Source: Boseongicola sp. (GTDB lineage: Bacteria > Pseudomonadota > Alphaproteobacteria > Rhodobacterales > Rhodobacteraceae). Taken from it: a DNA stretch of 43,880 nucleotides. The notes beneath the pieces were generated by a model. It saw only the letters and a list, made by a program, of their open reading frames with translations. It was not told the DNA's origin and ran no database searches. Position numbers and translations under genes: made by a program. Positions 1 to 43,880 of the stretch are shown in pieces. Position 1 is the stretch's first letter. Each line of letters begins with the position of its first letter. The stretch is from NCBI GenBank assembly GCA_029287375.1, contig JARFRG010000074.1, forward strand, positions 1-43,880, written 5' to 3'.

Positions 1-36
1 ATTCAGTACGATTTCGTCGTCAGCATCATCCGACAT
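1..36 (-). CDS. 5' end of an unidentified leftward gene (cut by window edge)
   Basis: Only the first 12 codons lie in the window. On the minus strand an ATG at 36 opens a frame reading MSDDADDEIVLN with no stop before the edge, and GAGGAG stands about 8 bases before it, a strong ribosome binding site. The acidic start is not enough to name the protein. It is divergent from the radical SAM gene at 477. Confidence 0.5.
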   Translation of the reverse strand, partial: MSDDADDEIVLN

Positions 37-476
37 TCCCGCGTCTCCTCGACTGCTCAAGTCAGACTTAAGCGGATAAGATAAAACAATAAACGCCGGA
101 TTACGACGAAAAGTTATGCGACCGCGACTTTGCGTCGTCTCGCGACACCTCTAAGCGGGCTAGAACCCCTCAGGGGATGGATGGGTCGACCAAAAGTGGA
201 GGTGGCGCAATCAGCCTTGGGATCGCCGCGAGAAAGCGCTTCGTGAAGCGCTGCGTCGCGCGATGCTCTTCAAAGACCCCGGAAGTGGTCCGATCGTCTT
301 TTGGATCACTCTCAATTTCCGAAACAGATGAAAAAACATCGAGACCGGGTTTCGCTTTGCGCGGTGATGCCATCACGCATTTCGACTGTGCCGTTTCGAT
401 CGAGAGAGAACGGATAGGTTGTGGGAACCACTGGATTTCGGTTGAATAAGTTCATGCTTTGTTCTTTACTATAGGC
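37..476. other. 440-bp divergent intergenic region, no convincing gene
   Basis: This lies between the leftward partial gene and the rightward radical SAM gene, so it should hold both promoters. It contains an inverted repeat of two 8-base arms, AGCGCTTC (235-242) and GAAGCGCT (245-252), separated by two bases and without a T-run. A 90-codon frame at 177-449 has no recognisable domain, no good ribosome binding site and unremarkable composition, so I do not call it. No clear promoter could be assigned by eye. Confidence 0.4.
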
Positions 477-1559
477 ATGCCCAGAAACATGCACTCAGCG
501 GATCCATCTGCCCGCGGTCGCGCCGCCAGATCAAATCGTCCCGGGCGGTTCGAACAATTCGATCGCGATACAGTAGACGATGGCTGGGATATGAAAGACG
601 AGCAGTCGACAATTCGCACCGAGGTTAGCATAGAGCGTCCGCGGAAAATCATCACACGCAATACCTCGCCTGATATCCCGTTTGATCGCTCAATAAATCC
701 CTATCGTGGTTGCGAACATGGCTGCGTGTATTGCTTTGCGCGTCCAACGCACGCCTATCTCGGCATGTCTCCGGGTCTCGATTTCGAAACCCGGCTGATT
801 GCGCGGCCCGACGCGCCCAATCTTCTGGCGCGCGAGTTGAGTTCAAAATCATACCAACCAAATGTCATCGCCATCGGAACCAACACTGATCCCTACCAAC
901 CGATTGAGAAAACGCACCGGATCATGCGCCGTTGCCTCGAGGTCCTTCGGGACTTCAACCACCCCGTTGCTATCGTCACGAAAGGCACGTTGATCGAGCG
1001 GGATCTGGATATTCTGGGGGAAATGGGGCGACAAGGTTTGGTGCGTGTCGGCATCAGTGTCACCACGTTGGATCCAAAGACTTCCCGCGCAATGGAGCCG
1101 CGCGTCCCTCATCCGGCGCGTCGTCTTCAAACGGTACGGCGACTGTCGGACGCAGGCTGCCCCGTGCGGATTATGTGTTCTCCGGTCGTTCCGGGCCTGA
1201 CAGATCACGAACTTGAAGCGATCCTCGAAGCCGGCGCTGAGGCCGGAGCAATATCCGCAAACTGGATCATGTTGCGCCTGCCGCGCGAAGTTGCCCCATT
1301 GTTCAAAGAATGGTTGGAGGCCGAATTTCCGACCCGCGCTGCCAAAGTCATGGCACGGGTGCGAGAGGTCCACGGTGGTCAGGAATACGATGCAGAATGG
1401 GGCAAGCGCATGACCGGTGAAGGCACCTATGCGCAATTGATTTCGCACAGATTTGCGCTTCAGTCCAAACGGTTAGGTCTCAAAGCTCAACCGCCACCAT
1501 TGCGGTGCGATCTCTTTCGACCACCGGCTCGATCAGGGGATCAACTGTCGTTATTTTGA
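477..1559 (+). CDS. PA0069-family radical SAM protein
   Basis: This predicted radical S-adenosylmethionine enzyme has about 360 residues. The iron-sulfur motif CEHGCVYC places the three cluster cysteines at residues 79, 83 and 86, after the family-typical lead NPYRGCEHGC. The N-terminus GRAARSNRPGRFE and the DDGWD stretch also match the PA0069 subgroup. The reaction of this subgroup is not known to me; the fold generates a 5'-deoxyadenosyl radical in the cytoplasm. The start is uncertain: ATG 477 and ATG 489 are both possible, neither with a good ribosome binding site, and a TTG further upstream is less likely. In many Rhodobacterales murC lies just before the DUF2484/murB genes; here this gene takes that place. 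Confidence 0.9.
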   Translation: MPRNMHSADPSARGRAARSNRPGRFEQFDRDTVDDGWDMKDEQSTIRTEVSIERPRKIITRNTSPDIPFDRSINPYRGCEHGCVYCFARPTHAYLGMSPGLDFETRLIARPDAPNLLARELSSKSYQPNVIAIGTNTDPYQPIEKTHRIMRRCLEVLRDFNHPVAIVTKGTLIERDLDILGEMGRQGLVRVGISVTTLDPKTSRAMEPRVPHPARRLQTVRRLSDAGCPVRIMCSPVVPGLTDHELEAILEAGAEAGAISANWIMLRLPREVAPLFKEWLEAEFPTRAAKVMARVREVHGGQEYDAEWGKRMTGEGTYAQLISHRFALQSKRLGLKAQPPPLRCDLFRPPARSGDQLSLF

Positions 1560-1631
1560 GGTCCGATCCTTAAAATCCCGTCATAGGCTTGCCGTATTTC
1601 CCTAGTATTCCGGGGCAAAGGAGATGCCGCA

Positions 1632-1883
1632 ATGAGCCTGCCGTTAATATTGGGTTGTGTCTGGATTTTTGGTGCTTCGGTGGTCGCGACCCTGCCGATG
1701 CGCCTGCAATTTCCACCGGGGATTGTCTTGTTGATTGCCGCCCCGATCCTCATCGGCTGGACCGCGATGGAACACGGCATCTGGATCGGGTTCTTCGGTC
1801 TGTTTGCCTTTGTATCCATGTTTCGCCGTCCACTTGGCCACCTATTCAAGAAAATTTTTACACCAAAGGAAGCCGCCCAATGA
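1632..1883 (+). CDS. DUF2484 family small membrane protein (first copy)
   Basis: An 83-residue hydrophobic protein with about three membrane segments (near residues 3-20, 27-43 and 47-64) and a basic C-terminal tail. It matches the DUF2484 pattern of alphaproteobacterial proteins encoded beside murB; the function is unknown. AAGGAG lies 7-8 bases before the ATG. Its stop overlaps the start of the next DUF2484 gene in ATGA, so the two are translationally coupled. Both copies share a Cys-x-Trp near residue 10, an Ala-Pro in the second segment, and a Glu-x-Gly-Ile-x-Ile-Gly stretch, so they look like tandem paralogues. Confidence 0.8.
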   Translation: MSLPLILGCVWIFGASVVATLPMRLQFPPGIVLLIAAPILIGWTAMEHGIWIGFFGLFAFVSMFRRPLGHLFKKIFTPKEAAQ

Positions 1884-2140
1884 CGCAATCTCTTATGCTC
1901 GCCTGTCTTTGGTGCGTCCTGGCAAACGTCATCGCGATGTTTCCGTCCAAGAAAAAACATTGGCCCGCAGCCTATGTTTTGATGACGGCAGGTGCGCCGC
2001 TTCTCGCATATGTTTTTTGGGAAAATGGTATCGTCATAGGTGTCTTGGTCTTAATGGCAGCGATTTCGATCCTACGCTGGCCGGCATTGTATCTTCTCAA
2101 CTGGTTGCGTCGCCAAACCGGCGCGCGCGCCGCAGATTGA
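1880..2140 (+). CDS. DUF2484 family small membrane protein (second copy)
   Basis: An 86-residue paralogue of the preceding gene with the same three-segment hydrophobic layout and a basic, arginine-rich C-terminus. The start ATG overlaps the upstream stop in ATGA. It ends 56 bases before murB. Position and fixed association with mur genes suggest a role near cell-wall synthesis, but that is inference from neighbours only. A heteromer of the two small proteins is conceivable because they are coupled and unequal in sequence. Confidence 0.8.
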   Translation: MTQSLMLACLWCVLANVIAMFPSKKKHWPAAYVLMTAGAPLLAYVFWENGIVIGVLVLMAAISILRWPALYLLNWLRRQTGARAAD

Positions 2141-2196
2141 CCCGCCCGACCTCAAGGGGCTAGTCGCGCGACGCTCGGAATGCTAGCTCCGCGATT

Positions 2197-3159
2197 ATGA
2201 GCGCGATCAAAGATATTCCGGTCCAGGGGCGTCTGACGCCTGACTATGATCTGTCCTCCCTTACGTGGTTGCGCGTGGGTGGCACGGCGGATTGGTTGTT
2301 TCTGCCATCTGACGAGGCAGACCTCGCGACCTTCCTCAAGTCTGTTCCGAACACTGTGCCAATCTTCCCAATGGGTGTCGGCTCGAACCTGATCGTGCGT
2401 GACGGTGGCGTGCGCGCCGTTGTGATCCGACTTGGGCGCGCTTTTTCCGGGATCGCGATAGAAGGAAGTCGCGTTACTGTCGGCGCAGCGGCGCTTGATG
2501 CGCATGTTGCGCGCAAAGCCGCGGCGGCGGGCCTTGATCTGACGTTCTTGCGCACCATTCCCGGAGCCATTGGCGGCGCGGTGCGGATGAATGCCGGATG
2601 CTACGGCAGTTACATCGCGGACCATTTTGTCTCGGCAGAGGTCTTATTGCGCAGCGGTGACCGTGTGACCCTTCGATCAGATGATCTCAACTTTCGGTAT
2701 CGCCAATCCGACCTTCCGGCCGAGGCCGTGATTCTTTCCGCAACTTTTGAGGCACCTCAGGAAGAGCCTGAAAAGCTCGACGCGCGCATGTCCGAGCAAA
2801 TTGCCAAGCGCGACGCAAGCCAACCCACCAAGGAGCGCACGGCAGGTTCCACATTCCGCAATCCAGCGGGTTTCAGCTCAACGGGGCAGGCGGATGACAC
2901 CCACACACTCAAAGCCTGGAAGGTTATTGAAGACGCCGGATTTAGGGGCGCGGTACGCGGCGGCGCGCAAATGTCGCCCAAGCATCCAAACTTTTTGGTC
3001 AACACTGGCACCGCAACGGCTGCCGATCTTGAAAGTCTTGGCGAAGAGGTCAGACAAAGGGTGTTCGAACACTCGGGAATCAGATTAGAATGGGAAATCA
3101 TGAGGGTCGGCGAACCGGCCCCTGAGGCAGACGATCCGTCCAACCCTGGACAAGAATAA
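2197..3159 (+). CDS. murB: UDP-N-acetylmuramate dehydrogenase MurB
   Basis: MurB reduces UDP-GlcNAc-enolpyruvate to UDP-MurNAc with NADPH and FAD in the cytoplasm, the second step of muramic acid formation. The 320-residue protein has the FAD-binding [12 protein letters not shown] (residues 60-71), [14 protein letters not shown] (121-134) and the catalytic serine S218 in GSTFRNP; the terminal RLEWE carries the expected glutamate. Length is typical of the shorter (type I/IIb-like) enzymes. The start ATG has no obvious Shine-Dalgarno sequence. It opens the rightward mur-fts block, followed 44 bases later by ddl. Confidence 0.97.
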
Positions 3160-3203
3160 ACAAACGAGACCGAAAACGGTCCGAATTTAAGTGAGAGTTG
3201 GGA

Positions 3204-4118
3204 ATGTCGAGCAGGACATCCCCCAAAGTAGTGGTTCTTCTGGGCGGACCCTCGGCCGAGCGCGAGGTGTCTTTGTCGACCGGCCAGGAATGTGCAGCCG
3301 CACTGCGGGTGAAAGGCTATGATGTGGTCGAACTGGACGCGGGGCCTGATGTGGCGGCGCGCCTTGTGGAAATTTATCCCGACGTTGTCTTCAATGCGCT
3401 CCACGGTCGCTGGGGCGAAGACGGCTGTGTGCAGGGCATCCTTGAGTGGCTGAAAATCCCCTACACACATTCGGGCGTTCTGGCCTCAGCTCTGGCAATG
3501 GACAAAGAACGCGCAAAGGCGGTGTATCGGCAAGCCGGTATTCCTGTTGTTGAAAGCCAGCTAAGCGCACGCAAGGATGTTGCGCGCGCTCATGTGATGC
3601 CGCCCCCTTATGTAATCAAGCCAAACAACGAAGGCTCGTCTGTCGGCATCTACATCGTGCCAGAAGGGGCCAATGGTCCGCCGATGATAGCCGAAAACAT
3701 GCCCGAGACCCTGATGATCGAAGCCTATGTGCCGGGCCGGGAATTGACCGTTTCTGTCATGGAAGACCGTGCATTGTGCGTCACCGAAATTGTGACAGAC
3801 GGCTGGTATGACTATCATGCGAAATACGCACCCGGCGGCTCTCGCCATATCATCCCTGCTGACATTCCCGTCGACATCACCGACGCATGCCTGCGCCATT
3901 CCGTGACTGCCCATACGGCGCTTGGCTGCAAAGGCGTGTCGCGCACAGATTTCCGATGGGATGACAGCAAAGGTCTCGATGGTCTGTTTGCACTGGAATC
4001 CAATACACAACCTGGGATGACACCCACTTCGCTGGTTCCTGAACAGGCCCAGCACTGCGGCATGTCATTTCCAGACCTGTGTGATTGGCTGGTAAAGGAC
4101 GCGTCATGCGATCGTTAA
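3204..4118 (+). CDS. ddl: D-alanine--D-alanine ligase
   Basis: This ATP-grasp ligase joins two D-alanines for the peptidoglycan stem peptide. [10 protein letters not shown] at residues 14-23 is the family N-terminal signature; [11 protein letters not shown] is the ATP-grasp loop region and [14 protein letters not shown] holds the metal-binding end. The ATG at 3204 is preferred over the TTG at 3198; a purine-rich GAGAG lies about 7 bases upstream. The gene is 304 codons and its end overlaps the ftsQ start by 13 bases. Order and overlaps indicate one transcript with ftsQ and ftsA. Confidence 0.97.
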
Positions 4119-4972
4119 GAGATCCGGCGCCATCCAGGCTGGCCTACCGCATGAACCGCTTGATGCTGACGCCGCGGTTCCGGACGTTTTTGCGGTTTGG
4201 ACTGCCCGTGTTGATCGTTGTCAGCATTGGCGCATTTTGGGCATCTGATGCCGACCGCCGCCTTGATGTCTCCGACCGCGTCGTCGAAATCAAAAGACAA
4301 ATCGAAGAACGACCTGAATTTATGGTTCACATGATGGCTGTGGATGACGTCAGTGACACTGTGGCAGCTGATATCCGCAGTATCCTGGCAATGGACTTCC
4401 CTATGTCTTCGTTCGACCTTGATCTTGATGCGATCCGGGCTGAAGTCGAAGAACTGGACGCGGTGGCAAGCGCGTCGGTGCAGATACGGGGCGGCGGTAT
4501 ACTTAGCATCAATGCCTCTGAACGCGTTCCTGCGATGGTTTGGCGCAACGCCGATGGGCTCACTCTCTTGGACCGCGATGGCCACCGTGTGTCGGCTCTG
4601 AACATGCGCACCGACCGCGCGGATTTGCCTTTGATCGTTGGGGCAGGGGCCAATGAACTGGTCCCCGAAGCGCTTGATCTGATAGGGCTCAGTGGTTCTA
4701 TTGCGCCCCGCGTGCGCGGCCTTCTGCGTGTCGGAGAACGGCGCTGGGACGTGGTTCTTGACCGGGAACAGCGCATCCAGCTTCCCGAGGCGGACCCCAT
4801 AACAGCCCTCAAAAAGGTGATCGCGCTTGACGCCGCGCAAGATCTTCTGGCGCGCGACATAGCGGCCATCGACTTTCGCAATCCGCGCCGCCCGGTGCTT
4901 CGCCTCACAAAAGGGGCGATTGACGCCATGAATGACATTGAATTGACCGAGACCAAGGACACCCTAAGATGA
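4106..4972 (+). CDS. ftsQ: cell division protein FtsQ
   Basis: FtsQ is a bitopic inner-membrane divisome protein linking early and late components. The 288-residue frame shows a basic cytoplasmic N-terminus, one membrane segment near residues 31-45, then a periplasmic POTRA-like and beta domain. ATG 4106 lies within the end of ddl; the longer frame from the TTG at 4085 is less plausible. It overlaps ftsA in ATGA (4969-4972), so translation is likely coupled. FtsQ sequences diverge strongly, so the call leans on position between ddl and ftsA as well as topology. Confidence 0.95.
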
Positions 4973-6303
4973 CCGATCTCTATGAGAGCCAACGCGCGAT
5001 GCGCGCCATGCGTCGGGCCGCAATGCAACGTGGTGTAATCGCACTTTTGGATGTTGGGACATCCAAAATTGCTTGCCTGATCTTGCGCTTTGACAGCGAC
5101 ACAGGCCTGCCTGAAACCGAAGGTATCGGCGCAATGGCGGGCCAGAGCCGCTTTCGCGTGATCGGCGCGGCTACAACGCGTTCGCGCGGTGTTGAGCTAG
5201 GAGAAAGCTGTGCCATTCAAGAAACCGAACGCGCCATTCGCACGGCCGTTCAGGCTGCGCAAAAAATGGCGAATGTGCGCGTCGATCATGTGATTGCCTG
5301 TTTGTCTGGGGGCCAACCAAGATCCTATGGTCTCGCGGGAACAGTACGTGTCAATTCCGAGGTCGTGAACGAGCAAGACGTCGCCTGTGCGCTCGCGTCC
5401 TGCGACGTGCCGGACTACGGCATGGATCGTGATATTCTTCATGCGCAACCCGTCAATTTCGCACTGGATCACCGCTCGGGGTTGACGGATCCGCGCGGCC
5501 AGATTGGTCAGCGTCTGGCCTGCGACATGCATATGCTCACGGTCGACACCGCAGTTATGCAAAACCTTATCTACTGTTTGAAACGCTGTGATCTCGAACT
5601 CGCAGGCCTCGCATCCTCGGCCTATGTGTCGGGCATGTCGGCCTTGGTCGAAGACGAACAAGAGCTTGGAAGTGCTTGCATCGATCTTGGTGGCGGCACC
5701 ACAGGCCTGTCGATTTTTATTAAGAAACACATGATTTACGCCGATTGCATCCGCCTTGGCGGCGAACACATAACGCAAGACATCTCTAAGGGCCTCCAGG
5801 TCTCAACATCGGTTGCAGAACGCATGAAGACCTTCCACGGTGGTGTTGTGGCCACGGGAATGGATGATCGCGAGCTGATCGAGATCGGCGGTGAAACCGG
5901 CGACTGGGAGCATGACCGACGCACTGTGACACGGGCCGAGTTGATCGGTATCATGCGTCCGCGCGTCGAGGAAATTCTGGAAGAAGTCCGCAAACGGCTG
6001 GATGCTGCTGGCTTTGAACACCTCCCGTCCCAACAGATCGTTCTTACCGGTGGGGGCAGCCAAATCCCGGGACTTGACCGGCTGGCTCCGAAAATACTGG
6101 GTCAGAGCATACGCATAGGCCGCCCGCTCAGGGTTCAGGGCTTGCCGCAAGCCGTTACAGGTGCTGCCTTTGCAAGCGCCGTGGGTCTCAGTCTGTTTGC
6201 ATCTCATCCCCAGGACGAATGGTGGGACTTTGAGGTGCCCACAGATCGCAACGCGCACCGTTCGTTCAAGCGCGCCGTGCGATGGTTCCGGGACAATTGG
6301 TGA
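4969..6303 (+). CDS. ftsA: cell division protein FtsA
   Basis: FtsA is an actin-like ATPase that anchors the Z-ring to the membrane. In its 444 residues DVGTSKIACL (from residue 28) is the first phosphate loop, IDLGGGTTGLSIF the second, and VLTGGGSQIPG the adenosine motif. The C-terminal end is basic and aromatic (FKRAVRWFRDNW), fitting the amphipathic membrane-targeting helix. An N-terminal extension of about 25 residues precedes the actin fold. It is followed by an unusually long gap before ftsZ, pointing to a separate ftsZ promoter. Confidence 0.97.
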   Translation: MTDLYESQRAMRAMRRAAMQRGVIALLDVGTSKIACLILRFDSDTGLPETEGIGAMAGQSRFRVIGAATTRSRGVELGESCAIQETERAIRTAVQAAQKMANVRVDHVIACLSGGQPRSYGLAGTVRVNSEVVNEQDVACALASCDVPDYGMDRDILHAQPVNFALDHRSGLTDPRGQIGQRLACDMHMLTVDTAVMQNLIYCLKRCDLELAGLASSAYVSGMSALVEDEQELGSACIDLGGGTTGLSIFIKKHMIYADCIRLGGEHITQDISKGLQVSTSVAERMKTFHGGVVATGMDDRELIEIGGETGDWEHDRRTVTRAELIGIMRPRVEEILEEVRKRLDAAGFEHLPSQQIVLTGGGSQIPGLDRLAPKILGQSIRIGRPLRVQGLPQAVTGAAFASAVGLSLFASHPQDEWWDFEVPTDRNAHRSFKRAVRWFRDNW

Positions 6304-6782
6304 TCCCTTCGTCTTATTTCGGTCCATTTTTCCAAATGGCGCAGGCAAGGCACGGGACTGCCCCGGAGGGCTCTGAAGCAATAAGCAATGTCCCGCTTTC
6401 GATCTGAGAAAGGCACAATTTACAGGCGACGTCCGCATCCGAATCTGTTAACTTATCCACAAGGTTCGGAAAGAACCGCAAGAGAGGCGGAGCAGGCCAC
6501 TCACTGATCGGAACACAACTTCTAGATGCGCTTACGGGCGCGGCTGTCTTCCGTGCATGTGAGCTTTAGTGCCTATGCCATTGAAATCCGCACGATCTTG
6601 CTGTTCGCCCGAGATGCTGAGTATGGCCGACAAAAAAATGCCATATTTGGTGTCTTTCGACCGCGAATCGGGGTGACCTGCCGTCACTCTCGCGGTAGTG
6701 TCCGAACACCCAACACTCGGCTATTGGCCGATATAAAGGACGTCTCGGCCCGGGGACGCGACAACAACAGGCGGATTGAGTA
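6304..6782 (+). promoter_or_regulatory. 479-bp ftsA-ftsZ intergenic regulatory region
   Basis: No credible gene lies here. The region holds a consensus DnaA box, GAATC (GANTC) sites at 6441-6445 and 6665-6669, a small inverted repeat GGTTC-GGAAA-GAACC (6463-6477) and, close to ftsZ, a TATAAA at about 6733 that could be a -10 element. CcrM methylation at GANTC and DnaA control of ftsZ are known in Caulobacter; their use here is inference. An 85-codon frame (6526-6783) ending in TAATG at the ftsZ start is arginine-rich and resembles nothing known to me. Confidence 0.55.
6453..6461 (+). promoter_or_regulatory. consensus DnaA box upstream of ftsZ
   Basis: TTATCCACA matches the strict DnaA 9-mer exactly and sits 8 bases after a GANTC site. 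Its place in a long intergenic region before ftsZ suggests DnaA-linked transcription. Caution: the same 9-mer also occurs by chance inside moaC (40092-40100). Confidence 0.5.
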
Positions 6783-8348
6783 ATGACTTTGAATTTGACG
6801 ATGCCCACCCATGAGGAACTCAAACCACGGATCACCGTCTTCGGTGTCGGGGGTGCCGGCGGTAATGCTGTCAACAACATGATAGAAAAGCTGCTTGAAG
6901 GTGTTGAATTTGTTGTTGCGAACACCGATGCGCAGGCGCTGCAGCAGTCGGTTGCTACAACCAAAGTTCAAATGGGTGTCCGGGTCACCGAAGGTCTTGG
7001 CGCCGGAGCGCGGCCCTCAGTCGGTGCCGCCGCCGCAGAAGAGACCATCGAAGAGATTGTCGACCACCTCGCAGGTGCGCACATGTGTTTCATCACAGCA
7101 GGTATGGGCGGCGGTACGGGAACCGGCGCTGCACCCATCATTGCACAGGCCGCACGCGAATTAGGTGTCCTGACCGTAGGTGTCGTCACCAAGCCCTTCC
7201 AGTTTGAGGGCGCCAAGCGGATGCGCCAGGCCGAGGAAGGCATCGAAGCGCTTCAGAAAATGGTCGATACACTGATCATTATTCCAAACCAAAACCTGTT
7301 CCGCCTCGCCAACGAACGGACAACTTTCACCGAAGCCTTCTCGATGGCAGACGATGTTCTTTATCAGGGCGTTAAAGGCGTTACAGACCTTATGGTGCGC
7401 CCCGGCCTGATCAACCTCGACTTTGCCGACGTGCGCGCTGTCATGGATGAGATGGGCAAAGCCATGATGGGGACCGGTGAAGGCGAAGGCGAAGATCGTG
7501 CCGTACAAGCCGCGGAAAAGGCCATCGCGAACCCGCTTCTCGACGAAATAAGCCTCAAAGGCGCCAAGGGTGTCTTGATCAATATCACCGGCGGCCACGA
7601 CCTCACGTTGTTCGAGCTTGACGAAGCCGCGAACCGTATCCGCGAAGAAGTCGACGCAGACGCGAACATCATTGTGGGCTCAACGCTTGATACAGCGATG
7701 GAAGGCGTCATGCGCGTCAGTGTTGTCGCAACCGGGATCGACGCGAACGCCAATACGATGGATGCCCCTATCCAACGCCGCAAGCTTTCCGAGCCGTTGG
7801 CACAGCATCCAGCAGCGCCCATCGAAGAGCATCCTGTCGCCGCTCAAGTTGTGGCACATCAGCAGGTTGAACCATCGCTGTTCGAAGACATTGCCCCCGC
7901 CGCGACGCAAGACGATTTGCCGCCCCCAGCCTACCAGCCGGCTCCGGCGGCCGTCGCGCCCGAAGAAGATGCAGTCTTCGCGCACCAGCCCGCTGCCGAC
8001 CCACAACAGGGTCGTCCGGTTCCGGGAACGCCATCAGCAGAAGCGCTTGCACGTCTTGAACGTGTGACCGGTCGTGCGCCAGGCTCGATGGCCGGACATA
8101 TCCCCGGAGAAGCGCGCGCCGTACCTGCTGCGACGTCGGCTCCGGCACCGACAGCACCTGTCGATGACCGTCCACGATTTGGCATCAACAACCTGATCAA
8201 CCGGATGTCGGGCGCACAGGGTGGTGAACGCCAGCCTCAGATGACGCGTCAGCAACCCAATATGGCCCGTCCTTCTGCACAGCCAGAAGTGTCCGAAGAA
8301 CAGGAGCGGATCGAGATCCCTGCCTTTCTGAGACGCCAGGCCAACTAA
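6783..8348 (+). CDS. ftsZ: cell division protein FtsZ
   Basis: FtsZ is the tubulin-like GTPase that forms the Z-ring. The 521-residue protein has [13 protein letters not shown] near residues 21-33, the tubulin signature [12 protein letters not shown] at 107-118, and a core ending near 320. A proline/alanine-rich linker of roughly 180 residues follows, as is common in alphaproteobacteria, and the conserved C-terminal peptide [11 protein letters not shown] closes the protein, the docking site for FtsA and other partners. AGGCGG precedes the ATG. A strong hairpin terminator begins 23 bases after the stop, so ftsZ ends a transcript. Confidence 0.98.
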
Positions 8349-8371
8349 CGCCACGTCACGAAATGACACAT

Positions 8372-8398
8372 AAAGGGCCGGCGCAAGCTGGCCTTTTT
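8372..8398 (+). terminator. intrinsic terminator of ftsZ
   Basis: Arm AAAGGGCCGGC (8372-8382), a GCAA loop of the GNRA type, and arm GCTGGCCTTT pair over 11 positions with two G-U pairs, followed by a short T-run. It separates ftsZ from lpxC. Confidence 0.85.
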
Positions 8399-8572
8399 CG
8401 TTTGTATTTGAGCCACTTAGCGGTACTGAATGTCCCCTTGGGCAGCAAATCGCCGAATTGTAACGGGGATGTTTCAGACTGTTGCAATGATTGTGTTGAG
8501 GTAACACCGGCCCCCGCCTAGCTAAGTGTTGTCGGATTGTGAGGCAGTGTCCGACCAACAAACAGGTACGTC

Positions 8573-9496
8573 GTGCAAACAACTCTTAAATCATCTGTGA
8601 CCTTCACAGGGTCTGGCCTGCATACTGGACGCATTGTCCGTATGACGATCCAGCCTGCGTCTGCGGAATACGGCATATGGTTCCACCGGACCGACGTTGA
8701 AGATAGCGATGCGTTGATCCCGGCGCGCTGGAATGCCGTGAATGACACCCAGCTCTGCACCCGTATTGCGAACAGCGACGGTGTCAGTGTTTCGACCATC
8801 GAACATGTGATGGCAGCCCTTGCGGGATGCGGTGTCCACAACGCGCTGATCGAAATTGACGGCCCAGAAGTGCCTTTGATGGACGGTTCCTCGGCCCAGT
8901 TCGTAACCGGCATTCTTGCCCGCGGCCTTGTCCAGTTGGACGCGCCTGTGCGCATCATTGAAATTCTCAAACCTGTCTCGGTCTCACGCGGCGATGCGAC
9001 AGCAACGCTTGAACCAAGTGACCGCTTCACCATCGATTTTGAGATCGATTTTGTCGATCAGGCGATTGGTCATCAGGAAAAATCGCTGGATATGGCCAAC
9101 GGCGCTTTTGTCCACGAGTTGTGCGACAGTCGCACGTTTTGTCGCAAGGCCGATATTGACGACATGCGCGCGCGCGGTCTGATCATCGGCGGTGATATGA
9201 CGTCGGCAGTTGTGGTCGACGGCGACGCGATTGTTACGCCTGGCGGTATGCGCCACCGGGACGAGCCTGTGCGCCACAAGATGCTTGATGCGTTAGGCGA
9301 CCTCGCCCTTGCAGGTGGTCCGATTATGGGCCGCTACACCGGCGAAAGGGCGGGTCACGCGATGACCAATCTTCTTTTGCATGCTCTGTTTGCAGACCCA
9401 TCGGCCTACAGACTTGTTGAATGTGATCCCGCGCGTGTTTCGCAACTCCCCGGTTCGGGTCTAAGCGATGCCGACTATTCGCTGATTGCGGCCTAA
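8573..9496 (+). CDS. lpxC: UDP-3-O-acyl-N-acetylglucosamine deacetylase LpxC
   Basis: LpxC is the zinc amidase of the committed step of lipid A synthesis, acting in the cytoplasm. The 307-residue protein starts at GTG (AACAGG lies upstream). Zinc ligands are visible as H78 in TIEHVMAAL and as His and Asp in HKMLDALGDLAL near residue 240; the GPEVPLMDGSS loop is also present. It stands alone between the ftsZ terminator and bamD, 224 bases after ftsZ, so it should have its own promoter. The order ftsZ-lpxC-bamD-recN is standard for the group. Confidence 0.97.
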   Translation: MQTTLKSSVTFTGSGLHTGRIVRMTIQPASAEYGIWFHRTDVEDSDALIPARWNAVNDTQLCTRIANSDGVSVSTIEHVMAALAGCGVHNALIEIDGPEVPLMDGSSAQFVTGILARGLVQLDAPVRIIEILKPVSVSRGDATATLEPSDRFTIDFEIDFVDQAIGHQEKSLDMANGAFVHELCDSRTFCRKADIDDMRARGLIIGGDMTSAVVVDGDAIVTPGGMRHRDEPVRHKMLDALGDLALAGGPIMGRYTGERAGHAMTNLLLHALFADPSAYRLVECDPARVSQLPGSGLSDADYSLIAA

Positions 9497-9582
9497 CGCG
9501 CCAACAACCGCCCAAAGACCATTTTGCCCCGGATTTTTCTGTGCTACGAACTCTTTACGTTCGAAGTAGAAAGAGAGTTTTG

Positions 9583-10434
9583 ATGCGTTTGGGTGGGTCT
9601 GCTTTTCGAAACTTTGCGATCCTTGCAGTGACGGCGCTGACGCTGTCTGGCTGTGGCCTTGTGGGCGGTGGTGACGAAGAACGCCCGCTTGAAAGCTTTT
9701 CCGCAGAAGAATTGTACAAACGCGCAGAATTCGAGCTTGAATCCGAAGGCAACGCCGAAGAAGCCGCGCGTTTTTTCGGAGAAGTTGAACGCCTGTATCC
9801 CTATTCCGAATGGGCGCGTCGAGCCCTCGTAATGCAGGCCTTTTCCTACCATCGTGGTCGCGATTACGAAGCAACACGCAGCGCGGCCCAACGGTTCCTG
9901 ACAACCTATCCGGCCGATCAGGATGCGGCCTGGGCTCAATACCTGCTGGCGCTGTCCTACTATGATCAAATCGACGATGTCGGTCGGGATCAGGGACTGA
10001 CGTTTCAGGCGCTGCAATCGCTTCGCGATGTGATCGAGCGCTATCCAGATAGCGAATATGCGCGCTCTGCCATCCTGAAATTCGACCTCGCATTCGACCA
10101 TCTTGGCGGCAAGGAAATGGAGATCGGTCGATACTACCTCAAGCGCGGCCATTACATTGCGGCCGTCAATCGCTTTCGCGTCGTCGTCGAAGACTTTCAA
10201 ACCACCACGCACACAGCCGAAGCACTTCATCGTCTGGTTGAGGCCTATCTGTCACTTGGCTTGACTGACGAAGCGCAGACCGCCGGTGCGATCCTTGGGT
10301 TCAACTATCAGTCGACGGTTTGGTACGAGGACAGCTTTGCATTGTTAACCGGGCAGGGGCTGCGGCCCGAGACCTCGGGCGACAACTGGCTTTCGACCAT
10401 TTTCCGTCAGGTTGTTCGCGGCGAATGGCTCTGA
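9583..10434 (+). CDS. bamD: outer membrane assembly lipoprotein BamD
   Basis: BamD is the essential TPR lipoprotein of the BAM complex that inserts beta-barrel proteins in the outer membrane. From ATG 9583 a lipoprotein signal peptide ends in LTLSGC with the lipidated cysteine at residue 24. The rest is made of TPR-like helices, including AARFFGEVERLYPYSEWARRA and YPDSEYARSA repeats. An upstream in-frame GTG (9541) would give an extra 14 residues that spoil the signal peptide, so I reject it. recN begins 4 bases after the stop. Confidence 0.95.
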   Translation: MRLGGSAFRNFAILAVTALTLSGCGLVGGGDEERPLESFSAEELYKRAEFELESEGNAEEAARFFGEVERLYPYSEWARRALVMQAFSYHRGRDYEATRSAAQRFLTTYPADQDAAWAQYLLALSYYDQIDDVGRDQGLTFQALQSLRDVIERYPDSEYARSAILKFDLAFDHLGGKEMEIGRYYLKRGHYIAAVNRFRVVVEDFQTTTHTAEALHRLVEAYLSLGLTDEAQTAGAILGFNYQSTVWYEDSFALLTGQGLRPETSGDNWLSTIFRQVVRGEWL

Positions 10435-10438
10435 TCCC

Positions 10439-12088
10439 ATGCTAAGAAGTCTCGACATACGAGACATGCTGATCATTGACCGGCTAGAGCTTACGTTTCA
10501 ACCTGGGCTGAATGTGCTGACGGGAGAAACGGGTGCGGGCAAGTCTATCCTTCTGGATTCACTTGGATTTGTTCTGGGTTGGCGGGGCCGCGCAGAATTG
10601 GTGCGCGAGGGTGCCGAACAAGGCGAAGTCACGGCGGAGTTTGATTTAGCATCCGATCATCCTGCGCGCGAGGTGTTGGCCGAAGCGGGTTTTTCACAAG
10701 ACGACACGTTGATCTTGCGCCGCGTGAACACCCGGGATGGGCGCAAGACTGCCTGGATCAATGACCGGCGCGCGTCGGGAGAATTGCTCCGTGCTTTGTC
10801 TGAAACGCTTGTCGAACTCCACGGGCAAAACGACGATCGCGGACTGCTAAACCCGTCAGGTCACCGTCGGCTCCTTGATGATTTCGGGGACCTCTATGAT
10901 CATGTGGCGCGCACGCGTGCTGCATGGCGTGATCTGCACGGCGCAAAATCTGCCTTAGCCGAAGCCGAAACTGCCGCAGAGGCCCTTGCCGAGGAAGAAG
11001 ATTTTCTGCGCCACGCCGTGTCTGAATTAACGCAACTTGCGCCAGAGGCAGGCGAGGACGCACACCTCGACAGTCGGCGCCGCATGATGCAAGCGGCTGA
11101 AAAAATCCGTGAAGACATCGCTCGCGCCCATACAGCGCTGGGGTCTGGTGGTGCAGAAGGAATGATGCGCGATGCGTCGCGTTGGCTTGAGGGCGCGGCA
11201 GACAGAGCAGAAGGCGCGCTTGAGGCGCCCATGGCTGCCCTTGAACGTGCGCTGATCGAACTTGGGAACGCAGAAGACGGCGTATCGCGCGCTCTTGATG
11301 CGCTTGATTTCGACGCCTCAGAACTTGAGAACATCGAAGAACGCCTGTTCGCGATCCGAGCATTGGCACGCAAACACAACGTCCTGCCGGACCAGCTGTC
11401 TGATCTTGCTGAAAAGCTGGGTGCAAAGCTTGACGCGCTCGACGGAGGGGCCGAAGAACTTGCGAGTCTAAAGGCTGCTTTGCACGAAGCCGAAGACGTA
11501 TATGACGGGATCGCCGACGCGTTGGGTGCAGCCCGGGCCGAGGCGGCCGAAGCACTTGATCTCGCCATGGCCAAGGAGCTTGCGCCTCTCAAGCTGGACC
11601 GCGCGGTCTTTGCCACTGAGCTATCCGAGGGCGACGCCGGGCCGGACGGCCGCGACACAGTATTGTTCACCGTTGCGACCAACCCGGGCGCGCCGTCGGG
11701 ACCACTGAACAAGATTGCCTCGGGCGGAGAACTAAGCCGATTTCTTCTGGCCCTAAAGGTCTGCCTGACGTCCGGTGTGGAAGGGCTCACGCTGATATTC
11801 GATGAAATCGACCGCGGGGTCGGCGGCGCGACGGCGGATGCAGTCGGAAGACGACTTGCGGAATTATCGGCGTCTTCTCAAGTGCTTGTAGTCACTCATT
11901 CCCCTCAGGTCGCCGCGCGGGGCGCCCATCACTGGCGCGTCGAAAAGCGGATTAAAAACGGAGCCACTCTGTCCACCGTCAGCCCGCTAGGGGCGGACGA
12001 GCGTGTGGACGAAGTTGCACGAATGCTGTCGGGAGACACCGTGACAGACGCGGCGCGCATCGCGGCCCGGACGTTGCTTGCTGGTTAG
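10439..12088 (+). CDS. recN: DNA repair protein RecN
   Basis: RecN is an SMC-like ATPase used in double-strand break repair. The 549 residues show Walker A GETGAGKS at 29-36, a long alanine/glutamate-rich coiled-coil middle, the ABC signature SGGELSRFLLALK and Walker B LIFDEIDRGVGG in the C-terminal head. The start ATG at 10439 follows bamD by 4 bases, so the two are cotranscribed. No GTTC-N7-GTTC SOS box was seen just before it. Its stop overlaps the stop of the convergent methyltransferase gene by 4 bases. Confidence 0.97.
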   Translation: MLRSLDIRDMLIIDRLELTFQPGLNVLTGETGAGKSILLDSLGFVLGWRGRAELVREGAEQGEVTAEFDLASDHPAREVLAEAGFSQDDTLILRRVNTRDGRKTAWINDRRASGELLRALSETLVELHGQNDDRGLLNPSGHRRLLDDFGDLYDHVARTRAAWRDLHGAKSALAEAETAAEALAEEEDFLRHAVSELTQLAPEAGEDAHLDSRRRMMQAAEKIREDIARAHTALGSGGAEGMMRDASRWLEGAADRAEGALEAPMAALERALIELGNAEDGVSRALDALDFDASELENIEERLFAIRALARKHNVLPDQLSDLAEKLGAKLDALDGGAEELASLKAALHEAEDVYDGIADALGAARAEAAEALDLAMAKELAPLKLDRAVFATELSEGDAGPDGRDTVLFTVATNPGAPSGPLNKIASGGELSRFLLALKVCLTSGVEGLTLIFDEIDRGVGGATADAVGRRLAELSASSQVLVVTHSPQVAARGAHHWRVEKRIKNGATLSTVSPLGADERVDEVARMLSGDTVTDAARIAARTLLAG

Positions 12089-13101
12089 CTGCGACGACGG
12101 CGGCGGCTGGATCGCGTGGCAACTGGTTCATTGTCGCTCAATCCGTCCGTTGCCGATGAAAACCCACCCAATGCGCCTGTGATCTGATCAAGCGTCGGGC
12201 GGTCGCCTTTCGGCGTTTCTTCAAGAGCCGCACGCATTTTTACCAGATGCTCCGGTGTCGTCCCACAGCATCCACCAATGATCGTCGCCCCCGAATTTCG
12301 GGCCAAAATCGCATATTCGGCCATCAGATCAGGCGTTCCATCATAGTGAATATGCCCGTCAACGTACTTTGGGATGCCAGCATTCCCTTTGGCGATCAAA
12401 GGGATCTCTGAACCTTGGGCAGCAAAGCCCAGGACGGTGCGCAAAAGATCAGATGCGCCAACGCCGCAGTTGGCCCCAAAGGCAAGCGGCGGATGGTCCA
12501 GTTTATCAACCATGTCGGCCATTCCCTGGCTGGTCAGCCCCATCATCGTGCGGCCCGCCGTGTCAAAGCTCATGGTGCCGCACCACGGCATCCCGGCCAA
12601 GAGAGCAGCTTCAGCGGCTGCTCTGTATTCTTCGGGGGCGCTGATGGTTTCCACCCACAAAACATCCGCGCCGCCGGCTTTCAGGCCCTCGGCTTGTTCG
12701 TGGAACATTTCGACGGCATGCGAGTAGGTCAGCGTGCCCATCGGCTCCATAATCTCGCCGGTAGGCCCGACGGACCCTGCAACAACAACGTCACGGCCTG
12801 ACGCATCTGCAATCTCTCGGCCAATTTCCGCGCCGGCCTTGTTCAGCTCAAAAACCCGCGCTTGTCCGTCGTGCAGCTTAAGCCGCGCCGCGTTTCCGCC
12901 GAATGTATTGGTCAGGAAAATATCCGACCCCGCATCAACCGCCCCTTTGTAAAGGCTTCTGATTTTTGCGGTTTCGTTCACGTTCCAGAATTCCGGCGCG
13001 TCGCCCGCCATAAGTCCCATATTGAAAAGGTTCGTCCCCGTTGCGCCATCCGCCAGCAACCAGTCGCGTGTCTGCAAAAGTGTCGTCAGCCGATCAGCCA
13101 T
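12085..13101 (-). CDS. bmt: betaine--homocysteine S-methyltransferase
   Basis: This zinc enzyme of the homocysteine methyltransferase family (PF02574) has 338 residues. GANCGVG and GGCCGTTPEH supply the three zinc cysteines; DGATGTNLFNMG is the N-terminal signature. It most likely moves a methyl group from glycine betaine to homocysteine to give methionine, common in marine Rhodobacterales that catabolise betaine. Related families act on S-methylmethionine, so substrate is by homology. The C-terminal tail is an arginine-rich RSSRRRRRS. A 174-base leader separates it from tRNA-Ala on the same strand; I recognised no known riboswitch in it. Confidence 0.88.
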   Translation of the reverse strand: MADRLTTLLQTRDWLLADGATGTNLFNMGLMAGDAPEFWNVNETAKIRSLYKGAVDAGSDIFLTNTFGGNAARLKLHDGQARVFELNKAGAEIGREIADASGRDVVVAGSVGPTGEIMEPMGTLTYSHAVEMFHEQAEGLKAGGADVLWVETISAPEEYRAAAEAALLAGMPWCGTMSFDTAGRTMMGLTSQGMADMVDKLDHPPLAFGANCGVGASDLLRTVLGFAAQGSEIPLIAKGNAGIPKYVDGHIHYDGTPDLMAEYAILARNSGATIIGGCCGTTPEHLVKMRAALEETPKGDRPTLDQITGALGGFSSATDGLSDNEPVATRSSRRRRRS

Positions 13102-13275
13102 GAAAAGGTCCTCGAATTAGGGTTTCATCCCACTGACATGGGCGTGGGCAGGGCGCAAATCAAATCTATTCACCAAGATTATGAATATGCGTCATACAAA
13201 AAAAGATTGCACACAGAGCGGCTTAAGTTTCCGCAACATACGCGTGGCTTAATGTGTTGTTTTCTAATGTAGTTT

Positions 13276-13351
<76 letters not shown>

Positions 13352-13428
13352 ATCCGGGTGCGGGCCGTTCCAGACCGCCCGCGTGGATTACTGATTTCGC
13401 CTCTTCTAAGCAAGCAAAAAATCAGAGA

Positions 13429-13743
13429 TCAATCGTCGTCGTCAGTGGCAACATCCGCGATGTCTTCAAGCGAAACATCATCATCGTCGTCATCATCTTC
13501 AAGAACATCATCGCCCAGATCGACATCCGCATCGTCGAGTACGACGTCTTCTTCTTCAGATTCTTTTTCTGGCTTGGCGCTTGCGTCCGGTTTGTCGGCG
13601 ACCATCGTCCGGCTTGCTTTGCCAGTGTCGATATTGACGGTTTCACCCGTATACGGACTGATCACCGGGCTGGCGTTCAGGTCGTAAAAGCGCTTACCGC
13701 TTGTCGGGCATAGACGTTTTGTGCCCCATTCTTCCTTCGGCAT
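13429..13743 (-). CDS. TIGR02300 family (FYDLN acid) protein
   Basis: A 104-residue protein of unknown function. The N-terminal half carries the family core GTKRLCPTSGKRFYDLN and SPYTG, resembling a small zinc-ribbon-like domain; the C-terminal half is almost entirely Asp and Glu, a typical low-complexity acidic tail. AGAAGGA lies about 6 bases before the ATG at 13743; a longer frame upstream is not supported. The family is common in alphaproteobacteria and often sits beside tRNA-Ala as here. Confidence 0.88.
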   Translation of the reverse strand: MPKEEWGTKRLCPTSGKRFYDLNASPVISPYTGETVNIDTGKASRTMVADKPDASAKPEKESEEEDVVLDDADVDLGDDVLEDDDDDDDVSLEDIADVATDDDD

Positions 13744-13904
13744 GGATTTTCCTTCTAAGGGAGGTCCGTTTGGAATGTCGCGCCAACTGCCATATGTGCT
13801 CGCCCCTGTCAAAGCCTTTTGCTGTTCAATCCGCTCTTGTCGAACGATCCCGGACAAAGCTAGGGTCTGGCGCAGCAGTGGTACGATCATTTGAGGCATG
13901 AGAT

Positions 13905-14579
13905 ATGGGGTGGCTTCGGCCCTTGAACAACCCGGTCGACGGGGTGACAATCAGGCGCAATCAGCAGGCGCGACGACTTACGCTTCGGGTGTCGCGCCTT
14001 GACGGTCGGGTAACACTGACCGCGCCAGTCTCTGCGACCGATCGCACGATACGAACCTTTCTCGAAGACCACGCTGGCTGGATTGCCAAGGCGCAAACAA
14101 ATGCCGCCACCGAAATCCGGGTTGCGCCCGGCGTCAACTTGCCGGTCGAGGGGCGGTTAAGGTCAGTCGTGGCGGGGCAGGGACGTCGCGCCAGGATATT
14201 CGAGGACCGTATCGAAACGCCGGGGGGGCGTGCGCTTGCCACGGCCCTCAGGCATCTTGCAAGAGACCGTGCAATGCCCCGCATCGACCACTATGCCGCA
14301 CAGGTCGACCGCCCGGTGACCGCCGTCAGCCTGAGAGATACGCGGTCGCGCTGGGGGTCATGTACCTCGGAAGGCAAACTGATGCTGTCGTGGCGCCTTG
14401 TGTTCGCGCCCCCCAAAGTCTTCGACTACGTGATTGCCCACGAAGTTGCGCATCTGGTCGAGATGAACCACTCCCGCGCGTTTTGGGCCATCGTTGAGGG
14501 GCTCCGCCCAGACTACCGAGATTCAAAAAACTGGCTCAAATCCGATGGTCCGGACCTTCATCGCTATCGGTTTGATTGA
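13905..14579 (+). CDS. YgjP-like (M48-type) zinc metallopeptidase domain protein
   Basis: A 224-residue cytoplasmic protein of the DUF45/YgjP family. The metal site is HEVAH with H179, E180 and H183, and a third ligand probably at H189 in MNHS. LRDTRSRWGSCTSEGKLMLSWRL just before it is the family signature. Members are related to WSS1/SprT-type peptidases; the substrate here is unknown. It starts 161 bases from the divergent TIGR02300 gene and is followed by a GntR regulator. Confidence 0.85.
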   Translation: MGWLRPLNNPVDGVTIRRNQQARRLTLRVSRLDGRVTLTAPVSATDRTIRTFLEDHAGWIAKAQTNAATEIRVAPGVNLPVEGRLRSVVAGQGRRARIFEDRIETPGGRALATALRHLARDRAMPRIDHYAAQVDRPVTAVSLRDTRSRWGSCTSEGKLMLSWRLVFAPPKVFDYVIAHEVAHLVEMNHSRAFWAIVEGLRPDYRDSKNWLKSDGPDLHRYRFD

Positions 14580-14594
14580 CGACACCCTGTCATT

Positions 14595-14604
14595 TGTGAT
14601 CACA
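14595..14604. promoter_or_regulatory. 10-bp palindrome before the GntR gene
   Basis: TGTGATCACA is a perfect palindrome 8 bases before the GntR start codon, and its TGT...ACA ends resemble FadR/FCD-type operators. An autoregulatory site is plausible but unproven. Confidence 0.3.
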
Positions 14605-14612
14605 CTGCCAAC

Positions 14613-15257
14613 ATGCTCAGTCGTACCGCCGATCCGCTTCCCGCAGCCCACGACCGCGTCTATCGCGTGTTGCGCAGCCGTATCATGCACGGAGAAATGG
14701 ATCCGGGGGCGCCCCTGACTTTGCGCGGTATCGGCAAGGAGTTCGGCGTCTCGATGACGCCCGCGCGCGAATCTGTGCGTCGCCTTGTTGCCGAGGGCGC
14801 ACTGACCTTGTCCGCATCGGGCCGTGTGTCGACGCCTGAATTGTCCAATGACCGGATTGAGGAATTGGCGGCCTTGCGGGCATTGATCGAAACTGAATTG
14901 GCAAGCCGCGCACTGCCACGCGCTCATTTGGCGCTGATTGAACGGTTGTCGCTGATCAACAACGCGATTTCTGAGGCCATCGTAAAGGGTGATGCGGTTG
15001 CCTACATCCGGACAAACCTCGAATTTCACCGGACTCTCTATTTGCGTGCGCAGGCACCTGCGATGCTTGCGATGGCGGAAACGGTCTGGCTTCAGCTTGG
15101 GCCGACGATGCGGTCGCTCTATGGTAAATTAAAGCGCACCGAGGTGCCTAAAAACCACCGGCTTATTCTGGCGGCGTTGCGCGCCGGGGACGAGCCGAGC
15201 CTTCGATTGGCGGTGCGGAGCGATGTTACGCAAGGCCTGCGCATGCTTGCCACCTAG
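14613..15257 (+). CDS. GntR family transcriptional regulator (FCD domain)
   Basis: A 214-residue regulator. The N-terminal winged helix (about residues 6-70) contains GEMDPGAPLTLRGIGKEFGVSMTPARESVRRL, the classical GntR helix-turn-helix; residues about 78-205 form an all-helical FCD ligand-binding domain that often coordinates a metal and an organic acid. The ligand cannot be deduced. The stop overlaps the stop of the convergent hydrolase in the palindromic tetranucleotide CTAG. Confidence 0.9.
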   Translation: MLSRTADPLPAAHDRVYRVLRSRIMHGEMDPGAPLTLRGIGKEFGVSMTPARESVRRLVAEGALTLSASGRVSTPELSNDRIEELAALRALIETELASRALPRAHLALIERLSLINNAISEAIVKGDAVAYIRTNLEFHRTLYLRAQAPAMLAMAETVWLQLGPTMRSLYGKLKRTEVPKNHRLILAALRAGDEPSLRLAVRSDVTQGLRMLAT

Positions 15258-16198
15258 GCGCGCTCCGACCCCGTTTGATCCCCAAGAAAGCTCTTGAGTA
15301 TTTCCGCAATCCGTCCGGGATGCGTTTGTGGAAAATTGTGCGTGGCTTTTGCCAATTGCACATGCTGCGCATTCGGGTTCAGTTCGGCCATTCGCCCCAT
15401 CGATGAGAGGGGAATGACCTGATCGGCCCCTCCCCAAATTCCAAGAACTGCTGTGCCGTAGTCCGCGATCGTGCGATGATCGTCGTCCAGCAACTGGGAC
15501 AATACATGGCGTCGTGATGACAAGACGGACGGCAAATACCCGCGTCGACGTGTTTCTGCGACCAGACGCGTTGTCAGATCAGGGATCACAGTGGGTGCGC
15601 CAGCTTCCGCAGCCAATTCGCGGCGCAATGCCCAGCCACCGGCAACCGGCATCAACCAATCCCCAAGAACGGGTGCCGTCCAGATGCGATCCTTTGGGGC
15701 TGCATACACAGGCGCAAGACCAGACGGCGCCATCAGCACAAGACTTCTGATCCGCAAACCTTCTTCTGCGGCAAAGGCCGTGGCAAGTGCTCCGCCCATT
15801 GAATATCCCACCACGGTGACTGGCCCGTCGATACCGAGATAGTCCATTAAATCCCGAAGTTGTTTCAGGAAGAAATCCATATCCTGTTTGCCGCGCGGGG
15901 TGGACGAAAACCCCCGCCCATAAAGATCATATGCCAAAACCCGAAAGCCAAGGGCTGCCAAAGCGCGCGCCGTACCGGCAAAAATGTAATGAGGTGAGGT
16001 CAGGCCGTGAATGCAGACGGCGATAGGGCCGCGCTTGGGGCCGGTCCAGCGATAATGGGTGCGCCCGGAAGGAAGATCGGCAATGGCCCCTGGGGCGGCC
16101 TCCTGAGCCGTGTGACCCATGGGCTTGCGAAGCGCCTCGGCCACAAAGGGGGCCGCAGCAACGGCCCCTAGCACGCTCCATCCGAGAGTGTTCATCAT
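15254..16198 (-). CDS. alpha/beta-fold hydrolase
   Basis: A 314-residue serine hydrolase of the alpha/beta-hydrolase 1 family. CIHGLTSP supplies the oxyanion loop, VGYSMGGALA the nucleophile elbow with the catalytic Ser, a WGGADQVIP stretch the acid, and KATHNFP the histidine. The N-terminus is hydrophobic (about residues 4-20), so it may be membrane-anchored or exported. Two ATGs in a row begin the gene directly after GAGGAG. It is the last gene of a leftward series behind an EamA transporter. Substrate unknown. Confidence 0.85.
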   Translation of the reverse strand: MMNTLGWSVLGAVAAAPFVAEALRKPMGHTAQEAAPGAIADLPSGRTHYRWTGPKRGPIAVCIHGLTSPHYIFAGTARALAALGFRVLAYDLYGRGFSSTPRGKQDMDFFLKQLRDLMDYLGIDGPVTVVGYSMGGALATAFAAEEGLRIRSLVLMAPSGLAPVYAAPKDRIWTAPVLGDWLMPVAGGWALRRELAAEAGAPTVIPDLTTRLVAETRRRGYLPSVLSSRRHVLSQLLDDDHRTIADYGTAVLGIWGGADQVIPLSSMGRMAELNPNAQHVQLAKATHNFPQTHPGRIAEILKSFLGDQTGSERA

Positions 16199-16202
16199 CT
16201 CC

Positions 16203-17168
16203 TCACAGGCGGTTCGGTGTGGAAAGCATGGTTTTTCGGCGCGCCGCAGCCTCGCGCCAGATCAATACCAGTCCCGACACAAGAATCAGAGCGATCCCAC
16301 CAAGCGCTGCGCCGTCTGGAAATTCAGCAAACATGACTATTCCAAAAATCACCGACAAGGGCAGGGCGATGTATTCAAAAGGCGCGACCAGGGCGGCTTC
16401 TGATCTGCGATAGGCTTGCGAAATCATGAACCCTCCGATCGACGTCATAATGCCCGAGAACATCATGAAACCCAAATCACCCCACTCGGGCCAGACCCAG
16501 GCACGAAGCAGAAAAACCGCCGAAGGATGATCAAAGGTGTCAAACCCGCCATGCCCAAACGCAAGGCCTGCGGTTGTTGACACCATAAAAAAGGAAACTT
16601 GAATGTAGAACACCATGGCTGTCGCATTTTCAGTGTCGCCGATGCGGCGCGTTAAGATGTGCAGGAAGGCATATCCGAAAGCCGCAACGAGCGGCAACAA
16701 TGACGCAAGCTGAAAGGCCGTGGTGCCGGGGCGCACAACAATCAGGACGCCGATCAGTCCGATAGCGATTGCCACCCAGCGTCTCGGCCCCACGTATTCG
16801 CCAAGAAACACCACCGAAAAGACTGAAATCAGCAAGGGACTGATGAAAAAGATCGCGACCGCATCCGCCAGTGGCAAAGCCGCAAGCGCCAGAAAGAAAA
16901 AGAAGTTCGCGCAAACCACGCAAAGCCCGCGCAAAAGGTGTATCTTCAGGCGTTTTGTGCGCAGCAGGGCCGTTGTCCCGGTCAGTGGAACAATAATCGC
17001 AACCACAAACAATAACCCGACCAAAGAGCGTACGAACATCACCTGATACAGCGGGTAGGCATCAGAGAGAAACTTGATCACAGCGTCGTTGACTGAAAAA
17101 GCAAACACCGCTGCAAGCGCCCAATAGGCACCTGAAAAGGTAGTCCGTTCTGCATCGATCAAAGACAT
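16203..17168 (-). CDS. DMT superfamily (EamA) transporter
   Basis: An inner-membrane protein of 321 residues with about ten predicted membrane helices arranged as two EamA repeats (roughly residues 12-150 and 165-300). RPGTTAF between the halves and EAALVAPFEYIALP in the second repeat are typical of this family. Members export or import small metabolites such as amino acids; no substrate is evident. It lies 31 bases after yaiI and 4 bases before the hydrolase. Confidence 0.85.
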   Translation of the reverse strand: MSLIDAERTTFSGAYWALAAVFAFSVNDAVIKFLSDAYPLYQVMFVRSLVGLLFVVAIIVPLTGTTALLRTKRLKIHLLRGLCVVCANFFFFLALAALPLADAVAIFFISPLLISVFSVVFLGEYVGPRRWVAIAIGLIGVLIVVRPGTTAFQLASLLPLVAAFGYAFLHILTRRIGDTENATAMVFYIQVSFFMVSTTAGLAFGHGGFDTFDHPSAVFLLRAWVWPEWGDLGFMMFSGIMTSIGGFMISQAYRRSEAALVAPFEYIALPLSVIFGIVMFAEFPDGAALGGIALILVSGLVLIWREAAARRKTMLSTPNRL

Positions 17169-17199
17169 GTCACACCTGAAAAGGCAGGCGCGTCAGGCT

Positions 17200-17637
17200 T
17201 TATCGCAGAGCGCGCTCCAATGCGTCCAGAAAACGCGACCGATCCGCTTTTGTAAAGCCTTTGCCGCCGCCTTGGCGAAACGGATCTGCGGCGCGCAGGT
17301 CGGCGGCAAGATCGCGCATAGCAAGGGCGTTTCCGACATTCGTAGATGTCAGGCGTTCGCCGTTCGGCTTTAGCACCAACGCGCCATTTTCGACCGCACG
17401 CGCGGCGAGCGGGATATCACTAGTGATCACGACGTCTCCGGCACCGGCGCGATCCGCAATCCACATATCGGCCACGTCGGGTCCATCCGACACATAAACC
17501 ATCTCAACCAAAGGATTGGCTGACGGGCGCAGCCCTCCGTTCGCCACCATCTTGACCTCGACTTTGCGCCGCGTGGCGACGGTCTCGACCTCTGCCTTGA
17601 CCGGGCAGGCATCAGCATCCACAAATATCACCGCCAA
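17200..17637 (-). CDS. YaiI/YqxD family protein (DUF188)
   Basis: A 145-residue protein of the DUF188 family, which has a PIN-like nuclease fold. The start IFVDADACPVK and the later DVVITSDIPLAARAV hold the conserved acidic residues; GERLTSTNVG is also family-specific. Its function is not established. The start overlaps the end of fghA by 10 bases. Confidence 0.9.
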   Translation of the reverse strand: MAVIFVDADACPVKAEVETVATRRKVEVKMVANGGLRPSANPLVEMVYVSDGPDVADMWIADRAGAGDVVITSDIPLAARAVENGALVLKPNGERLTSTNVGNALAMRDLAADLRAADPFRQGGGKGFTKADRSRFLDALERALR

Positions 17638-18458
17638 AGCGCGTCTCCGTGAAAAGCAATGTGGTCTTCCATGAAGGTCGATACAAAGAAATACGAGTGA
17701 TCATACCCCTTTTGCATCCGTATCGTCGCCTCTGTGCGCCGGCGCACCAGCACTTCCGCCAGCGCCTCGGTCCTAAGCAAATCCGCGAACTGGTCTTGCG
17801 TCCCGGTGTCGATCAATACAGGGATTTCATCCAAAGCCCCCGTTTCGGCAAGCCGTGTGGCATCATGTGCGCGTCCGTCTTCCACGCTTCCAAGATAGGC
17901 CGCAAACTGCTTTTTCCCCCAATCGCTGTTGGTGGGATTGCAGATCGGCGCAAATGCTGACGCGGATCGAAACCGCCCCGGCGATTTGGCGGCCAGGGTC
18001 AAGGCGCCATGCCCACCCATCGAGTGTCCGGTGATAGATTGGCGGTCTGCGTCGACCGCAAATTCCTCGAACACCAGCGCAGGTAGGTCGTCCAGAATGT
18101 AGGACTGCATCGCAAAATGTGGCGACCACGGTGCCTCGGTGGCGTCGAGATAAAAGCCAGCACCTTGTCCAAGATCATAGGCGTCATCGTTCGCGACGCC
18201 CTCACCGCGTGGAGAGGTGTCCGGGAAGACCACCGCAATTCCCTGTTCCGCCGCCCATGCCTGCGCGCCCGCCTTTGACATACCGTTCTCATGGGTGCAC
18301 GTCAGCCCGGCAAGAAACCAAAGGACCGGCACCGGCCCATTGCGCGCATCTTCGGGAAGAAAAAGCCCAAAGGTCATATCGCCGCCCGTGGACTTCGAGG
18401 CATGGGAATAGACACCCTGAACGCCACCGAAACACCGATTTTCCGAAATGATTTGCAT
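17628..18458 (-). CDS. fghA: S-formylglutathione hydrolase
   Basis: This esterase completes glutathione-dependent formaldehyde oxidation by hydrolysing S-formylglutathione to formate and glutathione. In 276 residues the nucleophile S146 sits in GHSMGGHGAL, the acid is likely in IDTGTQDQF and the histidine in YDHSYFF; FGGVQGVYSH and LAGLTCTHENG are esterase D signatures. The partner dehydrogenase is not in this window. It lies between an AEC transporter (20-base gap) and yaiI (10-base overlap), so it is part of the leftward run. Confidence 0.95.
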   Translation of the reverse strand: MQIISENRCFGGVQGVYSHASKSTGGDMTFGLFLPEDARNGPVPVLWFLAGLTCTHENGMSKAGAQAWAAEQGIAVVFPDTSPRGEGVANDDAYDLGQGAGFYLDATEAPWSPHFAMQSYILDDLPALVFEEFAVDADRQSITGHSMGGHGALTLAAKSPGRFRSASAFAPICNPTNSDWGKKQFAAYLGSVEDGRAHDATRLAETGALDEIPVLIDTGTQDQFADLLRTEALAEVLVRRRTEATIRMQKGYDHSYFFVSTFMEDHIAFHGDALWR

Positions 18459-18478
18459 TGCTTAATTTTCTCCCGAAT

Positions 18479-19408
18479 TCAAATCGCAGCCACCCACGCT
18501 ATGACCGCCGACACCGTCACAATTGACGCCGCTGTGGACATCAGGATCGCCGCCGATACACGTTGTGGTGCCACGCCGTAGTGCTGCGCAAGGATATACA
18601 CATTCCCCGCAACCGGAAGAGCCGCAGCGGCAATCATCACACCTGCCGCGTAAGGCTCAACCGGCCAGATCACCAAGGCTGCAATGGCAACGGCACCGGG
18701 ATGAACGACCAGTTTCACAAACGACAACCAGCCCGCAACCGTCACGCGCTCGGCCGACTTCGATGCAAGACTGGCACCGATTGCAAACAGTGCGCAGGGC
18801 GTTGCCGCGGCTCCAAGCAAGGTCAGAAACTCACCCGCAGGCGCTGGTACAGGAAGGCTGAAAGTTGACCACAAAAGCCCCAGAACAATCGATACGATCA
18901 TCGGGTTCTTCAAAAGCCCGACAGCCACGGTGCGGATGACACCCAACGACATGCGACCGTCCCTCGATCCAGTGACCAAAATCACGATCAGACTTCCGAA
19001 AAAGATCAAATCCACCGCAAGCACCAAAATGACCGGGCCAATAGCATCGGCACCCAGCAAGAGTGTCAGCATCGGGACACCCAGAAAGCCAACATTGCCG
19101 ATAATCCCGCATTGCGCTTCAAACGCGGCCTCGGCGGCGGGCCTCTTTCGAACAAGGGCGACCACGGTCACAAGCAGATACACGATCAGCGATGCCGCGA
19201 GATAGGCAGTGACGAACGTCCAGTCGATAATATCAGCGATATCGAGATTTGCGGTAAAACCGAACAGCATCGCCGAAAGCGCGAAATAAAACACGAACTT
19301 CGTCAGATAGGCGGTGGCCTCTTCCGTGAAAAATCGCGCGCGACCACTGGCGTAGCCAAGCCCGATGATCGCAAAAAATGGCAGTGTTTTGAGAAAGATA
19401 TCCAGCAT
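18479..19408 (-). CDS. AEC family transporter
   Basis: A membrane protein of 309 residues with about ten helices in the auxin efflux carrier fold. GNVGFLGVPML and LPVAGNVYILAQHYG contain the two conserved crossover stretches. Bacterial members move organic acids or malonate-like substrates; none can be assigned. ATG 19408 is chosen because it begins directly at the first helix; the frame extends 14 residues further upstream to 19450, near the terminator. Confidence 0.85.
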   Translation of the reverse strand: MLDIFLKTLPFFAIIGLGYASGRARFFTEEATAYLTKFVFYFALSAMLFGFTANLDIADIIDWTFVTAYLAASLIVYLLVTVVALVRKRPAAEAAFEAQCGIIGNVGFLGVPMLTLLLGADAIGPVILVLAVDLIFFGSLIVILVTGSRDGRMSLGVIRTVAVGLLKNPMIVSIVLGLLWSTFSLPVPAPAGEFLTLLGAAATPCALFAIGASLASKSAERVTVAGWLSFVKLVVHPGAVAIAALVIWPVEPYAAGVMIAAAALPVAGNVYILAQHYGVAPQRVSAAILMSTAASIVTVSAVIAWVAAI

Positions 19409-19467
19409 GTGATTGCCGCTACCATGTTGACCTCGATGGCTCAAAGACAATCGTCCGGCGAGCGGGC

Positions 19468-19495
19468 AAAAAAAAGGCCGGGCAAAAGCCCGGCC
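19468..19495 (-). terminator. strong intrinsic terminator downstream of lysR
   Basis: Arms GGCCGGGC (19476-19483) and GCCCGGCC (19488-19495) form a perfect 8-bp stem with a 4-base loop, and on the minus strand it is followed by eight T residues. It ends leftward transcription coming from the lysR side. Confidence 0.9.
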
Positions 19496-19633
19496 AGTCT
19501 AACAGGGAGGTAAACTACGGTGGCCAAGCCACCTCGTTCGAATTGGATTTAGGCGCGCTTGCTGCGTCGTTCAAGATTTTTTTGACTATTTGGTAAGCAA
19601 TCCGGCTATGCATTCATCGCATAGCTAAGAATT
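19496..19633 (-). ncRNA. candidate small RNA or lysR 3' UTR
   Basis: The stretch between the lysR stop and the terminator has structure that no gene explains. There is a hairpin with arms GCTATGC/GCATAGC (19604-19624), a second with GGTGGC-CAA-GCCACC (19519-19533), and a single-stranded TTTACCTCCC (minus strand) just before the terminator; CCTCC is complementary to ribosome binding sites. The layout hairpin-CCTCC-terminator-U8 is that of many alphaproteobacterial small RNAs. No confident promoter was found, so it might instead be processed from the lysR mRNA. Confidence 0.35.
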
Positions 19634-20545
19634 TTAGTCATTCAGAAGGGCTTCGGCCTTCTTTCGCTTGCGATCTGCAATAATCTCTTCCGTCACAAAA
19701 TCGCGGAAAGCCGCAATCCGGCGCGATTGGCGCAATTCTTCCGGATACGCCAGAAAAACCGGAATCTCGTTGCTTTCAACATCCGGCAAGACCCTTTGAA
19801 TGCCTTCAATGTCCTGAACTACATAGTCCGGCAAAACGCCAATTCCCAAATCTGACCGCATTGCCTGCAACACACCAAAGTAGTTGTTCACAGTCAGGCG
19901 CGACGAAACGTCATTGGTGAGAAGCTCTTTCACCAGGGTGGCCCCGGCAATCACCTGAGTGGCTTGCGTATTGAGATATATCAGACGGTGCTTTGCCAGA
20001 TCGTCCAGCTTTTCCGGGGTGCCATTTTTCTCCAGATACTCCGTCGTTGCGAATAGTCGCATGGTGACGGTCATAAGACGTCGCCGGATCAAATCCGCCT
20101 GACTTGGCTCTTTCATTCGGATTGCCACGTCCGCTTCGCGCATCGGCAAATCCAATACGCGTTCGTCAAGCATCAGATCGATATTCAACTCCGGAAATTT
20201 GTCATAAAGCTTTGACAAGCGCGGCGCGAGCCACAGCGATCCAAAGCCGATGGTCGTCGTGACGCGTAGTTCACCGAACACTTCTTCTTCGGAATCGCGA
20301 ATTCTTGCCTCAGCCGTATCAAGCCGCCGCGCCATCGCGGACGACGCATCAAACAGCAGTTCGCCCTGTTCCGTCAAAATAAGCCCCCGCGCATGGCGGT
20401 GAAATAAAGTGGTGTTCAGGCTTTCTTCCAAGGCACGGATCTGGCGCGAGACAGCGGATTGGCTAAGATGCAGCACGTCGCCTGCGTGGGTCAGGCTGCC
20501 TGCGTCGGCCACGGCGTGAAATATTCGAAGCTTATCCCAATCCAT
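19634..20545 (-). CDS. LysR family transcriptional regulator
   Basis: A 303-residue LysR regulator. Residues 1-60 form the winged helix, with AGDVLHLSQSAVSRQIRALEESLNTTLFHR as the helix-turn-helix; residues about 90-290 form the periplasmic-binding-like effector domain. ATG 20545 (MDWDKLRIFHAVADAG) is the family-typical start; the upstream ATG at 20578 adds 11 residues. It is divergent from the indolepyruvate oxidoreductase gene with 147 bases between, which suggests but does not prove that it controls that gene. The effector is unknown. Confidence 0.92.
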   Translation of the reverse strand: MDWDKLRIFHAVADAGSLTHAGDVLHLSQSAVSRQIRALEESLNTTLFHRHARGLILTEQGELLFDASSAMARRLDTAEARIRDSEEEVFGELRVTTTIGFGSLWLAPRLSKLYDKFPELNIDLMLDERVLDLPMREADVAIRMKEPSQADLIRRRLMTVTMRLFATTEYLEKNGTPEKLDDLAKHRLIYLNTQATQVIAGATLVKELLTNDVSSRLTVNNYFGVLQAMRSDLGIGVLPDYVVQDIEGIQRVLPDVESNEIPVFLAYPEELRQSRRIAAFRDFVTEEIIADRKRKKAEALLND

Positions 20546-20644
20546 GGCGATGCTTTCCAATGTTGTTGGCGGTAACAATTTTACATTGCTTACTCACAGC
20601 TAGGGCGCAATTGCAAATAAAGCGATGACAAAGGTTTCATTTTG

Positions 20645-20665
20645 TAGGTCAGCAAATTTGACCTA
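20645..20665. promoter_or_regulatory. 21-bp perfect palindromic operator before the oxidoreductase gene
   Basis: TAGGTCA-N7-TGACCTA is a perfect inverted repeat 27 bases before the ATG. A TATATT at 20664-20669 would be the -10 element, so the palindrome fills the spacer and a bound protein would block transcription. A second, looser repeat TTGTT-N6-AACAA (20563-20578) near lysR has a T-N11-A LysR character. Confidence 0.5.
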
Positions 20666-20692
20666 TATTGGATTCAACCACAGGAGCGCCCC

Positions 20693-23600
20693 ATGAGTCG
20701 GCACACCGTAAGCTTGCATGATAAATATGACCTGTCCAAAGACACCGTCCTTCTGAACGGCAGCCAGGCCTTGGTGCGCTTGATGCTCATGCAACAGGCG
20801 CGTGATGCGGCAGCGGGGCTGAATACGGCAGGCTACGTCAGCGGCTATCGTGGCTCGCCTCTTGGGGCGGTGGATCGCCAGATGGCGATGGCAAAGCCCG
20901 ATCTCGAAGCGGCACAAATCCTATTTCATCCTGGACTGAACGAAGATCTGGCCGCCACCGCGTGCTGGGGTACCCAACAGGCTAATCTGCGCGGAGACGG
21001 CAAACACGACGGCGTCTTTTCGCTTTGGTACGGTAAGGGGCCGGGGGTTGATCGTTCGGGCGATGCCATTCGCCACGGAAATCTCGCAGGCACGTCGCCA
21101 CATGGGGGGGTCGTTCTTGCGATGGGCGACGATCATGTCGGTGAAAGCTCGACAACCTGCCACCAATCCGAATGGGCAATGGTTGATGCGATGGTTCCGA
21201 TCATGTCCCCAGCGGGTGTGCAGGAAATTCTCGATTTCGGCCTCTACGCTTACGCACTCGGCCGATATTCCGGTCTCTGGACCTCCCTGAAATTGATGAA
21301 AGACACTGTCGAAGTCACCTCTGTTGTTGATGCGCGTGTTGATCGCATGTCCTTTGTTCAACCCGACTTCGCGATGCCTGAGGGCGGTCTCAATATCCGC
21401 CTTGGCGACCACTGGGTGCCACAGGAATCCCGCCTGATCGACCACAAACGCTTTGCCGCCGAAGCCTTCGCGCGCGCCAACCGTCCCGACCGACGTGTCA
21501 TTGGCAAACCTGGCGCAAAAATCGGATTTGTAGCGGCGGGAAAAAACTGGCTCGATCTTGTGCACGCCCTTAGCCTGTTGGGGGTCGATGAGGCCTGTGC
21601 TGATCGTCTTGGCATCACGACCTACAAAGTTGGCCAAGTCTTTCCGATGGACATGGTGTCGTTTCGCGAATGGGCTGATGGTCTTGATCTGATCGTCGTC
21701 GTCGAAGAAAAACGCAAACTGATCGAGGTCCAGATCAAAGAAGCCATTTTTGATGACCGCCGCGGGCGCCGCGTCTACGGCTGGCACAAAACGGCGCCTG
21801 GCATGCCCCAACGCCAAGAACTGTTTCAAAGCCACTATTCGCTTGATCCCGTCGAAATTGCCGCAAAAATCGGTGGTATTCTCGTCGAAGAGGGACGCGA
21901 CACAGACGCCATCAAAGCCGCAATGCAAACGATATCTATGGCGCAGGCGGCTGACAACGCCACCGAGATCGCATCACGTCTGCCATATTTCTGCTCTGGC
22001 TGCCCACACAACACCTCTACCAAAACCCCCGATGGCAGCCGCGCCTATGCCGGGATCGGTTGTCACACGATGGTGCTGTGGATGGACCGCGAAACCAGCG
22101 GATACACTCATATGGGTGCGGAAGGCGCAAACTGGATCGGCGAGGGGCCGTTCTCAAATACGCCTCACGTGTTCCAGAATATGGGCGATGGCACTTACAA
22201 TCACTCTGGTCTTCTTGCAATTCGTGCAGCCCTCGGTGCGGACGTCAACATCACCTACAAAATCCTCTACAATGACGCGGTCGCTCTCACGGGTGGCCAG
22301 GTCATCGACGGAGACCTGTCAGCTGATCGCGTTGCCCGCGAAGTCATGGCCATGGGCGTAAAACACCTCGCGGTTGTCTACGACGAAAAAGAAAAACCGA
22401 ACCGCGCCGATTTCCCGGCTGACGCCGAATGGCATTCCCGCGAAATGCTGCCAGATGTGCAAGAAAAATATAAAAATATCAAAGGTGTGTCTGTCATTCT
22501 TTATGTTCAGACATGCGCCGCCGAAAAACGCAGGAAGCGCAAGAAAGGCACCTTTCCAGACCCCGATAAACGCGTCTTCATTGACCCGGACATCTGCGAG
22601 GGGTGCGGCGATTGCGGCGTTCAATCCAATTGCGTGTCAATCGTTCCGCTGGAAACCGAACTTGGGCGAAAACGCGCCATCGACCAGTCCTCCTGCAACA
22701 AGGATTTCTCTTGCCTCAATGGCTTTTGCCCGTCCTTCGTCACGGTGCAAGGCGCTAAACTCCGCAAGTCCAGCAGCGCCGACGTCGACACCTCAAATCT
22801 CCCCGATCCGACCCCGCCCACGATCACCGGTCTCACCCACAACGTCGTCATTACAGGCGTCGGAGGCACGGGTGTCATCACGATCGGTGCTATCCTCGCC
22901 ATGGCAGCGCACCTCGACGGGAAAGGCGCCAGCATGATGGAAATGGCGGGCCTCGCGCAAAAAGGCGGCGCGGTGCATATCCACTGTCGTCTTGCCAATG
23001 CGCCCGCAGACATAAGCGCCATTCGTGTCGCGGTCGGAGAATGCGACACACTAATCGGGGGGGATCTCGTTGTATCGGCAGGCGCGAAGACCATCGGGCT
23101 TATGGCCACCGAGCGCACCAAAGGCGTGGTAAATGCCCATGAAATCATCACCGGAGAGTTCACCCGCAACACCGACTTCCGCATCCCTGGCGAGGATCTT
23201 GCCATTGCTCTGCGTGCGCGCCTTCACGACAACCTGACGCTCTTTGACGCCACAAAGCTTGCCGCGCATATCCTCGGCGACGCGATCTACGCAAATATGT
23301 TGCTTCTCGGCGCCTCATGGCAAAAGGGCCACGTCCCATTGCCACGCGCTGCCATAGAAGAAGCGATCCGCCTGAATGCGACATCGGTTGACGCCAATCT
23401 CAAGGCCTTTACAGTCGGGCGCTGGATTGCTGAAAATCCTGAGAAATCCAACGCTCTGCTGTCGTCAGACGTGATCTCTAAGCCTAAGACATTGCAAGAT
23501 AAGATCGACTTTCGTGTCAATCACCTCACAGACTATCAGTCCCCAAAACTTGCAAGGCGCTACCTGAGACTCCTGGACGCCATTGAGGATGTGGACCTCA

Positions 23601-24106
23601 AAGAGGCCGTTGCCAATGGCTACCACAAGCTGCTGACCTACAAAGATGAATACGAGGTGGCGCGGCTCCTTCAGACGACACGCGCCAAGGTACAAGCAGA
23701 ATTCGACGGTGACGTTACACTCACATACAATCTCGCGCCGCCCGTTTTGTCGAAAACCGGCCCTGATGGTCGGCCAAAGAAACGCGCATTCGGTGCATGG
23801 ACGGAAAAGCTCTGGCCCCAGATCGCCAAACTCAAACATCTGCGCGGCACTCCCTTTGATCCCTTCGGCTACACCGCTGAACGCCGCATGGAACGGCGCC
23901 TGATCCGCGATTACGAACGCGACATCAAAGCTATGCTCAAAACGCCCCCGACCAACTTGGCAGCCGCCATCGCACTTGCGGAACTTCCTCTGCAAATTAG
24001 TGGCTTTGGCCCCGTGAAGCAGGCCAGCGTGAAACAGGCCGACATCAAGCGCGCCACCTTGCGCGATGACCTGCACACCCAACCCGCCAAGCCTGCGGCC
24101 GCGTGA
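20693..24106 (+). CDS. indolepyruvate ferredoxin oxidoreductase, fused alpha-beta subunits
   Basis: This large enzyme of 1137 residues joins the alpha (IorA-like) and beta (IorB-like) parts. The N-terminal 2-oxoacid:acceptor pyrimidine domain (YRGSPLGAVDRQM), a thiamine-diphosphate domain (GIGCHTM, GDGTYNHSG, YNDAVALTGGQ) and a ferredoxin-like region CEGCGDCGVQSNC plus CNKDFSCLNGFC precede the gamma-type domain GVGGTGVITIGAILA. It oxidises aryl pyruvates (from Trp, Phe, Tyr) to acyl-CoA with ferredoxin; such fused enzymes are common in proteobacteria. The neighbour at 24103 overlaps by GTGA. Regulation is probably through the palindrome upstream and the divergent LysR protein. Confidence 0.93.
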   Translation: MSRHTVSLHDKYDLSKDTVLLNGSQALVRLMLMQQARDAAAGLNTAGYVSGYRGSPLGAVDRQMAMAKPDLEAAQILFHPGLNEDLAATACWGTQQANLRGDGKHDGVFSLWYGKGPGVDRSGDAIRHGNLAGTSPHGGVVLAMGDDHVGESSTTCHQSEWAMVDAMVPIMSPAGVQEILDFGLYAYALGRYSGLWTSLKLMKDTVEVTSVVDARVDRMSFVQPDFAMPEGGLNIRLGDHWVPQESRLIDHKRFAAEAFARANRPDRRVIGKPGAKIGFVAAGKNWLDLVHALSLLGVDEACADRLGITTYKVGQVFPMDMVSFREWADGLDLIVVVEEKRKLIEVQIKEAIFDDRRGRRVYGWHKTAPGMPQRQELFQSHYSLDPVEIAAKIGGILVEEGRDTDAIKAAMQTISMAQAADNATEIASRLPYFCSGCPHNTSTKTPDGSRAYAGIGCHTMVLWMDRETSGYTHMGAEGANWIGEGPFSNTPHVFQNMGDGTYNHSGLLAIRAALGADVNITYKILYNDAVALTGGQVIDGDLSADRVAREVMAMGVKHLAVVYDEKEKPNRADFPADAEWHSREMLPDVQEKYKNIKGVSVILYVQTCAAEKRRKRKKGTFPDPDKRVFIDPDICEGCGDCGVQSNCVSIVPLETELGRKRAIDQSSCNKDFSCLNGFCPSFVTVQGAKLRKSSSADVDTSNLPDPTPPTITGLTHNVVITGVGGTGVITIGAILAMAAHLDGKGASMMEMAGLAQKGGAVHIHCRLANAPADISAIRVAVGECDTLIGGDLVVSAGAKTIGLMATERTKGVVNAHEIITGEFTRNTDFRIPGEDLAIALRARLHDNLTLFDATKLAAHILGDAIYANMLLLGASWQKGHVPLPRAAIEEAIRLNATSVDANLKAFTVGRWIAENPEKSNALLSSDVISKPKTLQDKIDFRVNHLTDYQSPKLARRYLRLLDAIEDVDLKEAVANGYHKLLTYKDEYEVARLLQTTRAKVQAEFDGDVTLTYNLAPPVLSKTGPDGRPKKRAFGAWTEKLWPQIAKLKHLRGTPFDPFGYTAERRMERRLIRDYERDIKAMLKTPPTNLAAAIALAELPLQISGFGPVKQASVKQADIKRATLRDDLHTQPAKPAAA

Positions 24107-25050
24107 CCAAGACGGTGGGGCGCAGCTTCAAAGCCACCATGACATCTCCTGACCGGCAAATCGCACGCGACATCAGCTATGCACACAGCGCACAAACCCG
24201 TGGCGGACGCGCTGTTATCCGCGCGCTTGAGAATACCACAGGGCGGCTCGGCCTGATCCGCCGCGCCGATGGCTACCAAGCCGAAATCACCCAAGGCGCG
24301 GACTTTTGGCAAGTCATGGTCAATCGCTATGGCCTCAGTCTTGATATTACCGGGGGGGCGCTTGCGAGCCTGCCAAAAGACGGTCCTGTCGTAGTGGTCG
24401 CCAATCACCCCTATGGCATTCTCGACGGGTTGATGATGGGACATATCCTCAGCACGGTGCGGCCGGGCAATTTTCGGATACTCGCCCACAACGTGTTTCG
24501 CAAAGCAACCGATCTCGACCGCGTGATCCTCCCGATTTCCTTCGATAAAACGCGGGGAGCCAGATCGCAAAACGTCAAGACACGCAAAGCCGCGCTCGCC
24601 TTTCTTGCAGGCGGCGGGGCCATAGGTGTCTTTCCGGGCGGCACCGTCTCGACGGGTGCAAAGCCGTTTTCAAGACCTCTCGATCCCGGATGGCGATCCT
24701 TCACTGCAAAGATGGTTGCGACGTCAAACGCCACGGTTGTGCCAATCTATTTTGAAGGCGAAAATTCGCGACTTTTTCAAATCGCAAGCCATCTCCATTC
24801 CACATTGCGCGTCGCGCTTTTGATCAGGGAATTCAACCGCCGCACGGATGCGCCTGTGAAAGTCGTGATAGGAGATCCTGTCCCAACCGACGAAATCGAC
24901 ACACGGCGCAAAGATGCACGAGCGCTGATGGACTTTTTACGCGCATCCACCTATGCCCTTGCGCCAGAAGGACCGCGAACCGACGACTACGGTTTCGAAT
25001 TCGACGCAATGCACAAAAAGGACCGGAGCCATGGCGGTCGGGATACTTGA
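24103..25050 (+). CDS. lysophospholipid acyltransferase family protein
   Basis: A 315-residue PlsC-like acyltransferase. The catalytic motif is NHPYGILDG with H102 and D108; FPGGTVSTG is the phosphate-binding motif III and [10 protein letters not shown] a later block. It has no clear signal peptide. It may acylate a lysolipid, for instance in phospholipid or ornithine-lipid synthesis, but the substrate cannot be set. The start GTG overlaps the oxidoreductase stop; an ATG at 24139 is an alternative that keeps all motifs. Its end overlaps murI by 20 bases. Confidence 0.82.
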
Positions 25051-25843
25051 TAGCGGATTAGGAGGGCTCACCGTCTACAAAGCGGTGGCCGAACGCCTGC
25101 CAAATCTTCCGGTTGTTTACTACGGTGACAACGCCCACACGCCCTATGGTACGCGGGACGCCGAGGACATCTTTAACCTTACCACCGCTGGCACCCAGCG
25201 TCTCTTTGACGCCGGATGCGATCTGGTCATTCTCGCCTGCAATACCGCTTCGGCTGCCGCGCTCAGACGGATGCAGGACAGCTGGGTTCCCGAAGGGAAA
25301 CGCGTTCTCGGGGTGTTCGTACCGCTCATCGAGGCGCTGACCGAACGGCAATGGGGCGACAATACGCCACCGCGCGAAGTGGCTGTGAAACACGTGGCGC
25401 TCTTCGCAACACCCGCCACTGTTTCCAGCCGTGCCTTTCAGCGTGAACTTGCGTTTCGCGCGATCGGCGTTGACGTAGAGGCGCAAGCTTGCGGTGGGGT
25501 TGTCGACGCCATTGAAGACGGCGACATGATCCTCGCCGAAGCCCTTGTGCGTAGCCACGTAGACGCAATGAAACGCAAAATGCCGAAACCCGATGCGGCC
25601 ATTCTGGGCTGCACCCATTACCCGATTGTCGAAGACATCTTCAAAAATGCTCTGGGTCCGGACGTCAAAGTCTACAGCCAGGCCAGTCTAGTGGCAGAGA
25701 GTCTCGCGGACTACCTTGAACGGCGCCCCGAAATGATCGGCCCCGGCAAGGTATCGATGTTTTTGACGACAGGCGATCCCCAGCGTGTCAGCGATCAAGC
25801 CACGCGTTTCTTGCGACGACGAACCGATTTCCACGCCGCCTGA
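25031..25843 (+). CDS. murI: glutamate racemase
   Basis: MurI interconverts L- and D-glutamate to supply the peptidoglycan stem peptide. Its 270 residues begin with [12 protein letters not shown]; the two catalytic cysteines are C70 in ACNTASA and the one in GCTHYP near residue 196; [11 protein letters not shown] is another conserved block. ATG 25031 starts inside the end of the acyltransferase gene, so translation may be coupled. It is remote from the mur-fts block earlier in the window. Confidence 0.95.
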
Positions 25844-25900
25844 TTGCAGCACAGGCACCTCCGGTCTACATCGATCCTACAGTTTTCAAGGAGCAGGAAA

Positions 25901-26929
25901 ATGCCCCACAACATCGCCATTCTGGGCGCCAGCGGATACACAGGCGCGGAACTCGTCCGGCTGATCGCCACACATCCGAGTTTTCGGATCAAAGCGCTCT
26001 CGGGGGACCGCAAAGCCGGGCAGCCCATGTCCTCTGTCTATCCGCATCTGCGCCACATGGACCTGCCGGATCTTTGCCGGATCGAAGACATCGACTTCTC
26101 TGACATTGATCTTGCGTTTTGTGCGCTGCCCCATGCGACCTCGCAAGCAGTGATCTCAAGCCTCCCGCGCGATTTGAAAATCGTCGACCTTTCCGCAGAT
26201 TTCCGCTTGCGCGATGCCGAGACCTATGAGAAATGGTATGGCAAGCCGCACGCAGCGCCAGAGTTGCAAAAAGAAGCGGTTTACGGTCTGACCGAGTTCT
26301 ACCGAGATGAGATTGCCTCGGCGCGCCTTGTCGCTGGCACGGGATGCAACGCGGCGACCGGACAATTTGCGCTGCGCCCGTAGATTGCTGCCGGTGTCAT
26401 TGATCTTGATGACATCATCATGGATCTCAAAGCCGCAAGCTCGGGCGCGGGTCGGTCATTGAAAGAACACCTGTTGGCATCCGAGATGTCCGAAAACGTG
26501 AAAGGGTATTCGGTCGGCGGGACGCATCGCCATCTTGGTGAATTTGATCAGGAGTTTTCGCTCTTGGCAGGTCGCGATGTCCGGGTACAACTTACCCCGC
26601 ATCTTATCCCGGCAACACGAGGTATTGTGTTGACCTGTTACCTGAAGGGTGATGCAGAATCTGCATATGAGACTTTGACACAAGCCTATGATAAAGAGCG
26701 CTTTATTCAAGTCTTACCATTTGGCGAAATTCCCCAGATGAAGGACGTGCGAGCGTCGAATTTCTGTCATATAGGCGTCGCCTCAGACCGTGTGCCGGGA
26801 CGTGTGACTGTTGTCGCGACGTTGGACAACCTGACCAAAGGCTCGTCGGGGCAAGCGATACAAAACGCGAATTTGATGCTGGGTGAAGCTGAGGCGACTG
26901 GTCTCATGGCGGCCCCTGTTTATCCATGA
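25901..26929 (+). pseudogene. argC: N-acetyl-gamma-glutamyl-phosphate reductase, interrupted by an in-frame amber codon
   Basis: ArgC makes N-acetylglutamate semialdehyde in arginine synthesis. The frame opens at ATG 25901 behind AAGGAG with the NAD(P) motif GASGYTGAE and keeps the catalytic C149 in [11 protein letters not shown]. Codon 161 is TAG (26381-26383) where a leucine is usual (ALRP-Leu-IAAG). Past it the same frame runs on with all expected blocks ([45 protein letters not shown]) to a TGA at 26929, for a total of 342 codons. There is no other damage, so this is a recent nonsense mutation, a suppressed codon or a base-call error (TTG or CTG to TAG). Loss should cause arginine auxotrophy unless another copy exists. 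Confidence 0.9.
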
Positions 26930-26940
26930 TCTAATTGCGC

Positions 26941-27016
26941 TACGGGCGGTGCCCGTATCGCGGTGGCGAGGGGCTTTGCCCCTCGCGCTCCCCAGAGTAT
27001 TTTTGCCAAGAAGAAG
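26941..27016 (+). repeat. two tandem hairpins plus GAGTATTTTT element of Rhodobacterales type
   Basis: Two perfect hairpins stand one after the other: TACGGGC/GCCCGTA with a 3-base loop (26941-26957) and GCGAGGGGC/GCCCCTCGC with loop TTT (26966-26986). They are followed by CCCCAGAGTATTTTTGCC and AAGAAGAAGAG. To my knowledge a very similar sequence recurs between genes throughout Roseobacter-group genomes. It lies between argC and ccmE; the T-run may end argC transcripts and its purine tail supplies the ccmE ribosome binding site. Confidence 0.6.
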
Positions 27017-27021
27017 AGATT

Positions 27022-27465
27022 ATGAAGGGTCTAAAAAAGCAACGGCGCGTGCAGATAATCGTTTTGGCGTTCCTCGCAATGGTGGCGTCTTTTTCGGCAT
27101 TTTACATCGCGGCACCCGATGCGCTTCAGTTTTTTCGCGCACCTTCCGAAGTGGCCGAGACACCTCCGCCGCCAACAGAGATTTTCCGGATCGGTGGGCT
27201 TGTGGCCGAAGGAACTCTGGTGCGCGGGCAGGGTGAAACGATCACCTTTGCAATCACAGACGGAGGCGCGACCATCCCTGTTTCCTACACCGGCGTCTTA
27301 CCTGATTTGTTTGGCGAAGGTGAAGGCATGGTTGGAACCGGGCGCTATATCGACGGGGTGTTTCAGGCTTCTGAAATTCTTGCCCGCCATGACGAAACCT
27401 ACATGCCGTCCGAAGTTATTGATGCGTTAAAAGCGCAAGGTATCTACCAGGATCCGAACGGTTAG
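27022..27465 (+). CDS. ccmE: cytochrome c maturation protein CcmE (haem chaperone)
   Basis: CcmE carries haem covalently in the periplasm and passes it to the CcmF/CcmH ligation complex. The 147-residue protein has a basic N-terminus, a membrane anchor near residues 10-30, and a beta-barrel OB domain. The haem-binding histidine is H123 in ARHDETYMPSEV, with Y127 following. The start uses the purine-rich tail of the upstream repeat as ribosome binding site. ccmF and ccmH lie 2 kb downstream, with a lysis-like cassette between. Confidence 0.95.
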   Translation: MKGLKKQRRVQIIVLAFLAMVASFSAFYIAAPDALQFFRAPSEVAETPPPPTEIFRIGGLVAEGTLVRGQGETITFAITDGGATIPVSYTGVLPDLFGEGEGMVGTGRYIDGVFQASEILARHDETYMPSEVIDALKAQGIYQDPNG

Positions 27466-27535
27466 TTTCTGACCCGTTAAGCCTTTTCCCGGACCGTCTG
27501 GCGCAGATGCATCAGCCAGCGGGTCCGACAAAAAC

Positions 27536-28147
27536 ATGCCGACAATCACCTCAATTGCAGACGCAATACTGACCCGTGAAGGGGGGTATGTTGACGACCC
27601 TTCCGATCCTGGCGGTGCCACAAATTTCGGCATCACGATCCATACGATGCGGCGCCTTGGACTTGATCTGAACGATGACGGACGGATCAGCAACGATGAT
27701 GTAAAGGTGTTGGGTCGCGATCAGGCCCGCGGCATTTTTATCAATCACTACTTTACCGCGGCCCGCATTAACTGGTTGCCGGACCCGCTTCAGCCAAGTG
27801 TCTTTGACATGAACGTCAATGCCGGCGCTTTTTCAATCCGACTGTTGCAACGACTTGTCTCGCAAATGGGGTTTGCCGCGCACGATGATGGCAGGATCGG
27901 TCCCGTCACGCGCGAACGCGTGGCAGCCGCCTTTTCCGCCGCTCCGCATCATTTGGTTGACGCTTATGGGATCGCGCGGCGCAATTATTACTACCAACTT
28001 GCCGACCGCCGCGCCGCAAGCCGCAAGTATGCCCGGCGCCGCGATGGCGGCAAAGGTGGATGGATCGTGCGTGCCGAAGAATTCATCGCCCCACGCTATC
28101 ATCTTACCGACAACGAACATCGTGAAAGGGTCGCAAAATGGGGCTGA
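27536..28147 (+). CDS. GH108-type endolysin (GTA-like)
   Basis: A 203-residue peptidoglycan hydrolase of the glycoside hydrolase 108 family with a C-terminal peptidoglycan-binding-3 domain. The catalytic glutamate is E15 in TREGGYVDDP, followed by DPGGATNFGIT; the EF-hand-like DLNDDGRISNDD lies near residue 45. There is no signal peptide, as expected for a holin-dependent endolysin. In Rhodobacter capsulatus an endolysin/holin pair of this kind (rcc00555/rcc00556) releases the gene transfer agent and lies apart from the capsid cluster. Its end overlaps the holin gene by 10 bases. No capsid gene is in the window. Confidence 0.85.
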   Translation: MPTITSIADAILTREGGYVDDPSDPGGATNFGITIHTMRRLGLDLNDDGRISNDDVKVLGRDQARGIFINHYFTAARINWLPDPLQPSVFDMNVNAGAFSIRLLQRLVSQMGFAAHDDGRIGPVTRERVAAAFSAAPHHLVDAYGIARRNYYYQLADRRAASRKYARRRDGGKGGWIVRAEEFIAPRYHLTDNEHRERVAKWG

Positions 28148-28710
28148 TTGGACATGTCTTGAGTGTCATTTTTGGGGGTGGTCGCAATGTCGTGCGAGAC
28201 ACTGTCGAAGTTTTTCGTCCGAACGCCGAAGCAGATGCGCTGCGAGATGCCACGCGATATGGTGCGTCGCTCGCGCAGTTTGCGTCCGAGTTCGCCCGCC
28301 CCAATCGAGGACCGTTTGATCGCCTTGTCGACGGATTGAACCGGTTGCCGCGCCCGTTTCTGGCGCTTGGGACACTTGGGCTCTTCGTTGCGGCCATGGT
28401 TGACCCGATCTGGTTTTCTCAACGTATGCAAGGGGTTGCGCTGGTGCCCGAACCTTTATGGTGGTTGATGGGGGCCATCGTGTCATTCTATTTCGGTGCG
28501 CGTCACCAGACCAAGTCACAAGCGTTTCAAACCGACCTCGCGGCGACAATGGCGCGCGTCCCCGAGGTGGCGGCAAACATCGATAGGCTGGCACATCTTG
28601 CCAGGCCCAACGATGAAGACGCCCCTAACACAGCGGGGATGCCGTCGGCGGAAGATACGTCCGATCCCAACGCCGCTCTCGCAGAGTGGAGAGCGCAACA
28701 TGCCAAATAA
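28138..28710 (+). CDS. holin family protein (GTA holin, 3-TM type)
   Basis: A 190-residue protein resembling the 3-TM GTA holin family. Two clear membrane segments lie near residues 73-92 (FLALGTLGLFVAAMVDPIWF) and 104-120 (PLWWLMGAIVSFYFGAR), the N-terminus may hold a third, amphipathic one, and the C-terminal half is polar. It would form membrane holes that let the upstream endolysin reach the wall. The ATG lies within the last codons of the endolysin gene and its own stop lies within the next gene, so the set is translated as a unit. Confidence 0.8.
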   Translation: MGLIGHVLSVIFGGGRNVVRDTVEVFRPNAEADALRDATRYGASLAQFASEFARPNRGPFDRLVDGLNRLPRPFLALGTLGLFVAAMVDPIWFSQRMQGVALVPEPLWWLMGAIVSFYFGARHQTKSQAFQTDLAATMARVPEVAANIDRLAHLARPNDEDAPNTAGMPSAEDTSDPNAALAEWRAQHAK

Positions 28711-28879
28711 TCAGGTGTTCTCATTGGTGGCCGAACATGGCCCCTGGGTCGTGTTGGTGTTCTTTTTGCTGTGGCGGGACGTGCAAAAGGAACAAGCCAC
28801 CCGCGCGGTGCTTGATAAGAACGCGCATGTCCTGACTGAAATCGCGACGGTTATCCGGGAAAGGATGCCGCGGTCATGA
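28700..28879 (+). CDS. 59-residue BhlA/UviB-like small holin candidate
   Basis: This small protein has a short N-terminal helix, one membrane segment (HGPWVVLVFFLLWRDV, residues 13-28) and a charged amphipathic C-terminal helix. That layout, including the GPW/GPF-like lead into the segment, resembles BhlA/UviB holin-like proteins of phages and bacteriocin loci; the match is by pattern only. The ATG lies 10 bases inside the holin gene and the stop overlaps the next start in ATGA. It could be a second holin or an antiholin. Confidence 0.6.
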   Translation: MPNNQVFSLVAEHGPWVVLVFFLLWRDVQKEQATRAVLDKNAHVLTEIATVIRERMPRS

Positions 28880-29013
28880 ATGCAAAATTGAAAGCCGTTC
28901 GGTGCTGGCTGCGTTTTTGGTTTTTAGGGCGTGAACTCTCTGTGTCGATGACCAAAAACGAGACCGCACGGGCGAACCTTGATCGCGCCATTCGTGACAG
29001 TCTGCAAAGATGA
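28876..29013 (+). CDS. 45-residue small protein of unknown function
   Basis: A short frame from ATG 28876 that is linked on both sides by ATGA overlaps. It is basic and aromatic at the N-terminus (VRCWLRFWFLGREL) and then polar and helical, like a small membrane-surface or amphipathic peptide. No family was recognised. The double coupling in a row of overlapping genes is the main reason to consider it real. Confidence 0.5.
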   Translation: MNAKLKAVRCWLRFWFLGRELSVSMTKNETARANLDRAIRDSLQR

Positions 29014-29378
29014 ATGCTCTTGCGTCCGCAGTTCCACCCGATCCCACAGGTATCGTATTTTGCCTCTTGGCGGCCTGTGTCACCCTAATTTCACTCGCAC
29101 AGGTGGCACATGCGCGGCGGGTTTGGCCGCATGCCGCAAACCTTCGCGCGCTCGGTGGGCTATGCACGATTGGCTGGGGCCTTGCGGCGTGGCAGTTAAA
29201 TCTCAACGGGGCAGGTCATGATTTCGAAGGAATTCCCCTGACCGTTTCGTTGGCCCTGAGCGTTCTCGCCCTGCACCTCTTGGCCGGTCGCGGTACCTCA
29301 AACCCTGCTCCAGCCGAAAGCAGCGTTTTTCTGGGTGGGCTGTTGCTCTTGCCGCTCGGGGCGCATCTCCTGATCTGA
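29010..29378 (+). CDS. 122-residue integral membrane protein of unknown function
   Basis: Starting at ATG 29010 in an ATGA overlap, this protein has about four hydrophobic stretches (near residues 14-33, 45-62, 75-91 and 105-122) and ends inside the last one. Family not recognised. It is the last gene of the overlapping cassette; a 120-base gap precedes ccmF. It may be a further lysis or membrane-accessory component, an inference from position only. Confidence 0.6.
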   Translation: MNALASAVPPDPTGIVFCLLAACVTLISLAQVAHARRVWPHAANLRALGGLCTIGWGLAAWQLNLNGAGHDFEGIPLTVSLALSVLALHLLAGRGTSNPAPAESSVFLGGLLLLPLGAHLLI

Positions 29379-29498
29379 GCCCTCCAGTCAAATCTGCTCT
29401 CAGACCTTTCGTCGATTCCTTCACACATTTGTTATTGTCCCCGCGACTAAGCGTCCCGTGCCCTTGGCGTCGCCACTTGGGCGCTCTAATGTCTTCTC

Positions 29499-31478
29499 AT
29501 GTTTATAGAACTTGGCCATTTCACACTGATTCTTGCGCTCCTTGTGGCCGTCGTTCAGACGGTGATGCCCCTTGTGGGTGCGCATAAAGGATGGCGCGGT
29601 TGGATGGCGGTCGCGGAACCCGCCGCAATGATGCAGTTCTTCCTGCTTGGGTTTTCGTTTGCGGCGCTCACTTACGCCTTTGTGACCTCTGACTTCTCCG
29701 TCAGATTGGTCACCGCAAACAGCCACACAGCCAAGCCGATGCTTTACAAAATCACCGGCGTTTGGGGCAATCATGAAGGCTCGATGCTGCTGTGGTGCGT
29801 GATCCTTGCCTTCTTCGGAGCGCTTGCTGCTTGGTTTGGCACTAACCTGCCTGATCGACTGCGCGCGCGTGTGCTTGGTGTGCAAGCCTCTGTCGGTGTT
29901 GCGTTTTTGACGTTCCTCATTTTCACGTCAAACCCGTTTTTGCGCCTCGAATTCCCGCCTTTGAACGGCCAGGACCTGAACCCGTTGCTGCAAGACCCCG
30001 GTCTCGCGTTTCATCCACCGTTTCTCTACATTGGCTATGTTGGCCTTTCGATGAGCTTCTCTTTCGCCGTCGCGGCCCTGATTGAAGGCCGCGTGGATGC
30101 GGCTTGGGGCCGTTGGGTGCGACCCTGGACATTGCTGGCCTGGCTCAACCTCACCATTGGAATCGCACTCGGGTCCTGGTGGGCCTACTACGAGCTTGGC
30201 TGGGGCGGTTTCTGGTTCTGGGATCCGGTCGAAAACGCTTCATTCATGCCATGGCTCATTGCGGCTGCGCTTCTCCATTCGGCCATTGTGGTTGAAAAGC
30301 GAGAGGCCCTCAAAAGCTGGACCATCCTGCTTGCGATTCTCGCCTTTGGCTTCTCGCTGATCGGCGCCTTTATTGTGCGCTCCGGCGTGCTCACGTCGGT
30401 CCATGCCTTTGCCAATGATCCCGAGCGTGGTGTCTACCTATTGCTGATCACAGCGATCTTCATGGGCGGCGCTCTGACACTTTATGCCGCGCGCGCAGGG
30501 CAATTGCAGGCCAAAGGCGTTTTCAGCCTCGTGAGCCGTGAAAGCGCGCTTGTCGCGAACAATGTCCTTCTTGCCGTGGCCACCTTCGTGGTCTTCCTTG
30601 GCACCATCTGGCCGTTGGTGGCTGAACTCCTTTGGGACCGCAAGCTCTCGGTCGGCCCACCGTTTTTTGACGCCGCCTTCACACCTTTCATGATGGCATT
30701 GGCGGTTATCTTGCCCGTCGGTTCCATGTTGCCGTGGAAACGCGCCAAAATCGCCAACACCATGCGGCCGCTTTGGATCGTTCTTGTGCTGACCTTCGCC
30801 GTTGCCGCGATGGTCTGGGTGGTACAGACCGAACGCTCTCTCATTGCGCCAATTGGCGCGGGCTTGGGGACGTGGCTTGTTTTTGGTGCTGCGGTCGACT
30901 TGTGGCAACGCACCGGGCGTGGCAGCACCCGATACAGGCTTGGACGTGTCCTGCGCTTACCACGCGCCGACATGGGACGCGTCACGGCCCATGCAGGCCT
31001 CGGCATCACCTTCATTGGCATCGCCGCAATGACGGCATGGCAGATCGAGGATATCCGCGTCGCGACCCCCGGCGAGAGTTTCCGCGTGGGCGCATATGAC
31101 GTCACCCTCGTGGACGTTCAGCAAGTCGAAGGCCCGAACTACATCTCGACCATGGCCGAAATGCAGATTGATCGAAACGGGCGCGACGTGGCGACGCTTT
31201 TCCCCGAAAAACGCATTTACCCGGTCGCCAATATGCCAACGACAGAGGCCGCCATCGACAACGGCGTGTTCCGCGACCTCTACCTTGTCATCGGAGACCC
31301 GCAGGGGAACGGCGGGTGGTCTGTACGTACTTTTGTCAAACCTTTTGCCAACTGGATTTGGGCGGGTGCCATCATCATGTCTCTTGGCGGCCTCTTGTCT
31401 CTGACCGATCGTCGCTTCCGCGTCGCCGCAGGCGCTCGCAAGACGCCCAAAGCCACTGGCGGGGTACCTGCCGAATGA
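29499..31478 (+). CDS. ccmF: cytochrome c maturation protein CcmF
   Basis: CcmF is the inner-membrane haem lyase subunit that takes haem from CcmE and, with CcmH, attaches it to apocytochrome c. The 659-residue protein has many membrane helices and the WWD signature WGGFWFWDPVENASFMPW, with GVWGNHEGSMLLW and conserved periplasmic histidines in HPPFLY and RSGVLTSVHAF. The ATG follows a poor ribosome binding site. It overlaps ccmH in ATGA. The usual ccmE-ccmF adjacency is broken by the cassette upstream. Confidence 0.97.
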   Translation: MFIELGHFTLILALLVAVVQTVMPLVGAHKGWRGWMAVAEPAAMMQFFLLGFSFAALTYAFVTSDFSVRLVTANSHTAKPMLYKITGVWGNHEGSMLLWCVILAFFGALAAWFGTNLPDRLRARVLGVQASVGVAFLTFLIFTSNPFLRLEFPPLNGQDLNPLLQDPGLAFHPPFLYIGYVGLSMSFSFAVAALIEGRVDAAWGRWVRPWTLLAWLNLTIGIALGSWWAYYELGWGGFWFWDPVENASFMPWLIAAALLHSAIVVEKREALKSWTILLAILAFGFSLIGAFIVRSGVLTSVHAFANDPERGVYLLLITAIFMGGALTLYAARAGQLQAKGVFSLVSRESALVANNVLLAVATFVVFLGTIWPLVAELLWDRKLSVGPPFFDAAFTPFMMALAVILPVGSMLPWKRAKIANTMRPLWIVLVLTFAVAAMVWVVQTERSLIAPIGAGLGTWLVFGAAVDLWQRTGRGSTRYRLGRVLRLPRADMGRVTAHAGLGITFIGIAAMTAWQIEDIRVATPGESFRVGAYDVTLVDVQQVEGPNYISTMAEMQIDRNGRDVATLFPEKRIYPVANMPTTEAAIDNGVFRDLYLVIGDPQGNGGWSVRTFVKPFANWIWAGAIIMSLGGLLSLTDRRFRVAAGARKTPKATGGVPAE

Positions 31479-31927
31479 TCCGCGCTTTTCTTCTGGCGTT
31501 GGCGCTTGGCATTACGACGCCGGCGATGGCTGTGCAGGTCGACGAAATCCTCGCCGATCCCATCATGGAAGAGCGCGCTCGCGACCTTTCCAAAAATCTG
31601 CGCTGTCTCGTGTGTCGTAACGAAAACATCGACGAAAGCAACGCCGAACTCGCCCGAGATCTGCGCCTTCTGGTGCGCGAACGCCTCGTTGCGGGCGACA
31701 CAAACGCCGAGGTCATCAATTTCATTGTTGCGCGTTATGGAGAATACGTTCTGTTGACGCCGCGTGCCACTGGCTCGACCCTGATTTTGTGGATCGCAGG
31801 CCCGGCCATGCTTCTCGCCGCGCTTGGCGTTGCGGGCCTATATATCCGCCGCAGGCGTCCGGTCGCGGGGCCTGCCACACTGTCGGACGATGAAAAAAAC
31901 CGCATCAATCAGCTTATGGACAACTGA
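31475..31927 (+). CDS. ccmH: cytochrome c maturation protein CcmH
   Basis: A 150-residue periplasmic thiol-oxidoreductase anchored in the membrane. A signal peptide (AMAV, cut near residue 19) is followed by LRCLVCRNENI with the redox cysteines C44 and C47, and a C-terminal membrane segment near residues 101-120. It keeps the cysteines of the apocytochrome haem site reduced for CcmF. Only the CcmH/CycL-type domain is present; the TPR part (CcmI) is not in this window. It is coupled to ccmF by an ATGA overlap. Confidence 0.95.
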   Translation: MIRAFLLALALGITTPAMAVQVDEILADPIMEERARDLSKNLRCLVCRNENIDESNAELARDLRLLVRERLVAGDTNAEVINFIVARYGEYVLLTPRATGSTLILWIAGPAMLLAALGVAGLYIRRRRPVAGPATLSDDEKNRINQLMDN

Positions 31928-31997
31928 CGCGGCGTTTGGGCTTTTCCGAACCGCTCGGTTCACTTATGTGAAGGCGAAGCGTTCGAAAGGGATTCCC

Positions 31998-32774
31998 ATG
32001 GACTATCAGACAATTCGCGTCACCGAGAAAGACGGCTATGGCACTATCATGCTGAACCGTCCTGATGTGAAAAACGCTCTTAACACCCAGATGCGCGCGG
32101 AAATCCTTCATGCAGTCAAGGCACTTGGACTGACACAGCGCGCGCTTGTCATCACCGGGGCGGGAGATGCGTTTTGCTCGGGTCAGGATCTTGGAGACCG
32201 CGCAACCGTCGCCAACACCGACCTCGAACGGACGCTTCGGGACGAGTATATGCCGATGATCCGCGCCATCGTGGATTGTCCACTCCCTGTCATTGCAGCC
32301 GTCAACGGCGCAGCCGCAGGGGCAGGGACGTCGCTCGCGCTGGCCGCAGATGTTGTCATCGCCACCGAAAGCGCGGTCTTTCTGCAGGCTTTCGCACGTA
32401 TTGGCCTGATCCCCGATGCTGGGGTCACGCACTTCCTGCCTCAACAAATCGGCATGGCGCGCGCCATGGGGGCCGCGCTTTTTGCCGAACCCGTCACTGC
32501 GCGCGAGGCGGCTGATTGGGGAATGATTTGGGAAGCAGTGCCGGATGCATCTTTTGAGGCCAGATGGCGTGAACGCGTCTCAAAGCTTGCCTCTGGCCCC
32601 ACAAACTCCTATGTCGGCATCAAGGAAGCTCTGCGCGCCAGCGCCGGAAATACGCTGGAAGAACAATTGCTTGTCGAGGCGAAGCTTCAAGGGCGATGTG
32701 GCAAGACCCGCGATTTCCGCGAGGGAGTCTTGGCATTCCTGGAAAAGCGCCCGGCGCAATTCGAGGGCCGCTAA
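31998..32774 (+). CDS. paaG: enoyl-CoA hydratase/isomerase, PaaG-like
   Basis: A 258-residue crotonase-fold protein. FCSGQDLGDR and NGAAAGAGTSLALAADVVIA form the oxyanion hole; ARIGLIPDAGVTHFLPQQIG and AADWGMIW are close in pattern to PaaG, the ring 1,2-epoxyphenylacetyl-CoA isomerase of phenylacetate breakdown. No other paa gene is in the window, so a fatty-acid or other acyl-CoA role is possible. It starts 70 bases after ccmH. Confidence 0.75.
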   Translation: MDYQTIRVTEKDGYGTIMLNRPDVKNALNTQMRAEILHAVKALGLTQRALVITGAGDAFCSGQDLGDRATVANTDLERTLRDEYMPMIRAIVDCPLPVIAAVNGAAAGAGTSLALAADVVIATESAVFLQAFARIGLIPDAGVTHFLPQQIGMARAMGAALFAEPVTAREAADWGMIWEAVPDASFEARWRERVSKLASGPTNSYVGIKEALRASAGNTLEEQLLVEAKLQGRCGKTRDFREGVLAFLEKRPAQFEGR

Positions 32775-32850
32775 AACGCTTTGTTTGCCAAGAGTTAACT
32801 CAATGGCGCGACAACCCCGGACAAAAGCCTTAACAAATTCTGACGTTTGC

Positions 32851-32900
32851 GCACGGGCGCACCGACGTAATACCGACGCGTTACCGACGTAATACCGACA
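32851..32900 (+). repeat. 11-bp iterated element, copy A
   Basis: After the lead GCACGGGCGC, units of exactly 11 bases follow: ACCGACGTAAT (32861-32871), ACCGACGCGTT (32872-32882), ACCGACGTAAT (32883-32893) and a partial ACCGACA. The same lead and unit series recur inverted at 41351-41400. This copy reads in the direction of paaG and lies about 77 bases after its stop. Confidence 0.85.
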
Positions 32901-33073
32901 AGCTGAATCCGTTGATAATTGTTTGATATCAGGGATATACAGACAACTCTGCGCCGCTCTCAGATAACTCTGACCGCACGCTGCATTAAGTCCAGCTTAA
33001 TCATTGCGGCACGCGATCCGCAGTAGTCTCGCAACAAACAAGTGCTTTAGACAACGATGCTCGACTGCATCAG

Positions 33074-33108
33074 CCGCGGGGGCGAACTCTCATCTTTCGC
33101 CCTCGCGG
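33074..33108 (+). terminator. GC-rich hairpin, probable terminator between paaG and gltA
   Basis: Arms CCGCGGGGGCGAA (33074-33086) and TTCGCCCTCGCGG (33096-33108) pair over 13 positions with one G-U pair as plus-strand RNA; loop of 9 bases. The downstream T-run is weak (AATTTCGTT). The one mismatch on the minus strand makes it better for the rightward transcript. Confidence 0.6.
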
Positions 33109-33132
33109 AATTTCGTTAGACCGAAGAAGCTC

Positions 33133-34428
33133 TTAGCGGTCTTCGACGTCTACATAGTCACGCATTGTAGCACCCACATAAAGCTGACGTGGACGACCAA
33201 TTTTCATCTGTGGATCCGCGATCATTTCTTTCCACTGGCTGATCCAGCCAACAGTCCGCGCAAGTGCAAAGATCGGCGTAAACATCGACGTCGGAAAGCC
33301 CATCGCATCAAGAATGATGCCGGAATAGAAATCCACGTTTGGATACAGCTTCTTCTCTTTGAAATACGGATCCTCAATTGCGATCCGCTCAAGCTCCTTG
33401 GCCACCTGAAGCGTCGGGTTGTTCTCGACCCCGAGCAATTCAAGCACCTCATCTGCAGATTGCTTCATCACCTTCGCACGCGGATCGAAGTTCTTGTAAA
33501 CCCGGTGTCCGAACCCCATCAGGCGGAACGGATCATCTTTGTCCTTCGCCCGTGCAATGTATTCCGGGATGCGATCCACGGTGCCGATCTCGCGCAGCAT
33601 CTCCAGGCAGGCTTGGTTCGCGCCACCATGTGCCGGCCCCCAAAGACAGGCGATACCAGCAGCAATACACGCAAACGGGTTTGCGCCTGACGACGATGCA
33701 AGACGAACGGTCGATGTGGATGCGTTTTGTTCATGATCTGCGTGTAGCGTGAAAATCCGGTCCATCGCACGGCTCAGGATCGGGTTCACTTCATATTCTT
33801 CTGCGGGCACGGAAAAACACATGCGCAAGAAATTCGACGCATAATCCAGATCATTGCGCGGATAGACAAACGGTTGGCCGATCGAAAACTTATAAGCCCA
33901 GGCGGCAATCGTCGGCATCTTCGCGATCAAACGGATCGTCGCAACCTCGCGCTGCCAAGGGTCCGTTATGTCGGTGCTGTCATGATAAAACGCAGACATG
34001 GCACCCACGACACCCGTCATAATCGCCATCGGGTGCGCGTCGCGGCGGAACCCGCGATAGAAATACACCATTTGCTCGTGCAGCATTGTGTGCTGCGTTA
34101 CACGGTGCTCGAAATCCTCAAGCTGAACCGCCGATGGCAATTCGCCGTACAGCAGCAAATACGCGACTTCAAGGAAATGAGATTTTTCAGCCAACTGATC
34201 AATCGGATAGCCGCGGTGCAGCAATTCACCGAGATCACCGTCAATAAACGTGATTGTGCTGTCGCACGCGGCGGTTGATGTGAAACCTGGATCATAGGTA
34301 AAGACGTCGCCCTGCGCATACAGCTTGCGGATGTCCAAAACATCCGGGCCGGCACTAGGAGAAAGGATCGGCAGCTCAATTTCTTTGTCGTCAAATGTCA
34401 GTTTGGCGGTTTTAGCGGTTTCTGCCAT
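33133..34428 (-). CDS. gltA: citrate synthase
   Basis: GltA condenses oxaloacetate and acetyl-CoA at the entry of the TCA cycle. From ATG 34428 it has 431 residues, the length of the hexameric NADH-sensitive type. [11 protein letters not shown] and [13 protein letters not shown] hold the catalytic histidines and NVDFYSG the aspartate. Two in-frame ATGs lie further upstream (34434, 34443); I prefer [10 protein letters not shown] because GGGGATG stands before it. A 109-base gap to gltX should hold its promoter. Confidence 0.97.
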
Positions 34429-34537
34429 GGTCATCCCCGTCATTTCGGTCCGGCGCCGTTTGGGCCGGTCGGTTTGTCCGTCGCGTTTCTGCGCAGGATC
34501 TGAAGTTCGGACGGCCCAACAACGGGATCGCCCAAGT

Positions 34538-35941
34538 TTAACTCGCCGCGTCGCTCAAACGAAGCAGGGTCTCATCGCGGCCAAGAACCAACATCATATC
34601 GAACACACTAGGACTGACTGCCCGACCTGCCAACGCCGCACGAAGCGGTCCTGCCAGCTTGCCAAGCTTGAGGTCGTGCGCCTCTGCCAGTGACTGTACG
34701 ACGCCCTCCAGAGCGTCGCGGTTCCAGCTAGCATTTTGCAGGTGCGGCGTCAATTCCATCAGTATACCACGGGATACCGGATCAAGAGCCTTCAAAGACC
34801 GCTCATCTGGCTCGATTGGGCGTTGCATTAGAATAAACGCGGCTTTTTCAAGAAGTTCCGGATAAGTTCGGGCGCGGTCCTTGAGGCAATACATCGCACG
34901 TTGCAAATCGTTTGATTGCGTTTCTGTCAGCTCTCGCTGACCCGAAGCCGTCAGGAACCCTTGGATTTCCCCGACGAGTGCAGCATCTTCCATCACCGCG
35001 ATATGTTGCCCCGACACATTCAAAAGTTTCTTTGTGTCAAACCGGGCAGGCGCTTTGCCGATCCCGTCCAACCCGAACCAGGCAATTGCTTGCTCGGTCG
35101 AAAAGAACTCATCGTCTCCGTGGCTCCAGCCAAGTCGCGCAAGATAGTTGCGCATGCCCGCAGCCGGATACCCTTCAGCCTGCCATTCCTCGACACCGAC
35201 CGCACCGTGTCGTTTGGAAAGCTTCTTGCCGTCTTCGCCGTGAATAAGCGGAATATGCGCCCAAACCGGCACATCCCAGCCCATTGCATTATACACAAGC
35301 ATCTGACGCGCGGCATTGTTCAAATGGTCGTCGCCCCGGATCACATGGGTGACGCCCATATCATGATCATCAACCACGACTGCAAGCATATACACAGGGG
35401 TTCCGTCCGACCTCAGCACGATCATATCGTCCAGCTGATCATTGCCGATGGTGACGTCGCCCTGCACGGCGTCTTCAATAATCGTCACGCCCTCACGGGG
35501 TGCCTTCACCCGGATCGCAAACGGCGCATCGGGGTGATCGGCAACGCTCACATCGCGCCATGGCGAGCGGAACATTGTCGAGCGCCCTTCCGACTTTGCG
35601 GACTCGCGAAAAGCCGCGATCTCTTCTTGCGTGGAAAAGCATTTATAGGCGGCGCCTGACGTCAGCATTTCGTAAGCGACTTCGGCATGGCGCGCCGCGC
35701 CGTCGAATTGGCTAACCGCATCGCCGTCCCAATCAAGACCCAGCCAGCGCAACCCGCGAAATATCGCTTCGGTCGCTGCAGGCGTCGAGCGCGTGCGATC
35801 TGTATCTTCGATGCGCAGCAGGAATTGCCCACCGTGATGACGCGCAAATAGCCAGTTGAACAGGGCGGTGCGCGCGCCTCCGATGTGCAGATACCCCGTC
35901 GGAGACGGAGCAAAGCGGGTCACGACAGGGCGGTCAGTCAT
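34538..35941 (-). CDS. gltX: glutamyl-tRNA synthetase
   Basis: This class I synthetase charges tRNA-Glu. In 467 residues, [20 protein letters not shown] is the HIGH motif and [12 protein letters not shown] the KMSKS motif; the C-terminal anticodon-binding helical domain follows. Alphaproteobacteria often carry two GltX-type genes, and a non-discriminating one may also charge tRNA-Gln; which type this is cannot be decided here. It is divergent from comEC with 88 bases between. Confidence 0.96.
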
Positions 35942-36029
35942 GGCGGCGGCCTTTTGAAGTTAAGCTTTTGGAAACCTTGAACGGCGTAGCGTCGTCGGTG
36001 TGTAGTCAACCCAAGTTGGGGAGACAAGG

Positions 36030-38075
36030 GTGCGCCCAAAGATGATCCTTTGCGACCTGATTGATCGGCAGCGCGGGCATCTCTTTGCATGGGCGCCTGT
36101 CATGCTGGGGCTTGGGATAGGGATCTATTTCGCGACAAAAACCGAACCCTCGGCCAGCCATTTCTACGTGATCCTTTCAGCAATACTTCTAATATCCTGT
36201 CTTGCAATGCGCTTATCTGCGACACCAAGGATCATCGCTGTTGCCGTACTGTTGATACTTCTCGGGTTTACCCTTGCAGCCTGGCGCGCCCATGGCGTCG
36301 CTGCTCCAAAGCTAACCTTTCGATATTATTGGGCTATCGAAGGGCGCATCGTGAACGTCGACAGGTCACAATCAGATGCCGTGCGCCTCACGCTTGATCA
36401 GGTCGCTTTATATAATCTAAGCCCTGAAAAAGTGCCAAAAAAAGTACGTGTTTCGCTGCATGGTACCCAAGGCTATTTCAATCCGGCGCCCGGTCAGGTT
36501 GTCGCTCTGACCGGGCATCTTTCGCCACCCGGGGGGCCGGTCGAACCCGGAGGTTTCGATTTTCAACGGCAAGCGTGGTTCAAGGAACTGGGGGCCGTGG
36601 GGTACACCCGCACGCCCGTTCTGATCTGGGAACCCCACCGCTCTGGCGGCCTCGGGCTTGAGGTAACCCGCGTACGCCTTGCCATTTCCCTGGCAGTTCA
36701 AAACGCCTTGCCCGGACGCGCAGGAGCCTTCGCCGCCGCAATAACCACTGGAGATCGCTCGGGAATGAGCGAGGCCACGCTCGACGACTTGCGCGCATCG
36801 AACCTCGCCCATCTCCTTGCCATTTCGGGCCTGCATATGGGGCTTTTGACTGCTTTTGTTTTTGCCCTTATCCGATACGGGTTTGCCCTGATCCCGTTCG
36901 TCGCATTGCGGTGGCCGACAAAAAAGATTGGGGCGATCGGCGCGCTTTTCGCCGGTGCTGCCTATCTTGCCTTGTCCGGCGGCAATGTCGCGACAGAACG
37001 CGCATATGTAATGGTTGCGACGATGCTGCTGGCCGTTCTTGCGGATCGGCGTGCCATCACTCTGCGCGCCGTTGCGCTCGCGGCCCTGATCGTTTTGACC
37101 TTGCGCCCAGAAACGCTTCTTGGTCCGGGGTTTCAGATGTCTTTTGCAGCCACAATTGCTCTTGTCGCTGTTTTTGGCTGGATGCGTGACAAGGACTGGT
37201 CCACCTCTCGCTGGCCGTGGATTTTCCGTGTTGTCGCCGGCGTCGCGCTATCATCTGGCATCGCCGGACTTGCAACCGCGCCCATTGCGGCGGCGCATTT
37301 CAACCAAATTCCGCATTACGGACTGGCCGCGAACATGCTGTCAGTTCCCTTTATGGGGGCGATTATTATCCCGGGCGCCGTCATTGCTGCAATTTTGTGG
37401 CCCTTCGGGCTTCACATGGTTGGTCTCAAGCTGATGGAACCCGCAATTTTATGGATTTTAAATGTCGCTGATACCGTGGCTCATTTTCCGGGCGCTCTAA
37501 GCCATATGTGGTCGCCTTCGGTCTTTGTTCTACCGATGTTGTGTCTTGGCTGGCTCTGGGTGGTTCTCTGGCAAGGAAGAAGCCGCGCCCTAGGAGCGAT
37601 TTCCATCATCGCGTCTCTGGTGATTTGGAGCGAAACCCCGCGGCCGGACTTTCTTGTCAGCAACACCGGCAGCCTCGTTGGGCTCATGATGGAAGATGGA
37701 CGTCACCTCTCAAAACCGCGCGGCGACAGTTTTGCCGCTTTGAACTGGCTGGAAAACGATGGGGATCCTGTCGGGCAATCCGAAGCGTTCGATCGCGCAG
37801 CAAATCAAAGCGAAACTCGGTTTCGAATTTACAAAATTGGAACCAAAACGGTTTCACATGCCACCGGAAAAGTCGCGGGACAAAACGCGGTCGCGCAGTG
37901 TGATCAAACCGATATTGTCATCGTGAACATCAATATCGCCGGAAATGAGCGCTGCACAGTTTTCGACACTGACGCCCTGCGCAAGACCGGTGCGCTTGCA
38001 TTTTACAACAAAGATGGCGCGTTAAAGGTCGTAACCGCGCGCGATCGCCAAGGCGCGCGACTATGGTCTCAATAG
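36030..38075 (+). CDS. comEC: ComEC/Rec2 family competence protein
   Basis: A 681-residue inner-membrane channel for uptake of single-stranded DNA. An N-terminal DUF4131 region (roughly 30-180) is followed by the Competence domain with many helices and the motif [11 protein letters not shown] (near 270) and AERAYVM-like TERAYVM. The last 130 residues align in place with the metallo-beta-lactamase-like domain but I find no HxHxDH metal motif, so this part is probably degenerate. The start is GTG, chosen for GGGGAGACAAGG upstream; an ATG lies 12 bases later. It overlaps lexA by 7 bases, convergently. Confidence 0.92.
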
Positions 38076-38761
38076 CTGCGGATCAACCCTACGAGACGCC
38101 CCTGAACTTTGACCTGATCATCCCGGAACAGGCGTGTTTCATAGGCCGGGTTCGCGGCTTCAAGCGCGATAGTGCTACCTTGTTGCCGGAACCGTTTCAG
38201 CGTCGCCTCTTGATCTTCGACAAGAGCCACAACAATGTCTCCGTTTTCGGCGGTGCTGGTTTCACGAATAACAACGATGTCACCGTCATTAATGCCAACG
38301 TCAATCATTGAATCGCCTTTAACTTCAAGGGCGTAGTGATGTCCTTTCCCGGTCAGCATCTGGCCCGGCACCGAGACGTGGTGGCTTATCTCGCTGATGG
38401 CCGCGATTGGCACACCGGCAGCAATGCGTCCCATGACTGGCAATTCCATGGCTTGCCCACCAACCGCTATAGCCCCGGATGGAGGTGGGGCATCGGGTCG
38501 ATCACCATCGATGACCTTGGGAACAAAGCCTTTTGAGGTATCCAGCGCATCAGGTAATTTCACAATTTCAATGGCCCGGGCGCGATGGGCAAGACGACGA
38601 ATAAACCCGCGCTCTTCCAGTGCTGTGATCAGGCGATGGATGCCGGACTTCGATCGAAGATCAAGAGCTTCCTTCATTTCATCAAATGACGGAGGAACGC
38701 CATCACGTTGAACGCGAGTGTGTATAAATTCGAGTAAATCTAACTGCTTACGCGTCAACAT
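38069..38761 (-). CDS. lexA: LexA repressor
   Basis: LexA represses the SOS regulon and cleaves itself when RecA is active. The 230-residue protein has a winged helix ([31 protein letters not shown]), the Ala-Gly cleavage site in [10 protein letters not shown], the nucleophile in GDSMIDVG and the catalytic lysine in the EATLKRF block. An alphaproteobacterial GTTC-N7-GTTC operator lies 43-68 bases upstream. GGAGGT precedes the start. It is the last gene behind trpC-moaC-moeA, although the operators give it separate control. Confidence 0.97.
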
Positions 38762-38803
38762 TTATGTGAACCTCCTGTAACGGCCGATCTGAGCCGACCC
38801 TAT

Positions 38804-38829
38804 GTTCAGATATTGTTCTACATGTGTTC
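38804..38829 (-). promoter_or_regulatory. two overlapping SOS boxes (three GTTC iterons)
   Basis: GTTC stands at 38804-38807, 38815-38818 and 38826-38829, each separated by 7 bases. The alphaproteobacterial LexA site is GTTC-N7-GTTC, so two sites share the middle GTTC. It lies before lexA, partly in the 3' region of moeA, and most likely mediates autoregulation. Confidence 0.85.
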
Positions 38830-38846
38830 TCGTTTCGTGTCAACAA

Positions 38847-40019
38847 CTAGAGGTCGATGTACTCGACGCTTTCTCCGGCCGATTTCGCTGGATCGGCGGG
38901 TGGACGGACGACAAGGGCATTGGCGTCGGAAAGAACACTCAAAAGCGCACTGTCTTGTCTATCTGAAACGGCCACCTGACCACCCGACACTTGCGCACGC
39001 ATGTAATGTTCGCGCGCACCATTTGCTGCAAGGTTCATGGTGAGCGTGGCGACTTTCCTGATCGCAGGAAGTTTGGGCAGTCCTAGCAAGGACTCGATTA
39101 ACGGTAACATAAATATACGACCACAAACCATTGCTGAAACTGGATTTCCCGGAAGGCCAAGAAGTACCGACTTCCCCAATCTGCCTGCCATCAACGGCTT
39201 ACCTGGCCGCATGGCAACCTTGTAAAATGACCGCTCAAGTCCGCGCGAGCTGGCCACACGACCGACCATGTCGTGATCTCCCACGGAGGCGCCGCCGACG
39301 GTTACGACCAGATCGGCGTCATCCGTAAGGTCGAAAACTGCCGAAAGTGAGCTTGTCGTGTCGCGACTGATCGGCAGCATGCGGGCTTCGGCACCGACTT
39401 CTTCGAGCATTGCGGCGAGACCGAAAGTATTTGAGGCAATGATCTGATCGGCGTTGGGGTGTTCTCCTGGCATCACAAGCTCGTCACCTGTGGCCATCAG
39501 GGCAACGATTGGTCGACGGGTAACGGTGACCTCAGAATGGTTCATCGCGGCGATAAGGGCTATGTCACGCGGGGACAATCGTCTGGCGGGGGCAAGAGTG
39601 TCGTTTACTTTAAAATCCGCCCCTTCATCTCTGATATAAAGTGATGAATCAGTACTTCGTGAGACTTTAATGACATCGGCATCGCGGGAAATGTCTTCCT
39701 GAATTACAACGCGCTTTGCCCCTATTGGGAGTGGTGCTCCGGTGAAAATACGTACGGCTTGGCCTTGAGTGAGTGTGCCGCCGAACCGGTGGCCTGCCGC
39801 AGCTTCGCCGATGACTTCGAAAGTGTCGCCCGTTGCGATGCTTTCTGTAGGGATGGCATAGCCGTCCATAACTGAAGCTGCGAACGGTGGTTGATTGCGC
39901 CGCGCACTAGTCGGAGCAGCAAGGACGCGGCCAGATGCGTGACGCAATGGCACAATTTCGGTGTCCAAGGGGGTGGCCAGGGCAAAGACCTTGGTCAAGG
40001 CCTCGCTCACTGAAATCAC
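38847..40019 (-). CDS. moeA: molybdopterin molybdotransferase MoeA
   Basis: MoeA inserts molybdenum into adenylated molybdopterin. Its 390 residues include [30 protein letters not shown] and the [12 protein letters not shown] molybdopterin-binding loop, then KPLMAGRLG and GLPGNPVSA. The start is GTG in a GTGA overlap with the moaC stop. Order trpC-moaC-moeA-lexA is common in Rhodobacterales. Confidence 0.96.
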
Positions 40020-40495
40020 GTCGACGCCTCGTACCGCCCTGATTTTCCGCCGTCTTTCAACACAAGGCGGATTGCGCTTATCTCCATTGCCTTATCCACA
40101 GCTTTCATCATGTCGTAGATCGTGAGGCAGGCTGTTGAAACAGCGGTCAGTGCTTCCATTTCGACACCAGTTTGACCCGAGGTCTTCACCGTGGCTTGCA
40201 CAAGGACGCCGGGCAAGTCGGGATCAACCGTCAATTCGACGGCGACTTTGGTGATCGGAAGGGGGTGACACAGCGGGATCAGATCGGCAGTTTTCTTGGC
40301 GCCCATGATACCAGCGAGTCTGGCAACAGCCAGAACGTCGCCCTTTTTCGCATTACCTTCTGTAACGATTTCGTAGGCTTCCGTTGACATCTTAACGCAG
40401 CCTGACGCGACCGCCACGCGATTGGTGTGTGCCTTCGCAGAGACGTCGACCATATGCGCCTGACCCTGCGGGTCAAAGTGTGTGAGGCCCGACAT
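40016..40495 (-). CDS. moaC: cyclic pyranopterin monophosphate synthase MoaC
   Basis: MoaC, with MoaA, makes cyclic pyranopterin monophosphate from GTP, the first step of molybdenum cofactor synthesis. The 159-residue protein shows [13 protein letters not shown] and [23 protein letters not shown], both hallmark blocks with active-site residues. The ATG overlaps the trpC stop by one base and the gene overlaps moeA, so the three are one transcript. Confidence 0.97.
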
Positions 40496-41310
40496 CAGGC
40501 AGCACCGCGCGCGGGCGCGGGATTTGAGAGGATGGTGCGTGTTGCGGCCGTCACGTCGTTCTGCCGCATCAGGCTTTCGCCGATCAGGAATGCGCGGGCG
40601 CCAATTCGGGCCATCCGGGCCAAGTCATCAGCGCTAGAAAGACCGCTTTCAGCGACCATCAGGCGATCATCGGGGACGTCTTTTGCAAGGCGCTCCGTGG
40701 TACTAAGATCGGTTTCAAAAGTCTTTAGATTGCGGTTGTTGATACCAAGAAGCGGAGAGCGTAATTGTGTCGCGCGCTGGAGTTCTTCGGCGTCGTGAAC
40801 TTCGACAAGAACATCCATATTCCAATCGTTTACAGCGCAATCTTCAAGCTCTTTTGCCTGTGCATCAGTGACGCTGGCCATGATGATCAGGATGCAGTCA
40901 GCCCCCCATGCGCGGGCTTCGGCAATCTGGTAGGTGTCGTACATAAAGTCCTTGCGCAGACAGGGCAATGCGACAGCATCGCGGGCGGCGGTGAGGAAGC
41001 CAGGTGCGCCCTGAAAGCTGGGTGTGTCGGTGAGGACTGACAGGCAAGTTGCCCCACCGGCTTCGTAGGCGCGGGCCAGCGTGGGCGGGTCGAAGTCCGC
41101 GCGGATCAAGCCTTTGGACGGGCTTGCTTTTTTTATCTCGGCAATAAGGCCGTAGCCGGTTTTGGTGGCTGCAAACAACGCTTTGGCGAAGCCGCGGGTT
41201 GGCGAGACGTCGCGCGCGCGCGCAACAACATCTGCAAGCGGACGGGCGGCCTTTGCCTCGGCGATCTCGTCGAGTTTATAGGCTTTAATGCGATCAAGTG
41301 CGGTGCTCAT
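40495..41310 (-). CDS. trpC: indole-3-glycerol phosphate synthase
   Basis: TrpC closes the indole ring in tryptophan synthesis. In its 271 residues, [13 protein letters not shown] and CLRKDFM carry the catalytic lysines and MVAESGLSS the glutamate; INNRNLKTF is another signature. No fused TrpF domain is present. An acyltransferase gene and ung separate it from trpD here, whereas trpD-trpC adjacency is the usual order. An 11-bp iterated element lies in the 102-base gap upstream. Confidence 0.96.
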
Positions 41311-41350
41311 GGGAGTGAAATAGCGCGTCCATCAGGCGCTGAAAAGGCAT

Positions 41351-41400
41351 ATCGGTATCGCGTCGGTATTACGTCGGTATTGCGTCGGTGCGCCCGTGCG
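41351..41400 (-). repeat. 11-bp iterated element, copy B
   Basis: On the minus strand, after the lead CGCACGGGCGC, 11-base units follow: ACCGACGCAAT (41379-41389), ACCGACGTAAT (41368-41378), ACCGACGCGAT (41357-41367) and a partial ACCGAT. The layout equals copy A at 32851-32900. It starts about 12 bases after the ung stop and reads in the ung direction. Confidence 0.85.
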
Positions 41401-41412
41401 GCGGATTATGCC

Positions 41413-42072
41413 TTAATTAGGGAGTTTCACCCAATCTATCGGCGGCTCTCCACGGGTCTGCAACCATGCGTTGACGCGAGAATAGGGCCGCGAACCAAAG
41501 AAGCCGCGCCGCGCCGACAACGGCGAAGGATGGGCGGTCTCTATGATCAGATGCTTGCCCTCGTGGATTGCAGGGCGAAAGGATTGGGCATGCTTGCCCC
41601 ACAGAAGGAACGCGCAGTCGTGGCGTGAGACTGCGTTCAGGACGTCGCGGGTCAGGTGAGCCCAGCCAAGTCGCGCATGCGCCCCGGCGTTGCCCGCAGG
41701 GACAGACAGGGACGTGTTGAGAAGCAGGACGCCTTGCGCCGCCCAGTGCGTGAGATCTCCGGTCTTGGGGACCGCACCGAGGTCGTCGTCCATTTCGCGA
41801 AAGATGTTTCTGAGGGATCGGGGCAGGGCGACGTTGGACGTGACGGAAAAGGCGAGGCCATTCGCGTGGCCCGGTGTTGGATAGGGATCCTGTCCCAATA
41901 TGACGACACGGGTGTCTTTTGGTTGCAGCTGCTCCAAGGCCACGAACCGTTTTTCCTCGGAAGGGAGGATCGTACGGGTTTCGGCGGCGAGATGTCTTTG
42001 AATGCCCGGCCAATGGTCGCCAAAGAACGGCAAGCTGGCCCATTGGCCAAGGCGGGTGAGATCATATGCCAT
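41413..42072 (-). CDS. ung: uracil-DNA glycosylase
   Basis: Ung removes uracil from DNA at the start of base excision repair. In 219 residues, VILGQDPYPTPGHANGLAFS carries the catalytic D62, LLLNTSLSVPAG follows, and AHPSPLSARRGFFGSRPYSR is the leucine-loop motif with the active-site histidine. It lies between an acyltransferase (61-base gap) and trpC, all leftward. Confidence 0.96.
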   Translation of the reverse strand: MAYDLTRLGQWASLPFFGDHWPGIQRHLAAETRTILPSEEKRFVALEQLQPKDTRVVILGQDPYPTPGHANGLAFSVTSNVALPRSLRNIFREMDDDLGAVPKTGDLTHWAAQGVLLLNTSLSVPAGNAGAHARLGWAHLTRDVLNAVSRHDCAFLLWGKHAQSFRPAIHEGKHLIIETAHPSPLSARRGFFGSRPYSRVNAWLQTRGEPPIDWVKLPN

Positions 42073-42133
42073 CTATGGATCGCTACCGCGTCACGGGGGG
42101 CTTGGGCAAGAGGCTGCGCGAACTTGGTTCGTG

Positions 42134-43021
42134 TCAGGACTGGCGACGCGCGCCATCCCAACGCCGCAGCATCCAGTACCATTGTTCGGGGTGCGCAAGG
42201 ATACGGGCGGACAGGCTATCATTAAAAGCGCGGGTCATGGTGAGGCTGTCGGTGTGCGGTATCGGGGCCTCGAAAATCACCTCATATGCGTTTCCGCCTT
42301 CGGTTCGGATACCATAGGCGGGGATCATTGGAAGATCGTATTTGAGGGCAAGCTGTGCGGCGGACAGAGATGTGAGGGCGTTATGACCAAGGAACGGGAT
42401 GTCTACGCCCTCGGCGTATTTTTCATCCATGAGGATCGACATAATTCCCCCATCGCGCAGGTGCCGTACAAGGGCTTTGGTCCCGACGCGCCCGGTGGCC
42501 AGAATTGGGGTTCCGCCAGCTTCGATTCCTGTCCGGATACGGCGTTCGTAGTGGCGATTTTTATGGGGGCGATAGACCGCGCCGCTTTCCATTCCGTGCA
42601 TTTTAATAACGGCGCGCACGGCTTCCCATTGCCCGAAATGACCCGATACGATGATCGCGCCCTTTCCTTTTTCCTGTGCTTCTTTGAGGGCGGCGAGGCC
42701 GGGGCCAGAAGATCGGAATTTATGGTGTTGCGTTTGAAATTCGGCGTCGTGGTAGATTTCAAACAGGGTGCGGCCCATGTTCCGCCCCATGTCCTGGCCA
42801 AGCCGCATCCGGGCTTTGCGCGGCATATCTGGAAACACGCGTTTTGCGTCGCGATCAAAGCGACGTGTAGCGGGCGGGAACCAGCGCATAACCGCTGCGA
42901 ATGTGCTGCCTAAAGCGCGCGCACGCAAATCAAAGGCGCGCCAACGAAACATCGTCAGAGCCGACCACAAAGGGAAGTATCTGGCGTGATGTAAAACTGA
43001 TTTCACTGTCGTGGAAAGCAT
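42134..43021 (-). CDS. LpxL/HtrB-like lysophospholipid acyltransferase
   Basis: A protein of 295 residues of the lipid A acyltransferase family (PF03279). The catalytic pair is H128 and E133 in SGHFGQWEAV; YRPHKNRHYERRIR and LMDEKYAEGVDIPFLG are typical blocks. An N-terminal hydrophobic stretch (near residues 12-25) fits a membrane anchor. It probably adds a secondary acyl chain to lipid A; ornithine-lipid or phospholipid remodelling is possible. ATG 43021 is preferred over an upstream TTG at 43069, as the added residues look like chance sequence. Confidence 0.85.
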   Translation of the reverse strand: MLSTTVKSVLHHARYFPLWSALTMFRWRAFDLRARALGSTFAAVMRWFPPATRRFDRDAKRVFPDMPRKARMRLGQDMGRNMGRTLFEIYHDAEFQTQHHKFRSSGPGLAALKEAQEKGKGAIIVSGHFGQWEAVRAVIKMHGMESGAVYRPHKNRHYERRIRTGIEAGGTPILATGRVGTKALVRHLRDGGIMSILMDEKYAEGVDIPFLGHNALTSLSAAQLALKYDLPMIPAYGIRTEGGNAYEVIFEAPIPHTDSLTMTRAFNDSLSARILAHPEQWYWMLRRWDGARRQS

Positions 43022-43111
43022 GGCGCTGTATGATCGGCTTTTGCGGCAATACCAATAAAAAACGCACAAGCGTCCGTTCTGAAGGGAGCGACCTGCGTCT
43101 GCATGGTAACG

Positions 43112-43879
43112 TCAGCCGCCTTGGGTCACTTTCGCAAGGCCTTCGATTTTCGCACGCGCCGCTCCGCTGTCGATAGATTGTGTCGCCATATCAACACCCT
43201 CTGGTAAGCTGTGTGCGGCTCCGGCGATGACGAGGGCCGCCGCTGCGTTTAGAAGGACCGCGTCACGGTAGGCGGAGGTTTCGCCTGCGAGCAAGGCCTG
43301 GAACGCCTGCGCGTTCTCTTCTGGTGTGCCGCCGACGATGGCCTCGAATGGGTGGACGGGCAGGTGCGCGTCTTCGGGGTGGATGCTCATTTCGGTGATC
43401 GTGTTGTCTTTGAGGGCGACGACAGCGGTTGGGCCTGTGATGGTGATCTCGTCGGTGCCGTCTGAGCCGTGTACGAGCCATGCAGCCTCAGAGCCAAGGG
43501 CCTGGAGTGTTTCGGCCATCGGGCGCAGCATTGCCTCGGAAAACGCACCGGTCAGCTGTCGTTTTGCGCCTGCGGGGTTCGTCAGGGGGCCGAGGATATT
43601 AAAGATCGTGCGTGTGCCAAGTTCAGCGCGCGTCGGCATGACGTGGGCGATTGCGGGGTGGTGCATCGGGGCCATCATAAAGCCGATGCCGACCTCGTTT
43701 ATCGCACGTTCCACGACGTCCGGGCCGACCATGACGTTGATGCCCATCTGTGTGAGGGCGTCCGCCGCACCGGATTTTGAGGACAGGTTGCGGTTGCCGT
43801 GCTTGGCGACGGTCACGCCTGCGCCTGCGACGACAAAGGCCGTGGCGGTCGAGATGTTCAGCGTGCCTTTGCCATCGCC
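43112..43879 (-). CDS. trpD: anthranilate phosphoribosyltransferase (5' part beyond window)
   Basis: About 256 residues of the usual 338 are present, with the N-terminal part outside the window. TrpD joins anthranilate and phosphoribosyl diphosphate in tryptophan synthesis. [35 protein letters not shown] and [18 protein letters not shown] are its substrate-binding motifs, with [11 protein letters not shown] between them. The next leftward gene is the acyltransferase, not trpC. Confidence 0.95.
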
Positions 43880-43880
43880 G

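Follow-up and report, generated by a model that had tools for sequence, protein, structure and literature searches.

In a widespread bacterial family, the release of gene transfer agent (GTA) particles determines the extent of DNA sharing and which of the cells die. In Rhodobacter capsulatus, the consulted parts of the literature describe this release as the work of an endolysin and a holin, a lysis pair whose first report is attributed to Hynes et al. 2012 in the available section of PMC3423380. The two genes (rcc00555 and rcc00556) lie in the order endolysin-holin, away from the capsid cluster; according to excerpts of PMC9638019, putative CtrA half-sites precede them, and CtrA with GafA is said to trigger them. 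LypABC is the lysis system of the related Caulobacter GTA, for which the portion of PMC13236601 consulted reports no holin-endolysin homologues and names other proteins instead. The PBSX module xhlA-xhlB-xlyA combines a holin and an endolysin with a small membrane protein; excerpts of PMC5589764 state that all three genes are required for PBSX vesicle release, which matches what had earlier been reported for lysis, and that deletion or induction of SPbeta blyA-bhlAB, which holds a BhlA, leaves vesicle release unaffected. BhlA-family proteins are small single-helix holins with a reported holin function (PMC9527704, in the part consulted). The literature searched, including the available parts of PMC3423380, PMC11409702, PMC13236601, PMC9638019, PMC6854486, PMC9527704 and PMC5589764, yielded no description of genes downstream of the GTA holin.

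The locus presented here lies in a stretch of 43,880 nucleotides from Boseongicola sp., which we call the window. It resembles the R. capsulatus pair in its endolysin-holin order, in its presumed separation from the capsid cluster and in a putative CtrA half-site. Unlike that system, which is described as a pair only and whose own locus falls outside the loci examined here, it adds three overlapping genes, named p59, p45 and p122 after the lengths of their products:

27022..27465, + strand: ccmE, the upstream flank (start placed at ATG by choice); adjoins the endolysin in 97/110 loci
27476..27481, + strand: GTTAAG, an element resembling a CtrA half-site, 60 nt before the endolysin start; probable promoter region of a predicted operon
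27536..28147, + strand: GH108 endolysin (holin-associated N-acetylmuramidase), 203 aa; matches NF040573, PF05838 and PF09374
28138..28710, + strand: GTA-type holin, 190 aa; matches PF11351 (GTA_holin_3TM)
28700..28879, + strand: p59, 59 aa, putative BhlA-like second holin; based on a family profile, similarity to PF10960, pN/pS and hydropathy
28876..29013, + strand: p45, 45 aa, basic, with no predicted membrane helix; recurs in p59 loci, with pN/pS as evidence of selection
29010..29378, + strand: p122, a polytopic membrane protein of 122 aa and putative positional equivalent of p140 (see below); homologues in Boseongicola loci L032 and L033
29499..31478, + strand: ccmF, the downstream flank; adjoins downstream in 83/110 loci

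All five frames that a previous sequence-only reading placed between ccmE and ccmF are present, and successive frames overlap by 4 to 11 bases (endolysin-holin 10, holin-p59 11, p59-p45 4, p45-p122 4). Their recurrence and codon conservation put them beyond chance. The identification of the first two as a GTA-type lysis pair is borne out by matches well above the family cut-offs: the endolysin to the NCBIfam equivalog NF040573 (E=4.4e-98, 326.9 bits, cut-off 240), in addition to Pfam PF05838 and PF09374, and the holin to PF11351, "Holin of 3TMs for gene-transfer release" (E=1.5e-28, 100.2 bits, cut-off 24.8). The PF11351 holin is directly downstream of the endolysin, as in an RcGTA-type pair.

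The surroundings of the pair were read in 110 loci, namely the window, 80 loci chosen by endolysin similarity (the best 80 of 180) and 29 chosen by holin score. ccmE is adjacent in 97 of them, ccmF in 83 and both in 75; a contig end is nearby in 2 of the 13 loci lacking ccmE and in 4 of the 27 lacking ccmF. Thus, the place of the pair is common well beyond the window genome, and an insertion peculiar to that genome is ruled out. The earlier description of a cassette inserted between ccmE and ccmF was correct about the flanks and misleading about the insertion, since relatives carry the pair at the same place. What sets the window locus apart is the slot between the holin and ccmF.

Among the loci read, this slot is mostly empty, or it holds either p59 or an XhlA-like protein; as the loci were selected by endolysin similarity or holin score, these proportions are no census. 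The family-wide figures are the p59 and XhlA counts over 394 genomes, and the slots of the other 262 holin-positive genomes lie mostly outside the loci read. With neither protein, the gap between holin and ccmF is below 150 bp in 51 of 58 loci having ccmF (median 84), compared with 259-318 bp with an XhlA-like protein (6 loci) and 383-930 bp with p59 (19 loci). The XhlA-like slot proteins match XhlA (PF10779) in eight of eight cases (best E 3.6e-12). Their profile hits 31/394 genomes at E <= 1e-19, plus 13 weaker hits, and the hit is beside the holin in 23/23 genomes among the matches listed with holin coordinates (of the 31). No genome has both a strong p59 and a strong XhlA-like hit (42 and 31 genomes, respectively). 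By p-values that ignore relatedness, this exclusion is marginal (overall p = 0.06; 0.034 when restricted to holin-positive genomes). The hydrophobic helix is N-terminal in p59 and C-terminal in the XhlA-like proteins. Thus, the lysis slot has two alternative proteins, p59 or XhlA-like.

Minor variants were also seen. In L021 and L029, another short (53-59 aa) membrane-type protein occupies the slot after the holin. Away from the locus, the p59-bearing genome G042 gives a weaker XhlA-like hit; around this hit and those in G046, G078 and G121 (L216-L219), no endolysin, holin or ccm gene was recognised in the fetched stretch, and these may be prophages.

A profile built from 17 p59 proteins finds p59 in 42/394 family genomes at E <= 2e-11; one further, weak hit is off the locus and has an internal stop. 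In a class-wide draw of 289 genomes, p59 is present only in the window's own, and at least three others in that draw belong to the same family. Excluding the window, 41 p59 loci were fetched, and in 38 of them p59 directly follows the endolysin and holin. In the remaining three, the contig begins at p59 (L173 and L188) or the endolysin and holin are gone (L175, from genome G048). Of 48 distinct p59 copies with the holin in view, 47 overlap the holin stop, by 4, 8, 11 or 14 nt; the start-picking rule favours overlap and biases such counts somewhat, but the N-termini of the proteins align as well.

p59 is under purifying selection. Its pN/pS is 0.39 (1032 pairs), with mismatches at the three codon positions of 0.33/0.18/0.54. 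The corresponding values are 0.46 (48 pairs) and 0.32/0.27/0.55 for p45, and 0.46 (104 pairs) and 0.36/0.26/0.54 for p140, the third gene of most p59 loci. These ratios, from pairs at least 50% identical that are not independent, are rough, as parts of the genes overlap other genes and synonymous sites are near saturation. The excess of third-position mismatches over the first and second in all three genes agrees with the expectation that the small frames are conserved as frames. A further expectation, that the small frames accompany the pair in relatives, had a divided outcome: they are absent from most (39/331 holin-positive genomes have p59) and conserved in frame where present. The small genes are a real, conserved and lineage-restricted extension of the known lysis operon.

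By hydropathy, p59 has a single N-terminal hydrophobic helix, marked by the sole peak that exceeds 1.6 (start at residues 6-7). Its C-terminal part is amphipathic, and the hydrophobic moment is greatest over residues 37-54. This is the BhlA-type layout of an N-terminal membrane helix followed by an amphipathic segment. Eleven of the 17 p59 members match BhlA (PF10960) at E <= 1, with a best E of 9.2e-4, aligned from the N-terminus. Window p59 itself scores E 0.064 and 13.7 bits, below the cut-off of 22.6, and so is not filed as a BhlA member. None of the 17 matches XhlA at E <= 1; p59 has no match in NCBIfam and weak ones in PHROG. The nearest known family of p59, as judged from these profile comparisons, is that of the single-helix BhlA holins. 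p59 shares with BhlA/UviB its size, its layout and a collinear model match. Unlike these proteins, it falls below the Pfam cut-off, has its own invariant GPW and RD..K residues, and lies behind a 3-TM holin in the GTA operon of a Gram-negative bacterium. With PBSX XhlA (PF10779) the likeness is one of gene company, whereas the p59 sequence is not XhlA-like and its helix is N-terminal. The suggestion of a second holin among the small genes thus gains from the resemblance of p59 to a small holin and from the XhlA-like partners at the same place elsewhere, and loses from the missed PF10960 cut-off and from the unaffected vesicle release reported for the BhlA-containing SPbeta set (PMC5589764).

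Outside the family genomes, an IMG/VR viral contig (L223:2098-2283) encodes a p59 relative of 61 aa that shares 47% identity over 32 residues and whose neighbours on the contig were identified by none of the searches. tblastn of phage and of plasmid sequences, with one p59 protein in each, gave no match.

p59 rarely stands alone. Among the 41 fetched loci, 37 carry a detected p45 and 30 a detected p140. Over 62 loci with p59, in which some genomes were fetched twice and from which L001 and L002 (window copies) and L213-L219 (weak or off-locus hits) are left out, p45 is present in 58 and a third gene in 46; over the 51 distinct p59 sequences, the counts are 47 and 39. p140 overlaps p45 by 4 nt in 36/39 cases, under a start-picking rule that favours overlap. 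In L172, the order is p59-p140-p45 instead of p59-p45-p140. Among cultured relatives, Pacificibacter marinus (L041, L042 and L054) has p59-p45-p140 and Boseongicola aestuarii (L033) has p59-p45-p122. Between the window and Boseongicola relatives, p59 is 91-95% identical, p45 52-55% and p122 30-32%.

Window p45 has no match in Pfam, PHROG or NCBIfam. The idea that p45 is a duplicate of the p59 tail was rejected (hhalign probability under 1%). p140 is a five-helix membrane protein of 140 aa, modelled by AlphaFold2 at a mean pLDDT of 96.3, and carries a conserved Trp and His. It has no convincing Pfam or PHROG match, its model matches no viral structure under E 0.001, and no p140 was confirmed in viral contigs. 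Assignment of its fold from solved structures was rejected, the best Z of 7.6 (chain 7aqq_K) being at a level common for unmatched models. Judged by the libraries searched, p45 and p140 represent new families.

The window's own third gene product, p122, has several hydrophobic stretches by hydropathy; its AlphaFold2-type model, made from three sequences, shows four helices and is not usable (mean pLDDT 57.7). p122 and p140 gave an hhalign E of 0.0028 in one comparison, at a probability of 4%. The p140 profile finds p140 in 8/120 genomes searched, all 8 of them p59-positive; the window's own genome is not among them, its p122 going unrecognised by this profile. p122 is thus too diverged for proof of homology to p140, and we treat it as a putative positional equivalent. 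A spanin, which had also been proposed among the small genes, finds no support here: p122 and p140 appear polytopic, p45 is without a predicted membrane helix, and no invariant lipobox cysteine is seen. The last point comes from reading the alignments rather than from a lipoprotein predictor: the invariant columns of p140 and of p122 hold no cysteine, and a lipobox-like LAAC in p122 (residues 20-23, within the first hydrophobic helix) is not kept in L032.

Across the 394 genomes, the sets compared were the holin (331 genomes), the GTA_TIM tail gene (346), p59 (42, or 43 less the weak hit) and XhlA-like proteins (31 strong hits of 44). Holin and GTA_TIM co-occur (odds ratio 11, p = 2.9e-12). 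GTA_TIM is an imperfect marker, as it matches more than once in many genomes and some of these matches may belong to prophages. The prediction that the small genes co-occur with a GTA gene holds to the extent that 41/42 genomes with p59 have GTA_TIM, and is uninformative within holin-positive genomes (38/39 with p59 vs 272/292 without, p = 0.49). p59 is missing from 305/346 GTA_TIM-bearing relatives and is therefore dispensable in general. The window genome, an assembly of 294 contigs that is 87% complete, has two GTA_TIM matches, the best at E 9e-39 as against the 1e-150 usual in relatives.

An endolysin-holin tree was built from the 143/158 loci that passed a length and score filter (132 rows after exact duplicates were removed). 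On it, the p59 label needs 6 changes vs 35.2 for shuffled labels, a difference that near-copies help, and thus p59 is inherited for long spans. The 47 empty, 4 XhlA-type and 23 ungrouped rows form one set (SH-aLRT 93), in an unrooted tree that fits gain and loss of p59 alike.

The stretch between ccmE and the endolysin carries a shared, putative control element. TTAA, which we take to be the CtrA half-site, is found in 90/115 such stretches vs 16.7 in base-shuffled ones, and GTTAA[CG] in 55/115 vs 2.9. Its frequency by slot type is 33/39 (p59), 32/43 (empty), 5/7 (XhlA) and 17/22 (other), with median positions 50.5 to 52.5 nt upstream of the endolysin across slot types, and there is no such excess before ccmF (8/99) or ccmE (14/119). 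In the window, the putative site is the GTTAAG at 27476, whose position is conserved and enriched in relatives. A sigma-70 promoter scan found 0 sites; terminator-like sites number 6 vs 3.6 in shuffles.

One genome, G048, has lost the pair and kept the small genes. p59, p45 and p140 are in frame between ccmE and ccmF, and the roughly 210 bp between ccmE and p59 contain no recognisable endolysin or holin. No GH108 or PF11351 match was obtained elsewhere in G048 either; both searches were silent in 14 control genomes and only PF11351 had a positive control (the window's genome), so the absence of GH108 is not fully shown. The genome is 99% complete and still carries GTA_TIM. Its GTTAAC overlaps the stop codon of ccmE itself and is thus no independent sign of a kept promoter. 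That p59-p45-p140 persist there is not what a pure holin-helper role predicts; G048 speaks against such a role, and for an activity of their own or for a recent loss of the pair.

Taken together, we consider it reasonably probable that the five genes form a single lysis operon for the release of GTA particles, with p59 and the holin as a two-component holin and p45 and p122/p140 as tuners. A CtrA-type promoter before the endolysin would drive all five genes, because the TTAA element is conserved and the gene order gapless; the same two features suggest co-transcription. The overlapping starts may couple the translation of each gene to that of the preceding one. The 3-TM GTA holin and p59 would act together to open the membrane, and the GH108 endolysin would then cut the peptidoglycan. 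p59 would fill the role of the XhlA-like protein found at the same place in other genera: given that protein in the slot and the requirement for xhlA in PBSX (PMC5589764, in the part consulted), a holin partner is the best guess, and p59 is most likely a second, XhlA-equivalent holin. p45 and p122/p140, which go with p59, probably tune lysis, judging by their position, and may set the timing or size of the lesion, e.g. as antiholin-type regulators.

Several other explanations were weighed. The small genes could instead delay lysis, with p59 and p45 binding the holin or each other, p140 as a membrane regulator and p59 not itself a pore former. Phages commonly have holin/antiholin pairs, the stoichiometry would be fixed by translational coupling to the holin, and p45 lacks a predicted membrane helix, as expected of a soluble partner. 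We regard this timing module as rather unlikely, however, since p59 resembles BhlA, with its reported holin function (PMC9527704, in part), since XhlA-like proteins, which promote PBSX release (PMC5589764, in part), take its place elsewhere, and since G048 retains p59 without a holin, which argues against a pure antiholin. The same genome, with its in-frame p59-p45-p140 and its GTA_TIM, gives rise to two related ideas. One, which we hold to be unlikely, is a self-standing GTA release module of a BhlA-like pore protein, a soluble partner and a five-helix family that would need no pair, other genera having an XhlA-type device instead. The other, a separate lysis or membrane-permeability module that could work without endolysin and holin and merely shares their locus, is distinctly unlikely: G048 is one genome of 42 and its loss may be recent, its GTTAAC is no separate evidence of a retained promoter, and the 38 other fetched loci whose sequence reaches upstream of p59 all have the module after the holin.

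Nor do the flanking genes offer a convincing home. The small genes lie immediately upstream of ccmF, and p140, a membrane protein, has a conserved Trp and His, as might suit cytochrome c maturation, but the ccm genes mostly do without them (the short holin-ccmF gap in 51/58 loci lacking slot families). Moreover, the small genes keep to the holin side with overlaps while their distance to ccmF varies, no ccmF is in view after 5/41 fetched p59 loci, and elsewhere the slot holds XhlA-like lysis proteins; we consider a part in cytochrome c maturation very improbable. That the frames downstream of the holin are spurious or decaying, as their shortness and the poor conservation of p122 (about 30% identity in its own clade) might suggest, is hardly credible in view of the purifying selection on p59, p45 and p140, the codon-position test and the presence of p59 in 42 genera. 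Under the lysis operon that we favour, dozens of genera would add another holin plus two regulators, other genera would use an XhlA-type partner, and the lysis step would be modular. This suggests that GTA release can involve more components than the pair known from the model species.

Two minor observations concern the window sequence. An N-x-A-L-x-x-W motif recurs at the C-terminus of the holin (28670-28700) and of its relatives. Its E-W-R codons (GAGTGGAGA in the window) can act as the p59 ribosome-binding site; loci with an empty slot also have a similar holin peptide end. Upstream of ccmE, argC is seemingly split into two frames, 25844-26383 and 26420-26929 (25844-26929 overall), which points to a frameshift or an assembly error.
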